A DNA stretch of 64,000 bases from Clostridiales bacterium (lineage in GTDB: Bacteria > Bacillota > Clostridia > Saccharofermentanales > Saccharofermentanaceae). The DNA is taken from the NCBI GenBank assembly GCA_017617525.1, contig JAFZWA010000050.1, forward strand, positions 62,001 to 126,000, in the 5' to 3' direction. A program made the position numbers and the translations under genes. A model generated the notes under the pieces. That model was not told where the DNA came from. It made no database searches and worked only from the letters and a program-made list of their open reading frames with translations. Positions 1-64,000 of this stretch are shown here, piece after piece (within the stretch, counting starts at the first letter, position 1; every line of letters begins with the position of its first letter).

Positions 1-81
1 TCTTCCTTGAAGATCAGATCGAATCGTAATCTCATCCCAATCTCATAGAGCGCCGAAAGATCCTTTATTATGGAGGCTTCT

Positions 82-822
82 ATGATGAAAACGACGATAA
101 AAAAGGCAGTTCAGGCGACGCTGTCCTTTCTTTTTCCGTCTGTCTGCGTCATCTGCGGACGGGTCTTGGTGGAAGATGGAAACTGTGGAAATGAGACAAG
201 AAAACTCCAGATATGTACTTCATGCCTTTCCAAGCTTCCTCTGAGGCTTTCCACGGAGCGCTGGTTTCCATGTCTTTCCGAGCCTTTCAGCGACGATCCG
301 ATCCCCGAGTTTTCAGTGTGGGCACTTTTTCACTATGAAATGCCGGTGACGGCGCTTGTCAAAAGGTTCAAGTTCTTTTCTGAGATCTATTGCGGTGAGC
401 TTCTTTCGGAACTTATGGGCAGGGAATTCCCGAAAAACACTCCCGTGAAGTGGGATGCCGTCGTACCGGTCCCACTTTCCGAAAAACGCCTGAAAAAGAG
501 AGGGTATAATCAGGCGGAAGTGCTGGCAAAAGGGCTTTCGGAGCATCTTCAGATACCACTGTGTAACAATGTTATACGAAAGGTCAGACACACAAAACAG
601 CAGAGCAGATACACCGAACCGCTGGAAAGAAGCAAAAATGTGGAGGGCGCATACGCGATCGATGAGTCCTGGGACATCACGGGGTGGAACATCATCCTGG
701 TGGACGATATCCTGACGACCGGGGCGACACTTCATGAAGCCGCGAAAGTGCTTTTCGAAAACGGGGCGGCGACAGTCGTCGGAGCGGTGTGCGCCACACA
801 TCGTGAAAACGTAGAAACCTGA
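82..822 (+). CDS. comF: ComF family phosphoribosyltransferase-like protein
   Basis: ComF proteins are cytoplasmic and are linked to DNA uptake or processing; their substrate is not well defined. Two CxxC pairs near residues 22-25 and 45-48 form the N-terminal zinc ribbon, and VDDILTTGAT near residues 207-216 is the PRPP-binding loop of a type I phosphoribosyltransferase fold. At 246 residues it has the usual family length. An in-frame ATG at 70 would place the GGAGG (72-76) inside the gene, so the ATG at 82, five bases after that site, is the better start. What precedes it is outside the window; what follows is an RNA gene, so it is probably the last gene of its transcript. Confidence 0.9.
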   Translation: MMKTTIKKAVQATLSFLFPSVCVICGRVLVEDGNCGNETRKLQICTSCLSKLPLRLSTERWFPCLSEPFSDDPIPEFSVWALFHYEMPVTALVKRFKFFSEIYCGELLSELMGREFPKNTPVKWDAVVPVPLSEKRLKKRGYNQAEVLAKGLSEHLQIPLCNNVIRKVRHTKQQSRYTEPLERSKNVEGAYAIDESWDITGWNIILVDDILTTGATLHEAAKVLFENGAATVVGAVCATHRENVET

Positions 823-888
823 TATATTTTCGCCTTGGAATTGTTACAGTTTAGTAATTCCTTTTCGCTTCCCTTTTTGTAAGTATAC

Positions 889-897
889 TGGTATAAT
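889..897 (+). promoter_or_regulatory. Extended -10 promoter for the 6S-like RNA
   Basis: TGGTATAAT is a perfect TATAAT (892-897) preceded by the TG of an extended -10. No good -35 box lies 16-18 bases upstream. Transcription would begin near 903-905, at the 5' edge of the structured RNA. Confidence 0.6.
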
Positions 898-903
898 AAA
901 GAC

Positions 904-1090
904 AACCTAAAGCTGATGCTCATGTTTTTGAACCTTCATGACATAATCGGGAATCCGGTGTCGGTGCAGAGACGATCAAGCCTTACCGCTTCTTCGGAAG
1001 CGCTCCCGAGAGGAAGATCTTAGACTGCCGCAGGATACCCACCTGGCGATCGCTAGGTGTCAAAAGTGGGCGCGGTTTTGGGCTTTTATT
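904..1090 (+). ncRNA. ssrS: Probable 6S RNA (SsrS)
   Basis: This non-coding stretch begins just after a strong extended -10 promoter and ends before a terminator. From 1018 it reads CUUAGACUGCCGC, then an apical hairpin CACCU (1040-1044) with AGGUG (1055-1059), then GUGGGCGCGG, so CCGC (1028-1031) can pair with GCGG (1072-1075). The order CUUA-ACUGC, apical hairpin, GCGG resembles the 3' half of known 6S RNAs, and UAAAGC near 908-913 can pair with GCUUUUA near 1082-1088 to close a long rod of about 190 nt. 6S RNA binds the housekeeping RNA polymerase in stationary phase. The assignment is by remembered architecture, not a covariance search; an unrelated structured leader of cysS is the main alternative. 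Confidence 0.6.
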
Positions 1091-1150
1091 TTCGACAAAA
1101 AGAACGGGAAGAAGAATGAGTCTTAAAAACGATTCAAAACCGGTTTTCAA

Positions 1151-1184
1151 GCGTGAGCCTGTGTCGACGGGCTCGCTTTTGTTT
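1151..1184 (+). terminator. Rho-independent terminator upstream of cysS
   Basis: GAGCC (1155-1159) pairs with GGCTC (1170-1174) around a ten-base loop, flanked by further partial pairing and followed by TTTTGTTT. It would end the 6S-like transcript. The remaining 200 bases before cysS hold a small hairpin (CCGGCG/CGCCGG, about 1326-1346) but no T-box consensus and no clear promoter. Confidence 0.6.
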
Positions 1185-1384
1185 GTCAATTTTCACCATG
1201 TTTTCGCAAGTCTTCCGGTAAGACAGTTCCTGTTCAGGATCGGCGCGAACGCGGCCGCTCCCGAGCGATGTTGTGCAGTCTGTACCTGCGTGTCAGGGCA
1301 GTAAGAGAAGCTTTGGCACAACTTCCGGCGGTATTTTGCGCCGGTTGAGAATTCATTTGATCGGAAAACCATGGAGGAAAAAAC

Positions 1385-2812
1385 ATGAAGATTTTTAATA
1401 CACTCACAAGAATGAAAGAAGAATTCGTCCCGATGGAGGAGGGCAAGGTCAAGCTCTACGCTTGCGGCCCGACGGTATATAACTACTTCCACCTCGGAAA
1501 CGCACGCCCGTTCGTAACTTTTGATACACTGCGCCGTTACCTCGAATACAGAGGCTACGACGTTACGTTCTGCCAGAACTTTACCGACATCGACGATAAG
1601 ATGATCAAGCGTGCCAACGAAGAAGGCACCACGGTAAAGGCGATCGCGGACAAATATATCGCCGAGTACTACAAGGACGCGGATGCGCTCGGCATCAAGC
1701 GCCCGACATATCAGCCGAGAGCGACAGAGACGATGGAAGAGATCATCGCTTTGATCACGGACCTCATGGACAAGGGCTATGCCTACATCATCGAGGGCGA
1801 CGGCGTTTACTTCGAAGTTCCGAAGTTCAAAGAGTACGGCAAGCTTTCTCACTACAACCTCGAAGACCTCGTAGCCGGTGCCGGCGAGCGTGGCGCTTCC
1901 TATGAGGGCAAGAGAAATCCCGCGGACTTTGCGATCTGGAAGTTCAAAAAGGAAGGCGAGCCTTTCTGGGATTCTCCGTGGGGCGAGGGCCGTCCGGGCT
2001 GGCACATCGAGTGCTCTGCCATGAACCGTAAATACCTCGGCAAGACCATCGATATCCATGGCGGCGGACAGGATCTGATATTCCCGCACCATGAAAACGA
2101 GATCGCACAGAGCGAGGCTGCAAACGGCTGCCCGTTCGCGCACTACTGGATGCACAACGCTTTCGTTAACGTCGACAACGAGAAGATGAGTAAGTCTCTC
2201 GGCAACTTCTTCACGGTCCGTGATATCGTTGAGAAGTTCCCGTATGAAGTCATCCGTTTCTTCATCCTGTCCGGTCACTACAGAATGCCGATCAACTTCT
2301 CTGACGAGCTTCTGAAGTCCGCGCAGAACGGCCTCGACCGTATCGCTACGGCAGTTGAGACATCTGACTTCATCCTGAGCCACGAAGCAGAAGCCGGCCT
2401 TTCCGCAAATGCCGACGCGGAAAAAGAACTTGCCGACGCAGTCTCTGAAGCAAAAGAAACTTTCATCGCCAGAATGGACGATGACATGAATACCGCTGAC
2501 GCGATCACCGCGATCTACGAACTCGTTCGTGTGCTGAACACACACCTCACAGCAAAGGATGTTTCCGCGGTTTCCATCAAGGCAGCTGCCGACATGATCT
2601 GCGAGCTGATGGGCGTTCTGGGACTGGAGATCCGTGAGATCTTGAATAAGGACAGCGGAATCCCGGCGGAGGTCATGGACCTTGTTAACCAGCGCGTGGA
2701 AGCGAAGAAGAATAAGGATTTTGCCAAGGCGGACGCGCTCCGTGATCAGGTTTCCGAGATGGGTTACCAGATCAAGGACACACCGCAAGGACCGCAGGTG
2801 ACGAAGAAATGA
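1385..2812 (+). CDS. cysS: Cysteinyl-tRNA synthetase
   Basis: Charges tRNA-Cys with cysteine in the cytoplasm. A class I synthetase: the HIGH signature is HLGN at residues 36-39, KMSKS is at 267-271, and Cys27 with the later GWHIECSAM and HHENE segments supplies the zinc ligands that select cysteine. Its 475 residues match the family. GGAGG (1373-1377) stands eight bases before the ATG. The stop overlaps the start of mrnC, so the two are translationally coupled, an arrangement typical of Firmicutes. No T-box element is recognisable in the leader. Confidence 0.98.
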
Positions 2813-3213
2813 TGATCCCGATCCCGCCGGAGGATATTCGTGAGGTACCGACTTCGGTACTGGCGTATGTCGGCGATGCCGTATACGAGCTTCATATCCG
2901 CATGCACATCGTTGCGTGCTTCGGCGGACAGTCCGGGGTACTGCATAAAAAGGCAGTCCGTTACGTAAGCGCTCCGGCGCAGGCGCACGCGATCCGTGTC
3001 CTTCACGATGAGCTTTCCGAGGAGGAACAGAACGTCTTCCGAAGAGGCAAGAACGGACATCAGGGAAGCATGGCAAAGAACGCGAGCCCCGCGGACTATA
3101 AGTACGCGACAGGTCTGGAGACCCTGATCGGTTATCTGTATCTGTCGGGCAAAGAAGAACGCATGGAAGAACTGATCCGAAGGATCATTGAGATAGTTGA
3201 AGAAAGCGCATAA
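2809..3213 (+). CDS. mrnC: Mini-ribonuclease III
   Basis: A short RNase III-like endonuclease that in Bacillus trims 23S rRNA precursor ends. It holds the catalytic domain only, with no dsRNA-binding domain, and the signature YVGDAVYELHIR at residues 20-31 contains the conserved acidic D23. The length of 134 residues is usual. The start ATG overlaps the cysS stop (ATGA); a second ATG follows directly at 2812 and either may be used. It lies between cysS and rlmB, the normal Firmicutes order. Confidence 0.93.
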   Translation: MMIPIPPEDIREVPTSVLAYVGDAVYELHIRMHIVACFGGQSGVLHKKAVRYVSAPAQAHAIRVLHDELSEEEQNVFRRGKNGHQGSMAKNASPADYKYATGLETLIGYLYLSGKEERMEELIRRIIEIVEESA

Positions 3214-3218
3214 AGGAG

Positions 3219-4118
3219 ATGTCGATGAGACCTGGTATGCCTGGACCGAAAGGCCCGAGAGAAAACAGAAACGATTTCAAAAAGCCGATGGGACCGAAGA
3301 ATAAGCGGAACCCTTCGGCTGAGCGCTTTTCGGACAGAAAACCGGAAAGAGAAGAAAAGACTCCGACGGACGATCGGATCGAAGGAAGAAATCCTGTTCT
3401 CGAGGCAATGCGCGCGGGCCGTACGTTCAATAAGATCTACGTGGCCGCAAGACAGGAAAACGCGCGTCCGGATCCGACGATGGCCAGGATCATCAACATG
3501 GCCAAAGAGCTTCATATCCCGATCATGGAAGTGCCGAAGGCAAGCCTTGACGATATGAGCCAGACCCATAACCATCAGGGCGTTATCGCGCAGGTCGCGA
3601 GCCACGAGTATTTCGAGATCGATGAGATGCTTGAAAAGGCGGCGGAAAAGGGCGAAGCTCCGCTTCTTCTGATCCTCGATGAACTGAAGGATGCCTATAA
3701 TCTCGGTTCGATCCTTCGTATCGCCGACGCGGCGGGCGTCACGGGCGTTATCATTCCGCAGCACAGATCGATCGGCCTGGATTCGATGGTGGCAAAAGCA
3801 TCTGCCGGCGCGATCGAGTACGTTCCGGTCGCAAGAGTTACGAACCTTTCCAGAACGATCCTCGAACTGAAGGACAAGGGCTTCTGGATCGCGGGAACTG
3901 ACGCGGAAGGTACAAACGAATACTTCGACGATGTCTGGTCCGGACCGATGGCGATCGTGATCGGATCGGAAGGCGAAGGCATGAGTAAGAACATTAAAGA
4001 CAAGTGCGACTTCCTGCTGTCGATCCCGATGGCGGGTTCCGTCAACAGTCTGAACGCCGCGGTAGCCGCGGGAATCGTAGTTTTTGAGGCGGTCAAGCAG
4101 AGAAGAAAGGACAGCTGA
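3219..4118 (+). CDS. rlmB: 23S rRNA (guanosine-2'-O-)-methyltransferase RlmB, TrmH family
   Basis: SpoU/TrmH methyltransferase that 2'-O-methylates an RNA ribose using S-adenosylmethionine, by gene context probably on 23S rRNA. The knotted catalytic domain shows the three family motifs: LDELKDAYNLGSILR near residue 152, VIGSEGEGM near 247, and IPMAGSVNSLNAAVAAG near 268. Before the usual substrate-binding domain is a basic, Pro/Gly-rich tail of about 50 residues that is probably disordered. AAAGGAGAT directly precedes the ATG. It is third in the cysS operon, so rRNA maturation and modification sit together. Confidence 0.92.
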   Translation: MSMRPGMPGPKGPRENRNDFKKPMGPKNKRNPSAERFSDRKPEREEKTPTDDRIEGRNPVLEAMRAGRTFNKIYVAARQENARPDPTMARIINMAKELHIPIMEVPKASLDDMSQTHNHQGVIAQVASHEYFEIDEMLEKAAEKGEAPLLLILDELKDAYNLGSILRIADAAGVTGVIIPQHRSIGLDSMVAKASAGAIEYVPVARVTNLSRTILELKDKGFWIAGTDAEGTNEYFDDVWSGPMAIVIGSEGEGMSKNIKDKCDFLLSIPMAGSVNSLNAAVAAGIVVFEAVKQRRKDS

Positions 4119-4120
4119 GT

Positions 4121-5443
4121 ATGAAGCTCTTTTCGAAAAAACTGCACATCAGTTCATGGATCCGGTGCTTTTCGGTCATGCTCGTGCTGTGCGTTTTTTC
4201 GGGAATGCTGACTTCCTGTTCCGGTAAAGCCTTTAAGAAAAAAACGATCGATGTACCGGAGATGGCGCGTATCATTGCTGACTCCTTAGATGATATTTCG
4301 CTGACAGAATCACTCTTCGACATGATCCCGGATGAGCAGAAGAACGACATGACGTATTCGGAGTATTACGAGTACATCAGCGTGCTTCAGAAGATGATCC
4401 CGAATCAGGGAAGAGTCCTGACATTTGAGATCGTTGAGGGAGAAGAAAAGAGAAGACTTCTCGAGACGATGCTTTCCAATGATCCGGAAGAATACGCAGA
4501 TCTCATCATGAGCTGTGTCCCGATCAAAGTCACAACGACAGGCATCCGCCGTTCGGGAACGCCGATCTATTTCTATCTTCAGACAATGCCGGACGGAACC
4601 GTATATCTTAACCGTGCCTGGGCGAAAAGCTGCATGGATCTTTACGCGTTCTCGGTCCACTATTTCGAGGCGTACACCAACGAAAACCTGAAGGACGTCA
4701 TCTCGCTGATCCCGTATACGGAAACAACGGAACCGCTTCCCGAATCGGAGGACATCATTCGCGAAAAAGCAAAGGAAATGATCCATTTCTATACGCATAA
4801 CGTCAAGTCCGACGAGGGCGATTACGAGATGATCTCCATCGACGCTTCCAATCTTTTGTATCTGCAGCCGGAAGTATATGACAATCACCTTCGCGTAAGT
4901 TCGAGACAGGTGCGTTTCAGATCTGACGCGCAAGACGTGATCTCTGTCGTTGATCCGATCGAGCATGAACTGAAGACGGCAGATCTTTACCTTTACTACA
5001 ACAACCGAAGGACTGTTCGTATCGGTGATCACTCGGCGCCTTTGCAGCTGAAATCGATCTTCGGAGATCCGCTTACCGTTTCCTGCGGCCCGATCATGGA
5101 GCCTGCCGAAAACATGGAGGACGGTCTTCGCAATATCCTGATCCGCTATAAGGGATTCTCCATCACGGTCTATGGCGTATATCACGGTGAAGATGACTGG
5201 ACGGGAACACTCGTGCATTTCGATATCTATTCTTCGAAGAAAGTCGGCATCGGCAGTAATATGAGCCTCAGTGAATCTTCCTGGGATGTGCTGTCCCAGT
5301 ATCCGTTTGCGGATCAGATGGGCTACGAACTGCAGGTTACGGTCGACGGTGAGGTATATAAGCTCACGATCGAATTCGACAAGGAAAACAAAAACGAAGA
5401 CGGAAGCTTCCCGATCAGTGCCATGAGCCTGGAGCAGGAATAA
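4121..5443 (+). CDS. Hypothetical lipoprotein
   Basis: Not recognised. A lipoprotein signal peptide is clear: basic start, hydrophobic stretch at residues 16-30 and lipobox LTSC with the lipidated Cys33. The remaining 400 residues are soluble, acidic and mixed alpha/beta in appearance, with no catalytic motif I know. It begins two bases after the rlmB stop with no good ribosome binding site of its own, suggesting coupling to rlmB. The protein would be anchored on the outer face of the cytoplasmic membrane. No function can be proposed. Confidence 0.85.
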   Translation: MKLFSKKLHISSWIRCFSVMLVLCVFSGMLTSCSGKAFKKKTIDVPEMARIIADSLDDISLTESLFDMIPDEQKNDMTYSEYYEYISVLQKMIPNQGRVLTFEIVEGEEKRRLLETMLSNDPEEYADLIMSCVPIKVTTTGIRRSGTPIYFYLQTMPDGTVYLNRAWAKSCMDLYAFSVHYFEAYTNENLKDVISLIPYTETTEPLPESEDIIREKAKEMIHFYTHNVKSDEGDYEMISIDASNLLYLQPEVYDNHLRVSSRQVRFRSDAQDVISVVDPIEHELKTADLYLYYNNRRTVRIGDHSAPLQLKSIFGDPLTVSCGPIMEPAENMEDGLRNILIRYKGFSITVYGVYHGEDDWTGTLVHFDIYSSKKVGIGSNMSLSESSWDVLSQYPFADQMGYELQVTVDGEVYKLTIEFDKENKNEDGSFPISAMSLEQE

Positions 5444-5456
5444 TACGTGAAAAGCT

Positions 5457-6197
5457 TCAAGGAAGAAGTATCTTCTTCAGACCATCGATCTCGCTATCGG
5501 TTAATTCACAGGCGGTAAGAAAATTTCTTATATCCCCATTGTATTTGTCATCGAGGTGCTTTAAGAGCATTTCCATGTTTGACGCGTCACTTTTATAGAT
5601 GTGATGAACGTTCGGCGAGGTCTTTTCGATCAAGGGCGCGACGAGGTCTTTTACGTATTCATAGGAGACTGAGTAGTTTTCGATGACCTTATTTCTTTCG
5701 ACTCCGCAGAGAAGATAGAAGATCGCCGTGATCAGTCCGGTCCTGTCTTTTCCGTGCGCACAATGGAAAAGCACCGTCTTGCCCTGTTCCTTCAGGATCG
5801 TCCTTAAGACTTCCGCGAAATAGGGTTTGCAGTTTTCAAACATCCATACATAAAGATGACCGAGAGACGTATTGATCGTATCGACGATGACGCCGTCGTT
5901 GATATCGTCCGCGTTGATTCGAAGAAGCGGGATATTGTAGTAGGTAAAGCGCGGGTCTTTTAAGATCGAATCCGGGTGATTCTCCGCTTCGTCTTCGGAA
6001 CGAAGATCGATCACGGTACCGACGGGATAAGAAGCAAGTTCGGCGATGGCCGTATCTGAAAGATGATCCGGGGCATCGGAACGGACCAGGCGATGAAAGG
6101 CCGTGGTCTTTCCGTCTTTAGTCGTCATGCCGCCCAGATCACGGGTGTTATGGAGTCCTTCGATCAGGAGCCTTCCGGTTTTCTCGTCGAGATTCAT
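5457..6197 (-). CDS. Tyrosine/dual-specificity protein phosphatase
   Basis: A PTP-superfamily phosphatase. HCAHGKDRTG near residue 145 is the CX5R phosphate-binding loop with nucleophilic Cys and Arg, and NTRDLGG near residues 17-23 is the N-terminal signature of the family that includes the Listeria LipA and Mycobacterium PtpB phosphatases. There is no signal peptide, so it probably acts in the cytoplasm on phosphotyrosine or phosphoinositide-like substrates; the substrate is unknown. The ribosome binding site GGAAGGAAGG is seen on the minus strand before the ATG, and ATATAATTT further upstream (about 6219-6226, read on minus) is a -10 candidate. It converges on the lipoprotein gene with only 13 bases between stops. 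Confidence 0.88.
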   Translation of the reverse strand: MNLDEKTGRLLIEGLHNTRDLGGMTTKDGKTTAFHRLVRSDAPDHLSDTAIAELASYPVGTVIDLRSEDEAENHPDSILKDPRFTYYNIPLLRINADDINDGVIVDTINTSLGHLYVWMFENCKPYFAEVLRTILKEQGKTVLFHCAHGKDRTGLITAIFYLLCGVERNKVIENYSVSYEYVKDLVAPLIEKTSPNVHHIYKSDASNMEMLLKHLDDKYNGDIRNFLTACELTDSEIDGLKKILLP

Positions 6198-6278
6198 AGC
6201 GCTACCTTCCTTCCTGAAAAATTATATCACCGGGATAGGTGCTTTTCCTAACGAATCAGTAAGAAATTATCAAAAATA

Positions 6279-6287
6279 TGGTATGAT
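6279..6287 (+). promoter_or_regulatory. Extended -10 promoter of the response regulator gene
   Basis: TGGTATGAT is an extended -10 (TATGAT at 6282-6287) 29 bases before the ATG. No clear -35 box is seen. Confidence 0.45.
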
Positions 6288-6316
6288 ATTAAAAGCGAAT
6301 AAACGAGGGTAATAAT

Positions 6317-6997
6317 ATGAAAAAGATACTGATCATTGAAGACAACACCGAGATCAACCACCTGATGGCGGACGCTTTGAAAAAAGCGGGCTATGAGACA
6401 AAGCAGGCATTCTCCGGAACAGAAGCACTCCTTTACTATGAAAAAGAAGATTTCGATCTGGTCCTGATGGACATGATGCTGCCGGGACTTTGCGGAGATG
6501 AGCTTTTCCCGAAGATGAAAGAGATCAAGGATACGCCGGTCATCGTCGTTTCTGCAAAAGACGAGATGGATACCAAAGTCGAGATGCTGACATCCGGCGC
6601 CGAGGACTATATCACGAAGCCGTTTGAGATCCCGGAGCTTCTCGCGAGAGTTGCCGTTCAGATCCGCCGCGTATCCCAGAAGAGCGGTGAGGCGACAGGC
6701 GGCCAGCTCAACTATAAGGAGCTGACTCTCGACGAGACTTCTTTCACGGTCATGGTCAACGATAACGAAGTCCAGCTGACCAAAAGAGAATTCCAGATCC
6801 TGGCACTTCTGGTCTCGCACCCGAAGCGCGTTTTCACGAAGCAGGACATCTACGACTGCGCATGGAACGAGATCTATATCGGTGAAGATAAGACCATCAA
6901 TGTACATATCAGTAATATAAGAAAGAAATTGAAAGAGTTTACGGATACCGAATTCATCGAGACGGTATGGGGCATCGGATATAAACTTGCGAAATAA
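6317..6997 (+). CDS. OmpR/PhoP-family response regulator
   Basis: DNA-binding response regulator. Receiver domain (about residues 1-115) has the acidic pair E8 D9, phospho-acceptor D52 in LVLMDMMLPG, and Lys in TKPF; the C-terminal winged helix (about 130-226) ends in VWGIGYKL as in the OmpR family. Its 226 residues are typical. It opens a cluster of ABC transporters whose last gene is a histidine kinase at 11603, the likely partner, an arrangement known for bacitracin/lantibiotic resistance systems. Regulators of this family bind direct repeats with an 11-base period; one such repeat lies at 8727-8743. Confidence 0.95.
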   Translation: MKKILIIEDNTEINHLMADALKKAGYETKQAFSGTEALLYYEKEDFDLVLMDMMLPGLCGDELFPKMKEIKDTPVIVVSAKDEMDTKVEMLTSGAEDYITKPFEIPELLARVAVQIRRVSQKSGEATGGQLNYKELTLDETSFTVMVNDNEVQLTKREFQILALLVSHPKRVFTKQDIYDCAWNEIYIGEDKTINVHISNIRKKLKEFTDTEFIETVWGIGYKLAK

Positions 6998-7011
6998 GGA
7001 GAGTTTTCCGT

Positions 7012-7923
7012 ATGAGTATTATTGTTTTTACTGACAGGATCTCAAAAGCTTACGGCGGTAAACTTGCGGTCAACCAGGTCTCTATCCACGTGGAAAGAGG
7101 AGAGGTCTACGGTCTGATCGGAAGAAACGGCGCCGGTAAAACGACACTTCTTAAGATGCTCGCCAATCTGGCGACACCTACATCCGGTTCCTATGCGATC
7201 TATGACGTGAACGGACAGCAGACCCCGGAAATGAGATCGAAAGTCGGCGTTCTGATCGAAGATCCGGGCGTATTCCAGAACCTTTCCGCTTTTCAGAACC
7301 TCAAGGCAAAAGCGATCGCTTCAGGTATCAAGAACGATCAGTACTTAAATGATCTTCTTTCTTTCGTAGGCCTTTATGGCGTCGGCAAAAAGCCGGTCAA
7401 GAACTTTTCCTTAGGTATGCGTCAGCGTCTGGGCATCGCGATCGCGATGGTCAACGAGCCGGAGCTCCTGCTTCTTGACGAGCCGATCAACGGACTGGAC
7501 CCGCAGGGTATCGCGGAAGTTCGAAATCTCATCCACAGACTCTGTGTCGAAAAGCACATTTCGATCATCATCTCCAGTCACATCCTCGAAGAGCTTTCGA
7601 AGGTGGCGAACCGCTACGGCATCATCCATAACGGTGTCCTTATGGCGGAAGCCACAAAGGAAGAGCTCCTTTCACGTTGCTCACCGCGTCTTATCCTGAG
7701 AACGTCGGATAATAATGCCGCACAGCTCCTCTTAAGAGAGATCGGCATCAACGATTTCTCCGTTTTCGACGATCACCTCGAGATCAGAGAGCGTGCGTTG
7801 GAAGGCGGAGCGATATCTATGGCTCTCGCCCAGAAAGGTATCCAGACCTTGGAGATGAAGACTGAAGGACAGTCTCTCGAAGATTACTATTTCCGTCTGA
7901 CCGGAGGTGCGACTTATGTTTAA
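7012..7923 (+). CDS. ABC transporter ATPase, bacitracin/lantibiotic-resistance type (copy 1)
   Basis: Cytoplasmic ATPase of a BcrA-like exporter or flippase. Walker A GRNGAGKTT near residue 38, signature FSLGMRQRLGIA near 132, Walker B LLLLDEPINGLDP near 152, and the H-loop in ISSHILEELSK. A C-terminal tail of about 90 residues ends in LEDYYFRLTGG, shared with the two other ATPases of this cluster. Its gene overlaps that of the following permease by eight bases, so the two are a pair. The 14-base gap from the response regulator suggests one transcript. Confidence 0.92.
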   Translation: MSIIVFTDRISKAYGGKLAVNQVSIHVERGEVYGLIGRNGAGKTTLLKMLANLATPTSGSYAIYDVNGQQTPEMRSKVGVLIEDPGVFQNLSAFQNLKAKAIASGIKNDQYLNDLLSFVGLYGVGKKPVKNFSLGMRQRLGIAIAMVNEPELLLLDEPINGLDPQGIAEVRNLIHRLCVEKHISIIISSHILEELSKVANRYGIIHNGVLMAEATKEELLSRCSPRLILRTSDNNAAQLLLREIGINDFSVFDDHLEIRERALEGGAISMALAQKGIQTLEMKTEGQSLEDYYFRLTGGATYV

Positions 7924-8722
7924 GATTTTCCGCATGCATATGTATCGTGTTTCAAGAGCGACTTCCACTTACGTCCTTCTCGGCGTTCTGGGCGCGTCGA
8001 TGTTCCTGTGCCTCATATTGCTTTTTGCTTTATATGAAAATCCGTTGACGGCCGCGCTCTCTATCTCCATGAGCAGCACTAGTCTTGATTTTCTGCACTT
8101 ATCGCCGCCGGTCGTGCATCTGTTTTTTATTCAGGGATCTAATACATATCTTATTCTCGTGACGATCTTTTCCGTAATATTCACGAACTGTGATTTTACT
8201 AAGGGCTTTGCGAAGAATACATATTCCATGTTCGATAAGAGAAGACCACTGGTCTTCGCGAAATGGCTGGCACTTGTGACATGTGTCACGGCAAGTTACA
8301 TTGTTTATTCATTCCTAAGTCTGGGTCTTACCGCGGCAGCTATCAGTGCTTTTGAATCGGCCTACTGGACCGAGTATTTTGTAGGATTCTTTGTTGTTTA
8401 CCTTTGCCTGATCTCTCTGGTCACGATGGTATTCTGGATCACTTCACTGTTTAAGAGTCCTGCAGGCGGAATGGTCATCGGAATCCTGATCGCGTCCGGT
8501 ATGTTTGCGACCGTCGAGCTTTTGCTCGCGGCATTGGTCGCCAGAACATTCCATACGGATTTTAATATAGCTAACTACTTTTTGGACTATGCTTTTATGA
8601 GTTATAACGCGGGCATGGGAACGCTTGCGACGGTCCGTACCATCTGCGTAGCTCTGGCATATATGGCTCTGGCGCTGACGATGTCGGTATTCCTTTCCGA
8701 CCGAAAGGATGTACGTGTCTGA
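7916..8722 (+). CDS. ABC transporter permease, ABC-2 type (copy 1)
   Basis: Integral membrane partner of the preceding ATPase. About six hydrophobic segments can be drawn: near residues 20-40, 70-90, 110-130, 155-175, 180-205 and 235-260. The ATG at 7916 is chosen because GGAGG (7903-7907) stands eight bases before it; a GTG at 7907 lies within that site. It belongs to the BcrB/LanE-like permeases of antimicrobial peptide immunity systems, but its substrate cannot be read from sequence. Confidence 0.85.
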   Translation: MFKIFRMHMYRVSRATSTYVLLGVLGASMFLCLILLFALYENPLTAALSISMSSTSLDFLHLSPPVVHLFFIQGSNTYLILVTIFSVIFTNCDFTKGFAKNTYSMFDKRRPLVFAKWLALVTCVTASYIVYSFLSLGLTAAAISAFESAYWTEYFVGFFVVYLCLISLVTMVFWITSLFKSPAGGMVIGILIASGMFATVELLLAALVARTFHTDFNIANYFLDYAFMSYNAGMGTLATVRTICVALAYMALALTMSVFLSDRKDVRV

Positions 8723-8726
8723 CGCC

Positions 8727-8743
8727 TTAACCTTTTCTTAACC
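8727..8743 (+). promoter_or_regulatory. Direct repeat TTAACC-N5-TTAACC, candidate response regulator site
   Basis: TTAACCttttcTTAACC repeats with an 11-base period in the short gap between permease 1 and ATPase 2. PhoP/OmpR-family regulators bind such tandem sites on one face of the helix. A -10-like TACAAT is at 8797-8802 with no well-spaced -35 (TTGGCG at 8771-8776 is 20 bases away), as at an activator-dependent promoter. The link to the regulator at 6317 is inference. Confidence 0.5.
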
Positions 8744-8831
8744 ATTTCTTTTGGAATACTAAACTTCTCCTTGGCGATTGATTAGGATTTGTTTTCTACA
8801 ATGAACCTGTAAACACAAGGAGGAGACAAAA

Positions 8832-9743
8832 ATGGATTACATTCTTACAACCTATGATTTGACCAAACAGTATGGATCGTACAAAGCGTCCAACGAAGTA
8901 TCCATCCACGTACAGCGTGGTGCGATCTACGGTCTGATCGGCAGAAACGGTGCCGGTAAGACAACATTGATGAAAATGATCGGCGGACTTTCCCGCCCGA
9001 CATCCGGATCTTACGCGATCCGCGGCAAGAACGGAGAATCGACAGAACAGATGATGTCGAAGGTCGGCATCCTGATCGAAGCTCCCGGACTTTATCCGAA
9101 CATGACAGCGATGCAGAACCTGACCACAAAAGCGATCGCGCTCGGCATCAATGATAAGAAGTACCTTATGGGTCTTCTCGAGGAAGTCGGACTTGCCGAT
9201 ACAGGTAAGAAGAAAGCAAAACAGTTCTCCCTCGGTATGAAGCAGCGCCTCGGCATCGCGATGGCACTCGTGAATAAACCGGAACTCCTGATCCTCGACG
9301 AACCGATCAACGGTCTCGACCCGCAGGGTATCGCGGAAATGAGAGGCATTCTTAACCACCTCTGCCATGACCGCGGAATCACGATCCTGATTTCCAGCCA
9401 CATCCTCGACGAGCTTTCGAAAGTAGCTACCCAGTACGGAATCATCCACGAAGGCAGACTTCTTGAAGAAGAAAGCAAGGAAGAACTCTTCAGCAAGTGC
9501 TGCGAGAGACTGGAGCTTAGAACCAGCGATATCAACAAGACACTTGAAGTCCTCAACACCATGGGATTCTCCAAGATCGAAGTCAAAGATGACGCGATCA
9601 ACATCTACGAACGTCTCAATGAGAGCGGCGCGATCACGGTAGCTCTGGCAAAAGAAAACGTCCAGACCAATGAGATCGCCGTAAAGACAGAGGCACTTGA
9701 AGACTACTACTTCCAGCTCACAGGAGGAAACGAAAATGTTTAA
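8832..9743 (+). CDS. ABC transporter ATPase, bacitracin/lantibiotic-resistance type (copy 2)
   Basis: Paralogue of the ATPase at 7012 with the same length of 303 residues. Walker A GRNGAGKTT, signature FSLGMKQRLGIA, Walker B LLILDEPINGLDP, and the conserved tail ending LEDYYFQLTGG. A strong AAGGAGGAG site precedes the ATG, and the 109-base gap upstream carries the TTAACC repeat, so this pair probably has its own regulated promoter. It overlaps the start of permease 2 by eight bases. The duplicated arrangement suggests two transporters of related substrate range. Confidence 0.92.
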   Translation: MDYILTTYDLTKQYGSYKASNEVSIHVQRGAIYGLIGRNGAGKTTLMKMIGGLSRPTSGSYAIRGKNGESTEQMMSKVGILIEAPGLYPNMTAMQNLTTKAIALGINDKKYLMGLLEEVGLADTGKKKAKQFSLGMKQRLGIAMALVNKPELLILDEPINGLDPQGIAEMRGILNHLCHDRGITILISSHILDELSKVATQYGIIHEGRLLEEESKEELFSKCCERLELRTSDINKTLEVLNTMGFSKIEVKDDAINIYERLNESGAITVALAKENVQTNEIAVKTEALEDYYFQLTGGNENV

Positions 9744-10536
9744 TCTGATCAAAATGAACCTGTACCGCATGAGCCGCGCGGTATCTACAAGGGTAATCGC
9801 TATTGTTATGGTATGCTTCGCGCTCCTTCAGTTCGGCTCTCTGAAACTGATCTTTGACGATCCTTTTAACATGTTCAGCGGTGAAGCGGGATCTATGGTC
9901 GCGTTCGACAGGCTCGACGGAGTTTCTGCGGTGACCACATTCCTTCAGAACGGTAACGTTCTCATTATCCTTGCCATCTTCGTAGTTCTTTTCGCGAACG
10001 CGGAACACAAGTGTGGATTTGATAAGAACCTGATCGGCCTTTCCAAGAACAGATGGAAGCAGACACTGGCAAGATGGATCTCCGCAGTTATCGGTATGAC
10101 AGTACTCATCGCTATCGGCTTTGGCGTAATGTTCGGCCTGACAGCACTCTTCGTAGATGCATTCGCACTCGGCAGCGCAGCTGCGATGTTTAAGTCCCTG
10201 GGTCTTATGTACCTTGGTGCGGTAGCCTTCTCCGCGATCTTCTTCTTCTTCACAACACTCTTCAATAACTCTGTTGGCGGTGTCGTAACATCCCTGGTAC
10301 TTACCACAGGAATCTTCAACCTGTTTGAGATGCTTATGGATATGCTGGTAAAGAAGATCTTCTCCAGCCCGAAGGTCCTTCCGACAGACATCTTCTACGA
10401 CAGTGTCTTCATGAACTTCTCTCACAGCGATGCAAGCACCAAGGCGATCTTGATCTTCGCCGGCATCAGCGTTGCATATATCGTAATCTCTCTCTTTGGC
10501 AGCATGATGCTCCAGCAGAGAAGAGATGTTAAATAA
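9736..10536 (+). CDS. ABC transporter permease, ABC-2 type (copy 2)
   Basis: Membrane subunit for ATPase 2, with an N-terminal FNLIKMNLYRMSRAVSTR resembling the start of permease 1. About six membrane segments alternate with short loops. The ATG at 9736 follows AGGAGGAAACGAAA; the longer frame from 9697 would overlap the ATPase gene by 47 bases and has no ribosome binding site. A terminator follows the gene. Confidence 0.85.
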   Translation: MFNLIKMNLYRMSRAVSTRVIAIVMVCFALLQFGSLKLIFDDPFNMFSGEAGSMVAFDRLDGVSAVTTFLQNGNVLIILAIFVVLFANAEHKCGFDKNLIGLSKNRWKQTLARWISAVIGMTVLIAIGFGVMFGLTALFVDAFALGSAAAMFKSLGLMYLGAVAFSAIFFFFTTLFNNSVGGVVTSLVLTTGIFNLFEMLMDMLVKKIFSSPKVLPTDIFYDSVFMNFSHSDASTKAILIFAGISVAYIVISLFGSMMLQQRRDVK

Positions 10537-10575
10537 CTTAGCAGGATCTGACCTATAATAATACCCTCTTAACTG

Positions 10576-10620
10576 GAAAATAGAACACCCTCCTCCTTGG
10601 GACAGTGTTCTATTTTCTTT
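10576..10620 (+). terminator. Rho-independent terminator after permease 2
   Basis: A perfect 13-base inverted repeat, GAAAATAGAACAC (10576-10588) and GTGTTCTATTTTC (10605-10617), ends in a T-rich run. Its A-rich 5' arm makes it likely to work in both directions. It separates ATPase 3 and the kinase from the upstream transporter genes. Confidence 0.8.
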
Positions 10621-10635
10621 CCTAAGGGAATGCTT

Positions 10636-10641
10636 TATAAT
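10636..10641 (+). promoter_or_regulatory. -10 box of the ATPase 3 / histidine kinase transcript
   Basis: A perfect TATAAT lies 35 bases before the chosen TTG start. No convincing -35 is seen; the expected position falls in the preceding terminator. An ATG at 10640 lies inside this box and therefore cannot be the translation start. Confidence 0.5.
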
Positions 10642-10675
10642 GTACGAGATGGTCCAAAGACCATGGAGGTTTGAG

Positions 10676-11590
10676 TTGGAATACTTATTGGAAACCGAAA
10701 ATATCACGAAAAGATACGGACCGATCGTTGCCGTCGATCACGTTTCGATCCGCTTGAAACAGGGCGAGATCTATGGTCTGATCGGCAGAAACGGCGCAGG
10801 TAAAACGACGCTTCTTAAGATGCTGGCGGGTCTTGCCAAGCCGACTGAAGGAAGTTTTACGCTCTTTGGCGAAAGCGCTGAAAAGACATCCCGCATGCGT
10901 GACCGCGTCGGTGTCCTGATCGAGACTCCGGGCCTTTATCCGAATTTGAACGCCATGGGTAACATGAGGATCATGGCGATGATCGTCGGAGAAAACGATG
11001 ATTTGTATCTTCAGGAACTTCTCGAGGACGTCGGTCTCGGCGGAATCGGAAACCGTAAGGTCAAGGCTTTCTCCATGGGTATGAAGCAGCGTCTCGGTAT
11101 TGCCATGAGCCTTGTCGGACACCCGGATATCCTGCTTCTGGACGAACCGATCAACGGACTGGACCCGCAGGGTATCGTGGAAGTCCGTGAACTCATCAGC
11201 CGACTGAACAAAGAGAGAAACATCACGATCCTGATCTCCTCGCACATTCTGGAGGAACTTTCCAAGATCGTTACGAGATACGGCATCATCCATAACGGAA
11301 GGATCATTGACCAGTTCTCGCAGGCAGAGCTTTTGCGCCGCTGCCAGGAGAGGATCGAGATCCGTCCGAGCGACACGACAAAGGCGGTAACGGTCATCGA
11401 AAAGATGGGCATTTCGGACTTTAAGGTCGTAGACAACAGCGTCATCCAGATCTTCGAAAGGCTCGAGGACAGCGGTGAGATCGTTCTGGAACTTGCCAAA
11501 AACGACATTAAGACGTTGAACATTTCCATAAAGAACGAAAACCTCGAGGATTACTTCCTCCACGTCACCGGCGGCGCGAACTACAGATAA
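10676..11590 (+). CDS. ABC transporter ATPase, bacitracin/lantibiotic-resistance type (copy 3, no adjacent permease)
   Basis: Third paralogue: Walker A GRNGAGKTT, signature FSMGMKQRLGIA, Walker B LLLLDEPINGLDP, tail LEDYFLHVTGG. Start set at TTG 10676, five bases after ATGGAGGT; the longer frame from ATG 10640 begins within the -10 box. That gives 304 residues, equal to the other two copies. No permease follows; the next gene, 12 bases on, is the histidine kinase. It may share one of the upstream permeases, serve a permease elsewhere, or signal to the kinase. Confidence 0.88.
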   Translation: MEYLLETENITKRYGPIVAVDHVSIRLKQGEIYGLIGRNGAGKTTLLKMLAGLAKPTEGSFTLFGESAEKTSRMRDRVGVLIETPGLYPNLNAMGNMRIMAMIVGENDDLYLQELLEDVGLGGIGNRKVKAFSMGMKQRLGIAMSLVGHPDILLLDEPINGLDPQGIVEVRELISRLNKERNITILISSHILEELSKIVTRYGIIHNGRIIDQFSQAELLRRCQERIEIRPSDTTKAVTVIEKMGISDFKVVDNSVIQIFERLEDSGEIVLELAKNDIKTLNISIKNENLEDYFLHVTGGANYR

Positions 11591-11602
11591 GGAGAAGCGG
11601 TT

Positions 11603-12544
11603 ATGATTATTTGGGCCATCATTTCTACGGTCATCGCGATCACGCTTCTGATCGCGCTCGCGCATTACCGTTCCCAGATCAAAAAGAACTGCCAGCAGCT
11701 CGAAGTCATGCAGAATCATACGACGAACCAGCGCCTTACCGCGGAAGTGCCGTATAAGGAGATCAACGAGATGGTCTCCCGCATGAACGATATCTGTAAC
11801 AAGTATCAGGAAGAGAAGATCGCCATCGAAAGAAACGAGAACAATCTCAAGGAAGCGATCGCGAATCTTTCCCACGATATCAGAACGCCGCTTACGTCCC
11901 TGGACGGCTATGTTCAGCTTCTGGTCATGACGGATTCTCAGGAAGAAAAAGAGCATTACCTGCAGATCATCAGTAACCGTATCTCCAGCCTGAAGGAACT
12001 TCTGGAAGAGCTCTTTACCTACACGAAAATGCAGGATCAGAGCTACGAGCTTTCGGTCGTTCCCATGGACGGACGACAGTGTATCTGTGAAACGGTCCTT
12101 TCTTTCTACGAAGATTTCGAGACCAGAGGTCTCACTCCGGAAGTATCTTTCTGTGAAGAGGATCTCCCGATCGTGGCCAATGAGGTCGCTCTTTGCCGAG
12201 TCGTTCAGAATCTTGTTAAGAACGCGCTGGTACATGGTCAGAAGCGTCTGGGCATGACGCTTGAAAAGAAGGACGGGAATCTCCACTTTACATGCTTTAA
12301 CGATAAAAAGCCGGGAGAAGTCATCGAGGTCGATCAGATCTTCGACCGCTTCTATAAGGGAGATAAGGCCAGAACGTCCACTTCCACGGGACTCGGCCTT
12401 GCGATCGCCAAGGGTCTGATCGAGCGTATGAACGGTACGATCACCGCCGAGGTGAAGGACGAATTGTTCATCATCGAGATCCTGCTCCCGCTCTCGGAAA
12501 AGGCTGTTTCCGAAAAAGAGCGAAATGTTGAAAAAGACCATTGA
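11603..12544 (+). CDS. Sensor histidine kinase with a single membrane segment
   Basis: Membrane histidine kinase of 313 residues. One hydrophobic segment at about residues 2-21 leads directly into a coiled-coil linker and the dimerisation domain, with phospho-acceptor H91 in LSHDIRTPL. The ATPase domain follows: N box VQNLVKNALVHG near residue 205, and G box STGLGLAIAKGL. There is almost no extracytoplasmic part, so the signal probably comes through the membrane or from a transporter, as in BceS-like systems. Probable partner is the response regulator at 6317, 4.6 kb upstream. GGAGAAG precedes the ATG. Confidence 0.92.
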   Translation: MIIWAIISTVIAITLLIALAHYRSQIKKNCQQLEVMQNHTTNQRLTAEVPYKEINEMVSRMNDICNKYQEEKIAIERNENNLKEAIANLSHDIRTPLTSLDGYVQLLVMTDSQEEKEHYLQIISNRISSLKELLEELFTYTKMQDQSYELSVVPMDGRQCICETVLSFYEDFETRGLTPEVSFCEEDLPIVANEVALCRVVQNLVKNALVHGQKRLGMTLEKKDGNLHFTCFNDKKPGEVIEVDQIFDRFYKGDKARTSTSTGLGLAIAKGLIERMNGTITAEVKDELFIIEILLPLSEKAVSEKERNVEKDH

Positions 12545-12569
12545 CAAGAAAGGGATCAAGGTCTAAAAT
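12541..12569 (+). promoter_or_regulatory. Promoter of tRNA-Arg
   Basis: TTGACA (12541-12546), 17 bases, TAAAAT (12564-12569): a near-consensus housekeeping promoter. The -35 box overlaps the stop codon of the histidine kinase gene. Confidence 0.8.
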
Positions 12570-12601
12570 ACATCATGCTGTGTAAACGGCAAGCATTATT
12601 T

Positions 12602-12678
12602 GCGCCCGTAGCTCAACTGGATAGAGTGTCTGACTACGGATCAGAAGGTTGTGGATTCGATCTCTGCCGGGCGCGCCA
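12602..12678 (+). tRNA. tRNA-Arg (anticodon ACG)
   Basis: The acceptor stem GCGCCCG (12602-12608) pairs with CGGGCGC (12668-12674), followed by discriminator G and an encoded CCA. The anticodon stem TCTGA/TCAGA encloses CTACGGA, giving anticodon ACG, which reads CGN arginine codons after A34 is converted to inosine. It has its own promoter and terminator. Confidence 0.96.
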
Positions 12679-12682
12679 AATG

Positions 12683-12716
12683 AAAAGGACTGTTCCATCG
12701 GAACAGTCCTTTTTGA
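12683..12716 (+). terminator. Terminator after tRNA-Arg, probably bidirectional
   Basis: AAAAGGACTGTTCC pairs with GGAACAGTCCTTTT around ATC. The A run on one side and T run on the other allow it to end the tRNA on the plus strand and the anti-sigma gene on the minus strand. Confidence 0.85.
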
Positions 12717-12735
12717 TTATCCTTTCGGGGTTTTG

Positions 12736-15729
12736 TCAGGAGAAGATCTCACTGCAGTTTCGCCCGTCGATGAACAGATATAAGACGTTGTTGGAAACAT
12801 TATCCGTACAGATGACGCGTACATAGTAGCCGTCTTCTTCTGAACCGTTTTGCGGGATGATGTACATGACCGCGGACTTCGTTTCAGTATTGTATTCCGT
12901 GAGCGAACAGGTTGAATACTCAGGGACCTTAACTTCATCGCCGCCGACTTTCGTGTCCGGGTCATAAAGGGAAGCAGAGAATTCAAAGTTATTGGTCAAC
13001 GTATGTTTTCCGCTCTCACAATAGAGAGGTGAGATGGCTTTGGCGATGCCTCCGCAGCCGAGGAGAGAATAGTCCTGATTCATCGCCATCTCCCATCCCA
13101 TACTGATCCATCGATAAGACTTGAAGCTCCTTGGATCGATACAGATATTATCACATTCGACATGGATCCGGTTTGAGTAGCTCGCTGTGTAAACGAACGG
13201 GAGCACACAGTCATCGGTGACAAAGGTCAGACTGCCGTCGGCTTCAAGGCGTAATTCCATCATGAAATCAGTATAGTTTCCTGTCGGAACGATGTGATCG
13301 TACCCGAAATCGATTTCCATGATCGTGCTGTAGACGAATATGTATTGTCCGTCATCGCTTTGGACAAAGAGAGTGTAGATCTCATCCGACGATTCGGGGA
13401 GTTCATACTCCTTGTCATTTACGCACAGATAGTGTGGAGCGTTCGCGAGCTCGTTGGAGATGTCCGATACACCTTTTCTCAGATAGAGAGTATCCATGTC
13501 TCCGTCGTTGTTGAAATCCCAACAGATCCTGCCTTTCGCATCTCCGTGCAGCGTGTAATATTCCGGCGCCTGCCCGAAAAGCTCCTGATTGAAGAACTCC
13601 GGATGATCAAGAGCGGAGATTTTCACATAGGAACGGTTATATTCATAGGAATCTTCTTCGCAGATGAAGAAGATGCCGTCATAGGACAGGGCGATCGGAA
13701 GCGTGCCGTCGGAGATCATCTGATGACGCTTTCCCTCAAGACGGTTCCTTCTTTCATCATCACCGTATTTGATGGTGTAGAAGTCATTGACCTGTTCTGT
13801 TAAGTGCCTTTCGAACGCATCCTTGTCCGTGATGATGTCATCAAAGGTGATCTCGTTTCCGGAATCCGAATAGAGGTTGTAGACAGAAACTTTTGTCGGG
13901 TATTCCGAACGATCGATGATACTGAAAGAAGTGATCTTCGAGTCAGCGCGGTACGTCTTCGTATCCGCATAGTAAGACGGGGAAGAGTCATTTGCCGGTT
14001 CCTTGTTTTCCAATGAGAAGCAGGCTTTTTCGTACTTTTCGCGAATTGATGAAAGGACCTCATCCTCGGTGTTTTTGATCGCCTCTTTCAATTTTACATA
14101 TCCGGGTGTATTGATCTTCAGAGTAGAGTAATTGATCGTTGCCGCGAAGTTCTGGACGACGTCATCCGCGATATCAAACTCATCGAATTCTCGGTGTTCA
14201 TAGAACTCTTCAAATTCGATATCAAGCATCTCGAGGTCGAAACTGCAGTTTACCGGAATTCCGGACTTATAGACGGGAGCTTTTGGCTTAATGCCCTCTT
14301 CGACCGGATTGGAAAGGTCAACGGAAATGACCGAAGAGAGCGTTCTTTCCTTGATATTATCCGCGTGCAGGAAAGAATATGCTGTCTGATATTCGTTACC
14401 AAGATAGGAGGCGTATGTTCCGGTTTGGAATACATAATACTCTTGTCCATCGATCGTTTTACGGGGATATGTGAACTTATTCAGTTTTTGTACGCGCCCG
14501 TTTTCATCGACATAGCACGGATAGTTGAATTCCGGCATGATGCTGCTGTCATAAGGAACCAGGAAGAGTTCCGTCTCTGTGCCTGATAATTCAGGATTCT
14601 CAGTGAGTCCGAAATCACTGTAAGAAACATCACTGCCGTATACCTCGACAGGATATTCGACTCCCATGTATGTCGCGATCCCGCGATCAGGGTAGACTGT
14701 CAGGATATCTGTAGAATATGGTTCGTAAACAACTTGCTTGAAAACGAGATTGATCGAATCCGTATCTGCGTAGTAGATAGACGGCAGGAAGGTGTAGAAG
14801 TAGGACTTTCCGTCATCTCTATAATACTGCATGTAGTAATTGTATTCTGTTCGCGGTTCGCCGATATAGTTTCCATCCGCGTCTTTGATGTCGATCGTGA
14901 TGTTATAAAAATCAAAACCGGGCATGTATGGATCTTTGAAGCAGGCGTATGTCGTCGTTTCCGAGACAAGGAGATCAGCGACGGTGAGCGAATATCCGTC
15001 AAAGTCGACAGTCTGGTCAACGACATAGCGTTTCAGCGGAGTGAGCTCCATTTCGGAAAAATCGAAGCGGAAATGCTCATAGAACTTGGTTACATCCTGT
15101 AGTGGCGCGACGTCAAATAAGAGAGCGACGTTTGTACTCGGCTTATCCCAGAAAACCCGGGCAAGATGGAATTCATCCGCTTCTTCAAACAATGTACCAT
15201 CGGCATAACGGAATCCGAGCTCTTCGCCGGTAACTGTATCTACCAGTCGGAGATTATGGAGGAAGAGCTCCTCGCCGGAGGCAAGCGGAACGTTCGTCTG
15301 TACTTTTACGAGGAAACCGAAAGCAAGAGAGTCTGCGATGTAGGAATCGATCGTGACGGTAACGTTACCGTTCTCGCTTGTCTGTTCATAGGCAACTTCG
15401 TGGATGCCTCCTTTTTCCGCGAACTCTTCAAAATCCTCGTTTTCTTCCAAGGCTTTCTTGATCTCGTCACGAATGATCATTTTTCTGCTGATCGAGCCGA
15501 GCAGCGGAATATCCGATGTCGCAACGGCAAATGACTTCGATGTATTGACTCCGATGAAGAGTGAGAGGAAGAACACGGCAGCGACAGCCAGTACGGAACG
15601 CCCGGCGACTACCGCGGTGTGGATGTTCTTTCTCTTCTTCGTGGTTTTCTTTATCCTTTCCATATTCATGGATTCGGGAAGATCTGAGGCTTCTGAAACC
15701 AGATTCATTAATTCTTTCTCAATATCCAT
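12736..15729 (-). CDS. DUF4179-type membrane anti-sigma/sensor protein, 997 residues
   Basis: Probable regulator of the ECF sigma factor encoded just upstream. A cytoplasmic N-terminus of about 38 residues could bind sigma, a single membrane segment spans about 39-60, and residues after it (FAVATSDIPLLGSIS) are the start of a DUF4179 domain. Near residues 530-660 a region containing TYRADSKITSFSIIDRSEY resembles the DUF3298/RsiV class of extracytoplasmic domains. Near residue 735, DFNNDGDMD is an Asp-rich calcium-loop-like motif. At 997 residues it is roughly twice the usual size. Its ATG overlaps the sigma stop by one base (TAATG), so the two are co-translated. The external ligand is unknown. 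Confidence 0.8.
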   Translation of the reverse strand: MDIEKELMNLVSEASDLPESMNMERIKKTTKKRKNIHTAVVAGRSVLAVAAVFFLSLFIGVNTSKSFAVATSDIPLLGSISRKMIIRDEIKKALEENEDFEEFAEKGGIHEVAYEQTSENGNVTVTIDSYIADSLAFGFLVKVQTNVPLASGEELFLHNLRLVDTVTGEELGFRYADGTLFEEADEFHLARVFWDKPSTNVALLFDVAPLQDVTKFYEHFRFDFSEMELTPLKRYVVDQTVDFDGYSLTVADLLVSETTTYACFKDPYMPGFDFYNITIDIKDADGNYIGEPRTEYNYYMQYYRDDGKSYFYTFLPSIYYADTDSINLVFKQVVYEPYSTDILTVYPDRGIATYMGVEYPVEVYGSDVSYSDFGLTENPELSGTETELFLVPYDSSIMPEFNYPCYVDENGRVQKLNKFTYPRKTIDGQEYYVFQTGTYASYLGNEYQTAYSFLHADNIKERTLSSVISVDLSNPVEEGIKPKAPVYKSGIPVNCSFDLEMLDIEFEEFYEHREFDEFDIADDVVQNFAATINYSTLKINTPGYVKLKEAIKNTEDEVLSSIREKYEKACFSLENKEPANDSSPSYYADTKTYRADSKITSFSIIDRSEYPTKVSVYNLYSDSGNEITFDDIITDKDAFERHLTEQVNDFYTIKYGDDERRNRLEGKRHQMISDGTLPIALSYDGIFFICEEDSYEYNRSYVKISALDHPEFFNQELFGQAPEYYTLHGDAKGRICWDFNNDGDMDTLYLRKGVSDISNELANAPHYLCVNDKEYELPESSDEIYTLFVQSDDGQYIFVYSTIMEIDFGYDHIVPTGNYTDFMMELRLEADGSLTFVTDDCVLPFVYTASYSNRIHVECDNICIDPRSFKSYRWISMGWEMAMNQDYSLLGCGGIAKAISPLYCESGKHTLTNNFEFSASLYDPDTKVGGDEVKVPEYSTCSLTEYNTETKSAVMYIIPQNGSEEDGYYVRVICTDNVSNNVLYLFIDGRNCSEIFS

Positions 15730-16205
15730 TATTCTTCTCCTTCAAGTTCGCTGCGAAGCAGACCGATGGCTTTACGCACATGGGTACCGACAGTACCCAT
15801 CGGCATCTGTAGCATATCGGCGATCTCCGAAGTGGTGTATCCGCCGAAGTACTTAAGCGTGATGATTTTTCTGAGGTCTTCCGGAAGATGGGAAACGGCT
15901 TCTTTCAGTTCGAAGTTTCGGGTAGTAAACTCGGCAGAAGGCTCATGCTCAACGACATATTCTTCGAAACTTCTGTGTTTCTTTGCCTTGTTGTACTGTG
16001 TGGCACAGATGTTCATGAGGATCCTGATCATCCATGTCTCAAAATACTGTTCCTCGCGCAAGGTGCGTTTTTTCAGATACCCTTTGTAAATGGCATCGTC
16101 GACCATATCGCACGCCATACTTTCACTGAAAAAGTACGAATATGCGATCGCGTACATCTTTTTTCGGATCTTTTCGACCCGTTCGAAAAATACGTCGTCT
16201 TTCAT
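15729..16205 (-). CDS. ECF-family RNA polymerase sigma factor
   Basis: Sigma-70 family, extracytoplasmic function group. Region 2 lies at about residues 5-75 (YSYFFSESMACDMVDDAIYKGYLKK, then FETWMIRILMNICATQYNK) and region 4 at about 105-155 with the helix-turn-helix YTTSEIADMLQMPMGTVGTHVRKA. The ATG at 16205 follows AGGAG by five bases; the frame runs upstream without support. That gives 158 residues, usual for the group. It is followed directly by its membrane anti-sigma gene. I could not identify an autoregulated ECF promoter with confidence. Confidence 0.92.
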   Translation of the reverse strand: MKDDVFFERVEKIRKKMYAIAYSYFFSESMACDMVDDAIYKGYLKKRTLREEQYFETWMIRILMNICATQYNKAKKHRSFEEYVVEHEPSAEFTTRNFELKEAVSHLPEDLRKIITLKYFGGYTTSEIADMLQMPMGTVGTHVRKAIGLLRSELEGEE

Positions 16206-16376
16206 CTTTACTCCTGTCTTCTTCATGATGATGAAGAACTTTTCTTCCGTTCCCTCATACATTAGACAGATGGATAGGCCAAATTTTTTTAGAAAGAGAA
16301 AAATCTTCCCTAATGATATCAGAATCGGGGCAAAAAAGGGGGAAGAAGCCCCAAATGAGAAGGAAAAGAAAAATGA

Positions 16377-16405
16377 TTGAATTACTTGAAAGTCTGTGAT
16401 AAAAT
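16377..16405 (+). promoter_or_regulatory. Promoter of tig
   Basis: TTGAAT (16377-16382), 17-base spacer, TAAAAT (16400-16405), with a purine start region about 40 bases before the gene. It is divergent from the sigma factor gene. Confidence 0.75.
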
Positions 16406-16452
16406 ACCTTTCCGTGTGACTAGACTTATATTTATATATGGAGGAGATAGAT

Positions 16453-17775
16453 ATGGCATCTGTTGAGAAAAAGGATAACAATATCGTCGTTATCTCATTG
16501 GAAGCATCCCCGGAAGAATTTAAGGACGCACTGCAGAAGTCCTTTAACAAGAATAAGAATCGTTTTCAGATCCCCGGTTTCCGTAAGGGCAAGGCACCGC
16601 TGAAGCTCGTTAAGCAGTACTACGGTGAGGGAGTTCTTTACGATGACGCAATCGATTTTATCGTAAACCCGGCATACGCTGCTGCAGTTAAGGAGAATAA
16701 CCTTCAGGTAGTTTCCCGTCCGGAGCTCGACGTTCAGGAGATCGGTGAAGATAAGGGCATGAAGTACACTATTTCCGTAACAGTTAAGCCGGAAGTAGAG
16801 CTCGGCAAGTACGAGGGTGTTGAAGCTGAATACCGCTTTATCGCTCCTTCTGACGAGACAGTAGATGCTGAACTGAAGCGCCTGCAGGACAGAAACGGCC
16901 GTATGGTTCCGGTTGAGGGCCGCGGCGTTGAAGATGGTGATACAGTAACGATCGACTTCGAAGGTTTCGTAGACGGTGTTGCTTTTGAAGGCGGAAAGGC
17001 TGAGGGCCACGATCTGAAGATCGGTTCCAACTCCTTCATCCCGGGCTTCGAAGAGCAGCTCATCGGACACAACATCGACGAAGAGTTCCCGATCACAGTT
17101 ACTTTCCCGGAAGATTATCACGCAGAAAACCTCAAGGGTAAGGAAGCTACATTCCAGATCAAGATCCACGCGATCAAGGTCAAGGAACTTCCGGAACTCG
17201 ACGATGATTTCGCTAAGGACGTTTCCGAGTTCGATACTCTCGACGAGTACAAGGCTGACATCAAGAAGACTCAGACAGAGCAGGCTGAGAAGTCCGCTCA
17301 GGAGCGCTTCGAGAACGAAGTCGTTAAGGTTGTTTGCGAGAACGCTAAGGTTGACATCCCGGATTGCATGATCGAGACAGAGATCGACAGCATGATCGAT
17401 GAGCAGAACTACCGTATGCGTTCCCAGGGCATCGACCTCAACACATACCTCCAGTACATGGGTCAGTCCATGGAAGAGTATCGTGCAGGCTTGAAGACAA
17501 TGGCTGAGACTCGCGTAAAGAGCTCCCTCGTTCTCGAGGCTTGCGGTAAGGCTATGAACATCGAAGCAACTGATGCAGACGTTGAAGAAGAAGCTGAGAA
17601 GATCGCTTCCTCTTACGGCCTCAAAAAGGAAGACTTCATGGAGCGCATCAAGGACAACGATCAGTTCATTCGTGACAGCATCGTTGGCAGAAAGACAGTT
17701 GACGCTCTTACTGCAAAGGCTGTAAAGACTGAGCCGAAGGCTGAGGAGAAGAAGGAAGAGAAGACTGAAGAGTAA
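16453..17775 (+). CDS. tig: Trigger factor (ribosome-associated chaperone and prolyl isomerase)
   Basis: Binds at the ribosome exit tunnel and shields nascent chains. The ribosome-docking signature GFRKGKAPLKLV is near residues 44-55; the FKBP-type prolyl isomerase domain covers about 155-245 (DGDTVTIDFEGFVDG through FPEDYHAENLKGKEATF); the C-terminal helical chaperone arms follow and end in an acidic/basic tail rich in Lys and Glu. Start ATG 16453 is 7 bases after GGAGGAG; an ATG at 16438 precedes that site. Length of 440 is standard. Codon choice (GCT, GTT, TCC) suggests high expression. Confidence 0.97.
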   Translation: MASVEKKDNNIVVISLEASPEEFKDALQKSFNKNKNRFQIPGFRKGKAPLKLVKQYYGEGVLYDDAIDFIVNPAYAAAVKENNLQVVSRPELDVQEIGEDKGMKYTISVTVKPEVELGKYEGVEAEYRFIAPSDETVDAELKRLQDRNGRMVPVEGRGVEDGDTVTIDFEGFVDGVAFEGGKAEGHDLKIGSNSFIPGFEEQLIGHNIDEEFPITVTFPEDYHAENLKGKEATFQIKIHAIKVKELPELDDDFAKDVSEFDTLDEYKADIKKTQTEQAEKSAQERFENEVVKVVCENAKVDIPDCMIETEIDSMIDEQNYRMRSQGIDLNTYLQYMGQSMEEYRAGLKTMAETRVKSSLVLEACGKAMNIEATDADVEEEAEKIASSYGLKKEDFMERIKDNDQFIRDSIVGRKTVDALTAKAVKTEPKAEEKKEEKTEE

Positions 17776-17799
17776 TTCTTCCCGATCATTTTGAATTTC

Positions 17800-17834
17800 A
17801 AGGACTGCCGCTTTCACAGGCGGCAGTCCTTTTC
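17800..17834 (+). terminator. Terminator after tig
   Basis: AAGGACTGCCG (17800-17810) pairs perfectly with CGGCAGTCCTT (17821-17831), followed by T residues. Confidence 0.88.
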
Positions 17835-17884
17835 ATTTGCAGTTCTTGTCGAACAAAATGAAAAGGATTCGTAACATAGATTAA

Positions 17885-17913
17885 TTGAAAGACCTTTTCA
17901 GTTAGGTTAACAT
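17885..17913 (+). promoter_or_regulatory. Promoter of clpX
   Basis: TTGAAA (17885-17890), 17 bases, TAACAT (17908-17913). A leader of about 55 bases follows, holding a small hairpin GGAGCG/CGTTCC near 17935-17956. Alternatively TATAAG just downstream could serve as the -10. Confidence 0.5.
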
Positions 17914-17975
17914 GATATAAGAATACATGCGCGAGGAGCGTCGATCTGGCGTTCCTGCATTTGTGAGGGGTCTAT

Positions 17976-19289
17976 ATGAGTAAAGACGATATACTGGATT
18001 TTGACGGTATCATTCATTGTTCTTTCTGCGGTAAGGGAGAGAACGAGGTATCCCGTATGCTTGCGGGCCCGCCGGGTATCTATATCTGTAATGAGTGCGT
18101 GATGATCTGCGAGTCGATCCTTGCGGAAGACGAGGTCGGATTTAAGCCGACGAAGTCTTCGGGTGGAAAGCAGAAAGATCACCTGCCGACACCTGCGGAA
18201 CTCAAAGGCGCGCTGGATGAGTACGTCATCGGACAGGATCAGGCGAAGAAAGCGCTTGCCGTCGCGGTATATAACCACTACAAGCGTGCTTTTTCCAAGT
18301 TTAATACTTCAGACGACATTGAGCTGACGAAGAGTAATATCCTTCTGATCGGACCGACCGGATGCGGTAAGACACTTCTTGCCCAGACACTGGCTCGTGC
18401 CCTCAATGTTCCTTTTGCCATTGCCGACGCAACGACACTGACAGAAGCCGGCTACGTCGGTGAGGACGTAGAGAATATCCTCCTGAAGCTCCTTCAGGCG
18501 GCTGACTATGATGTTGAATCCGCTCAGCGCGGTATCATCTATATCGACGAGATCGACAAGATCACGAAGAAGTCCGAGAATCCTTCTATCACGAGAGACG
18601 TTAGTGGTGAAGGCGTTCAGCAGGCACTTCTGAAGATCCTGGAGAGCACGGTCGCAAACGTTCCTCCGCAAGGCGGAAGAAAGCACCCGCACCAGGAGTT
18701 CATCCAGATCGATACAACGAACATCCTGTTTATCTGCGGCGGTGCTTTTGACGGACTCGAAAAGATCATCGAGCAGCGCGTAGGTAAGAAGAATTTCGGC
18801 TTTGGTGCCGAGATCGTTTCCCAGCAGGAAAAGCAGGCGGGCGAGTGGCTCTCGCAGCTCGTTCCGCAGGACCTCATGAAGTTCGGTCTCATTCCTGAGT
18901 TCATCGGTCGTGTGCCGATCAACGTAACTCTGGACGGTCTTGATGAAGAAGCCCTTATCCGTATCTTAAGAGAACCGAAGAACGCTCTTCTCAAGCAGTA
19001 CTGGAAGATGCTGAAGATGGACGGTGTCGAGCTCGAATTCGACGATGACGCCGTTGTCGAGATCGCGAAGAAGGCGATCGAGAGAAAGACCGGCGCAAGA
19101 GGTCTTCGCGCGATCCTTGAGGATCTCATGATGGATATCATGTACGACGTTCCGTCCCAGCAGGATGCTGTTAAGTGCATCGTCCATAAGGACTGTGTCA
19201 CCGAAGGCAAGCGTCCGGAGCTCATCAAAGGAGCGAAGCCGAAAAAGCAGCGCACCACAAGAGAGAAGACGGAAGAAAAAGGCGCGTGA
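17976..19289 (+). CDS. clpX: ATP-dependent Clp protease ATP-binding subunit ClpX
   Basis: AAA+ unfoldase that feeds proteins to ClpP. The N-terminal zinc finger uses C15, C18, C38 and C41; Walker A GPTGCGKT lies near residue 125 and Walker [10 protein letters not shown] near 190; the central region also has the GYVGEDVE pore-side motif and the C-terminal lid. Length of 437 is standard. GAGGGG precedes the ATG. clpP, which usually sits between tig and clpX in Clostridia, is not present here and must be elsewhere. The next gene follows 20 bases on. Confidence 0.98.
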
Positions 19290-19309
19290 CGAACTAAGAG
19301 GAATAAAGT

Positions 19310-19678
19310 ATGTGGAAGAAACTGAAAAAGCTTATTGATGAGGCAGAAAAGTTTCTGAAGGAATACGACGCAACAACAGCAGGTGGTGCGAGCGGCGATC
19401 AAAGCAGGCTCAACGACCTGCTTTTGTATATGCAAAGATGGCTTCCGTGGTTTCAGCACGAAAGGCTCATCCATCTGATCGTAACAGTGTTATTCGCACT
19501 TTCGATGCTCCTTGTTTTCGGGATCTTTATCCTTTCGGGAGAGCTCTATATCCTTCTGCTTCTTGCCCTGATCGTATCACTTCTGATCCCTTACATTGTT
19601 CACTATTTTCATCTGGAAAACGGTGTGCAGACGCTCTATACTTTAATTGACGAACTCGAGAAGCGAAAGGAGAAGTGA
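19310..19678 (+). CDS. Small membrane protein, unknown function
   Basis: Not recognised. Of 122 residues, the first 50 form an amphipathic, charged segment, then two hydrophobic helices at about 53-73 and 78-98 form a hairpin, and a charged C-terminal helix follows. Both ends are probably cytoplasmic. It is flanked by clpX and the ROK kinase in a tight run, with its stop overlapping the region before the kinase start. No function can be assigned. Confidence 0.8.
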   Translation: MWKKLKKLIDEAEKFLKEYDATTAGGASGDQSRLNDLLLYMQRWLPWFQHERLIHLIVTVLFALSMLLVFGIFILSGELYILLLLALIVSLLIPYIVHYFHLENGVQTLYTLIDELEKRKEK

Positions 19679-19680
19679 AT

Positions 19681-20646
19681 ATGGCCAAGTATTATATCTG
19701 TCTGGATATCGGCGGCACAAAGGTGCTGGGCGTTATCTTCAACAGCAAGCGCGAGATCGTTTATCGCGTAAAGAAAAAGACAAAAGCAAGCGGAGACGAT
19801 TCACAGAACATCGAGAACACGATCATTTCACTGGTCGAACAGCTGATCTCCGAGTATAAGATCTCCATCAAGGATGTCGCGGCGATCGCGGCAGGCGCGC
19901 CGGGTGTCATCAATATCGAAAAGGGAATAGTGCTTTTCTCGCCGAATCTTCCCTGGAGAAATTACGAGATCAAAAAGGCGATCGAAAAGAAGTTCAAGGT
20001 GCCTTTCTTTATCGGTAACGACGTAAACGTCGGTGTTTACGGTGAGTGGAAATACGGCGCGGCAAAAGGACTTACGCAGGTCGTAGGACTGTTTGTCGGA
20101 ACCGGCATGGGCGCTGGTCTTATCGTAGACGGAAAGCTCTTTACGGGACACCTCGATAAGGGCGCGGAGTGCGGCCACATGGTGCTCGATCCGGAAGGAC
20201 CGAAGTGCAACTGCGGCCAGAGAGGTTGTCTGGAGGCATTCTCCAGTAAGCAGGGTATCTCGGATTATATCCGTACCCAGGCAGCAAGAGGCAGAAGTAC
20301 ATCGATGGCAAAAGCCGTTGAAAAAGGCGTTTTCAAGAGCAAGGCTCTGAAGGCGGCATATGACGAAGGCGACGAAGTCACGATCGAAGCCGTTGACCGT
20401 GCGTGCCATTATCTGGCGATCGGTATCGGCAACCTCATCAACACATTCAGCCCGGAGATGGTCGTTCTCGGCGGTGGTGTCATGGAAGCCATGGGAAATG
20501 TATTCCTTGAAAAAGTGCTGAAGGATGTGGATCGTTACTGCATGCCTTCGATCAGGGACACCGTCAAGATCAAGGCGGCGGCGCTGGGCGATGATTCGAT
20601 CCTCTACGGCGCACTTGCCATGATCGACGAGATGCTGAAGGGTTAA
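19681..20646 (+). CDS. ROK-family sugar kinase, probable glucokinase
   Basis: Phosphorylates a hexose, most likely glucose to glucose 6-phosphate, in the cytoplasm. It has the ATP phosphate-binding LDIGGTK near residues 8-14, the catalytic Asp in GNDVNVG near 118, and the ROK zinc motif CNCGQRGCLEAF near 177-188. Of 321 residues, as usual. ATG 19681 is eight bases after AAAGGAG; GTG 19675 is too close to that site. Its TAA stop shares a TTAA with the stop of the convergent DUF4129 gene. N-acetylmannosamine or allose kinase remain possible within the family. Confidence 0.88.
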   Translation: MAKYYICLDIGGTKVLGVIFNSKREIVYRVKKKTKASGDDSQNIENTIISLVEQLISEYKISIKDVAAIAAGAPGVINIEKGIVLFSPNLPWRNYEIKKAIEKKFKVPFFIGNDVNVGVYGEWKYGAAKGLTQVVGLFVGTGMGAGLIVDGKLFTGHLDKGAECGHMVLDPEGPKCNCGQRGCLEAFSSKQGISDYIRTQAARGRSTSMAKAVEKGVFKSKALKAAYDEGDEVTIEAVDRACHYLAIGIGNLINTFSPEMVVLGGGVMEAMGNVFLEKVLKDVDRYCMPSIRDTVKIKAAALGDDSILYGALAMIDEMLKG

Positions 20647-21896
20647 TCTTCGCGTTTACTGTATCTTACGGATTCATACTGGGAGGTCAGTTCAGAGATG
20701 GACGGATCTCCCTTTGCTTTTAAGAGCTTTTCGATCTGACGCGGGGAAGAGGAGTCCTTGATCGGAACGCCCGCATGCATGGCGCGCGTGACGGTCTGGT
20801 AGTATCTCTTTCGGATCCTCGCTTCTTCGCCGGTGCCGAAATCTTTGACCAGGTGCTTCTTTTTGACCTTCTTATGCTCGGTCTTTTCGATGATGTCGAT
20901 GACGGCGTCGTTTTCATTTTCGATGACCTTCTCGTCGCCTTCGGCGAGGTGGAATTTCTTCCAGATGCTGCGAAGACCGAGTACCAGGAAACGGAACAGT
21001 ACGACGGCGATCGCGATGACAAAGAGCGTTACGATGACCGCGGAAATGATCTCGGTGATGCTGTCGACGTTGGTATCTCTCTTATCCTGGATCGGTGTGC
21101 CTTCCTGACCGTTGGAATCGAGGTCTGAGTCGGACATCCAGGAGAACAGGACATTGATGAGCCAGCCGAAGAACTTACCGACAAACGGCATGAGCTGACT
21201 GAGCCCGGAAAGGATCGCATCGATCGGCACGATGACGAGCGCTAAAAGCGCGAAAAGCACTCCGCCGAAAAGATAAAGAAGCGAAAGGTAGTTTTGCTTC
21301 TTGATGCTGTGGATCGGCTGTGTGGACGAGTGCAGGTTATGGTAATAGCTGTTTTCGAAAACGGAAAGCTGTCTTCCGCTTAAGTACAAAAGTACGATCA
21401 GGATCGCGTCGAATAGAATGGTGGACAGGTCAACAGGGATCGCTCCGAACGTGGATCCGAGCATCATGAAAACATGGACGGAGAGCGCGACGACGACGCT
21501 GTCGAAGCTTGCCCGCTCAATACGTCTTCTGTATCTTTTCAGGATCGAAAAGATGAAAAGGATGAATACGAGGATACCCACAAAGATGGTATTCGTTTTA
21601 TCGTTCGTCAGATATTGGAAAAAGACGACGTGAAGTAGGAGCACGAACGCCGCGCCAAACACAAGGTGAAGTCCGATCATGAAGATCTGGTTGATCCGTA
21701 GTCTTCGGATGAAACAGAACGCGATCGTCACGATGATCAATGTCAGAAGGTGTCCGTAGCCCAGGTAAAGATACGGAAAATAAAGAACGCAGAACATGCC
21801 GAGTGAAACAAAGGTGATCGCCGTGACCAGCGATTCCAGGATATCCGGCATGATGCCTGCCGTGATCAGTTTTTGGTTAGAAGGTTTATCGGTCAT
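20643..21896 (-). CDS. Polytopic membrane protein with DUF4129-like C-terminus
   Basis: Third gene of a MoxR-DUF58 operon. The first 220 residues contain about seven hydrophobic helices, a further helix lies near 285-310, and the cytoplasmic tail has RKRYYQTVTRAM, then SSPRQIE and SELTSQYESVRYS, the pattern of DUF4129. Related loci usually encode a transglutaminase-like protein fused to such a domain; no transglutaminase Cys-His-Asp core is present here. Function is unknown but the family is associated with envelope or complex assembly. It overlaps the DUF58 gene by 11 bases. Confidence 0.78.
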   Translation of the reverse strand: MTDKPSNQKLITAGIMPDILESLVTAITFVSLGMFCVLYFPYLYLGYGHLLTLIIVTIAFCFIRRLRINQIFMIGLHLVFGAAFVLLLHVVFFQYLTNDKTNTIFVGILVFILFIFSILKRYRRRIERASFDSVVVALSVHVFMMLGSTFGAIPVDLSTILFDAILIVLLYLSGRQLSVFENSYYHNLHSSTQPIHSIKKQNYLSLLYLFGGVLFALLALVIVPIDAILSGLSQLMPFVGKFFGWLINVLFSWMSDSDLDSNGQEGTPIQDKRDTNVDSITEIISAVIVTLFVIAIAVVLFRFLVLGLRSIWKKFHLAEGDEKVIENENDAVIDIIEKTEHKKVKKKHLVKDFGTGEEARIRKRYYQTVTRAMHAGVPIKDSSSPRQIEKLLKAKGDPSISELTSQYESVRYSKRED

Positions 21897-23019
21897 TGCC
21901 TTTTACCTCCCAACGCAGATACCTTCCCGTGATATCGGTGGCATTTTCGACCTCTGGCGTGGTACGGAATGCCGGCATGACCCAAAGAAGAGAGTCTCTT
22001 CTTGCGCGGATGCTTCGGAGCGTATCCTGCACGAGTCCTTTGTATCTCGGGGAAATGACGATGACATAGTCATCGGTTCCGGTCGCCGGAAGGTATTCCT
22101 CGACCAGATCGGAAAACGGGATGACACCCGCGGAAAGATCAATTCTGGCGAGCGCGATACCGCGGCGCAGAAGGCCCGGCGCGTCACTTGCGAGGATATC
22201 GGTCACGGGGCTTCCGGTAGAGATATCTTTTCCGTTCGTAAAGATACGGGACGGAATTCCAAGATTTCCGAGTTCGATCATGTATGAATACGCGAGGCTG
22301 ATGGATTTTTCCAGGAGCGCCACGGAATCTTTGAGGTTATAGGACTCGAGGTTCACGAAGATACTTACCTGGCGGTGGCAGGTGGATGTGGTCTGATTGA
22401 CCATGAAATCTCCGGCCTTCGCGGTCGCGGTCCAGTTGATGTCGCGCATCGGGTCTTCGGGGCGGTATTCTCGGATGCCCGCAAAAGACATCGGGTCCGT
22501 AAGCGGCGTTCTTCGAGCCAGAAGGTCGCTGTAAGAGACGGAAAGGAGCGTCTGCATCTCGGGCGGCGTGATCTTTTCCGGAAGGATCGTGATCGACGCG
22601 TCGTTGTTGAATGTGTGTGTGATCTTTTCCAGAAGCAGAAGGTCGGATGTGGAGACATTGACGCGGACGAAAGAATACAGGCCGCGCTTGGCGCAGCGGA
22701 CCTTGATGCGTCTTGTGTGACGGGAAAACGGCTTCATGGTCAGCATGTCTTCACGATAGAAAAGGTCCGACACGGAAGTGTTGCTCATGTCGAGGAACTG
22801 GAAAGCGTCCGGCGATTCGAACTTCAAAAGGACGAAGGGGAGCGGGAGCCGCTTATTGTTCTGCGCGACTTCGATTACCTCGATGATGTCGCCACAGCGG
22901 GCGATCGGGCGGGAAAAAGACACATGAAAAGACAGATCGGACAGTGCGCGCTTCCGATAAAGAAGAAGCTCTACGCCGGTCAGAAGGACCAGCAGGATCA
23001 GAAATACGATCAGTTTCAT
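21886..23019 (-). CDS. DUF58 domain protein
   Basis: Membrane-anchored protein with a hydrophobic helix at residues 2-20. The signature GIREYRPEDPMRDINWTATAKAG near residues 190-212 identifies DUF58, which often precedes a von Willebrand A-like fold. Such proteins are encoded next to MoxR ATPases and are thought to be clients or partners in assembly of membrane or periplasmic complexes. It overlaps the MoxR gene by four bases and the DUF4129 gene by eleven, so the three are one transcript. Confidence 0.88.
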   Translation of the reverse strand: MKLIVFLILLVLLTGVELLLYRKRALSDLSFHVSFSRPIARCGDIIEVIEVAQNNKRLPLPFVLLKFESPDAFQFLDMSNTSVSDLFYREDMLTMKPFSRHTRRIKVRCAKRGLYSFVRVNVSTSDLLLLEKITHTFNNDASITILPEKITPPEMQTLLSVSYSDLLARRTPLTDPMSFAGIREYRPEDPMRDINWTATAKAGDFMVNQTTSTCHRQVSIFVNLESYNLKDSVALLEKSISLAYSYMIELGNLGIPSRIFTNGKDISTGSPVTDILASDAPGLLRRGIALARIDLSAGVIPFSDLVEEYLPATGTDDYVIVISPRYKGLVQDTLRSIRARRDSLLWVMPAFRTTPEVENATDITGRYLRWEVKGNDR

Positions 23020-24005
23020 GCTTTTTCAAATTTCTCTGTCGGGCAGTCGATAGTGTTAAGGATCGAAGTGATGATCGAAGCGGCATGGTCTCTTGCCGTC
23101 ATGATCTTTCCGTCCGCGGACAAAGCGCCGGAACCCTGCATGAGCATACGGTGCGCAAGTACCGGGACAGCAAGTTCCTTGATGTCATCCGGAGTGACGA
23201 AATCACGTCCGGAGAGAAGGGCAAGTGCTTTTGCCGCGGAAACCAGAGCGAGCAGAGCACGAGGGCTTGCGCCGATGCGGACTTCGGAAGAGTTTCTGGT
23301 CGCCTCGACGATCGAGGTGGCGTAATCGTAAAGAGAATCGGAAACGTATACTTCCGAGGCTTCTTTCTGCATAGCGAGGATATCGGACGGCTCAACGACG
23401 GGCTCGAGAGTCTCGAGCGGGTCGGAAGTCGCGAAACGCTTCAGGATCGAGATGCTTTCTTCGTGGGACGGATATTCCATCGGCAGCATCAGAAGGAAAC
23501 GGTCGAGCTGGGCTTCCGGAAGCGGGAATGTGCCCTGGGATTCGATCGGGTTCTGTGTCGCGATAACGAGGAACGGCGGCGGAAGAATGCGTGTTTCTCC
23601 ATCGACGGTGACCTGCTTTTCTTCCATGCACTCGAGAAGCGAAGACTGCGTTCTCGCGGTCGCGCGGTTGATCTCGTCGGCCAGAAGGATATTCGTGAAC
23701 AGCGGGCCCGGACGGAAAACGAACTTGTCAGAGCTCCTGTCGAAGTAATTGATACCCGTTAAGTCGGAGGGGAGAAGGTCGATGGTGAACTGGATGCGTT
23801 TAAAGTCCAGATTGAGGGACTTTGCCAGAGATCTCGCGGTCTTGGTCTTACCGGTTCCCGGAACATCCTCGAGAAGAACGTGGCCGCCGCAGAGCATCGC
23901 TACCATAAGGAGTTTGATCTGCTTGTCTTTGCCGACAATGACCTTGTTTACGTTGTCAATGATCTTGGAAGCGATCGCGTCCGTGTACTTTTCGCCGCTA
24001 GCCAT
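23016..24005 (-). CDS. MoxR-family AAA+ ATPase
   Basis: Chaperone-like ATPase. Walker A LEDVPGTGKTKTA near residue 42, Walker B LLADEINRA near 100, sensor 1 in VIATQNPIE near 135, and the C-terminal helical lid. Start at ATG 24005, four to five bases after CGGAGGT on the minus strand; the longer frame from 24038 includes that site. That gives 329 residues. First gene of the MoxR-DUF58-DUF4129 operon. Confidence 0.93.
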   Translation of the reverse strand: MASGEKYTDAIASKIIDNVNKVIVGKDKQIKLLMVAMLCGGHVLLEDVPGTGKTKTARSLAKSLNLDFKRIQFTIDLLPSDLTGINYFDRSSDKFVFRPGPLFTNILLADEINRATARTQSSLLECMEEKQVTVDGETRILPPPFLVIATQNPIESQGTFPLPEAQLDRFLLMLPMEYPSHEESISILKRFATSDPLETLEPVVEPSDILAMQKEASEVYVSDSLYDYATSIVEATRNSSEVRIGASPRALLALVSAAKALALLSGRDFVTPDDIKELAVPVLAHRMLMQGSGALSADGKIMTARDHAASIITSILNTIDCPTEKFEKA

Positions 24006-24110
24006 AAATACCTCCGAAAAAGCGCCTTTCGATGCCACGAAAAGTGGCTTTCCGGCACTCCTATATACCCAAAATTGTCAGATTAGTTGTAAAAATCCAA
24101 CTGTTTTTAA

Positions 24111-24139
24111 ATTATACATTATATTAGGCACTTTGTCAG
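24111..24139 (-). promoter_or_regulatory. Promoter of the MoxR operon
   Basis: On the minus strand: CTGACA (24139-24134), 17 bases, TATAAT (24116-24111). A second TATAAT-like box lies just upstream of the used one. Its -35 directly abuts the -35 of the plus-strand promoter at 24140. Confidence 0.7.
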
Positions 24140-24168
24140 TTGACACTTTACCCCCTGAAAACTATTAT
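24140..24168 (+). promoter_or_regulatory. Promoter of the XRE-cupin / acyl-CoA ligase / valS transcript
   Basis: Consensus TTGACA (24140-24145), 17 bases, TATTAT (24163-24168). The box touches the -35 of the opposite promoter with no base between them. Confidence 0.75.
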
Positions 24169-24234
24169 AATAAGACCGATATTATGGACTAATTGTGTAG
24201 AAAATCGGCACGAAACGTTTTAGGAGGGATCAAT

Positions 24235-24798
24235 ATGACAGATCAACTGCGTCAGATCGGTGAGCGTATTGCGGCACTTCGTGAGATCGAAGAGATCGAT
24301 GTGAAAACCATGGCTGCAAGACTCGAAATGTCCGAGGAAGATTACATTCTTTATGAAGAAGGAAAGAAAGACTTTTCTGTGTCTTTCCTCAATAACGTCG
24401 CGGTGATCCTGGGCGTCGACATGGTCGACATTATGGTGGGTGACTCCCCGAAACTCTCCATTGCTTGCGTCGTCCGCAAGGGCGAAGGATTTGAAATTGA
24501 CCGCCGTGCGGCATACAACTACAAGCATCTTGCATTTACATTCAGAAAAAAGATCGCGGAGCCGTTCTATGTAACGGTTGAACCGAATGATATAGAGAAG
24601 CCGACTCAGCATGCCCATGAGGGCCAGGAATTCGACTATGTACTTGAAGGTTCGATGACATTCTTCATCGGCGATATCGTCTACGAATTGAGCGAAGGCG
24701 ACAGCGTGTACTTCAACTCCGATATTCCGCACGCTATGAAGGCGACAAACGGTAAACCGTGTAAATTCCTTGCGATCGTAATGAAGGGGGATATTTGA
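24235..24798 (+). CDS. XRE-family regulator with C-terminal cupin domain
   Basis: A DNA-binding helix-turn-helix covers about residues 1-65 (IGERIAALREIEEIDVKTMAARLEMSEEDYILYEEGKK), and a cupin barrel covers about 105-185 with HAHEGQEFDYVLEGS and GDSVYFNSDIPHA. It probably senses a small molecule and controls its neighbours. ATG 24235 follows TAGGAGGG; the frame extends upstream without support. It is three bases from the AMP-forming ligase gene, a pairing often seen in anaerobes, so the ligand may be an acid or acyl-CoA of that pathway; this is inference. Confidence 0.88.
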   Translation: MTDQLRQIGERIAALREIEEIDVKTMAARLEMSEEDYILYEEGKKDFSVSFLNNVAVILGVDMVDIMVGDSPKLSIACVVRKGEGFEIDRRAAYNYKHLAFTFRKKIAEPFYVTVEPNDIEKPTQHAHEGQEFDYVLEGSMTFFIGDIVYELSEGDSVYFNSDIPHAMKATNGKPCKFLAIVMKGDI

Positions 24799-24801
24799 TC
24801 C

Positions 24802-26499
24802 GTGGCAATATATGAAGAATTTGTTGGGAGAAACAGAGACGATTTCGTAACTCTCGACGACCTTAGAAAGAACTATAAAGTAACTTATCCGGAGACGTTC
24901 AACTTCGCGTATGACGTAATGGATAAGATCGCAGAGAGAACACCGGACAAGCCGGCGATCCTGTGGGTAAGTAAGAACAACGAAGAGAAGAGATTTACTT
25001 TCGGCGACGTAAGAAAGTATTCCAATATGACAGCCAACTTCTTTAAGAGCCAGGGCATCAAGAAGGGCGACCGCGTCCTCCTGGTACTTAAGAGAGGCTA
25101 CCAGTTCTGGTTCTCGGTACTGGCACTTCACAAGATCGGTGCCGTTACCGTTATGGCGACCAACCAGCTGATGGCGAAAGACTATGTCTATCGTGTCAAC
25201 AGCGCGCACATCAAGATGGCGGTCATCACAGGTGATGACGACTGCACAGAGCGTTTCGATGAGGATCAGGATCAGTACGATCACGAGGTCATCCGCTGCG
25301 TTACCTGGGGTAAGAAAAAGGATGGCTGGATCGACTTTGACGCGGAAGTTGCCAAGCAGAGCGACGAGTGGACTCGTCCGACAGGTGCCGAGGGAACAGT
25401 TGTTACCGACCCGATGCTGATGTGCTTCTCTTCCGGTACGACAGGTTACCCGAAGATGGTTCTTCACGACCATACCCTGCCGCTCGGCCATCTCTTTACC
25501 GGTGTATTCTGGCACAGAGTTGAAGACGGCAAGCTTCACTTCACCATTTCCGATACCGGCTGGATGAAGTGCATGTGGGGTAAGTTCTACGGACAGTGGT
25601 TCGGCGAAGCGACACTCTTCATCTATGACTTCGATAAGTTCAACGGCGCGGATATCTTAAAGAAGATCTGTGACTACAAGATCACGACTTTCTGCGCGCC
25701 GCCGACGATGTACCGTTTCATGATCAAGGAGAGCTTCGAGGGCTATGATTTCTCGAACCTCAAGCACTGCTGCACGGCGGGTGAGGCCTTGAACCCTGAG
25801 GTATATAACCAGTGGCTGAAGAACACAGGCTGCAAGATCTACGAAGGTTTCGGTCAGTCCGAGACATCTGTTGTCTGCGGTACATTCTTCCCGTGGGTTC
25901 TCCCGAGAACCGGTTCCATGGGTTATCCGGTACCTGGTTTCCATGTAGCTGTCGTTGATCCGGACGGCAATGAGTGCCCGACCGGTGTGACAGGTGAGAT
26001 CTGCATCAGAACATCCGAAGAATACGGTGGACGTCCGGTAGGACTTCTGCTTCGTTACGACGATAACCCGGAGGCTATGGAAAAAGCATGGCACGACGGT
26101 CTTTATCACACAGGTGATACCGCGTACAGAGACGAGCTCGGCTTCCTCTGGTATGTCGGACGAGTCGATGACGTTATCAAGTCTTCCGGTTACCGTATCG
26201 GACCTTTCGAGGTAGAGAGCGCTCTTATGGAGCACCCGGCCGTCCTCGAGTGTGCCGTCACCGGTGTTCCGGATCCGGTTCGTGGTTTTGCCGTTAAGGC
26301 GACCATCGTATTGACTAAGGGTTATCAGCCGTCTGAGGAGCTGACAAAGACTCTTCAGAATCACGTTAAGAAAACAACTGCACCTTACAAATATCCGCGT
26401 GTCGTCGAGTACGTTGACGAACTTCCGAAGACTACATCCGGTAAGATCAAGCGCGCAGATATCAGAAAGAAAGATAGTGAAAAGTTGGAGGCAAAATAA
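24802..26499 (+). CDS. AMP-forming acyl-CoA synthetase (acetyl/medium-chain type)
   Basis: Activates a carboxylic acid to its CoA thioester through an acyl-adenylate. AMP-binding motifs: CFSSGTTGYPKMVLHDH near residue 210, YEGFGQSET near 350, YHTGDTAYRDELGFLWYVGR near 435, and the catalytic Lys in PKTTSGKIKR near 548. At 565 residues it matches the medium-chain acyl-CoA ligase group; substrate chain length cannot be read. It begins with GTG, with GGGGGA 10-12 bases before. Its TAA overlaps the valS ATG by one base. Confidence 0.92.
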   Translation: MAIYEEFVGRNRDDFVTLDDLRKNYKVTYPETFNFAYDVMDKIAERTPDKPAILWVSKNNEEKRFTFGDVRKYSNMTANFFKSQGIKKGDRVLLVLKRGYQFWFSVLALHKIGAVTVMATNQLMAKDYVYRVNSAHIKMAVITGDDDCTERFDEDQDQYDHEVIRCVTWGKKKDGWIDFDAEVAKQSDEWTRPTGAEGTVVTDPMLMCFSSGTTGYPKMVLHDHTLPLGHLFTGVFWHRVEDGKLHFTISDTGWMKCMWGKFYGQWFGEATLFIYDFDKFNGADILKKICDYKITTFCAPPTMYRFMIKESFEGYDFSNLKHCCTAGEALNPEVYNQWLKNTGCKIYEGFGQSETSVVCGTFFPWVLPRTGSMGYPVPGFHVAVVDPDGNECPTGVTGEICIRTSEEYGGRPVGLLLRYDDNPEAMEKAWHDGLYHTGDTAYRDELGFLWYVGRVDDVIKSSGYRIGPFEVESALMEHPAVLECAVTGVPDPVRGFAVKATIVLTKGYQPSEELTKTLQNHVKKTTAPYKYPRVVEYVDELPKTTSGKIKRADIRKKDSEKLEAK

Positions 26500-29153
26500 T
26501 GGGACGTACAGATAACATCAGTAAGGCTTTCGACCCGAAAGAGGCCGAGAGCAGACTTTATTCGGAATGGATGAATAAAGGATATTTCAAACCTTCGGGC
26601 GATACATCCAAGGATTCCTTCTGTATCGTCATGCCGCCGCCGAACATCACGGGACAGCTCCACATGGGTCATGCCCTGGATAACACACTTCAGGATATCC
26701 TCGTTCGTTACAAGAGAATGAGAGGCTTTGATACCCTCTGGGTACCGGGTACCGATCACGCTTCCATCGCTACAGAGGCAAGAATCGTTGCGACAATGAA
26801 AGAAGAAGGTCTTACCAAAGACGACCTCGGCCGTGACAAGTTCCTCGAGCGTGCCTGGGAATGGAAGAAGCAGTATGGCGGACGTATCGTAGAACAGCTC
26901 AAGAAGATCGGTTCTTCCTGTGACTGGGATCACGAAAGATTCACCATGGACGAAGGCTGCTCCGAAGCAGTTAAAGACGTATTCATCAAGTACTATAACG
27001 AAGGCCTCATCTACAGAGGCGAGCGCATCATCAACTGGTGTCCGAAATGCTTGACTTCCATTTCGAACGCGGAAGTTGAATACGAAGATCAGCAGGGTTC
27101 CTTCTGGCACCTCAGATATCCTTTCGAGGACGGCAGTGGATACCTCGAGCTCGCGACAACACGTCCGGAGACACTCCTCGGCGATACAGCGGTTGCGGTT
27201 AACCCGAAAGATGAGCGTTATAAGGACGTGATCGGTAAGATGCTCGTTCTCCCGCTCGTTGGAAGAAAGATCCCTGTTATCGCAGACAGCTACGTAGATA
27301 TTGAATTCGGTACCGGTGTTGTTAAGATCACACCTGCACACGACCCGAACGACTTTGAAGTCGGACTTCGCCATAACCTCGAGGTCATCACCGTTCTTAC
27401 CGAGGACGCTAAGATCACTGAGGATTATCCGAAGTATGCCGGCATGGACCGTTACGAAGCAAGAAAAGAGATCGTCAAGGATCTCGAAGAGGGCGGATTC
27501 CTCATCAAGGTCGAGCCGCACGCGCATAACGTCGGTACCTGCTATCGCTGCGGTACGACAGTTGAGCCGCGTGTTTCCCTGCAGTGGTTCGTTAAGATGA
27601 AGACTCTTGCCGAGCCGGCCATCGAAGCTGTTCGCTCCGGTAAGACCAAGTTCGTTCCGGAAAGATTTGATAAGAACTACTTCAACTGGATGGAGGATAT
27701 CCGTGACTGGTGTATCTCCCGTCAGCTCTGGTGGGGTCACAGAATCCCGGCATTCTACTGCGATGACTGCGGCGAGCTCGTAGTTACCAAGGAAGATTCC
27801 GCAGTTTGTCCGAAGTGCGGCAAGCCGATGCGCCAGGATCCGGATACTCTGGATACATGGTTCTCTTCGGCGCTGTGGCCGTTCTCTACACTCGGCTGGC
27901 CGGAAGAAACAGCAGATCTTAAGCGTTACTATCCGACAAATACACTCGTTACCGGTTATGACATCATTACCTTCTGGGTATCCCGTATGATCGTTGCCGG
28001 CTGCGCGCACATGAAGCAGACTCCTTTCGATACAGTCCTGATCCACGGTCTCGTTCGTGACTCTCAGGGCAGAAAGATGAGTAAGTCTCTGGGTAATGGT
28101 ATCGATCCGCTCGAGATCATCGACCAGTTCGGTGCGGACGCTCTGCGTTTTGCGCTCGTTACAGGTAATGCTCCGGGTAACGACCAGCGTTTCCAGCAGG
28201 AAAAGATCGAGGCCGGAAGAAACTTCGGTAACAAGATCTGGAACGCAATGAAGTTCGTTCTCATGAACTGCGAAGACGATCTGACATTCGACGATGTCGA
28301 TCCTTCCAAGTACACACTCGAAGATAAGTGGATCCTGTCCCGTATGAACCAGGTCATCAAAGAAGTTACCGACAACTTCGATAACTACGAGTTCGGTGTT
28401 GCTCTTTCCAAGATCAATTCTTTCATCTGGGAAGAATACTGCGACTGGTACATCGAGATCGCGAAGTCCCGTCTCTTCGACAAGGAGTGCGCGACGAGAA
28501 AAGAAGCACAGTACATCTTGAACGATGTCCTCGGCAGATCCATGCAGCTCCTGCATCCGTTCATGCCGTTCCTGACAGAAGACGTTTACAGATATCTGGT
28601 ACTTACTTCTAGGAAAGATTCCATCATGATCTCCGACTGGCCGGAATACCGCGAGAGCGAAGTATTCGCTGCTGAAGAGAAGCAGATGGAGATCCTGATG
28701 GACGCGATCCGTTCGATCAGAAACGTAAGAACCGACATGGGCGTTATCCCGTCCCGTAAGATCGGCATGATCCTTGTTTCTTCCGAGGAAAAGAACCGCG
28801 CGATGTTCGTTGACGGCAAGGCTTTCCTCGAGCGTCTGGCAAATGTTACCGAAGTAACGACTCAGCAGAACAAGGAAGGTATCCCGGACACCGCAGTCGC
28901 ATGTGTCTGCTCCGCCGGTGAGATCTATATTCCGCTTGAAGACCTCATCGATATCGATAAGGAACTTGAGCGTCTCGGCAAAGAGAAGGAAAGACTCGAA
29001 GGTGAGATGAAGCGTGTTAACGCGAAACTCGCTAACGAGGAATTCGTTAAGAAGGCACCTGAAAAGGTCATCAACGCCGAGAGAGAGAAGCAGGCTAAAT
29101 ACCAGGAGATGCTGGACAACGTGCTTTCAAGAATCGAGGCACTCAAAAAATAA
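26499..29153 (+). CDS. valS: Valyl-tRNA synthetase
   Basis: Charges tRNA-Val. The class I HIGH motif is in PNITGQLHMGHAL near residue 48 and KMSKS is at 526-530; a CP1 editing domain lies between, a small zinc-ribbon-like segment (YCDDCGELVV, CPKCGKPM) near 420-450, and the C-terminal coiled coil about 815-884. Length of 884 is standard. It is fused into the acyl-CoA ligase operon by a one-base TAATG overlap, an unusual upstream partner. No T-box precedes it. Confidence 0.98.
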   Translation: MGRTDNISKAFDPKEAESRLYSEWMNKGYFKPSGDTSKDSFCIVMPPPNITGQLHMGHALDNTLQDILVRYKRMRGFDTLWVPGTDHASIATEARIVATMKEEGLTKDDLGRDKFLERAWEWKKQYGGRIVEQLKKIGSSCDWDHERFTMDEGCSEAVKDVFIKYYNEGLIYRGERIINWCPKCLTSISNAEVEYEDQQGSFWHLRYPFEDGSGYLELATTRPETLLGDTAVAVNPKDERYKDVIGKMLVLPLVGRKIPVIADSYVDIEFGTGVVKITPAHDPNDFEVGLRHNLEVITVLTEDAKITEDYPKYAGMDRYEARKEIVKDLEEGGFLIKVEPHAHNVGTCYRCGTTVEPRVSLQWFVKMKTLAEPAIEAVRSGKTKFVPERFDKNYFNWMEDIRDWCISRQLWWGHRIPAFYCDDCGELVVTKEDSAVCPKCGKPMRQDPDTLDTWFSSALWPFSTLGWPEETADLKRYYPTNTLVTGYDIITFWVSRMIVAGCAHMKQTPFDTVLIHGLVRDSQGRKMSKSLGNGIDPLEIIDQFGADALRFALVTGNAPGNDQRFQQEKIEAGRNFGNKIWNAMKFVLMNCEDDLTFDDVDPSKYTLEDKWILSRMNQVIKEVTDNFDNYEFGVALSKINSFIWEEYCDWYIEIAKSRLFDKECATRKEAQYILNDVLGRSMQLLHPFMPFLTEDVYRYLVLTSRKDSIMISDWPEYRESEVFAAEEKQMEILMDAIRSIRNVRTDMGVIPSRKIGMILVSSEEKNRAMFVDGKAFLERLANVTEVTTQQNKEGIPDTAVACVCSAGEIYIPLEDLIDIDKELERLGKEKERLEGEMKRVNAKLANEEFVKKAPEKVINAEREKQAKYQEMLDNVLSRIEALKK

Positions 29154-29171
29154 GGTTCGGAGGGTTTTGTT

Positions 29172-29927
29172 ATGAGTGAAGTAGAAGAAAAGAACTTAGA
29201 GATCTCTCAGGAAGAACTGGATAAACTGCCAAAGGACACCGTCCACTGTTTTCCGGCTTCCAAGACACAGATCATGAGAAGAAGGATCATTTCCCTGATC
29301 GTTGCTGCTTTGGTATGCGGCGCTGTCGGTTACCTGATCTCGGGTAACACAGATCCGGGTCCGCTCCTGTGGTGTGTCTTCGGCGCGATCTTCCTCGTAT
29401 GCGCTGTCGTTTTCATCCACACATTCGTTATCGCGAAGTACAGAGTCGCGATGGACTACCAGAAGAAGGAAGTAGCACTTCGCTACATGTTCTCTAAGAT
29501 CACGATCCCGTTTGATTCCTTTGACGCAAGAGATGGTGCCGCTGACCGTGCGACACAGCTCCTTCAGAACTCTACGATCGGCGCCAACATGGAAAAGGTT
29601 CAGTATCTTATCCTTGATAACGTCTACGAAGAAGTCTGCTACCAGACATCTTCCAAGGATCTTGCCACAAAGGAAGACTTCGATCTTCTTGCCAAAGAAG
29701 CAAAGGCGGTTGCCGCTGTCTTTAAGGCAAAAGAGAAGTATGACGCCCTGAAGATCGACGAAGACGGAGAAAAGGCTCCGATGTCCGAAGATGATTCCGT
29801 TAATCTCGTAAAGGACGCGATCGAGGAAGAGGTCAAAGAGAAGGCTGAGGAAGCGAAAAAGACCGCTGAAGAGGCTGTTTCCGAAGCAGAAGAGGTCGAG
29901 GAAAAGGAAGAGAAGAGCGAAGAGTAA
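29172..29927 (+). CDS. Membrane protein with acidic coiled-coil tail
   Basis: Not recognised. About 35 cytoplasmic residues precede two membrane helices (about 37-57 and 67-90), followed by a cytoplasmic domain of about 90 residues that begins YRVAMDYQKKEVALRYMF, somewhat like a bacterial PH fold, and an acidic Glu/Lys/Ala helix from about 210 to the end. It is 18 bases after valS with its own GGAGG, so it is in the same transcript. Confidence 0.78.
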   Translation: MSEVEEKNLEISQEELDKLPKDTVHCFPASKTQIMRRRIISLIVAALVCGAVGYLISGNTDPGPLLWCVFGAIFLVCAVVFIHTFVIAKYRVAMDYQKKEVALRYMFSKITIPFDSFDARDGAADRATQLLQNSTIGANMEKVQYLILDNVYEEVCYQTSSKDLATKEDFDLLAKEAKAVAAVFKAKEKYDALKIDEDGEKAPMSEDDSVNLVKDAIEEEVKEKAEEAKKTAEEAVSEAEEVEEKEEKSEE

Positions 29928-29954
29928 GATCGCTTGTTCTTTGGGCCGGGGCAA

Positions 29955-29983
29955 TTGACGAAACCCCTGCTTCCTCGTAAAAT
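29955..29983 (+). promoter_or_regulatory. Promoter of fba
   Basis: TTGACG (29955-29960), 17 bases, TAAAAT (29978-29983), about 60 bases before the ATG. Confidence 0.8.
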
Positions 29984-29993
29984 AAGGTTTGGT

Positions 29994-30008
29994 GTAAATT
30001 GAATTTAC
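29994..30008. promoter_or_regulatory. Palindrome GTAAATTGAATTTAC, candidate operator of fba
   Basis: Perfect inverted repeat of seven bases around a single G, placed 10 bases after the -10 box, so it covers the first transcribed bases. That is a good position for a repressor. The protein that would bind it is unknown. Confidence 0.45.
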
Positions 30009-30043
30009 ATATATAACAAAACAACACAAAGGAGAACATACTT

Positions 30044-31012
30044 ATGCCATTAGTTACTACTACTGAAATGTTCAAAAAGGCATATAACGGCGGTTACGCT
30101 GTAGGTGCTTTTAACGTAAACAACATGGAGATCGTTCAGGGTATCACAGAAGCTGCAGGCGAACTGAAGAGCCCGGTTATCCTCCAGGTTTCTAAGGGTG
30201 CAAGAGCTTATGCTAACCACACTTATCTCGTAAAACTCGTTGAGGCTGCTGTAGCTGAGAACCCGGATATCCCGATCGCTCTGCACCTTGACCACGGTGA
30301 TTCCTTCGAACTCTGCAAATCCTGCATCGACGGTGGTTTCACATCTGTTATGATCGACGCTTCCTCTAAGTCTTTCGAGGACAACATCGCTCTTACAAAG
30401 CAGGTCGTTGAATACGCTCACGCTCACGGTGTAGTAGTTGAGGCTGAGCTCGGTACTCTCGCCGGTATCGAGGACGAAGTTGTTGTAGAGGCCGGTCACG
30501 AGTCTTACACACGTCCGGAAGAAGTAGAAGAGTTCGTATCCAGAACAGGCTGCGACTCCCTCGCTATTGCTATCGGTACTTCTCACGGTGCTTACAAGTT
30601 CACAGCTGATCAGTGCACAAGAAACGAGGAAGGCATCCTCGTACCGCCGCCGCTCCGTTTCGACGTTCTCGAAGAGTGCATGAAGAAGCTCCCGGGCTTC
30701 CCGATCGTTCTTCACGGTTCTTCTTCCGTTCCGCAGGAATTCGTTAAGATGGTTAACCAGTACGGCGGAAACATGCCGGATGCAGTAGGTATTCCGGAAG
30801 AGCAGCTCCGTAAGGCAGCTACACTCGCAGTCTGCAAGATCAACATCGACTCCGATATCCGTCTTGCTATGACAGGTAACATCCGTAAGTACTTCGCAGA
30901 GCACCCGGATCACTTCGATCCTCGTCAATATCTCAAGCCGGCTCGTCAGGCTGTTAAGGATATGGTTGCTCATAAGATCCAGTACGTTCTCGGTTCTGAC
31001 GGTAAGATCTGA
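30044..31012 (+). CDS. fba: Fructose-bisphosphate aldolase, class II
   Basis: Zinc-dependent aldolase of glycolysis and gluconeogenesis, cleaving fructose 1,6-bisphosphate into dihydroxyacetone phosphate and glyceraldehyde 3-phosphate. Zinc and active-site segments: HLDHGDS near residue 83, VEAELG near 133, LHGSSSVP near 224 and KINIDSDIRLA near 268. Its 322 residues are somewhat longer than the usual 285-310. AAAGGAGA precedes the ATG. The codons (GCT, GTT, TCT, CTC) are those of the highly expressed genes in this window. Tagatose-bisphosphate specificity is possible but less likely without sugar-specific neighbours. Confidence 0.94.
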   Translation: MPLVTTTEMFKKAYNGGYAVGAFNVNNMEIVQGITEAAGELKSPVILQVSKGARAYANHTYLVKLVEAAVAENPDIPIALHLDHGDSFELCKSCIDGGFTSVMIDASSKSFEDNIALTKQVVEYAHAHGVVVEAELGTLAGIEDEVVVEAGHESYTRPEEVEEFVSRTGCDSLAIAIGTSHGAYKFTADQCTRNEEGILVPPPLRFDVLEECMKKLPGFPIVLHGSSSVPQEFVKMVNQYGGNMPDAVGIPEEQLRKAATLAVCKINIDSDIRLAMTGNIRKYFAEHPDHFDPRQYLKPARQAVKDMVAHKIQYVLGSDGKI

Positions 31013-31040
31013 GCATAAGTACACAAAATGGCTTAATAAA

Positions 31041-31073
31041 GGGCTGTATCGGTTTTTCCGGTACAGCCTTTTT
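31041..31073 (+). terminator. Terminator after fba
   Basis: GGGCTGTATCGG pairs with CCGGTACAGCC (one G-T pair) around TTTTT, followed by a T run. Confidence 0.88.
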
Positions 31074-31113
31074 CATTACCGATTTCTTATTGAACACAAT
31101 CGGAAAATATGTA

Positions 31114-31122
31114 TGATATAAT
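31114..31122 (+). promoter_or_regulatory. Extended -10 promoter of the polysaccharide deacetylase gene
   Basis: TGATATAAT with TATAAT at 31117-31122. An overlapping alternative pairs TTGAAC (31090-31095) with TATGAT (31112-31117) at 16 bases. Confidence 0.65.
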
Positions 31123-31167
31123 CTAGATTGTATATGTATGATGTGTTTTAGGAGGCGGGAGCTTACT

Positions 31168-32217
31168 ATGAGTTATATGTCCGGAAGACCGGTAAGACCA
31201 AGTGGGTCGGGAAATCCCAAAAGAACGATGACAGCGCAGCTTCGCGCGCTGGGAAATACAGTCGCGATACTTGCGACCATCTGCATGGTCCTTCTCGTTG
31301 CTTTTGTATGGATGGTAACGGCGATCAACAAGCAGAAGAAGTCCAATAAGGCCGCAGATACATCCGCGACGACTTCTTCATCGGTAGTTCAGGCGGACAG
31401 TTCTTCGGAACCCAGCGATACACTTCCTCCGGAAACAACACCGGAGACAACACCTGAAGCTGCGCACGCTTCTTTCCCGGAAGGCACCAAGCTGATCGCG
31501 CTGACGTTTGATGACGGACCGGATAAGTACACGAGCCAGGTCCTCGACGCGCTCGAGAGAAACGGCGTCAAGGCGACTTTCTATGTGATCGGATCTAATG
31601 TAGCAGGAACCGACGCAGCTGTTTTCCAGCGCATGCTCGATCTGGGCTGTGAGATCGGAAACCACACATGGAGCCACGTTTCGCTTCGTGATTCCGAATA
31701 CGATGTTGCTTATAACGAACTGAAAAAGTGCGATGATGCTCTGATGGAGAAGATCGGACAGAAGGCGACCACCATCAGACCGCCGACGGGCCAGGGTCTT
31801 GCTCAGGACGCGCTTTTCCAGTATTCCAAGGATAACCATGAGTATGTCGTTAACTGGGACGATGTCAGCTGTCCGGCCGACTGGCAGAAGCCGGCGCTCG
31901 GTGATCCGGACTACACCGCGCAGTTCGTTATCGATAACGCATCCGACGGAACCATGGTACTTCTCCACGACTCGCACCAGTCCACGGCGGACTCTCTCGA
32001 CAAGATGATCGCCGGTTTGAAAGAGAAGGGCTACACATTCGTAACCGTATCCGAGCTTCTCGAAGCAAGATCCGCAAGCATGGGTCTTACCGTGGATAAA
32101 GCACTTTCACTCGGCTGGAAGCGGGAACTTCTTGAGGAAGCTTATCCGGGCGGTCCGGTCTATGGCGTCCGTTACGCATACTCTTCGGGCAAGATGATGT
32201 TCGAAAAGAGAAGCTGA
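31168..32217 (+). CDS. Membrane-anchored polysaccharide deacetylase (NodB/CE4)
   Basis: Extracytoplasmic deacetylase, most likely acting on N-acetyl groups of peptidoglycan or another surface glycan. A cytoplasmic N-terminus of about 34 residues, one membrane helix at about 35-57, a Ser/Thr/Pro-rich wall-spanning linker to about 105, then the NodB domain with its five motifs: TFDDGP, HTWSH (metal ligands), RPPTGQG, WDD...W, and LLHD. ATG 31168 follows GGAGG and GGGAG; the frame from 31138 lacks a site. Length of 349. Monocistronic between a terminator on each side. Confidence 0.9.
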   Translation: MSYMSGRPVRPSGSGNPKRTMTAQLRALGNTVAILATICMVLLVAFVWMVTAINKQKKSNKAADTSATTSSSVVQADSSSEPSDTLPPETTPETTPEAAHASFPEGTKLIALTFDDGPDKYTSQVLDALERNGVKATFYVIGSNVAGTDAAVFQRMLDLGCEIGNHTWSHVSLRDSEYDVAYNELKKCDDALMEKIGQKATTIRPPTGQGLAQDALFQYSKDNHEYVVNWDDVSCPADWQKPALGDPDYTAQFVIDNASDGTMVLLHDSHQSTADSLDKMIAGLKEKGYTFVTVSELLEARSASMGLTVDKALSLGWKRELLEEAYPGGPVYGVRYAYSSGKMMFEKRS

Positions 32218-32246
32218 TCAGATCGATCGAAAAAATGAAAAAGACA

Positions 32247-32279
32247 AAAGCCGTCTCAAATGAGGCGGCTTTCTTTTTG
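32247..32279. terminator. Bidirectional terminator between deacetylase and ABC-F genes
   Basis: AAAGCCGTCTC pairs with GAGGCGGCTTT around AAAT, with an A-rich 5' flank and TCTTTTT 3' flank. It serves the two convergent genes. Confidence 0.8.
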
Positions 32280-32297
32280 CTTGTTTTATCAAAAGAC

Positions 32298-34238
32298 TCA
32301 GGTGTTCTCGAGTTCCATATACTCGGCGTACATTTCTTCGAGCGTCTCGCTGTTTTTCGCGTAGCGGTCGTAGTCCTCTTTCGTAGTGTCCTTGCCGAAG
32401 GAAGCTTCGAGAGTTTTCTGCTCCTCCTCAAGTTCCGCGATCGTCTTCTCCAGGTACTTGATGCGCTCTTTTCTCTTGGCGATCTCTTTTCTTTCCTTGG
32501 CGCGGTTAACGACAGGAGCCTTTGGCGCTTGATCGGCCGATTCTTTCTTTTCGGCTTCACGGCGCTCCTTTTCCTCTCGTCTCTGCTCGGAAAGCACTGC
32601 CGCGCGCTTGGTTTCTTCGTCCGCGACGAAGGTCCTGTATTTTCTTCGGTAGAACTCGTACTTATCGAACTGCTCAACGTGATCTCCGAAGAAGCCGATG
32701 ATCTTGCTCTGGCACTTTTCGATGAAGTAACGGTCGTGGCTGACAGCCAGTATAGCGCCGTTATAGTCGGCAAGCGCGTCCTCGAGAACTTCGCGGGACT
32801 CGATATCCAGATGGTTCGTCGGCTCGTCGAGGAAGAGAAGCTCCGGCTTTTCTTCGAGAAGACAGCAGAGGAAGAGTCTGGATCTTTCGCCGCCCGAAAG
32901 GACGGAGATCTGTTTATATACGTCGATGTCACGGAATCCGAAACGCGCAAGCAGGTTTCTCGCGGCGGTCTCGCCGAGCTCGGATCTTTCCATCAGCTCA
33001 TCGAGGATCGTTCTCGTCTCGTCTTCGAACGGCACGAACTGTCCCATGTAGCCGATCCTTGAAGATCCGCTGATCAGAACGTCGCCGTCGAACTCGCTGA
33101 TCCTCCCCAGAAGGAGGGAAAGCATCGTGGTCTTTCCGCAGCCGTTCGGTCCGACGAGGAACATCTTATCGCATGCCTTGATCTCGAAGTTGACATCGCG
33201 GAACAGTACTTTTCCGTCGGGGAAAGTCTTTCCGAGATTTCTTGTCTGAAGAAGGATCTTCTCGGGATCTCCGGCTCTTACTTCCGGCATGAGCTTAAAG
33301 CTCATCTGAAGAGGACCGCCCTTGAGTTTACTTCTTTCGGAAGCGAGTCTGTCGGAGAGTTTCTCGACGACCTTTTCTCTGGCGTGATAGCCGGAGATGT
33401 TTCGGTGCGAGAGCATGGTCTGCGTGACACCTTCCTGACGGACAAGTTCTTTTTCCAAATTAGCGACGAGGCGCTTCTGGTCTTCGATGAAACGTCTTTT
33501 TTGTTCCTTATAGTCCGTATAGTTTCCGCGGTAGGCGGTGATGGTGCTGTTTTCAAGTTCTAAGACCTTCGTTACCGTTCTGTCGATGAAGTAACGGTCA
33601 TGCGAGATGAGAAGGACCGCGCCGCCGTAGGAACGGATGAAGCCCTCGAGCCATTCGAGCGCGTCGGTGTCCAGGTGGTTGGTCGGCTCGTCGAGAAGAA
33701 GGATATCCGGACGCGATACGATCAGGCGGGCCAGGCAGATGCGCATTTTCTCGCCACCGGAAAAAGAACTGATGTCGCGCGTAAAGTCGATATCCGTGAG
33801 ACCCAGACCTGCCAGGGCAGCCTTCATCCTGGGTTCGTAATCGTAGCCGCCCAAGGCTTCGAAACGGGAAGTTAACTGTTCGTAGGTGCGAAGAAGAGAC
33901 TGGGACTCGGCGGCGTCGGCCGTCGCGAGCTTAAACTCCGCTTCGCGCATTTTATCTTCGATGTTCTGGATCTCCTCGGACACGAGGATGTTGCCGCCCA
34001 TGTCGAGTTCTTCCATGTTCTGTGTCAAATACCCCGCGATGGCGGTACCGTGGTGAAGGACCTCGCCTTCATCGGGCTTAACGTCGCCGCGGATCATCTT
34101 AAAAAGGGTAGACTTACCCGTGCCGTTGCTGCCGATCAGGGCGATCTTGTCGCCGCGTTCGATCGAAAAAGAGACATGGTCAAGCAACAGCCTGGAATGG
34201 TAAGACTTCGATACTTTGTTTACCGATATCAAAGGCAT
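32298..34238 (-). CDS. ABC-F family ATPase (ribosome-associated)
   Basis: Soluble protein with two ABC modules and no membrane part, the ABC-F class that acts at the ribosome (translation factors and antibiotic resistance proteins). Module 1: GSNGTGKST, FSGGEKMR, LLLDEPTNHLD; a basic helical linker follows; module 2: GPNGCGKTT, LSGGERSR, LFLDEPTNHLD; then a charged coiled-coil tail from about residue 545. Length of 646 with the tail resembles the Uup/YdiF groups rather than short Vga/Lsa resistance factors. Substrate subclass is uncertain. It lies 34 bases after a zinc-ribbon protein in the same direction. Confidence 0.92.
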   Translation of the reverse strand: MPLISVNKVSKSYHSRLLLDHVSFSIERGDKIALIGSNGTGKSTLFKMIRGDVKPDEGEVLHHGTAIAGYLTQNMEELDMGGNILVSEEIQNIEDKMREAEFKLATADAAESQSLLRTYEQLTSRFEALGGYDYEPRMKAALAGLGLTDIDFTRDISSFSGGEKMRICLARLIVSRPDILLLDEPTNHLDTDALEWLEGFIRSYGGAVLLISHDRYFIDRTVTKVLELENSTITAYRGNYTDYKEQKRRFIEDQKRLVANLEKELVRQEGVTQTMLSHRNISGYHAREKVVEKLSDRLASERSKLKGGPLQMSFKLMPEVRAGDPEKILLQTRNLGKTFPDGKVLFRDVNFEIKACDKMFLVGPNGCGKTTMLSLLLGRISEFDGDVLISGSSRIGYMGQFVPFEDETRTILDELMERSELGETAARNLLARFGFRDIDVYKQISVLSGGERSRLFLCCLLEEKPELLFLDEPTNHLDIESREVLEDALADYNGAILAVSHDRYFIEKCQSKIIGFFGDHVEQFDKYEFYRRKYRTFVADEETKRAAVLSEQRREEKERREAEKKESADQAPKAPVVNRAKERKEIAKRKERIKYLEKTIAELEEEQKTLEASFGKDTTKEDYDRYAKNSETLEEMYAEYMELENT

Positions 34239-34272
34239 GAGAAAAGAGTTCCTTTGGTTTCCTTATTCGAAA

Positions 34273-34632
34273 TTATTTAAAAGGACTCGTGATGATCTCG
34301 TGTCCGCAGTAGATGCAGCGGTCAGCGATCTTTCCGTTATTCTGGAGCGGAACGTGGCAGTACGGGCAGAGCATCTGCTCCTGCTTTTCGCCGTCTTCAA
34401 GCGCTTTCTTTTTCTGCTTTTTAGCTTCGTCCAGTTCGGTGATGGTCTTCACCAGATCTTCTTCAGTAAATCCTTTTTCCTTGAGAAAAGTCCACATGGC
34501 TTCGGTGATCAGGTCTAAGCGCTCGATCTCGCCTTTCATCTGGGCAACTTCTTCTGTCAGGTCATGAACATTGGCATTTGTCGTCGGGTTATACATGTTC
34601 CCGTTGTTCTGTAACATATTAAACTTACTCAT
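34273..34632 (-). CDS. Small coiled-coil zinc-ribbon protein, unknown function
   Basis: Not recognised. Of 119 residues, the middle 22-85 is helical and likely a coiled coil, and the C-terminus has CPYC and CIYCGH, a four-Cys zinc ribbon. The start ATG 34632 follows AAAAGGAGT by seven to eight bases; the frame extends to a TTG at 34641 without need. It leads the ABC-F gene, so it may also work near RNA or ribosomes; this is inference from position only. Confidence 0.78.
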   Translation of the reverse strand: MSKFNMLQNNGNMYNPTTNANVHDLTEEVAQMKGEIERLDLITEAMWTFLKEKGFTEEDLVKTITELDEAKKQKKKALEDGEKQEQMLCPYCHVPLQNNGKIADRCIYCGHEIITSPFK

Positions 34633-34665
34633 CGACCGCAACTCCTTTTGGGCTTTTATAGATGC

Positions 34666-34674
34666 ATTATATCA
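34666..34674 (-). promoter_or_regulatory. Extended -10 promoter of the zinc-ribbon/ABC-F operon
   Basis: On the minus strand the sequence reads TGATATAAT (TATAAT at 34671-34666), about 34 bases before the zinc-ribbon start. The same nine bases form the deacetylase promoter at 31114. Confidence 0.65.
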
Positions 34675-34787
34675 TAGAAAAAAGAAGTAAAGAATTCTAA
34701 ACAATCCTTACCGTTTCTTTATTGCGTGAAGTTTGTTTTGCAAGTAACATAAATACATAAGGCGATATCGAAAGGATGGTAGTCGAT

Positions 34788-36068
34788 ATGGGCATGACAA
34801 TGACACAGAAGATCCTCAGCAAGCACGCGGGAAAAGAGGTTTGCGCCCCGGGCGACCTGATCGAGGCAAAGCTTGACCTGCTCCTCGGAAACGACATCAC
34901 CACGCCACCGGCGATCGATATATTCGAAAAGAACTCGTTCGGAAAAGTATTCGATACGGAAAAGATCGTCATGGTCCCGGATCACTTTGCTCCGAATAAA
35001 GATATCAAGTCCGCGGAACAATGTAAGCGTATGCGCGATTTCGCGAGATCCCAGAACATAAAGTATTACTACGAACAGGGCGAAGAAGGAATGGGCGTCG
35101 AGCACGTCATCCTTCCGGATAACGGACTTGTCCTTCCGGGCTTTGCCGTGATCGGCGCAGATTCCCACACATGTACATACGGCGCGCTCGGCGCTTTCTC
35201 CACGGGTGTCGGATCGACGGACCTCGCCTGCGCGATGGCCGCGGGATCTACCTGGTTCCGTGTACCGGAAGCGATCCGCGTCGAACTGAAAGGAAAACTC
35301 AATCCCTACGTTTCGGGAAAAGACATCATCCTTTATCTGATCGGAATGATCGGTGTCGACGGCGCGCTCTACAGATCTTTGGAGTTTACGGGCGAGGGAG
35401 TCGCGGAACTGTCGATGGCGGATCGTTTGACGATCTGCAACATGGCGATCGAGTGCGGCGCGAAAAACGGTATCTTCCCGGTCGACGAAAAGACGATCGA
35501 ATATCTCGACGCACGTGTCGAAGGTGGCTATAACGCAGCGCCGGAATGGCTGTTTGCCGACCCGGATGCCGAATACGAACAGACCATCACGATCGACCTT
35601 TCGGAAGTATCTCCGATGGTATCTTTCCCGCACCTTCCGTCCAATACTCACGCGGTCGGAACGTTCGATCAGATCAAGATCGACCAGGTCGTTATCGGCT
35701 CGTGCACGAATGGTCGTCTTGAAGATATGAAAAAAGCAGCTGCCGTCCTGAAGGGTCGTCACGTTGCGGAAGGTATCCGCGCGATCATCCTTCCGGGCTC
35801 GCAGAGAGTTTATAAGCAGTGCCTGACCGAAGGTCTCCTCGAGATCTTCGTTGACGCCGGATGCGTCGTTTCCGCGCCGACATGCGGACCTTGCCTCGGC
35901 GGTCACATGGGCGTCCTGGCAAAAGGTGAGAAGTGCGTTTCGACGACGAACAGAAACTTCGTCGGAAGAATGGGACATAAGGAATCCGAGGTCTACCTGG
36001 CCGGCGTAGAAGTCGCCGCCGCGTCCGCGATCGCGGGATATATCGCAAGCCCCGCGGAACTTGCATAA
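34788..36068 (+). CDS. leuC: 3-isopropylmalate dehydratase large subunit
   Basis: Aconitase-family subunit that isomerises 2- to 3-isopropylmalate in leucine synthesis, with LeuD. It starts [10 protein letters not shown] as usual; the iron-sulfur ligands are in VIGSCTNGR near residue 305 and [10 protein letters not shown] near 365. Length of about 427 places it in the bacterial/archaeal HacA-like group rather than the 470-residue enterobacterial form. ATG 34788 is preferred to ATG 34776 because of spacing to AAAGGAT; the site is weak. LeuCDB follow in order; leuA is not present and no T-box or leader peptide is seen. A homoaconitase-like role is possible. Confidence 0.93.
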
Positions 36069-36089
36069 AGAAGAAAGAAGGGTAACGAC

Positions 36090-36581
36090 ATGAAGTTTTC
36101 CGGAAAAGTCATCAAATACGGCGATAACGTCGACACCGACGTCATCATCCCGGCAAGATATTTAAATACATCTGTTAAGGAAGAACTCGCGGCGCACTGC
36201 ATGGAGGATCTGGATCCCGATTTCAGTAAGAAGGTCCAGCCCGGTGACATCATCGTGGCCGGCAGTAACTTCGGCTGCGGATCTTCCCGTGAACACGCCC
36301 CGGTCGCGATCAAAGCGAGCGGCATCTCCTGCGTGATCGCACCATCGTTTGCGAGGATCTTTTATCGAAACAGCATCAACACCGGTCTTGCGATCCTCGA
36401 GTGTCCGGAGGCATCCGAAGGCATTTCCGATGGAGATAGAATCGAAGTCGACACCGACAGTGGAGAGATCAAAGATATCACGAGCGGAAAAGTATATAAG
36501 GCAAGTGCTTTTCCCGGATTCATCGAAAAGATCATCAGCAGCGAAGGACTTGTCGGTTACACAAAAACAAAACTTCAGTAA
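36090..36581 (+). CDS. leuD: 3-isopropylmalate dehydratase small subunit
   Basis: Swivel-domain partner of Leu[17 protein letters not shown] near residues 10-25 and [12 protein letters not shown] near 65-76 are the substrate-binding signatures. Length of 163 fits the short small subunits that accompany HacA-type LeuC. It lies 21 bases after leuC with AGAAGGG as ribosome site. Confidence 0.95.
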
Positions 36582-36595
36582 GTGAGGTGAAAGAT

Positions 36596-37708
36596 ATGGC
36601 AGTGTTTAGAATCGCGGTCATCCCCGGCGACGGGATCGGACCGGAAGTGACGAAGAGTACCTGTGAAGTGCTTCAAAAAGTTGCAAGTAAAAGTGGAAAC
36701 GAATTCGTCTTCACGGAAGTTTCCGCGGGCGGCATTGCCATCGACACCTACGGGGAACCGCTCCCTGAGGAATCCCTTCGCATCGCGAAAGAAAGCGACG
36801 CTGTGCTTCTGGGCGCGGTCGGCGGACCGAAGTGGGATAACCTCCCCGGAAAGTCCCGCCCGGAGGCCGCTCTTTTAGGTCTTCGAAAAGAACTTGCCCT
36901 GTACGCGAACCTGCGTCTTGCGATCTTGTTTCCGGAACTTAAGAGCGCGAGCCCGTTGCGTCCGGATCTTGTCGAAAACGGCGTTGATATCCTGATCGTT
37001 CGAGAACTGACCGGCGGTATCTATTTCGGAAAACGCGGTCTCGAAAAATCGGACGAGTGCCTCCCGGACGGAACACCGAAGGGCATGGAAGCATTCGATG
37101 TCGAGACCTACAGTGAAGCAGAGATCGAGAGGATCCTGCGTGTCGGATTTACATCTGCGATGCAGAGAAGAAAGCAGCTCACGGTCGTCGATAAAGCAAA
37201 TATCCTCGAGACATCGCGTCTTTGGAGAAAAGTCACGGAGAAGATCGCTCCCGAATATCCGGAAGTATCCGTTGAGTTCATGTATGTCGACAACGCGTCG
37301 ATGCAGCTTCTGCGTCGTCCGGGTTCCATGGACGTCATCGTCACGAGCAACATGTTCGGCGATATCCTTTCGGATGAAGCCGGCATGATCACGGGATCTA
37401 TCGGCATGCTCCCGTCCGCGTCACTCGGAACCCCGGGTACCCCGGGCATGTACGAACCGGTCCACGGCTCCGCGCCGGACATCGCGGGAAAAGGCATCGC
37501 CAATCCTCTGGCGACGATCCTTTCCGCCGCCATGATGCTCCGTTATTCCCTCGGTCTTCCGGAAGAAGGGGAGAAGATCGAAAAGGCCGTAAGGTCCGTC
37601 CTCAGCCAGGGCTTCCGAACGACGGATATCGCGTCTTCTGACGACACCAATGTACTCGGCACAAAAGAGATGACGGAAAAAGTCATCGAAGCATACGAAA
37701 AACTCTGA
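36596..37708 (+). CDS. leuB: 3-isopropylmalate dehydrogenase
   Basis: NAD-dependent oxidative decarboxylase of leucine synthesis. Motifs: [10 protein letters not shown] at the start, [11 protein letters not shown] near residue 132, the metal-binding [19 protein letters not shown] near 247, and [16 protein letters not shown]-like PVHGSAPD near 285. ATG 36596 follows GAGGTGA; a GTG at 36587 falls inside that site. Its 370 residues are normal. End of the leuCDB operon. Confidence 0.96.
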
Positions 37709-37786
37709 TTTTGGTTGTTCACGGAATATCCATTTTTACAGGATATACTGGAAAAATAATCAATAGAATTTAGGAGAAGTCCCGTA

Positions 37787-39331
37787 ATGAGCAAAAAGAC
37801 CTTGTTGGCAGTGATCGATCTGGGCTCTTTGTCCCTGAGACTTAAGATATTCGAATTGGGAGATAAGCAGACTCCGAAAGAGATCGAGTCGGTAAGAAAA
37901 TATCTCTCTTCCACATCGCGCGCGTATTCCGAAGGCATCATCCCGCCGCATCTTGCCGGGGAGATCGTCGATGTCCTTTCGGGCTTTGCCGCAAAGATCA
38001 AGGAATATAAGATCAAGGAAGTCATCTGCGTGGCGACCAGTGCTTTTCGCGAGGCGAAAAACAGAGCGATGGTCATCGAGCAGATCCGTGTTCAGACCGG
38101 CATCAAAGTGACGGTCTTAGATAACGCGCAGGAAAGATATTTCCATAACCTCGCCGTTAAGGAGAGCCAGCCGAACTTCGCCAAGCTCGTCTCGGAAGGA
38201 ACAATGGTCCTTGATATCGGCGCGGGCAGCATGCAAGCAACGCTTTACGATAAGTCCGACCTCGTCTTTTCACAGAACACGCGTCTCGGATCGCTTCGCG
38301 TCAGCGAACTTCTTTCCGACCTTGCCAAGCAGACGACGCACTACACCGAGGTCCTCGAGGAATTCATCTCGCAGGATCTGGCAGAGTATCACGCGATCGA
38401 ACCGAAGAACATCAAGTACAAAAACCTCATCGTTTTCGGAAGTGATATGGGCTTTATCAAAGCACTGGCGGGGGAGTCTCCGAGAGAATACTGCTACATC
38501 AAAAGAGACCGTTTTGACGCACTCGTTGATTCGCTTTTGAAAACATCTTCCGAGGCTCTTTCGAGAAAACTCGACATCAAGCCTTCTACCGCGCCGCTAC
38601 TTCTTCCGACCGCGCTCATGGTCAAGAAGATGCTCGACTATATGGGAGTTGACGGCGTACATATGCCGGACGCGTCCCTGACCGAAGGCGTTATGTATGA
38701 CTACGCGTGGTCACATAAGCATCTCGACCTCGTGATCGATCCGCAGCAGGACCTGATCTCGGCGGCGCGTCATGTGGCGAAGAGATATAAATCCGAAAAG
38801 AAGCACATCACGTTCGTCGAGGGTGCGGCGATCGCGATCTTCGACGCGACCAAAAAACTTCACGGCATGCACGATCGTGAAAGAACGCTCCTTCGTGTTG
38901 CAGCTCTTCTTCACGAACTCGGAAAGTTCATCAACATCGCCAATCCGAATCCTTCGACCTACAGCATCATCGATAGGACGGAGCTGATCGGTATGTCCGA
39001 TGAGGAAAGAAAGATCGTCGCCATGGTCGGACGATTCTACACGGACCCGAACTTCTATCAGGACGCTCTTTACGGCGAGATCCCGACGGAAGATCAGGTA
39101 CTTGTATCGAAACTCACCGCGATACTTCGCCTTGCGGATGCCTTGGACGGATCTCACCGACAGAAGCTTCGCGACATCTCCGTTTCGATGACGCCCGAGG
39201 GCATGATCATCAGCGGTGACACCATGTACGACATGACGTACGATAAGTGGTTCTTCGAAAGCCACACCGACCTATTCGAACAGTTCTTCTCAGTGAAAGC
39301 ATTCTTGCGTGTCCGGAGGCAGATCAGATGA
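37787..39331 (+). CDS. Exopolyphosphatase/GppA family protein with C-terminal HD domain
   Basis: Acts on polyphosphate or on pppGpp in the cytoplasm. The N-terminal actin-like fold shows LAVIDLGSLSLRL near residues 6-18 and VLDIGAGSMQATLY near 143; the C-terminal part from about residue 325 contains LLRVAALLHELGKF, an HD-type helical domain as in long-form Ppx/GppA. AGGAGAAG precedes the ATG. Its stop overlaps the ppk1 start (ATGA), so polyphosphate making and breaking are translationally coupled. Which of the two substrates it prefers cannot be told. Confidence 0.9.
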   Translation: MSKKTLLAVIDLGSLSLRLKIFELGDKQTPKEIESVRKYLSSTSRAYSEGIIPPHLAGEIVDVLSGFAAKIKEYKIKEVICVATSAFREAKNRAMVIEQIRVQTGIKVTVLDNAQERYFHNLAVKESQPNFAKLVSEGTMVLDIGAGSMQATLYDKSDLVFSQNTRLGSLRVSELLSDLAKQTTHYTEVLEEFISQDLAEYHAIEPKNIKYKNLIVFGSDMGFIKALAGESPREYCYIKRDRFDALVDSLLKTSSEALSRKLDIKPSTAPLLLPTALMVKKMLDYMGVDGVHMPDASLTEGVMYDYAWSHKHLDLVIDPQQDLISAARHVAKRYKSEKKHITFVEGAAIAIFDATKKLHGMHDRERTLLRVAALLHELGKFINIANPNPSTYSIIDRTELIGMSDEERKIVAMVGRFYTDPNFYQDALYGEIPTEDQVLVSKLTAILRLADALDGSHRQKLRDISVSMTPEGMIISGDTMYDMTYDKWFFESHTDLFEQFFSVKAFLRVRRQIR

Positions 39332-41496
39332 GTACAAAGAAAGAAAAGAAAGAAAAAAAGCTCCAGGGAGTATCCACGGAGGTCGCGCATTCCGCGATGG
39401 ACAATGCCGATATCGAAGCTGATTCGAACCGCTACTTCAACCGTGAGTTAAGCTGGCTGGAATTCAATAACCGTATCCTTTTCGAGTCGAGAGACACGAA
39501 GAATCCGCTTCTGGAAAGGTTGAAATTCCTTTCGATCACCGCGTCGAACATGGACGAGTTCTATATCGTCCGTGTCGCTTCGCTTCGTGACCTTTTGAGC
39601 GTCAAATACGACGAGCTCGACATCTCCGGAAGAACGGTCAAGCAGCAGCTTTCCGAGATCGACGAGAAGGCGAGAGGCGCGATGGCCCTGATGTATTCGA
39701 CCTATACCAGATCTCTGGTCCCGTCTCTTAAGAACCATAACATCTTCATCAGCGACTACCAGGATCTCGACGACCGCGCCAAGGAAGTCTGCGACGATTA
39801 CTTCAGATCGACGCTGTATCCGATCCTGACACCGATGGCTGTCGACAGCTCCCGTCCGTTTCCCTTGATCTATAACCGCCAGCTGAACCTGTGCGTCCTG
39901 ATCGACGAGTCCGAAGAAGACAAGCAGGCGAGGATCTTAAAGCAGGAAAAGAAGGGCAAGGTCATCGATCCCGCATACCGCTTTGCCACGATCCAGGTCC
40001 CGACGGTCGTTCCGAGACTTTTCGAAATGCACCTTTCGCAGGGCATTTGTTTCGTACCGATCGAAAAGATCATCCAGGCGAACCTTTCTTCGCTGTTCTC
40101 CGGATCGACGGTTCTGGCATCCGGTTTTTATCGTGTCATGAGAAACGCCGATCTTGATATCGACGAAGATGAGGCAGAAGATCTTCTCAAGGAGATCGAG
40201 GAGCAGGTCAGAAAGCGCCGCTTCGGAGAGATCATCCGCATGGAAGTCAACGAAGAACTCGACCCGAGACTTTTAAAGCTTCTGACAACATCTCTTAAGA
40301 TCTCGAAGAAGGATGTATTCTCTGTTTCAGGTCCTATTGACCTTACATTCCTTATGAAAGTATACGGCAAAGTCTGCGACGATTTTCCGGAACTCTGTTA
40401 CCATTCCTTCCGTCCGGCAAAGCCGAAGATGTTCCCGGAAGGCATGAACATCTTCGACGCGATCCGCCAGAAGGACCGCCTGGTACATCACCCGTACGAG
40501 TCCTTTGATCCGGTCGTTGAATTCGTCCGTCAGGCCGCCGAGGATCCGAAGGTCCTCGCGATCAAGCAGACACTTTATCGAGTAAGTAGCAGTTCTCCGA
40601 TCATCAAGTCTCTGGCCGAAGCCGCGCAGAACGGAAAGCAGGTCATGGTACTTGTTGAACTCAAAGCGAGATTCGACGAAGAGAACAACATCAACTGGGC
40701 GAAGATGCTTGAAAAAGCCGGCTGCCATGTTATCTATGGTCTTGTGGGATTAAAGACCCATAGTAAGATCACGCTCGTCGTAAGAGATGAAGAAGACGGT
40801 ATTAGAAGATACCTGCATCTGGCGACAGGTAACTATAACGACATCACGGCAAAGATCTATACCGACATCGGTCTTTTCACCGCGTCGGAAACATTCGGTG
40901 TCGATGCTTCTGAATTCTTTAATACACTTTCCGGCTTCAGTGAACCGCCGGAGTGGAGAAGACTGATTCCGGCGCCGACGAAGATGAAGAACTATTTCCT
41001 CGAAAAGATCTCGCAGGAGACAAAGAACGCGAAGAAGGGCAAGCAGACAAGGATCATCGCGAAGATGAATTCTCTTGTCGACGCGTCGATCATTGACGCG
41101 CTCTACGAAGCATCCTGCGCGGGCGTAAAGATCGATCTGATCGTCCGTGGTATCTGCTGTCTGCGTCCTGGGGTACCGGGTCTTTCTGAGAATATCACCG
41201 TACGTTCGATCACGGGACGTTTCCTTGAGCACTCCCGTATATATTATTTCTATAATGAAGGACAGGAAGATATTTACCTGTCGTCTGCCGACTGGATGCC
41301 GAGAAATCTGATCCGTCGTGTCGAGCTTCTTTTCCCTGTGGAAGATCCGGACTGCAAGGCCCGTGTCATGGAAGTCCTGAACGTTGAATTAGAGGATACG
41401 GTAAGAAGTCATTTCCTCGATTCGGACGGCAGTTATCACAAACTTGATCTCCGTGGAAAGAAGAAGGTCGACAGCCAGGAAGAACTTCAGATCTGA
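39328..41496 (+). CDS. ppk1: Polyphosphate kinase 1
   Basis: Reversibly polymerises ATP gamma-phosphate into polyphosphate. N domain starts FNRELSWLEFNNRIL near residue 36; the catalytic C domains contain RRYLHLATGNYND with the phosphorylated His near residue 495, and IYLSSADWMPRNL near 650. ATG 39328 is eight bases after GGAGG (39314-39318); the frame reaches further upstream inside the Ppx gene. Its 722 residues are standard. Confidence 0.96.
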   Translation: MSTKKEKKEKKLQGVSTEVAHSAMDNADIEADSNRYFNRELSWLEFNNRILFESRDTKNPLLERLKFLSITASNMDEFYIVRVASLRDLLSVKYDELDISGRTVKQQLSEIDEKARGAMALMYSTYTRSLVPSLKNHNIFISDYQDLDDRAKEVCDDYFRSTLYPILTPMAVDSSRPFPLIYNRQLNLCVLIDESEEDKQARILKQEKKGKVIDPAYRFATIQVPTVVPRLFEMHLSQGICFVPIEKIIQANLSSLFSGSTVLASGFYRVMRNADLDIDEDEAEDLLKEIEEQVRKRRFGEIIRMEVNEELDPRLLKLLTTSLKISKKDVFSVSGPIDLTFLMKVYGKVCDDFPELCYHSFRPAKPKMFPEGMNIFDAIRQKDRLVHHPYESFDPVVEFVRQAAEDPKVLAIKQTLYRVSSSSPIIKSLAEAAQNGKQVMVLVELKARFDEENNINWAKMLEKAGCHVIYGLVGLKTHSKITLVVRDEEDGIRRYLHLATGNYNDITAKIYTDIGLFTASETFGVDASEFFNTLSGFSEPPEWRRLIPAPTKMKNYFLEKISQETKNAKKGKQTRIIAKMNSLVDASIIDALYEASCAGVKIDLIVRGICCLRPGVPGLSENITVRSITGRFLEHSRIYYFYNEGQEDIYLSSADWMPRNLIRRVELLFPVEDPDCKARVMEVLNVELEDTVRSHFLDSDGSYHKLDLRGKKKVDSQEELQI

Positions 41497-41561
41497 TCAG
41501 AGCAAAACGTTTTTTTATCAACTTCACTTGATATTCGGTTGTGATAAAGGAACAAAAACCG

Positions 41562-41574
41562 CGAAAAATTTTCG
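41562..41574. promoter_or_regulatory. Palindrome CGAAAA-A-TTTTCG upstream of the sugar transporter promoter
   Basis: Perfect 6+1+6 inverted repeat ending eight bases before the -35 hexamer. Candidate site for an activator or repressor of the sugar transporter; the A/T run could also act as an UP-like element. Confidence 0.35.
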
Positions 41575-41582
41575 ATTTTGTT

Positions 41583-41611
41583 GTGACAGATGTTCGATGT
41601 TGTGCTAATCT
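41583..41611 (+). promoter_or_regulatory. Promoter of the sugar ABC transporter operon
   Basis: GTGACA (41583-41588), 17 bases, TAATCT (41606-41611) with TG at 41603-41604 as an extended -10. Confidence 0.55.
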
Positions 41612-41658
41612 GTATATGCGATTAAATTGCGAAAGCAAATTTACGGAGGTAGAAAAAA

Positions 41659-42723
41659 ATGAGAAAGAAGTTTTTGAGTGTACTTCTGGCAGGCGCTATG
41701 CTGTTCTCTGTAGCAGTAGGTTGTTCTTCTAAGAAGTCAGGCGGCAAGAAGATCGGCGTATCCATGCCGACAAAGTCCCTTCAGAGATGGAACCAGGATG
41801 GTGACAACATGAAGAAAGAGCTGGAGGCTGCTGGTTTTGAAGTAGATCTTCAGTATGCAAACGATGACATTTCCGTACAGGTAAACCAGATCGAATCTAT
41901 GATCAACGGTGGATGTAAGGTTCTCGTTATCGCAGCTATCAATGGTGACTCTCTCGGTACTGTACTTGCCACAGCAAAAGAGAAGGATATCCCGGTTATC
42001 GCTTATGACCGTCTTATCATGAACTCTGATGCAGTTTCTTACTACGCAACATTCGACAACTACAAAGTTGGTACGATCCAGGGCGAATATATCCGCGATC
42101 AGCTGGATCTCGACAATGCTGCAGGCCCGTTCAACATCGAGCTCTTTACAGGAGACCCGGCAGATAACAATGCTAACTTCTTCTTCAGCGGTGCTATGGA
42201 TGTTCTGAATCCTTACATCGACGCTGGTAAGCTCAAAGTTGTGTCCGGTCAGAAAGACTTCGAACAGGTTGCTACAGCAGGCTGGAAGACAGAGAACGCT
42301 CAGAACAGAATGGACGCTATCATCGCAGCTAACTACGCTGATGGCACACAGCTCGACGCTGTTATGTGCTCCAACGACTCCACAGCTCTTGGTGTTGCTA
42401 ACTCTCTCGAAGCTAACTACACAGGTAAGTACCCGATCATCACAGGTCAGGACTGTGACGTAGTTAACACAAAGAACATGATCAACGGCAAGCAGTCCAT
42501 GTCCGTATTCAAGGATACACGTGACCTGGCTAAGCAGGTTGTTGAGATGGTTAAGGCTATCATGGACGGTAAGGAAGTACCGGTAAATGATGAGAAAACA
42601 TACGACAACGGCGTTAAGGTTGTTCCGTCTTTCCTCTGCACACCTGTATTTGCAGATGCTAACAACTATAAGACGATCCTTATCGATTCCGGTTACTACA
42701 CAGAGGCTGAACTGGCTTCCTGA
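41659..42723 (+). CDS. Sugar ABC transporter substrate-binding lipoprotein (ChvE-like)
   Basis: Periplasmic-binding-protein family 1 receptor for a monosaccharide. Signal peptide and lipobox VAVGC give the lipidated Cys22. The mature part begins KKIGVSMPTKSLQRWNQDGDNMK and has the YDRLI and DAVMCSNDSTALG hinge segments of the multiple monosaccharide ChvE/GguA/GguB (MmsAB) group. At 354 residues it is typical. A strong GGAGG precedes the ATG, and the codons are those of highly expressed genes. The sugar could be glucose, galactose, arabinose or xylose. Confidence 0.92.
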   Translation: MRKKFLSVLLAGAMLFSVAVGCSSKKSGGKKIGVSMPTKSLQRWNQDGDNMKKELEAAGFEVDLQYANDDISVQVNQIESMINGGCKVLVIAAINGDSLGTVLATAKEKDIPVIAYDRLIMNSDAVSYYATFDNYKVGTIQGEYIRDQLDLDNAAGPFNIELFTGDPADNNANFFFSGAMDVLNPYIDAGKLKVVSGQKDFEQVATAGWKTENAQNRMDAIIAANYADGTQLDAVMCSNDSTALGVANSLEANYTGKYPIITGQDCDVVNTKNMINGKQSMSVFKDTRDLAKQVVEMVKAIMDGKEVPVNDEKTYDNGVKVVPSFLCTPVFADANNYKTILIDSGYYTEAELAS

Positions 42724-42760
42724 TCCGGTTAAATCGATCGAACTAAACTAGTGTGAAAGA

Positions 42761-42794
42761 GTCCCCTTTCATCTTGGCAAGGGATGGAAGGGGA
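42761..42794 (+). terminator. Intercistronic hairpin between binding protein and ATPase genes
   Basis: GTCCCCTTTCATC pairs with GGATGGAAGGGGAC (one mismatch region) around TTGGCAAG. It lacks a T tract, so it is more likely a stabiliser or processing hairpin that keeps the binding-protein mRNA abundant than a full terminator. Confidence 0.55.
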
Positions 42795-42842
42795 CAATTC
42801 ATGCAAGTCTGTTGATTATCTTAAAGTGAAGGAGGAATGACA

Positions 42843-44423
42843 TTGGCAGACTATTTGCTGGAAATGAAAAACATCACGAAGACATTTCCGGGTGTAAAAG
42901 CACTTGACAATGTTAATCTTCAGGTAGAACCAGGAGAGATACATGCCATCGTCGGGGAGAACGGCGCCGGAAAATCTACTCTGATGAAAGTTCTCAGTGG
43001 TATCCATCCACATGGATCGTATGAGGGTGAGATCCTTTACAATGGAGAAGAGTGCCACTTTTTCGGAACAAAAGACAGTGAAAAAAAAGGTATCGTAATC
43101 ATTCACCAGGAGCTCGCACTGGTCCCGTATCTGACGATCGGTGAGAATATGTTCCTCGGAAATGAGCGTGGTACAAGCTATCATATCAATTGGAATGAAA
43201 CGTTTGCGAAGAGTAACGAGTTCCTTCGTGTCGTCGGACTCTCGGAATCTTCCCGTACGTTGATCAAAGATATCGGCGTCGGCAAGCAGCAGCTTGTTGA
43301 GATCGCCAAAGCACTCGCGAAGAACGCGAAACTCTTGATCCTTGATGAACCGACATCTTCTTTGAACGAAACAGAATCCAAACATCTTTTGGATCTCATG
43401 CTTAAGTTTAAAGAACAGGGATTGACGTCGATCATCATCTCGCACAAACTGAACGAAGTCTCTTATGTCGCAGACAAGATCACGGTCATCCGTGACGGTA
43501 TGACGATCGAAACACTGACCAAGGGAGAAGATGACTGTTCAGAAGCGAGGATCATCAAAGGCATGGTCGGCCGTGAGCTTTCCGATCGTTTCCCGAAACG
43601 TGAAAGCCATATCGGTGACGTATGCTTCGAGGTGAATAACTGGACAGCTTATCATCCGGTCTATTCCGAAAGAAAGATCGTTGATGATGTCAGCTTCAAT
43701 CTCAAAAAGGGTGAGGTGCTCGGTATCTCCGGCCTTATGGGTGCAGGTAGAACAGAGCTCGCCATGAGTATTTTCGGAAAGTCGTATGGAGACAATATCT
43801 CCGGAACGATCATCAAAGACGGAAAAGAGATTACTCTGAATTCGGTTAAAGACGCTATCAAAAACAGGATCGCGTATGTTACCGAAGACAGAAAGGGTAA
43901 TGGTCTTATCTTGAGCAATCCGATCAAGACTAACACGACACTTGCAAACCTTCAGGCAGTCAGCAACAACGGTGTTATTGACCGCGATAAGGAGTATAAG
44001 GTAGCTGTTGAGTATAAGAACAAGCTCAAGACAAAAACGCCGTCCGTTGAACAGTTAGTAGGTAACTTAAGTGGTGGTAACCAACAGAAAGTCCTGCTGT
44101 CCAAATGGATGTTCGCAAGCCCGGATATTCTGATCCTCGACGAGCCTACAAGAGGTATCGACGTAGGCGCGAAGTACGAGATCTACTGCATTATCAATCA
44201 GCTGGTAAGCGAAGGAAAATCCGTTATCATGATCTCCTCTGAAATGCCTGAACTTCTCGGCATGTGCGACCGCATCTATGTCATGAGTGAAGGTAAGTTC
44301 GTTGGTGAACTCGACGGTAAGGAAGCAACTCAGGAGAGGATCATGTCCATGATCATCAACTCCGATGATGCTTCCCATCTGACACGGGATGAAGATCCCG
44401 CTCTTGAAGAAACAGCCATGTAA
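42843..44423 (+). CDS. Sugar ABC transporter ATPase, two ABC domains (MmsA/GguA type)
   Basis: Energises import of the sugar bound by the preceding lipoprotein. Two fused ABC modules: module 1 has GENGAGKST near residue 38, a degenerate signature and [13 protein letters not shown]; module 2 has a degenerate P-loop GLMGAGRTE near 300, LSGGNQQKV near 410 and [16 protein letters not shown] 42843 is taken as start, seven bases after GGAGG, because the ATG at 42837 is one base from that site; it then begins [13 protein letters not shown] as in the family. 526 residues. Confidence 0.93.
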
Positions 44424-44438
44424 GGAGGGAGTGAGATA

Positions 44439-45665
44439 ATGAATTCTTCAAGCAAAACTAAAGTATTAGAATTTGTAAGAAAATACACGATGGTCATCGC
44501 TTTGGTCCTTGTCACTGTTTTCTTCACGGTAAATACAGACGGAACGATGCTCCTGCCGAGTAACGTAAACAACGTTATCGCTCAGAACGCATACGTATTC
44601 GTTCTTGCAACAGGTATGCTCCTTTGCATCCTGACAGGTGGTAACATCGACCTCAGCGTCGGTTCTGTTGTCTGCTTCGTTGGTGCGATCGGTGCGGTAT
44701 TTATGGTCAACAACGGAATGAACCCGGTCCTCGCTGTTATCCTTATGTTCATCATCGGTACGGCGATCGGTGCATGGCAGGCTTTCTGGATCGCTTATGT
44801 TCGTATCCCGCCTTTCATCGTAACCCTTTCGGGTATGTTGATCTTCCGTGGTCTTTCCCTTGCGGTTCTTAAGAATGGTAAGACGATCTCCATCGCTAAC
44901 TGCACATCTTTTGTAAAGGTATTCGGCGGTGGTTCTGAGTGCTATGTACCGGACTTCATCGGTAAGATGTTCAAGGTCGGATCTGACTTCGAGCTCAACG
45001 TAACATGTCTCGTCTTTACGGCGATCGCCATCGCGATCTACGTTCTTTTCACAGTCTCTAACAGAGCGAAGAGAGTTAAGAAGGAATACGAAGTTGAGAA
45101 GTTTGTTCCGTGGCTCGTCAAGATGATCATCATCTCGGTCGTTGTCGGCGCATTCGGATTCAGACTTTCCCAGCACAAGGGTATCCCGAACGTTCTCCTG
45201 ATCGTCATCGCGATCATCCTCTTCTACTCCTACATCACGGCAAATACGACAGTCGGTCGTTATTTCTACGCTGTAGGTGGTAACGAGAAGGCAACTAAGC
45301 TTTCCGGTATCAATACCAACAAGGTATACTTCCTGGCTTACACGAACATGGGTCTCCTGGCAGCTCTTGCCGGTATGATCACCATCGCTCGTCTCATGAC
45401 AGCTACCGCTCAGAGTGGTCAGAGCTACGAGATGGACGCTATCGCATCCTGCTTCATCGGTGGTGCTTCCGCATACGGCGGAATCGGTACTGTTCCTGGC
45501 GTTATCATCGGTGCTACGCTGATGGGTGTTATCAACCTCGGCATGAACACCATGAGTGTTGCTCAGGAAATGCAGCAGGTAGTTAAAGGTCTCGTATTGC
45601 TCGGAGCTGTTATCTTCGACGTTGTAAGTAAGCGTGGCGGTAAGTGGATCGCAAAGAACACCTGA
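44439..45665 (+). CDS. Sugar ABC transporter permease (MmsB/GguB type)
   Basis: Integral membrane subunit with about ten hydrophobic helices. Family segments include GGNIDLSVGSVVCFVG near residue 66, IPPFIVTLSGMLIFRGL near 122 and the C-terminal IASCFIGGASAYGGIGTVPGVIIG near 335. Length of 408 fits the multiple monosaccharide permeases. AAGGAGG is seen 15 bases after the ATPase stop; the operon ends at a terminator. Confidence 0.93.
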   Translation: MNSSSKTKVLEFVRKYTMVIALVLVTVFFTVNTDGTMLLPSNVNNVIAQNAYVFVLATGMLLCILTGGNIDLSVGSVVCFVGAIGAVFMVNNGMNPVLAVILMFIIGTAIGAWQAFWIAYVRIPPFIVTLSGMLIFRGLSLAVLKNGKTISIANCTSFVKVFGGGSECYVPDFIGKMFKVGSDFELNVTCLVFTAIAIAIYVLFTVSNRAKRVKKEYEVEKFVPWLVKMIIISVVVGAFGFRLSQHKGIPNVLLIVIAIILFYSYITANTTVGRYFYAVGGNEKATKLSGINTNKVYFLAYTNMGLLAALAGMITIARLMTATAQSGQSYEMDAIASCFIGGASAYGGIGTVPGVIIGATLMGVINLGMNTMSVAQEMQQVVKGLVLLGAVIFDVVSKRGGKWIAKNT

Positions 45666-45708
45666 TCTTAGTGATCCGGTAAAGCGATCTTTTACAAAAA
45701 ACAAACAG

Positions 45709-45744
45709 AAGGAGCTGTCTTTTGAAAAGAAGACGGCTCCTTTT
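45709..45744 (+). terminator. Terminator after the sugar transporter operon
   Basis: AAGGAGCTGTCTT pairs with AAGACGGCTCCTT (one G-T pair), loop TTGAAAAG, then TTTTC. Confidence 0.85.
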
Positions 45745-45770
45745 CTGTTACTTCGATTTAGCTGCCCTCG

Positions 45771-45800
45771 TTGCAGAAGAAGTCGAAAAAATGGTAAAAT
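45771..45800 (+). promoter_or_regulatory. Promoter of the galactofuranose gene cluster
   Basis: TTGCAG (45771-45776), 18 bases, TAAAAT (45795-45800) preceded by TGG, an extended -10. Confidence 0.55.
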
Positions 45801-45850
45801 ATGCGGAAGTGGCCGAATCGGTCATCAAGATGGAAAAAGGAGCTTCTGAC

Positions 45851-46597
45851 ATGTTTTCGATCGTAATGCCTGCCTATAATGAGGGCGAGCATATCTATGA
45901 AAATCTTCTTAAGACGAATGAGATCGTATCTTCGTTCTGCGATGATTTCGAGATCGTCTGTGTCAACGACGGAAGCTCCGACAATACGGAAGAACAGGCA
46001 AAGAAAGCTTCTGAGGAATGCGCAAGTATCCGCCTCGTTACCTATCCGAAAAACGGCGGTAAGGGCTACGCGATCAAGCAGGGCGTAGAGGCGGCCAAAG
46101 GCGATCGGATCGCGTTTTTAGATTCAGACCTCGATCTGTCACCGGATCATTTCGAAGACTTCCTTTCTCATATGGACAGCGAAAAGGCCGATGTTGTTAT
46201 CGGCTCGAAAATGCATAAAGAATCCAAGCTCGAGTACCCCTTCTTAAGAAAGTTCATCAGCTTCGGCTACTACGTGATGCTGCGAGTGCTTTTCCGTCTG
46301 AAAGTGCACGATACACAGACGGGCATCAAGGTCTATAAGGCCGACATCTTAAAAGAGATCGTTCCCGGCGTCATCACGAAGGGCTTTGCCTACGATATCG
46401 AGCTTCTGGCCTGCGCCAACGAGATGGGCGCAAAGATCATCGAGCGTCCGATCCGCCTGGTATTTACCAGAGAAGGCGGCTTTTCGCGCATCCGCTTTAA
46501 GGATATCTGGCAGGTGTTTAAGGATACGTTCAAGATCAAAAGAAAGATCCGCAAAATTAGAAAAGACAGAAAGAAAGCCGCGTCCGCAAAGGCCTGA
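45851..46597 (+). CDS. GT2 family glycosyltransferase (dolichyl-phosphate sugar synthase-like)
   Basis: Cytoplasmic-face transferase of a sugar from a nucleotide donor. FSIVMPAYNEGEHI starts the GT-A fold, VNDGSSDNT near residue 40 and LDSDLDLS near 92 carry the metal-binding acidic residues, and the C-terminus is highly basic. There is no membrane helix. The ATG at 45851 follows AAAAGGAG by eight bases; the frame upstream runs through the promoter and terminator, so it is not coding. 248 residues. Next to glf, it may make a lipid-linked sugar or add a galactofuranose; the acceptor is unknown. Confidence 0.88.
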   Translation: MFSIVMPAYNEGEHIYENLLKTNEIVSSFCDDFEIVCVNDGSSDNTEEQAKKASEECASIRLVTYPKNGGKGYAIKQGVEAAKGDRIAFLDSDLDLSPDHFEDFLSHMDSEKADVVIGSKMHKESKLEYPFLRKFISFGYYVMLRVLFRLKVHDTQTGIKVYKADILKEIVPGVITKGFAYDIELLACANEMGAKIIERPIRLVFTREGGFSRIRFKDIWQVFKDTFKIKRKIRKIRKDRKKAASAKA

Positions 46598-46614
46598 CAG
46601 GGAGGCGAATCAGT

Positions 46615-47739
46615 ATGGAAAAGCGATATGACTATCTGGTAGTCGGAGCCGGCCTTTATGGTGCCGTATTTGCCCGTGAAGCAAAGAAGGCGGGAAAGAA
46701 GGTGCTCGTTATCGAGAAGCGTCCGCACATCGCGGGAAACGTATTCTGCGAGGATATCGAAGGCATCAAGGTCCATAAGTATGGCGCGCATATCTTCCAT
46801 ACCAACAACAAAGAGGTGTGGGAGTACTTAAAGCAGTTCACGGAATTCAACCGCTTTACCAACAGCCCGGTCGCAAACTACAAGGGCGAACTCTTTTCGC
46901 TTCCTTTCAACATGTATACCTTTAACAAGATGTGGGGCGTTGTGACACCCGAAGAGGCCATGGCGAAGATCGAAGAGCAGAAAGCCGAGATGGCGGGAAA
47001 AGAACCGGCTAATCTTGAAGAGCAGGCGATCTCTCTGATCGGACGAGATCTTTTCGAAAAACTCGTAAAGGGCTATACCGAGAAGCAGTGGGGAAGAGAC
47101 TGTAAGGACCTTCCCGCGTTCATCATCAAGCGCCTTCCGGTAAGACTTACTTTCGATAACAATTACTTCAACGCACTTTATCAGGGCATCCCGACGGGCG
47201 GCTACACCAAGATGGTGGACAATATGCTCGACGGTATCGAAGTGCTTCTGAATACCAACTATCTCGACGACAAAAAGAAGTGGAACGAAATGGCGGATAA
47301 GGTCGTTTATACGGGCCCGATCGACGCGTATTTCGATTATTCGCTCGGATACCTTCAGTACAGGTCCGTGCGTTTTGAAAATGAGCTTCTCGATATCCCG
47401 AACTTCCAGGGCAACGCGGCGGTGAACTACACTGACAGAGAGACTCCGTGGACGCGCATCATCGAGCACAAGTGGTTCACTTTCGGAAAAGACGAAGACG
47501 GAAACGATCTTCCGAAAACGGTCATCAGCCGTGAATACAGTTCCGAATGGAAGCCCGGAGATGAGCCTTACTATCCGGTCAACGATGAGGAGAACGGAAA
47601 GCTCTATGGTAAGTACAGAGAACTCGCGGATAAAGAAGAGAAGATCATCTTCGGCGGACGCCTCGGTGAGTACAAATACTACGACATGGACGCGGTCGTC
47701 GCGTCGGCGCTGTCTATGGTCAAAAAAGTACTGAAGTGA
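46615..47739 (+). CDS. glf: UDP-galactopyranose mutase
   Basis: Flavoenzyme that converts UDP-galactopyranose to UDP-galactofuranose, the donor for galactofuranose in surface polymers. FAD site GAGLYGAVFAREA at residues 11-23, IEKRPHIAGNVF near 36, the family segments TEKQWGRD near 160 and FGGRLGEYKYYDMD near 345 with active-site Arg. Its 374 residues are standard. It lies between two GT2 transferases. Confidence 0.97.
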   Translation: MEKRYDYLVVGAGLYGAVFAREAKKAGKKVLVIEKRPHIAGNVFCEDIEGIKVHKYGAHIFHTNNKEVWEYLKQFTEFNRFTNSPVANYKGELFSLPFNMYTFNKMWGVVTPEEAMAKIEEQKAEMAGKEPANLEEQAISLIGRDLFEKLVKGYTEKQWGRDCKDLPAFIIKRLPVRLTFDNNYFNALYQGIPTGGYTKMVDNMLDGIEVLLNTNYLDDKKKWNEMADKVVYTGPIDAYFDYSLGYLQYRSVRFENELLDIPNFQGNAAVNYTDRETPWTRIIEHKWFTFGKDEDGNDLPKTVISREYSSEWKPGDEPYYPVNDEENGKLYGKYRELADKEEKIIFGGRLGEYKYYDMDAVVASALSMVKKVLK

Positions 47740-47767
47740 TACATTGTATGTGACTGGAGGAAGAAAC

Positions 47768-48484
47768 ATGGACGATCTTTATATTGTCATGCCGGCATAT
47801 AACGAAGAAGCCAATATCGAGTCGGTGATCTCGGCCTGGTATCCCGTTTTGGAGGGAAAAGGCGAAGGTTCCCGTCTGGTCGTCGCTGACAGCGGAAGCG
47901 TAGATAAGACGCATGAGATCCTTCTTTCTCTTAAGGAAAAGTATCCGAAACTCGAAGTTCTTCCGGACACGCTCAAGCAGCATGGTCCGAAGTTGATCGC
48001 CCTTTATAAGTACGCGATCGAAAAGAAGGCGGACTATATCTTTCAGACAGACTCTGACGGACAGACGAACCCGGCGGAATTTTCCGCTTTCTGGGATCTT
48101 CGAAATGAGTATGACGCGATCCTCGGAAACCGTGTCGTCCGTGGCGACGGAAAGTCCAGAAAGTTCGTCGAGAATTTCCTGTGCTTCCTTCTCCGTTTGC
48201 ACTTCGGTGTCAAGGTCAAGGACAGTAACGCGCCGTTTCGTCTGATGAGATCTTCCCTTGTCGATAAGTACGTCGGAAGATTCAGAGAAGACTATAATCT
48301 TCCGAACGTTATGCTGACGACATTCTTTGCTTACTACAAGGAAAAGTACACACTTCGTGAGATCACTTTCAAGCCTCGTCAGGGCGGAAAGAACTCCATC
48401 AACATTAAAAAGATCATCAAGATCGGCTGGGCAGCCCTTGCCGATTTCCGAGCATTTAAAAAGGAGATGAAAGCCTCGAAATAA
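47768..48484 (+). CDS. GT2 family glycosyltransferase
   Basis: Second cytoplasmic GT-A transferase of the cluster. LYIVMPAYNEEANIESV near residue 3, VVADSGSVDKT near 38 and QTDSDGQTNP near 91 provide the donor and metal site. Start at ATG 47768, seven bases after TGGAGGAA; the frame from 47744 has no ribosome site. 238 residues, no membrane helix. Together with glf it suggests a galactofuranose-containing glycan, but no polymerase or flippase lies in the window. Confidence 0.86.
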   Translation: MDDLYIVMPAYNEEANIESVISAWYPVLEGKGEGSRLVVADSGSVDKTHEILLSLKEKYPKLEVLPDTLKQHGPKLIALYKYAIEKKADYIFQTDSDGQTNPAEFSAFWDLRNEYDAILGNRVVRGDGKSRKFVENFLCFLLRLHFGVKVKDSNAPFRLMRSSLVDKYVGRFREDYNLPNVMLTTFFAYYKEKYTLREITFKPRQGGKNSINIKKIIKIGWAALADFRAFKKEMKASK

Positions 48485-48508
48485 GAGTGCTTTTCGAAAA
48501 GGAAAAAG

Positions 48509-49633
48509 ATGAAGGAAAAAGAAAAGAAGATCAAAGGCCTCGGCAAGTCCAAACAGGGCATTTCCGAACAGGAAGAGGCAGTAGAGGAAGTCGAAAAGAC
48601 ATATAAGGTCCCGGAGCTTAAAGAGAAGGTCCTTCCGGATCCGGCCATCGAGAAGATGACCAAGGCGGAAGCGCTTGCGTATTTCGATCTTCCGGAATGG
48701 GCGAGCAAGCAGGATCTTGACGATCAGTTCTGGAAACTCGGTAAGACCTATAGGGCGCAAAAAGACGAGCAGAAGCTCGCCGATATCGCTTGCGCCTACA
48801 GCATTGCCACAGGTGAGCGTGACAGAAAACAGCAGGAAGAAAAGGAAGAGATCGAGTCCAAGCACTATCTCGGAAAGTCCACAAAAGAGTGGAAGAATAT
48901 CTGGCATTACTACTGGTGGGTGCCGATCATCGTATGCGCGGTCATCGTTTTCCTCGGTGCGTTCATCAAGGTCTATTTCATCGAACCGAAAGTTGATCTT
49001 CGTGTCGCTTCGATCGGACACTTCGAGTACGACGATGCTTTCCTGTCGGCATTTTTCAGCGAGTATACGGAACTGAAGAATCCGGATCTGCAGAGCGCGG
49101 ATGTCGTTTCCGAAAACAGCGAAGGCGCGCAGACGGATAAATACGCGGTACAGAAGGCGACCAGCATGATGGCCGTCCACCCGGATCTTCTCTTTTTCGA
49201 TATGCCGTGTGTTCCGGTCTACGTCAACAGCGGCGACCTTCAGATCATGGACGAAGAATACGAAAAGATGAAGGCGACATGGTCCGCGGAAGACCTCGCG
49301 AGGATCGAGCCGTACGTGTATTCCAGAGCGAGATTCTACGACGATTACGTACAGTATATGACGGAAGAATATCAGGAACAGTTTGATCCTTTGGAGCCTC
49401 AGGATTACGAAGACCACATCTACGGATTCATCATCCGTGACCGTGTCGATCAGCTGTCGCTTGGTTTCGATGTGCAGTGGAAGCAGGAAGATTCCGCGAT
49501 CGTTGTCGGCGTCGGTGCCGGAAGCGGAGACCTGGATAAGGCGATCGAAATGTGCGAATTCGTCCTTTCTAATATCGACACTATGAGAGTTACATACGAG
49601 AAGACCTATCCGTACGCGAATACGGAGGATTGA
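48509..49633 (+). CDS. Single-pass membrane protein with J-like cytoplasmic domain lacking HPD
   Basis: Not assigned to a known family. Charged N-terminus (1-50); residues about 53-110 look like a J domain: AEALAYFDLPEWASKQDLDDQFWKL and KLADIACAYSIATGERDRK match helices I-III, but the HPD between helices II and III is replaced by RAQKDEQ. One membrane helix at about 142-160 (PIIVCAVIVFLGAFI) follows a Trp/Tyr-rich stretch, then an extracytoplasmic domain of about 210 residues rich in acidic and aromatic residues. It is 24 bases after the glycosyltransferase gene. Without HPD it cannot stimulate DnaK in the usual way. Confidence 0.75.
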   Translation: MKEKEKKIKGLGKSKQGISEQEEAVEEVEKTYKVPELKEKVLPDPAIEKMTKAEALAYFDLPEWASKQDLDDQFWKLGKTYRAQKDEQKLADIACAYSIATGERDRKQQEEKEEIESKHYLGKSTKEWKNIWHYYWWVPIIVCAVIVFLGAFIKVYFIEPKVDLRVASIGHFEYDDAFLSAFFSEYTELKNPDLQSADVVSENSEGAQTDKYAVQKATSMMAVHPDLLFFDMPCVPVYVNSGDLQIMDEEYEKMKATWSAEDLARIEPYVYSRARFYDDYVQYMTEEYQEQFDPLEPQDYEDHIYGFIIRDRVDQLSLGFDVQWKQEDSAIVVGVGAGSGDLDKAIEMCEFVLSNIDTMRVTYEKTYPYANTED

Positions 49634-49638
49634 TCGGT

Positions 49639-50358
49639 TTATTCTTCTTTTAAGAGACGGATATCTTCATCGGACAGAGCATACATCTCTCCGGGAAGCT
49701 GGCCGTCTTTTAGTTTTAATGTCCCGATGCTTTCACGATGCAGAAGCTCGACTGATCTTCCGGTCGCCGCGAGCATACGCTTGACCTGATGCGTTTTTCC
49801 TTCGGTAAGCGTCAGTCTGCACTGCTTGTCGGGAAGAAGCTCAAGCTTCGCGCTCTTCAGTTTTTCGGGCTGATGTCCCTTTTCGCAAAGCGTCATTCCC
49901 TTTTGGAAAAGCTCTACCTCTTTCTCGGTCAGATCATTTCCGGAATAGGTCACGAGATAGACCTTTTCGCGGTGCCATTTCGGGCTTGTAAGACGATGCG
50001 AAAGATCACCGTCATTCGTAAGAAGAAGGACGCCGGTCGTATGGTAATCGAGTCTTCCGACAGGGGAGATCTTTTTCGTTTTCAGGTTCGAAGGGAGAAG
50101 GTCGCCGACACAGGGAAGACGGTCATCGCTCATGGCGGTCAGATATCCGTCGGGCTTGTTCAGGCAGAAGTAAAGGTACTCGCTTCCTTTTACCGTTTCG
50201 CCGTCCAATGTGATACGAGAACTCATTTCTTCCGTGACAGAATAGCCCGGATCACGGATGACTTCACCGTCGATCATGACCCGGCCTTTGCGAAGAAGTT
50301 CTTTGACTTCGGTTCTCGTTCCATATCCCGAATTTGCCAGCAATTTGTCCAATCTCAT
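49639..50358 (-). CDS. 16S rRNA pseudouridine synthase, RsuA family
   Basis: Converts a uridine to pseudouridine in rRNA (RsuA acts on 16S position 516; the target here is inferred). N-terminal S4 RNA-binding domain MRLDKLLANSGYGTRTEVK, then the catalytic signature VGRLDYHTTGVLLLTNDG near residue 98 with the active-site Asp. Length of 239 is normal. The ATG at 50358 begins the S4 domain, so no later start is possible, yet TATAAT lies only six bases before it with no ribosome binding site: the mRNA is probably leaderless. It converges with the J-like gene, six bases apart. Confidence 0.92.
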   Translation of the reverse strand: MRLDKLLANSGYGTRTEVKELLRKGRVMIDGEVIRDPGYSVTEEMSSRITLDGETVKGSEYLYFCLNKPDGYLTAMSDDRLPCVGDLLPSNLKTKKISPVGRLDYHTTGVLLLTNDGDLSHRLTSPKWHREKVYLVTYSGNDLTEKEVELFQKGMTLCEKGHQPEKLKSAKLELLPDKQCRLTLTEGKTHQVKRMLAATGRSVELLHRESIGTLKLKDGQLPGEMYALSDEDIRLLKEE

Positions 50359-50364
50359 GGACGT

Positions 50365-50373
50365 ATTATAACA
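50365..50373 (-). promoter_or_regulatory. Extended -10 promoter of the pseudouridine synthase gene, leaderless
   Basis: On the minus strand TGTTATAAT (TATAAT at 50370-50365) is followed by ACGTCC and then the ATG. Transcription would start at or within two bases of the A of the start codon. Confidence 0.7.
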
Positions 50374-50413
50374 AAAATGCCACATTTTCGCTCGTGAAAA
50401 ACGCTTCTGCGCG

Positions 50414-50422
50414 TGGTATAAT
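50414..50422 (+). promoter_or_regulatory. Extended -10 promoter of the Smr/UDG operon
   Basis: TGGTATAAT, with TATAAT at 50417-50422, 30 bases before the ATG. It is divergent from the pseudouridine synthase promoter 41 bases away. Confidence 0.7.
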
Positions 50423-50452
50423 ACAAATGTAAGTTTCAAAATGGGGGTAACT

Positions 50453-50797
50453 ATGGCCGCTAGTATCATCAATATCAAAGAAGGCATGCCGAAGGTTGAT
50501 GTTGCAACTCGTAAATTACGGTTGGAACTGAATACTCTGCGTCGTGTCGGCGTCAACCAGGTGAAGATCATTCACGGATATGGTTCGACGGGAAAGGGCG
50601 GCCTGATCAAGACAGCTACCCACGAGATATTGCGTACTATGCAGAGCGAGGGCAGGATCAAGGCTTTCTGTCCGGGCGAGCAGTTCGGTCCTTTTGAAAC
50701 ACTCGGCAGATCTATGGTCGAGAAATGTCCCGCGTTCCGTAATGACCCTGACTGGGCAAAAGCCAATGACGGTGTCACGCTGGTGCTTCTCAGATGA
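50453..50797 (+). CDS. Stand-alone Smr domain protein
   Basis: The 114-residue protein is a single Smr domain, as found at the end of MutS2: MPKVDVATRKLRLELN (the DLH-like N-terminal part degenerate) and KIIHGYGSTGKGGLIKTA near residues 38-55, the conserved HGxG nucleic-acid-binding loop. Such domains nick or bind branched DNA or act on RNA. ATG 50453 follows GGGGGT; the ATG at 50441 precedes it. Its stop overlaps the uracil-DNA glycosylase start (ATGA). Confidence 0.85.
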   Translation: MAASIINIKEGMPKVDVATRKLRLELNTLRRVGVNQVKIIHGYGSTGKGGLIKTATHEILRTMQSEGRIKAFCPGEQFGPFETLGRSMVEKCPAFRNDPDWAKANDGVTLVLLR

Positions 50798-51411
50798 AAA
50801 TTTCCTGGAGTGATTTTGTAGAGCAGTGCAATACCTGCGAAGCATGCCCGCTTTCGAAGACGAGAAAGAATGTCGTTATCTACCGCGGTAATGTCGTCGC
50901 GCCCATTATGTTCGTCGGAGAAGGTCCGGGAGCGACGGAGGACGAGCAGGGACTTCCTTTTGTCGGACAGGCGGGAAGACTGCTGCAGCTCCTTATAGAC
51001 GCACAGGGCTTTTCAACAAAGGATTTCCATATCGCCAATGTCGTTAAGTGCCGTCCGCCGGAAAACAGAGTTCCGACTGACGCGGAGGCGGCGGCATGTA
51101 AGAAGCTTCTGGGCACACAGATCCTGCTTTGCAAACCGAAGATCATCGTCCTTCTCGGAAAGACCGCCTACACACTCTTTACGGGCGATAAGAACGCGAA
51201 GATGACACAGATCCGAGGCGCTTTTATCGAAAAGAACGGATACCTGATCCTGCCGACTTTCCATCCGGCATATATTCTGAGAAACAATAACGAACGTGTG
51301 AAGCTTTGGAAGGATATCGAGATGGTCAGAAAGAAGGCCGAAGAGATGGGCCTTATGGAGCCTCTTCCGGGAGCTCCGGACATGCCGACTGAGCGTCCGT
51401 CTTCAAAGTAA
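50794..51411 (+). CDS. Uracil-DNA glycosylase, family 4 (iron-sulfur)
   Basis: Removes uracil from DNA in base excision repair. The iron-sulfur ligands are in CEACPL (C15, C18), KCRPPENR near residue 87 and AACKKLL near 104; the active-site motifs are GEGPGATEDEQGLPFVG near 42 and LPTFHPAYILRN near 154. 205 residues, the family 4 size. Coupled to the Smr gene, so a small DNA-maintenance operon. Confidence 0.95.
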   Translation: MKISWSDFVEQCNTCEACPLSKTRKNVVIYRGNVVAPIMFVGEGPGATEDEQGLPFVGQAGRLLQLLIDAQGFSTKDFHIANVVKCRPPENRVPTDAEAAACKKLLGTQILLCKPKIIVLLGKTAYTLFTGDKNAKMTQIRGAFIEKNGYLILPTFHPAYILRNNNERVKLWKDIEMVRKKAEEMGLMEPLPGAPDMPTERPSSK

Positions 51412-51466
51412 GAAGGAGCGGTCGGAACATCAGAGAAATTTTCATAAGCCGCGGTTCAAAAAGGGC

Positions 51467-51495
51467 TTGCACTTACCTTTGACTTTTGATATACT
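51467..51495 (+). promoter_or_regulatory. Promoter of tRNA-Gln
   Basis: TTGCAC (51467-51472), 17 bases, TATACT (51490-51495), 22 bases before the tRNA. Confidence 0.8.
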
Positions 51496-51517
51496 TTCAA
51501 CCGTTGATTTACAACAT

Positions 51518-51591
51518 TGCCGAATTGTGTAAGGGTAGCACTCCGGTTTCTGGCACCGTCTGTCTGGGTTCGAATCCTAGTTCGGCAGCCA
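51518..51591 (+). tRNA. tRNA-Gln (anticodon CTG)
   Basis: TGCCGAA (51518-51524) pairs with TTCGGCA (51581-51587), discriminator G, encoded CCA. The T arm CTGGG-TTCGAAT-CCTAG is regular and the anticodon loop TTCTGGC gives CTG, reading CAG. The U1-A72 pair is typical of tRNA-Gln. The outermost anticodon-stem pair is C-T, so only four of five pairs form. Confidence 0.94.
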
Positions 51592-51592
51592 T

Positions 51593-51628
51593 AAGGCTGT
51601 TTCTTCGAAAGAAGAGACAGCCTTTTTC
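51593..51628 (+). terminator. Terminator after tRNA-Gln
   Basis: AAGGCTGTTTCTTC pairs with GAAGAGACAGCCTT (one G-T pair) around GAAA, then TTTCTTTT. Confidence 0.88.
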
Positions 51629-51714
51629 TTTTACCTTCGGTATAAACCTCTGTTCAACGCCATGAAAAAAGTGCATACTTTAAACTAATCCGAAAAAAGT
51701 GAGGCATGGATGTT

Positions 51715-52593
51715 ATGGCAAATTCTAAAGCTTCCTGGATCGATCAGATCCCCGAAGGCGACTTTATCACACCTGAACCGTCATATGAGGTAGGTAAGTA
51801 TTTCGACCGCTTTAAAAGCGATGAGGCGGCGGGTATGAAGTACTATTTCTTCGACCCTTCCGAGCACGGCTATCCGAAGGAAAAGAACTATCCGCTTCTT
51901 ATTTTCCTGCATGGCGCGACCAATGCCCTCGTTGGAGAGACCTGCATCAACTATACCGGCGCGGAGTACTATGCTTCCGATAAATATCAGGAAGATCTCG
52001 GCGGCGCTTATATCCTGATCCCGATCGCCAATGAGTATAAGCTCGAGGACGGCCGCTGCGCGGGCTTTTGGGACGAGACCTATGTCGATCCCGTCATGAA
52101 GCTCATTGACGCATTTATCGAAAAGCACACGGAGGGTGTCGGCGTGAAGTTCCTTCTCGGAAACTCCGCGGGCGCGAGATTTACTTTTACCCTGGCCACA
52201 AGTTTCCCGGATAAGTTCGACGTTCTGGTACCGGTCGGAACCGACGCGATCCCGGATGACGATGTGATGGATGAACTGGAGAAAAACGGCGTGACACTGT
52301 TCTTTGCCGACGGCCTTCGCGATGAGATCGTAAGTCACGAAAAGATCGAGGCCAGACGTCCCCGTATGGAAAGAATGAAGAACAGCTTCATCTATACACC
52401 GGAATGGGTAAGAAACGCGGACAAAGGCATCGCTTCGATCAACTTCGGTTTCGAGATGGGGCAGCACTGCCTGATGAACGGCGTACAGTCGAACCTGATG
52501 TTTCTGGATGGAACGCCGATGGATCCGAGACTTCCGAACGGTATGACCGGATGGATGGCCGAGGAACTGAAACGTCGTGAATCGAACAAATAA
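51715..52593 (+). CDS. Alpha/beta hydrolase, esterase-like, cytoplasmic
   Basis: Probable esterase of the PHB-depolymerase/feruloyl-esterase-like group. LLIFLHGAT near residue 60 is the oxyanion-hole strand; LGNSAGARF near 146 is the nucleophile elbow GxSxG; a D in FADGLRDEIV near 200 and H in MGQHCLMNG near 255 complete a plausible triad. No signal peptide, so the substrate is intracellular or imported. The start is uncertain between ATG 51706 and 51715; 51715 has the better spacing to GTGAGG. It stands alone after the tRNA terminator and before a DeoR regulator. Confidence 0.8.
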   Translation: MANSKASWIDQIPEGDFITPEPSYEVGKYFDRFKSDEAAGMKYYFFDPSEHGYPKEKNYPLLIFLHGATNALVGETCINYTGAEYYASDKYQEDLGGAYILIPIANEYKLEDGRCAGFWDETYVDPVMKLIDAFIEKHTEGVGVKFLLGNSAGARFTFTLATSFPDKFDVLVPVGTDAIPDDDVMDELEKNGVTLFFADGLRDEIVSHEKIEARRPRMERMKNSFIYTPEWVRNADKGIASINFGFEMGQHCLMNGVQSNLMFLDGTPMDPRLPNGMTGWMAEELKRRESNK

Positions 52594-52622
52594 TCATCAT
52601 TTTTGTACTTTTGTTTCCCGAA

Positions 52623-52648
52623 ATGAAAATACATGAAAGGAAATGAAA
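52623..52648 (+). promoter_or_regulatory. Three ATGAAA direct repeats with 10-base period upstream of deoR
   Basis: ATGAAA begins at 52623, 52633 and 52643, exactly one helical turn apart, ending ten bases before the -35 box. DeoR-family repressors bind direct repeats of similar spacing, so this may be the binding array of the regulator encoded at 52725. Confidence 0.5.
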
Positions 52649-52657
52649 GAAATCGTA

Positions 52658-52686
52658 TTGACAAGCCTTTTCTTCCTCTTTAATAT
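52658..52686 (+). promoter_or_regulatory. Promoter of the DeoR-family regulator gene
   Basis: Consensus TTGACA (52658-52663), 17 bases, TAATAT (52681-52686). Confidence 0.75.
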
Positions 52687-52724
52687 AGGTTTCGTTTCTA
52701 ATAGAAATCGGGGAGTGAAAAGAA

Positions 52725-53501
52725 ATGATCAATGTCGACAGAAGAAAAAAGATCCTGGAAATCCTGGAGAAGGAAACTCGTGTATCCACCACGGACCTTC
52801 AGACCAGCTTAGGCGTTACCGGCGCGACCATCCGATCTGACCTTCGTGACTTAGAGCGTGAAGGCGCGATCGTTCGTTTTCACGGTGGTGCAAGGATCTC
52901 CGATTCCGTAAAGCAGTCTTCCAACCCGGAGAACTATATGCTCCGTTCGGTCATGTGCGTTGCCGAAAAGCAGGCGATCGGAAGAGAAGCGGCGAAGTTC
53001 GTTCACGAAGGTGAGACGATCTTTATCGACGCGAGTTCCACGACCTTCCACATGATCCCTTACATCAACACACTCGAAAACATCACCGTGGTCACCAACG
53101 GTATCCATACCGCCATGGAGATCCAGAGAAACAGTAACTTCAGGACCGTTTTGGTCGGCGGCGTCCTTCGTCCGCACAGTGGTGCCATCGAGGGACTTCT
53201 CTGCGAAGAGATGTTAAGAAGGATCAGCGGTGACAGCTATTTTGTTTCCGGCAACGGTTTTTCTCTGACTTCCGGTCTTACCGGACACAATTTCTACGAA
53301 CTCGAACTTAAAAAGCGCTTCGCGGAAAAGTGCAAGCGCATCGTGGCTTTGGTCGACTCTACGAAATTAGAGCAGGATTCGACATCGTCCTTTATTCCTG
53401 CCGAAAGGATCGACGTTCTCATTACAGACGAAAGAATAGATCCCAAGCTTGCGCAAGAGATCCGTGACTTTGGTATCGATCTGGTAATTGCTCCGATGTG
53501 A
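52725..53501 (+). CDS. DeoR-family transcriptional regulator
   Basis: Represses sugar or nucleoside genes until a phosphorylated sugar binds. N-terminal winged helix: RRKKILEILEKETRVSTTDLQTSLGVTGATIRSDLRDLE near residues 5-43; the C-terminal sugar-phosphate isomerase-like domain has FIDASSTTFHMI, LVGGVLRPHSGAIEG and VALVDSTKLEQDS. 258 residues, full length. No sugar gene lies next to it; the nearest are the esterase upstream and, convergent and directly abutting, an AraC regulator. Confidence 0.93.
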   Translation: MINVDRRKKILEILEKETRVSTTDLQTSLGVTGATIRSDLRDLEREGAIVRFHGGARISDSVKQSSNPENYMLRSVMCVAEKQAIGREAAKFVHEGETIFIDASSTTFHMIPYINTLENITVVTNGIHTAMEIQRNSNFRTVLVGGVLRPHSGAIEGLLCEEMLRRISGDSYFVSGNGFSLTSGLTGHNFYELELKKRFAEKCKRIVALVDSTKLEQDSTSSFIPAERIDVLITDERIDPKLAQEIRDFGIDLVIAPM

Positions 53502-54449
53502 TCAGTCTTCGATCGCATCGGAAGACGCGATCTTCTGCTTTAACTGCTTCGGCGTGATATGTCTGTGCTTCTTAAACTGCGTGATGAAATAACTGGAAGT
53601 ACTGAATCCCGTATCTAAAGCGATCTGGCTTATGCTCTTTGATGTCGTGATCAGGAGCTTTTCGGCTTCTGTCAGACGGACATAAAGGAGATAGTCGGAA
53701 AACGTCTGTCCCAGCGCGTGGCGGAAGAAACGGGAAAAGTAACTGTAGCTCATGTTGCACATCTTTGCCATCTTCTCGGCCAGTACCGGCTGCATATAGT
53801 TCTCATGGATATAGTCTAAGACGGCATTTAAGCGGACGATGTCTTCCGGACGGATGTTAGCGTTTCCGTACATGGAGATGCCGTTTTCTTCCATTCTTCT
53901 CAAGTACCACAGGAAAATGCGGCAGATGTCGGCGCGGATCGCGAGCTCGAAGCCCGGCGCGCGCTCGGTATATTCTTTATGGTAGTCGCGGATATACTCC
54001 GGAATGTTCGTGCCCTCAAGGTCTTCCTTCTTCGCGAGAAGTGAATATGAACTGTTCTTTCCGATGCTGTGCGCCGTGGACATGATAAACGGCAGGATGT
54101 ACTTCGCGCCGGTGGAATAGACCGGGGAAGAGAAGAAGAGCGTCGGGTCGAACTGCAGGCAGTAGTACTCGCAAGGCTCGAAATGACGGAACGCGTGGAT
54201 CTCGTTGACGTTGATCAGGAGCATGTCGCCCTCGTTTACCTCGACATCACGATCCGCCATGGACGCAGAAAACCTGCCGCGGATTCCGTAAATGATCTCG
54301 ACAAAATCGTGATAATGAGGAACGATCTCGCGGCAGGGGTTGCCGTCTTCTAAAAAGTGCAGGCAAGATGCCGTCGCGCCACCGAGATTTTCTCTGTGAA
54401 GGTCCTCGTAAAGCGCTTTTCCGTTATTTTCGACATTCTGTGGCAGCAT
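53502..54449 (-). CDS. AraC-family regulator with N-terminal cupin domain
   Basis: Sugar-type AraC activator. The cupin sensor is near residues 40-110 (IVPHYHDFVEIIYGIRG, GDMLLINVNEIHAF); the double helix-turn-helix covers about 210-310, with VLAEKMAKMCNMSYSYFSRFFRHALG and ISQIALDTGFSTSSYFITQFKKHRHITPKQ. 315 residues. Its stop codon abuts the stop of the DeoR gene (TGATCA). It lies 103 bases after the XRE gene in the same direction and may be co-transcribed with it. Target genes cannot be told. Confidence 0.92.
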   Translation of the reverse strand: MLPQNVENNGKALYEDLHRENLGGATASCLHFLEDGNPCREIVPHYHDFVEIIYGIRGRFSASMADRDVEVNEGDMLLINVNEIHAFRHFEPCEYYCLQFDPTLFFSSPVYSTGAKYILPFIMSTAHSIGKNSSYSLLAKKEDLEGTNIPEYIRDYHKEYTERAPGFELAIRADICRIFLWYLRRMEENGISMYGNANIRPEDIVRLNAVLDYIHENYMQPVLAEKMAKMCNMSYSYFSRFFRHALGQTFSDYLLYVRLTEAEKLLITTSKSISQIALDTGFSTSSYFITQFKKHRHITPKQLKQKIASSDAIED

Positions 54450-54552
54450 GACCGATATCGCTTCCTATCCTCAAGATTTTGGTATTTCAACTACTTAAGG
54501 ATAACATGAAAAACAAAAAAACGGAACATTTTGGGCAAAATATTGATATCTT

Positions 54553-54813
54553 TTACGAAGCGATCCGACTGTCCGCCGACACCAGCAGATACTCGGATTC
54601 CAGAACGACCAGCTCGCAGAACTGGACGGGCGAAACGCCAAGGGCGCGAAGTATCGCGTGGAGCTTTCGTATGGAGGGGTTGGCTTCACCGCGCTCGAGT
54701 TTGCAGTAGTAGGACAGGTTTATGCCTGATCTCTGGGCGACGCTGAATTGGGAAAGTTCTTTTTCTCTTCGGATCGTGCGGATCGCGTTTCCGATGACCT
54801 TGGATTCGTCCAT
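54553..54813 (-). CDS. Small XRE-family DNA-binding protein
   Basis: A minimal helix-turn-helix repressor of 86 residues: VIGNAIRTIRREKELSQFSVAQRSGINLSYYCKLERGEANPSIRKLHAILRALGV, with the usual five helices, and a short Ser/Val-rich tail. AGGAGGTGT is seen on the minus strand just before the ATG. A perfect palindrome overlaps its own promoter, suggesting autorepression. Confidence 0.9.
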   Translation of the reverse strand: MDESKVIGNAIRTIRREKELSQFSVAQRSGINLSYYCKLERGEANPSIRKLHAILRALGVSPVQFCELVVLESEYLLVSADSRIAS

Positions 54814-54856
54814 TTTTCGACACCTCCTTTCTATTCTATTTACTTTCTGGTTTCAT

Positions 54857-54884
54857 CTTATAAGCGTACTGATATATCAGTAAA
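54857..54884 (-). promoter_or_regulatory. Promoter of the XRE gene
   Basis: Minus strand TTTACT (54884-54879), 16 bases, TATAAG (54862-54857). Confidence 0.45.
54867..54882. promoter_or_regulatory. 16-base palindrome TACTGATATATCAGTA, candidate XRE operator
   Basis: A perfect inverted repeat filling most of the spacer and part of the -35 of the XRE promoter. That position is expected for a self-repressing regulator; it may also influence the divergent gene at 55040. Confidence 0.55.
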
Positions 54885-54952
54885 CGAAAGCCCGGAAATC
54901 TCAAAGAGAGAGGGCCGCGGGCGCCGAACATAGCGAACACTTTATTCTTTTG

Positions 54953-55001
54953 GTTCATATATATACGTTCATATGCGAAAAAGTTGTTTTTAGCGTATAA
55001 T
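54953..55001 (+). promoter_or_regulatory. Direct repeat GTTCATAT and -10 box upstream of the SIAE-like gene
   Basis: GTTCATAT occurs at 54953-54960 and 54967-54974. A perfect TATAAT is at 54996-55001 but no -35 consensus is present where expected (about 54973-54978). Direct repeats ending at the -35 position with a poor -35 fit an AraC-type activator, possibly the one encoded at 57420. Confidence 0.45.
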
Positions 55002-55039
55002 AGAGTTCAAATGAGTTATTTTGGAAAGGTGTCGTTTTT

Positions 55040-57391
55040 ATGGCGCAATTGAATGATATACGTCTTCCGTCCTGGATCTCTCCGGGCATGGTCTTTCAGC
55101 AGGGTGTCCCGATCATTTTGAGAGGAAAAGTAGGTTCCCCTTCAGTCCCTGTCACACTGGAGGTCATGAAGGACCCGACGGACGGACGTAAGGTTTCCAA
55201 GCTCGATACGGATTACGGTGTCATCTTAAGTCTGGAGACGGTTTCTGATGAAGACGGTTCTTTCCAGTTCACGATGCCTGCGTACCGATCCTCTACCGAC
55301 GCCTATACACTGGTTTTCCATAGTCTTACCGAGCAGGTGACCATCGAAGACTGCCGATGCGGCGATGTCTGGGTCATGTTCGGCGGAAAGCCTTTCGCGG
55401 CTTCTATCGCGGAGACTGCCGCGCCGCGTACGCCTCTTAAGAAAGATGTCATGCCGCTTCTGCGTTTCTATTCGCCGAAGAAAGGTACTCTTGATGATAT
55501 CGAAAAGCTCTCTTACGATCCGATCTTCACGATCGATGACACCAAGTGGATCAGGATCCGTGATACCAAAGAACTGGCCAGCGTTTCGTCCGTTGCTTTT
55601 TCCTACGCGTATCACCTGGCCGAGCAATTGCACTATCCGGTCGGTATCTTAGACCTTGCAGAAGAGTATGCCCCGATCTACCGCTGGATCTCCCACGAGA
55701 GCATCGACGGTAATGACGCGATCCGTGAGTATCTTGAAGAGAGAAACCTCTACTTCGACGAAGAGGGGTGGCGCGCGAACATTGCCCGCCTTACCGATAA
55801 GAAGGACGCGATCGAGACCGGCGATATCTTAAAGGACGACGAAACATCCGAAGAGTCCTTCGTTTTCGAAGATGAAGAGAAGGTCGATGTACCGATCGAT
55901 CCGGAGGGCGCGCTTGCCTTTGAAGACCAGAAGGGCGGCCAGAAGACGGAAGAATCCGAGGAGTCTGATTCCGCGGAAAAAGAACCTGAGAAGGCCGATA
56001 CCGCATCGGAAGAAAACGACGATGAACCGCCGCTTTCTTTCCCGACCGAGGAGCTTAAGCATTTCGAGAAGAAAAACAATCTGGATCTTCTGAATTCCAT
56101 CATCCCGTCGGCAGAGACGGTCATGACCGATACTCTCGTATCCGAGGCGGCACACCGTCCGCTCGTCGGACCTTCCGACATGATGAGCGTATTCTTTAAC
56201 CACCGCCTGGCGCCGCTTTGCGACACCAGTATCCGTGGTATCGTATTCGCGCCGGACGCATCCGACGCGCAGATCGGAAACCTCTATTCCACGATGGTCC
56301 GCCAGCTCCTTATCGATCTGGCCCGTGTATTCGGTCCCCGTGAGATCGAAGAAAAGAATCAGGTGCCGTCATTTATCATTACGCAGCTGCATCCGGACGC
56401 GATGGATCCGGAGGAGCCGTTCCGTCATGTCGAGTTCAACGAAAGACTCTGCGCGATCCGAAGAAGATTCCCGATGCCGATCGGTATCCTGGGCCAGCAT
56501 GACCTTCTTATCCCGGATAAGGCCGTTTCCTTTACGATCGGTCGAAGACTTTCCTGTATCGCCCTGGGACTTCACTTTACGCCGAAGATGCCGGCTTCGT
56601 CTCCGGAATGCGTCGGTGTCGAGGTGATCGGAAATAAGGTCATGCTTTCCTTCGACAACACGGTCGACGGTCTGCGTCTTTCCGAAAATGAATCCGTCCT
56701 TAGAGGCTTCTCCGTCTGTGACGAAAGCCGCGTGTATGTTCCCGCGCAGGCAAGGATCCTTCATGGCGTGCGCGTCATGGTATGGAACGACGATGTCCTC
56801 GATCCGGTAGGCGTTACCTACGGTTACGCGCCGATCCCGCATCAGGCGACATTCAGAAACCGTATCGATCTTCCGGTACTTCCTTTCCGTTTCGATAAGA
56901 TCCCGTCCGAGTACTGCCCGGACCTGACCTTTACGGCATGCGAAGACATTACCTTTACAGGTAAGAAGACCTGGGACAGTGATTTTGAAAAACTCGAGAC
57001 CTATCAGATCACGAAGGGTAAAGCAACGATCTTCCGTGAGGTCATGAACAAGACGCAGGGCGCGGCTTCGCTTCGTATCGAGTACGAACCGGAAAACAGC
57101 CTTCTGTCGTTTGGACCGGTGCTTTCCTATGCGTCCGTCATGGCGCCTCTTAAGTTCTCGAAGGCAAGAAGGATCTGCCTGGATATCTTTAATCCGGATC
57201 AGTGCGAAAAGACGATGCAGATCACCGGCTTCCGCGGAGAGGCGACGATCCAGATCGGACTTCGCTGGCAGACGATCACACTGAACTGGGCATCTTTTGA
57301 TGACATGGAGATCAATAATCTCATATTCACCATTTTTGACAGACAGCGTTCCGGAGCGATCTATATCGATAACATCCGGTTCCTGCCGTAA
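55040..57391 (+). CDS. Intracellular sialate O-acetylesterase homologue with both catalytic residues replaced
   Basis: Overall plan of the SIAE/SGNH family: the N-terminal beta domain opens LPSWISPGMVFQQGVPIILRG, followed by CGDVW at residues 107-111. In active enzymes this leads into SGQSNM with the nucleophile Ser; here it is FGGKPF, with Lys117 at the Ser position. The usual D-x-HP near the end of the domain reads DLLIPDK (488-494), with Ile in place of His. A Glu/Asp-rich insert of about 75 residues lies near 262-340, and the C-terminal 180 residues look like a beta-sandwich glycan-binding module. No signal peptide. It is followed 28 bases on by an AraC regulator. Probably a binding or regulatory protein rather than an esterase. 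Confidence 0.72.
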   Translation: MAQLNDIRLPSWISPGMVFQQGVPIILRGKVGSPSVPVTLEVMKDPTDGRKVSKLDTDYGVILSLETVSDEDGSFQFTMPAYRSSTDAYTLVFHSLTEQVTIEDCRCGDVWVMFGGKPFAASIAETAAPRTPLKKDVMPLLRFYSPKKGTLDDIEKLSYDPIFTIDDTKWIRIRDTKELASVSSVAFSYAYHLAEQLHYPVGILDLAEEYAPIYRWISHESIDGNDAIREYLEERNLYFDEEGWRANIARLTDKKDAIETGDILKDDETSEESFVFEDEEKVDVPIDPEGALAFEDQKGGQKTEESEESDSAEKEPEKADTASEENDDEPPLSFPTEELKHFEKKNNLDLLNSIIPSAETVMTDTLVSEAAHRPLVGPSDMMSVFFNHRLAPLCDTSIRGIVFAPDASDAQIGNLYSTMVRQLLIDLARVFGPREIEEKNQVPSFIITQLHPDAMDPEEPFRHVEFNERLCAIRRRFPMPIGILGQHDLLIPDKAVSFTIGRRLSCIALGLHFTPKMPASSPECVGVEVIGNKVMLSFDNTVDGLRLSENESVLRGFSVCDESRVYVPAQARILHGVRVMVWNDDVLDPVGVTYGYAPIPHQATFRNRIDLPVLPFRFDKIPSEYCPDLTFTACEDITFTGKKTWDSDFEKLETYQITKGKATIFREVMNKTQGAASLRIEYEPENSLLSFGPVLSYASVMAPLKFSKARRICLDIFNPDQCEKTMQITGFRGEATIQIGLRWQTITLNWASFDDMEINNLIFTIFDRQRSGAIYIDNIRFLP

Positions 57392-57419
57392 ACGAAAGAC
57401 AAGAAGGGGGGCTTAAAGC

Positions 57420-58415
57420 ATGGTCGAAGATCTGTTACCGGCATTTGAAAAAAGTTTACTGGAATCCTCCGGCTCGATACCGGTGGTCTTTGAAGGCGCG
57501 GAACATTGTTACGAGACATCCACACCTTTCCCGACGGCCAGCCGTCACACCTCTCATGAGCTTCTTTACTTAAGAAGAGGCAAATGCGAATTCGTCATCA
57601 ACGGAAAGACCGTTTCGGTGACAAAAGGAACGACATTGATCATCCGTCCGCAGGTCATGCACTCCGTGCGTGTCGTGGAAGGTCCTGCCGATATGGTCGT
57701 TCTGTACTTCGGATTTTCGTCCGATATCGCAAAAGCACAGCAGGCGCTGCTTTCGAAGCCCTCGGATACACAGCCGATGGCCAACGGCCGTTTAAGAGGT
57801 GGTCCGACCGTCCCTTTCCTTCAGGAAAACGTAGCGTCGCTTTCGCTTGAAAACTTCCTGGATTTTGCCCAGGGTGACAGCGCCGTAGGTGACGGCAGCA
57901 ACTACCTGATCATCTCCGGTAAATCCCGTCAGGCGATCGGCGTTCTGGCCGAGCGCATTATGCGCGAGAGCCGTTCGGATATGTACGCCAAGGACATGAT
58001 GATGCAGCTTCTGACCATGGAGCTTCTGATCACGCTTTCCCGTGCGCTTCGAGAAGAGTGGGAGGAGAGCCTTCGAGTCAAAAACGGCAAGGCCAGAGAG
58101 CTCGTTCTCATCGCCAGAGACTATCTCGACGAAAACTATGACCGCGGCGTGACGGTTGCGGAGACCGCGGCATATGTCTTCTTGAGCCAGGGTTACTTTA
58201 CAAGAGCTTTTCGCGATGAATTCGGCATCAGCCCGATGAACTATCTCATGCAGATCCGAATCGAAGCGGCGTGCCGCCTCCTGACGCAAAAAGAGATCAA
58301 GGTCAGCGGTATCGCGACGCAGGTGGGCTTTTCCAGCCCGCAGCGTTTCAACGTGGCATTCAGAAAACAGAAGGGCATGACGCCCATGGAATACAGACAT
58401 AAGTACACAAAATAA
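57420..58415 (+). CDS. AraC-family regulator with N-terminal cupin domain
   Basis: Cupin sensor near residues 35-105 (RHTSHELLYLRRGKCEFVINGK, TTLIIRPQVMHSVRV); the C-terminal DNA-binding domain has TVAETAAYVFLSQGYFTRAFRDEFGISPMNYLMQIR and ISGIATQVGF-like VSGIATQVGFSSPQRFNVAFRKQKGMTPMEYR. 331 residues. AAGGGGGG precedes the start. It is co-transcribed with the degenerate SIAE gene, which suggests that the two act together. folE follows 16 bases after the stop. Confidence 0.92.
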   Translation: MVEDLLPAFEKSLLESSGSIPVVFEGAEHCYETSTPFPTASRHTSHELLYLRRGKCEFVINGKTVSVTKGTTLIIRPQVMHSVRVVEGPADMVVLYFGFSSDIAKAQQALLSKPSDTQPMANGRLRGGPTVPFLQENVASLSLENFLDFAQGDSAVGDGSNYLIISGKSRQAIGVLAERIMRESRSDMYAKDMMMQLLTMELLITLSRALREEWEESLRVKNGKARELVLIARDYLDENYDRGVTVAETAAYVFLSQGYFTRAFRDEFGISPMNYLMQIRIEAACRLLTQKEIKVSGIATQVGFSSPQRFNVAFRKQKGMTPMEYRHKYTK

Positions 58416-58431
58416 GGAGAGCGAATAAGAA

Positions 58432-59052
58432 ATGAGCAATTACGATGACGATTTCCGCGTACCTGAGGAAAGCCGAAAGGGCATGGACCTTGAGCGGATC
58501 GAAAGAGCAGTTCGAGAGATCTTGATCGCGGTCGGTGAGGATCCGGACAGAGAGGGACTTGTCGAGACACCGAACCGTGTGGCGAGAATGTACGGCGAAG
58601 TCTTTTCCGGACTGCACAGAGATATCGAAAAGGACATCAAGACCTTCACATCCGATAACGATGAGATGATCCTGATCGGCGATATCCCGTTCTACTCCAT
58701 GTGTGAGCACCACCTTCTGCCTTTCCATGGAAAAGCACACGTCGTATATGTTCCGAGAGACGGTAAGATCCTGGGCCTTTCGAAGGTAGCGCGTATCGTA
58801 GATACACTTTCCAGAAAGCCCCAGCTTCAGGAGCGCCTTACATCCGAGATCGCCGACACGATCCAGAAAGCGGTCGACGCGATGTCCGTCTGCGTAGTCC
58901 TTGAAGCCGAGCACCTCTGCATGACGATGCGAGGCGTAAGAAAGCCGGGCAGCAAGACCGTCACATCCGCGATGCGCGGCGGTTGCCGTTCCGACGCGAG
59001 AACGCGTTCTGAGGCGCTCGCCCTCATCAACCGTCCGAGAAATATCATTTGA
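58432..59052 (+). CDS. folE: GTP cyclohydrolase I
   Basis: First enzyme of tetrahydrofolate synthesis, making dihydroneopterin triphosphate from [23 protein letters not shown] near residue 86 has the zinc Cys and His; the second zinc Cys is in [13 protein letters not shown] near 155. 206 residues. AAGGAGAG precedes the ATG. First of folE-folP-folB-folK. Confidence 0.97.
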
Positions 59053-59070
59053 TTTCAAAGGAGAAGTAAG

Positions 59071-59934
59071 ATGACAGCTCTTGATCAGTCTTCTGCTTTT
59101 TCATGGACCATCCGAAACGGGTCTCTTTCCTACAAGGACAAGATCCTTCTGATGGGCATCCTTAACGTCACGCCGGATTCTTTTTCCGACGGCGGCAATT
59201 TCTATACGCCGGAGCACGCGCTCCTTCGTGCCAAGGAACTGGTCGAGGATGGCGCGGATCTTCTTGATATCGGCGCGGAAAGCACTCGTCCCGGTTCCGA
59301 GATGATCTCTGCCGACGAGGAGCTGTCCCGTTTGATCCCGGCTCTGAAGATCATCCGCGACGCGGTGGATCTCCCGATCTCGATCGACACCTATAAGAGC
59401 AAGACCGCAAGGGAAGCCCTGAAGTTCGGCGCGGACATCATCAACGACGTCTGGGGCCTTCTTTACGATCCGGAAATGGCCGAGGTCGTAGCCGAATACA
59501 AGGCCGGCGTGGTCATCATGGCCAACTACACCAATGAGAAGATCTTTAAAAGAGAAGGCGGTATCGTAGATGACTGTCTCCGCTATTTTGAAAAGAGCGC
59601 GGAAGTCGCAGAAAAGGCCGGTATCCGAAAAGACACGATCCTTTTCGATCCGGGCATCGGTTTTGGTACCGACACAAAGGAAGCGCTCGAGCTTCTCGCC
59701 GCGATCCCGAAGATCCAGGAAAAGGGCTATCCGCTTCTGATCGGACCTTCGAGAAAACGCTTCGTCGGCGAGATCTTAAACGGCGTCCCTGCAGATCAAA
59801 GAGACGCGGGAACCGCTGCCGTTTCGATCTTCTGTCAGGAGAAAAGGGCTGCCTGCGTACGTGTGCATAATGTTTTCGAATCGTCTACGGCACTTAAGAT
59901 GTACCTGGCGATGAAAGGGGCAGAGAATGGATAA
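59071..59934 (+). CDS. folP: Dihydropteroate synthase
   Basis: Joins p-aminobenzoate to hydroxymethyl-dihydropterin pyrophosphate; the target of sulfonamides. Signatures: MGILNVTPDSFSDGG near residue 28, DIGAESTRPGSE near 72, and DPGIGFGTDTKE near 195 (one Lys-containing loop, LIGPSRKRF, near 222). 287 residues. Its stop overlaps the folB start by eight bases. Confidence 0.97.
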   Translation: MTALDQSSAFSWTIRNGSLSYKDKILLMGILNVTPDSFSDGGNFYTPEHALLRAKELVEDGADLLDIGAESTRPGSEMISADEELSRLIPALKIIRDAVDLPISIDTYKSKTAREALKFGADIINDVWGLLYDPEMAEVVAEYKAGVVIMANYTNEKIFKREGGIVDDCLRYFEKSAEVAEKAGIRKDTILFDPGIGFGTDTKEALELLAAIPKIQEKGYPLLIGPSRKRFVGEILNGVPADQRDAGTAAVSIFCQEKRAACVRVHNVFESSTALKMYLAMKGAENG

Positions 59935-60307
59935 GATCGTACTGAAGAATATGCGCTTTAGAAGCTTCTCTGGAGTTCTTCCCGAGGAGAAAAAAGACGG
60001 CCAGGATTTTGTCATCACGCTTACCCTGACATGTTCCGACATCCCGGGCTGTAAGACAGATAAGCTTTCCGACACGGTCGATTACGGCAAGGTCTTTTCC
60101 ATGGTCAAAAACTACGTGGAAAGCACTTCGGTCGATCTGATCGAGTACATGGCCTACCAGATCATCGTAAAGGTCATGCGTGCTTTTTCCGCGGTACAGG
60201 AGATCTCCTGCGAGATCCAAAAGCCGAAAGCCCCGATCGACGGCGATTTTGACTACATGAGCGTCATCATCGACCGAACGAGAGCAGAGATGGAGTCCGA
60301 ACTATGA
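59927..60307 (+). CDS. folB: Dihydroneopterin aldolase
   Basis: Cleaves dihydroneopterin to hydroxymethyl-dihydropterin. SGVLPEEKKDGQDFVITLTL near residue 15 is the family opening (here 'L' at the position often H/Y), and DLIEYMAYQIIVKVM near 67 holds the active-site Glu; the conserved Lys is in IQKPKAPID. 126 residues. Overlaps folP at its start and folK at its end. Confidence 0.94.
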   Translation: MDKIVLKNMRFRSFSGVLPEEKKDGQDFVITLTLTCSDIPGCKTDKLSDTVDYGKVFSMVKNYVESTSVDLIEYMAYQIIVKVMRAFSAVQEISCEIQKPKAPIDGDFDYMSVIIDRTRAEMESEL

Positions 60308-60780
60308 GTATCGCGTATCTTTCACTGGGCAGTAACATGGGAGACCGCGTCGGAAACTTAAGCCGCGCGGTGGCGCTTTTGGACCGTCCGGATGAAGGCA
60401 TCTTCGTCGAACTGGTGTCTCCCGTCTTTGAGACAAAGCCCGTCGGATATACCGAGCAGGACGATTTTCTGAACATCTGTCTGAAGGTCGTAACTGAGCT
60501 TTCACCTATGGAGCTTCTTTCCGCGTGCCAGAAGGTCGAGCAGGAACTTCACAGAGAAAGGATCATCCATTGGGGCCCGAGAACGATCGATGTTGATATC
60601 CTGACCTATGACGACATCAAGATGGATACCGAGCGATTGACGATCCCACATCCGAGAATGGAAGAAAGAGGCTTCGTGCAGGTCCCGCTCCTGTTCCTTG
60701 AAGGAACAGGCGAGATCCCCGAAAAATGGCGGGATGAGGTCTGTTACTACGGCATCCTTCCGAAGTACAGAGTTGAATGA
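60304..60780 (+). CDS. folK: Hydroxymethyl-dihydropterin pyrophosphokinase
   Basis: Adds pyrophosphate from ATP to hydroxymethyl-dihydropterin, feeding FolP. AYLSLGSNMGDR at residues 4-15, then FLNICLKV and WGPRTIDVDILTYDD near 92 with the two magnesium Asp residues. 158 residues. Last of the fol genes here; no folC, pabA or pabB is in the window. Confidence 0.96.
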   Translation: MSIAYLSLGSNMGDRVGNLSRAVALLDRPDEGIFVELVSPVFETKPVGYTEQDDFLNICLKVVTELSPMELLSACQKVEQELHRERIIHWGPRTIDVDILTYDDIKMDTERLTIPHPRMEERGFVQVPLLFLEGTGEIPEKWRDEVCYYGILPKYRVE

Positions 60781-60800
60781 AACGGGAAAACCGATATAAT
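60773..60800 (+). promoter_or_regulatory. Promoter of the Arg/Asn-rich protein gene
   Basis: TTGAAT (60773-60778), 16 bases, TATAAT (60795-60800). The -35 covers the last folK codons and the first base of its stop. Confidence 0.7.
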
Positions 60801-60843
60801 TAAATTATTCAGTTCTCTTTAAGTATAAAGAGTGGAGGTAGAA

Positions 60844-61269
60844 ATGAGCGAACAGGAACCGAAAAAGGTGAATCACGCGCCGGCGGCAACAGGCACAAAC
60901 GGCCAGCAGCCCCCGAGAAACAACAATAACCGTAACAGAAGAAGAAAGTCCGGAAATTACGGCGGAAACCGTGATCGCAATAACTATAACCGCGCAAACA
61001 GAAACGGTGAGGAAAACCAGAACCAGAACCGTGAAAGAAAGGCGGATAACCGCGAGGCGAAAAGATCCGATAATCGTGAAAGAAATAACGGCGGATTTGA
61101 AAAGAGAGAGCACAGAGGCTCCGGAAGAAACGACCATCGCGAGAAGAAGAACTGGAACCGCCGCCGTCCCGCGGAGGAGACAGTTGAGGATATCAGAAAA
61201 GATAACGAGCGTATCGAGAAGGATATCTGGCTCGAGATCGCCAGCATTCATTCCGTGAAACTCGACTGA
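60844..61269 (+). CDS. Disordered Arg/Asn-rich basic protein with conserved-looking C-terminal helix
   Basis: Residues about 18-105 are almost only Asn, Arg, Gly, Lys, Glu and Asp, a composition typical of disordered RNA-binding tails. The last 30 residues (VEDIRKDNERIEKDIWLEIASIHSVKLD) are predicted helical and look like the conserved part. 141 residues, start at ATG 60844 after GGAGGT. It has its own promoter between fol and tmk. Not recognised; RNA binding is inference from composition. Confidence 0.75.
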   Translation: MSEQEPKKVNHAPAATGTNGQQPPRNNNNRNRRRKSGNYGGNRDRNNYNRANRNGEENQNQNRERKADNREAKRSDNRERNNGGFEKREHRGSGRNDHREKKNWNRRRPAEETVEDIRKDNERIEKDIWLEIASIHSVKLD

Positions 61270-61314
61270 TATTGAAGTATAATGAAGATTGAAAACAAGG
61301 AGGAGAAAGAAGTA

Positions 61315-61938
61315 ATGAAAGGTCTGTTTGTTACCTTCGAAGGCATTGACGGTTGCGGCAAGACCACCCAGATCGAGCTTCTTTCTTCCGATCTGAAAGC
61401 AGAAGGTATTCCGTATGTACTGATCAGAGAACCGGGCGGAACTGTGATCGGCGAGAAGATCCGAACGATCCTTCTTGACAAGGCAAATACCGGGATGGAC
61501 GAACGCACCGAGCTTCTTTTATACGAAGCCGCACGCGCGCAGATCGTAAAGGAAAAGATCATTCCGGAATTAAATGCCGGAAAAGTCGTTATCTGCGACC
61601 GTTTCTTCGATTCGACCATCGCTTATCAGGGATACGCCCGAGGACTGAAACTGGAAGATGTGGATTTCCTCAATAACTGGAGCGCGTACGGCATCAAGCC
61701 CGACATCACGTTCCTTCTCGATCTGGACGAGCAGACGGCCTACAGAAGACGCCACGGAAGATCCGACGAAGAGGATCGTCTCGAAGCCGAAGGCCTTGTG
61801 TTTATGCAGAAAGTCAGAAACGGCTATCTGGAAAGAAGTAAAGAAGACGAAAGGTTCAAGGTGCTTTCCGCGCTGGATACACCTGAAGAGATCTATAAGA
61901 AGATCAGAAAGACTGTCTGGGAGGTGATCGGTAAATGA
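61315..61938 (+). CDS. tmk: Thymidylate kinase
   Basis: Phosphorylates dTMP to dTDP. P-loop FEGIDGCGKTTQ near residue 6, DRFFDSTIAYQGYARG near 94, and lid RRRHGRSDEEDR near 142. 207 residues. ATG 61315 follows AAGGAGGAG; an upstream ATG at 61282 lies in a TATAAT (61278-61283) and is not used. Opens the Firmicutes-type tmk-darA-holB-ricT series. Confidence 0.96.
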   Translation: MKGLFVTFEGIDGCGKTTQIELLSSDLKAEGIPYVLIREPGGTVIGEKIRTILLDKANTGMDERTELLLYEAARAQIVKEKIIPELNAGKVVICDRFFDSTIAYQGYARGLKLEDVDFLNNWSAYGIKPDITFLLDLDEQTAYRRRHGRSDEEDRLEAEGLVFMQKVRNGYLERSKEDERFKVLSALDTPEEIYKKIRKTVWEVIGK

Positions 61939-62264
61939 AACTGGTATTTGCGATCGTTCACGATGAGGATTCCCCGCGCCTGATGGCCGAATTGAATAAA
62001 GCCGGATTCCGTGTTACCAAGCTCAATTCTTCCGGCGGCTTCCTTCGTTCCGGCAACACGACCTTGATGATCGTTGTCGAGGATGAGAAGTGTCAGGAAG
62101 TACTGGATCTGATCCGTAAGTATTCTTCCTCGCGCCAGTCGGCGATCAATACGAATCTCGCGCCTTCGATGATGGGCGGCGCGACTCTCCCGTATCCGGT
62201 CGATGTCACAGTCGGCGGAGCGACGGTCTTTGTCGTGCCTGTCGAGCATTTTGAAAAGATGTGA
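61935..62264 (+). CDS. darA: Cyclic di-AMP receptor, PII-like (DarA/PstA)
   Basis: The 109-residue protein MKLVFAIVHDEDSPRLMAEL-type start, GFRVTKLNSSGGFLRSGNTTL near residue 25, and GGATVFVVPVEHFEKM at the end are the family pattern (DUF970). These trimeric cytoplasmic proteins bind c-di-AMP at subunit interfaces; their output is unknown. Overlaps tmk (ATGA). Confidence 0.93.
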   Translation: MKLVFAIVHDEDSPRLMAELNKAGFRVTKLNSSGGFLRSGNTTLMIVVEDEKCQEVLDLIRKYSSSRQSAINTNLAPSMMGGATLPYPVDVTVGGATVFVVPVEHFEKM

Positions 62265-62268
62265 CCGC

Positions 62269-63279
62269 ATGGCATTTTCGGAACTGATCGGACAAAATGA
62301 AGCAAAACAGCGCCTCGGGGCTTCGCTTCTAAGCGAACCGGGGCACGCTTTTTTATTGGTGGGACCTTCCGGCGTCGGCAAAAAGACACTCGCGCGCGAG
62401 TTTGCCAAGGGACTACTATGCAGCCACCCCACAAATGACGGCGGCTGCGGCAAGTGCCCGAACTGCACGTATATCTCCGCGGGCACCCACCCGGACTACA
62501 AAGAACTCCTTTTGCCTTCGGGCGAGAAGAACATCAAGGTCGCGGACGTAAGGTCTAAGATCCTTTCCGATGTCGGCATCATGTCGCAGATCGCGGAAAG
62601 AAAGGTCTACCTGATCGACGCGGACGGACTTGCAGAAGAAGGCCAGAACGCGCTTCTTAAGACGCTTGAGGAGCCGCCGAAGCACGTCGTATTCATCCTG
62701 ACCGTATCCGATGAATCCAAGCTCCTGCCGACGATCCTGTCACGTACCGTATCGGTAAGACTTCTTCCGAATAAGGAAGAAGAGGTCTACGAGGTACTTC
62801 GTAAAAGAAACGAGGAGCTTTCGGAAGAGGACGCCAAGCTTTACGCGAAGTTCAGTAACGGCGTCATCGGCTACGCCCTCGGCCTTTCGGAAAGCAACTG
62901 GCTCATTTCCGACTGGGAAGAGGTCTCCGACCTGATCTTAAGGCTCCCGGAGATCTCGAGAACGGAGCTTCTGACGGATGTCTATAACTTCTTCGACGAG
63001 GAAAGGGAACACTTCCCGGATATCCTGTCTCTTATGAGCATGGTCTATGACGAGATGGCCATCTGCGCGACGGTCCCGGACTCGCCGTGCTTGCATGGTG
63101 AAGCGAAAAAAGATAAGATGGTCACGGTGATCAAGAAGAATCACTTCGACGCGGCGAAGATCGCCAAGTGCAACGCGATATTGACGACCGCGCAAAAGGC
63201 CTTTAAGGCAAATGGAAATTTTGAAATGATCGTATGCCGGATGCTTCTGGCATTGAAAAAGGAGAATAGTAATGGCTAA
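62269..63279 (+). CDS. holB: DNA polymerase III delta-prime subunit
   Basis: Clamp-loader subunit. FSELIGQNEAKQRL start, P-loop-like GPSGVGKKTLA near residue 28, zinc module C...GGCGKCPNC near 47-65, and ALLKTLEEPPKHVVFIL near 128. ATG 62269 follows darA by four bases; the longer frame lies inside darA. 336 residues. Confidence 0.93.
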   Translation: MAFSELIGQNEAKQRLGASLLSEPGHAFLLVGPSGVGKKTLAREFAKGLLCSHPTNDGGCGKCPNCTYISAGTHPDYKELLLPSGEKNIKVADVRSKILSDVGIMSQIAERKVYLIDADGLAEEGQNALLKTLEEPPKHVVFILTVSDESKLLPTILSRTVSVRLLPNKEEEVYEVLRKRNEELSEEDAKLYAKFSNGVIGYALGLSESNWLISDWEEVSDLILRLPEISRTELLTDVYNFFDEEREHFPDILSLMSMVYDEMAICATVPDSPCLHGEAKKDKMVTVIKKNHFDAAKIAKCNAILTTAQKAFKANGNFEMIVCRMLLALKKENSNG

Positions 63280-64000
63280 GGTTGTAAATCTGCGTTTCCA
63301 CGACGCCGGCAAGCCCTACCGATTCCTGGCAGGGGACTTGAAGCTGTCCGTAGGCGACGCGGTAATGGTCAATACGGCACTCGGACAGGACATTGCCTTT
63401 GTCGTAGATGAACCATTCGATCTTCCGGACGATAAAGTGGATGACACGATCCTTCCCGTTCTGCGATTCGCGGACGAAAAGGAGATGGAACACTACCGGG
63501 AGAAGAAAGAAAGAGAGAGAAGTGCTTTTGTAAAGTGCCTCGAACTGATCGAAAACAGAGAACTGCCGATGACACTCGTCGAGGCGGTATATTCCTTTGA
63601 CGGAAGAAAGCTCACCTTCTACTTTACGGCAGATAAGCGTGTCGACTTCCGTGAACTCGTAAAGGACCTGACATCGTGCTTTCGAACACGTATCGAGCTT
63701 CGTCAGATCGGTTCCCGTGAACAGGCAAAGATGGTCGGAGGCTTAGGCATCTGCGGTAGAGAACTCTGCTGCTGCTCGTACCTCGACCAGTTCCTTCCGG
63801 TCACGATCCGTATGGCAAAGGACCAGGGCCTTTCGATGAATCCGACAAAGCTCACCGGTACCTGCGGAAGACTGATGTGCTGCCTTTCCTATGAGCAGGC
63901 GGCTTATGAGGACGCTAACAAGCGTGTTCCGAAGGTCGGAAAGAAGGTAAGGACTCCGGACGGTATCGGCGTCGTCATCTACTCGGATCTTCTGAAAGAA
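63272..64000 (+). CDS. ricT: PSP1-domain protein RicT (YaaT), 3' end beyond the window
   Basis: Partial: 243 codons in frame to the window edge with no stop. The PSP1 domain is clear: IGSREQAKMVGGLGICGRELCC near residue 145, FLPVTIRMAKDQGLSMNPTKL near 174, and GTCGRLMCCLSYE near 197. The Cys-rich segments bind iron-sulfur clusters in the RicA-RicF-RicT complex, which guides RNase Y processing in Bacillus. It begins 8 bases before the holB stop with AAAGGAG ahead of the ATG; position after holB is conserved in Firmicutes. Confidence 0.93.
   Translation, partial: MAKVVNLRFHDAGKPYRFLAGDLKLSVGDAVMVNTALGQDIAFVVDEPFDLPDDKVDDTILPVLRFADEKEMEHYREKKERERSAFVKCLELIENRELPMTLVEAVYSFDGRKLTFYFTADKRVDFRELVKDLTSCFRTRIELRQIGSREQAKMVGGLGICGRELCCCSYLDQFLPVTIRMAKDQGLSMNPTKLTGTCGRLMCCLSYEQAAYEDANKRVPKVGKKVRTPDGIGVVIYSDLLKE

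Follow-up and report, generated by a model that had tools for sequence, protein, structure and literature searches.

A degenerate CE20/SIAE-like protein without recognised catalytic residues, encoded next to a cupin/AraC-type gene in a Clostridiales bacterium

What remains of a carbohydrate esterase when its active-site motifs have changed beyond recognition, and is the product still an enzyme, a partner of the regulator encoded next to it, or something else? The question is raised by a gene on a 64,000-nucleotide stretch of DNA from a Clostridiales bacterium (the window). A preliminary description had read its 783-residue product as an intracellular pseudoenzyme of the SIAE family, co-transcribed with a cupin-AraC regulator, and had considered glycan binding or a partnership with that regulator as its role. 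We compared the protein with solved structures, with its relatives in the same family (f1) and with those in three sister families (f2-f4).

Fold and domain layout

The protein and its domains are encoded as follows.

55040..57391 (+): degenerate CE20/SIAE-like protein, 783 aa (open reading frame; homology by sequence and fold)
55052..55339 (+): N-terminal beta domain, residues 5-100, with the VFQQ motif kept (sequence and model)
55169..55219 (+): KDPTDGRKVSKLDTDYG, residues 44-60, a loop specific to the lineage that interrupts the N-terminal beta domain (alignments)
55823..56140 (+): acidic disordered linker, residues 262-367, in place of the CE20 ancillary beta-sandwich (model and composition)
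56912..57388 (+): C-terminal jelly-roll domain, about residues 625-783, with a CBM11/CBM4-like fold (model and searches)

The open reading frame carries LPSWISPGMVFQQ and GDVW, from which the SIAE plan had been proposed. The full protein has no match above cut-off in Pfam or NCBIfam, and P0001 and L031 lack a match to Pfam SASA (PF03629) even at E 1, while this domain does match relatives from f2-f4. Searched as a single sequence against solved structures, the protein finds Fl8CE20_II (9h4u, E 4.7e-15) and also PpCE20_II (9ega) and XacXaeA (7kmm). A profile built from 21 family members reaches E 1.3e-31 against solved structures, and one built from 52 members of the order matches 9ega in the PDB with E 2.3e-71; judged by these values, the match to CE20/SIAE is beyond chance. 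The AlphaFold2 model of the 783-residue protein (pLDDT 84.7, pTM 0.81) has an SGNH core flanked by beta domains, and all of its top Foldseek matches are CE20 or SIAE proteins: XacXaeA is best (7kmm, TM by target 0.84), followed by 9ega, 9h4u and mammalian SIAE. As sequence, profile and fold agree, the CE20/SIAE plan is real despite the Pfam blank, and the protein is a true remote relative of these carbohydrate esterases. A single-sequence search of its own genome found no second SIAE paralogue that might complement it; a profile search of that genome counted two further matches.

The protein has no hydrophobic stretch resembling a signal peptide, as had been stated before, and a simple hydrophobicity check, in which some start codons are uncertain, found no clear export signal in any family of the series. 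The missing signal supports a cytoplasmic location.

Three regions set the protein apart from solved CE20 enzymes. The loop at residues 44-60 is an insertion that is absent from them. Residues 41-66 have a mean conservation of 0.90, compared to 0.74 for the domain, which is the highest value among the family stretches compared, and the loop can be recognised in much of the order as R-x-P-x-D-G-R...S-x-L-D-x-x-Y-G. Bacterial CE20 enzymes carry an ancillary beta-sandwich within the SGNH domain; at this place the window protein has an acidic stretch predicted to be disordered. Residues 262-367 contain 35 D/E versus 9 K/R, and in the AlphaFold2 model the pLDDT stays under 50 for almost the whole of residues 267-367, so that the acidic insert of the preliminary description is confirmed, with the disorder mainly there. 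The C-terminal beta-sandwich also proved correct. When modelled alone, this domain reaches a pLDDT of 93 and resembles the jelly-rolls of CBM11 and CBM4; its best match to a carbohydrate module is 1v0a (E 2.3e-5, TM about 0.5), and the likeness to CBMs is one of fold only, with a TM of about 0.5 and 10-19% identity. No sequence family matches it above cut-off (CBM_17_28 E 0.066; 1gui E 0.26). A search of 392 genomes of the class found all good matches to this domain within the order and a single marginal match of 26 residues outside, so that no convincing occurrence elsewhere in the class is indicated by sequence.

State of the catalytic blocks

CE20 enzymes use the Ser of GQSNM as nucleophile; the Gln of this motif and a Gly make up the oxyanion hole, and the His of DxH, with its water-linked Asp, acts as the base (PMC12313940). 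Alignments place the corresponding remnants of the window protein as follows.

55379..55396 (+): block I remnant FGGKPF (residues 114-119) where CE20 has GQSNM, with Lys117 at the Ser
56246..56266 (+): block III remnant FAPDASD (residues 403-409) where relatives have WYQGESD
56498..56521 (+): block V remnant HDLLIPDK (residues 487-494), the catalytic DxHP being lost

The position of Lys117 in place of the nucleophile is as had been described. A change of the catalytic HP to IP at residues 491-492 had also been reported, and this holds only in part. The His is indeed absent, but I491 is just one of three registers: single-sequence alignment and the family profile versus 9ega place I491 at the site, the family profile versus 9h4u places V496 there, and our own reading of the alignments, including the order profile, gives D493. 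Comparison with relatives from the order suggests that the His-bearing loop has been shortened or deleted. The motif losses named earlier are real, but the damage is wider. The Gln of GQSNM is replaced in the f1 family by S (48), G (21) or N (11), QGES has become FAPDASD, and residues 207-210, which align with the oxyanion Gly (Gly199 of Fl8CE20_II), include no Gly that is conserved in the family.

The degradation of GQSNM, QGE and DxH extends throughout the family. Position 117 is D in 39, E in 16, R in 15 and K in 7 of 80 f1 orthologues, with N, V and G once each; Ser is not found at all. Lys117 as a functional replacement of the Ser is thus rejected, as the site is not conserved, and Ile491, the other replacement that had been singled out, is not conserved either, so that the check proposed in the preliminary description, conservation of these two residues, fails. 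By these alignments, the protein is shown to lack any recognised catalytic apparatus in the window's family.

The old cleft has, in turn, invariant residues that are the family's own (H487, D488, D205 and P405). They bear on the possibility that the active site has been rebuilt and that the protein is still an enzyme, which would use H487, D488, D205 and the acidic position 406 for another chemistry, perhaps a metal-dependent one. H487 and D488 are invariant in 81 of 81 family members, D205 in 80 of 80, and position 406 is D, N or E in 79 of 81; in the model, these residues lie at or just after the ends of the SGNH-core strands 201-207, 400-404 and 481-484. Residue 117 is, moreover, charged (D/E/R/K) in 77 of 80 orthologues. 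However, block I offers no conserved nucleophile, since residue 117 may be acidic, basic or neutral within a single family, and the putative site is not common to the sister families, which mostly have Y at position 487. We consider a rebuilt enzyme unlikely, with the conservation of H487-D488 speaking for it.

The gene is not a decaying pseudogene: stop codons are absent among the matches listed, and pairwise Ka/Ks values for the whole gene within the window's genus are 0.051-0.114. It is under strong purifying selection and encodes a maintained protein, of which the acidic linker is the fastest-evolving part (Ka/Ks 0.08-0.31). With catalytic residues lost and the gene kept by purifying selection across many species, the designation as a pseudoenzyme is strongly supported.

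Genomic context

The following genes adjoin the pseudoenzyme gene.

54553..54813 (-): small XRE/Cro-type HTH regulator, 86 aa, the divergent upstream neighbour
57420..58415 (+): cupin/AraC-family regulator, 331 aa, adjoining downstream wherever a family member has enough flank
58432..59052 (+): folE (GTP cyclohydrolase I), the first gene of a folE-folP-folB-folK run after the AraC gene

The cupin-AraC gene lies downstream as described, at a distance of 28 bp. All 79 f1 loci whose flank is long enough show the same arrangement (a script flagged 76, and the other 3 overlap only through the chosen start codon); in 76 relatives the gap is for the most part 0-40 bp. The stretch between the two genes contains no terminator-like site and, judged from their spacing, co-transcription is likely. 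The order pseudoenzyme-araC-folE-folP-folB-folK-tmk-holB is nearly fixed in all five genera of the family. An XRE-type regulator occupies the upstream position in genera g1-g4 and was not found there in g5; its gene product is a possible alternative to the AraC protein for control of the operon.

Two other genes of the window may be mentioned. An Arg/Asn/Gly-rich low-complexity protein is encoded between folK and tmk (60832-61269, + strand), and similar ORFs occur at this place in many loci of the family. Further upstream, a putative alpha/beta-hydrolase or esterase-like protein (51706-52593, + strand; Pfam Esterase below cut-off) adjoins a DeoR regulator and an AraC regulator at 53502-54449.

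The sister families present a different picture. The layout in f2 is DUF2344-pseudoenzyme-valS; in f3 the gene lies between rsmA, downstream, and either DUF2344 or a pgi-like gene, upstream; in those f4 loci that reach far enough it adjoins DUF2344, RNase G or valS. Immediately before the pseudoenzyme gene, DUF2344 is found in f2, in some f3 loci and in a single f4 locus, and RNase G in a second f4 locus; valS or rsmA is directly downstream, sometimes overlapping. Such ancestral neighbours could point to a role in translation or RNA metabolism. This role is improbable: the neighbourhood is its entire support, f1 has left that position and yet kept the gene, and domain searches found no RNA-binding domain.

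An orthologue of the AraC gene occurs in f4 in front of folE without the pseudoenzyme, behind Flp-pilus CpaB-like genes (best f4 matches 57-60% identity), while f2 has only distant AraC matches and yet retains the pseudoenzyme. One rival reading makes the protein a dedicated co-regulator of the cupin-AraC protein, either a ligand-sensing partner or an anti-activator, and the invariant and usually tight pairing in f1 is what such a role would predict. The neighbour is, however, conserved in this one of four families and unlinked in f2-f4, and the f1 synteny block holds the fol genes, tmk and holB as well. The sister-family neighbourhoods lead us to reject an obligate partnership, and any dedicated co-regulation is very improbable. 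Belonging to a run of housekeeping genes, the AraC gene is an adjacent gene rather than a demonstrated partner, and the simplest reading is that the pseudoenzyme gene moved in front of an existing araC-folE pair in the f1 ancestor.

Occurrence, probable role and known counterparts

Of the 115 family genomes, 112 have a relative, as do 173 of the 188 genomes of the order; a profile search at E 1e-15, which counts weaker matches too, finds one in 180 of the 188. The family records are mostly MAGs from rumen or gut (Saccharofermentans sp., Mageeibacillus sp., Clostridiales/Ruminococcaceae), and the order probably corresponds to the one that includes Saccharofermentans. True absence from the three remaining family genomes was not accepted: two of them also lack folE, the contig of the third apparently ends inside folE, and missing assembly is equally likely. 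In one genome (G016; loci L077 and L175) only 89 aa from the C-terminal part of the pseudoenzyme are left ahead of an intact araC-folE pair, with transporter-permease-like genes upstream on the opposite strand; both a deletion and an assembly join are possible.

A tree was computed from 47 proteins after removal of the trait columns, by a quick method that leaves some long branches. In this tree f1, f2 and f3 each form one side of a branch and the four families need only three changes; it follows taxonomy and is consistent with vertical descent. By contrast, Ser versus non-Ser requires at least 6 changes and His versus non-His at least 7, which we read as losses because the outgroup enzymes are intact. 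Intermediate states have been preserved. Ser and His are both kept in a few f4 and f3 relatives (L051, L052, L054, L066, L076), Ser occurs without His in L055, L056, L059, L067 and L068, Asp occurs with His in L070, L071, L073 and L074 (f3) and L072 (f2), and both Ser and His are gone in f1 and others. The nucleophile motif is two residues shorter in L060 and L064 (f4), which also lack the His loop; this is apparently an independent dismantling of the same site. The change of Ser to Asp in the nucleophile motif (GQDNM) was observed in f2 and f3 (L058, L061, L063, L065, L069 and L070-L074), and GQDNM is also present in a separate 525-aa SIAE-like protein of L078.

Because Ser and His persist in a few f4 and f3 relatives, esterase activity was probably still present in the ancestor and may be kept by some members today. 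An ordinary, active SIAE/CE20 esterase whose triad lies elsewhere, the case that the preliminary description had named as refuting its own reading, is very improbable for the window protein, despite the clear CE20 fold and homology, since all three catalytic blocks are degraded family-wide, none of the three registers provides a His, and conservation largely refutes an intact triad at another place.

We consider it probable that the protein is a non-catalytic and vertically inherited binding or scaffold protein derived from CE20, and cytoplasmic as judged from its sequence. A CE20-type SGNH esterase would have given rise to a non-catalytic cytoplasmic descendant that was kept by vertical inheritance. 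The protein repeatedly outlives its active site, and its retained job therefore appears to need no ester hydrolysis. Most likely, a ligand or protein partner would be bound by surfaces that are conserved instead of the active site. Candidates are the RxPxDGR...LDxxYG loop specific to the order, the altered strand ends in the former cleft (D205, P405, H487-D488) and the C-terminal domain with its CBM-like fold; the acidic tether stands in for the CE20 ancillary domain. By analogy with the CE20 core and the CBM-like domain, glycan binding is possible, and a glycan or sugar derivative would be the natural first guess for the putative ligand. More tentatively, and at somewhat less than an even chance, a polysaccharide deacetylase may have become a nearly universal core protein of the order, cytoplasmic and encoded in housekeeping runs, which lost its active site in parallel lineages and serves an essential or nearly essential binding function through the loop and the CBM-like domain.

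While CE20 and SIAE proteins have been studied as deacetylases, this binding or scaffold protein would be an internal, apparently non-catalytic core protein conserved throughout an order, and to annotate its relatives as "sialate O-acetylesterase" would, for most of them, probably be an error. The graded intermediates (Ser and His intact, Asp for Ser with His kept, neither left, whole motif shortened) can be compared directly, and the series makes it possible to ask why an esterase scaffold is retained once its chemistry has gone. A literature search gave no description of an SGNH pseudoenzyme family of this kind in the titles and abstracts of its two matching papers.

The closest known systems are the CE20 enzymes XacXaeA (7KMM), Fl8CE20_II (9H4U) and PpCE20_II (9EGA), which share the N-terminal beta domain, the discontinuous SGNH core and a C-terminal beta domain. 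Unlike these, the window protein lacks the Ser, the oxyanion Gln, DxH and the QGE motif, has the acidic disordered linker instead of the ancillary domain, and carries in addition the N-terminal loop and the C-terminal jelly-roll; it is encoded by a core gene and not by a member of a polysaccharide locus. For the jelly-roll, CBM11 and CBM4 modules are the top carbohydrate-module matches, at the level of fold. Mammalian SIAE (8F9O-8F9R) has the fold in common (TM by target 0.70-0.73) and, like the window protein, has no CE20 ancillary domain. It works by a Ser-His dyad (PMC12313940), and thus keeps the two residues that the window protein has lost. XuaJ, a CE20 enzyme in an intracellular deacylation system of Ruminiclostridium cellulolyticum, is likewise a clostridial protein of the CE20 family and has been proposed to be intracellular (PMC11127375), so that cytoplasmic CE20 proteins have a precedent. 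It differs from the window protein in having a predicted S104-D508-H510 triad and in belonging to a xylan utilisation system.
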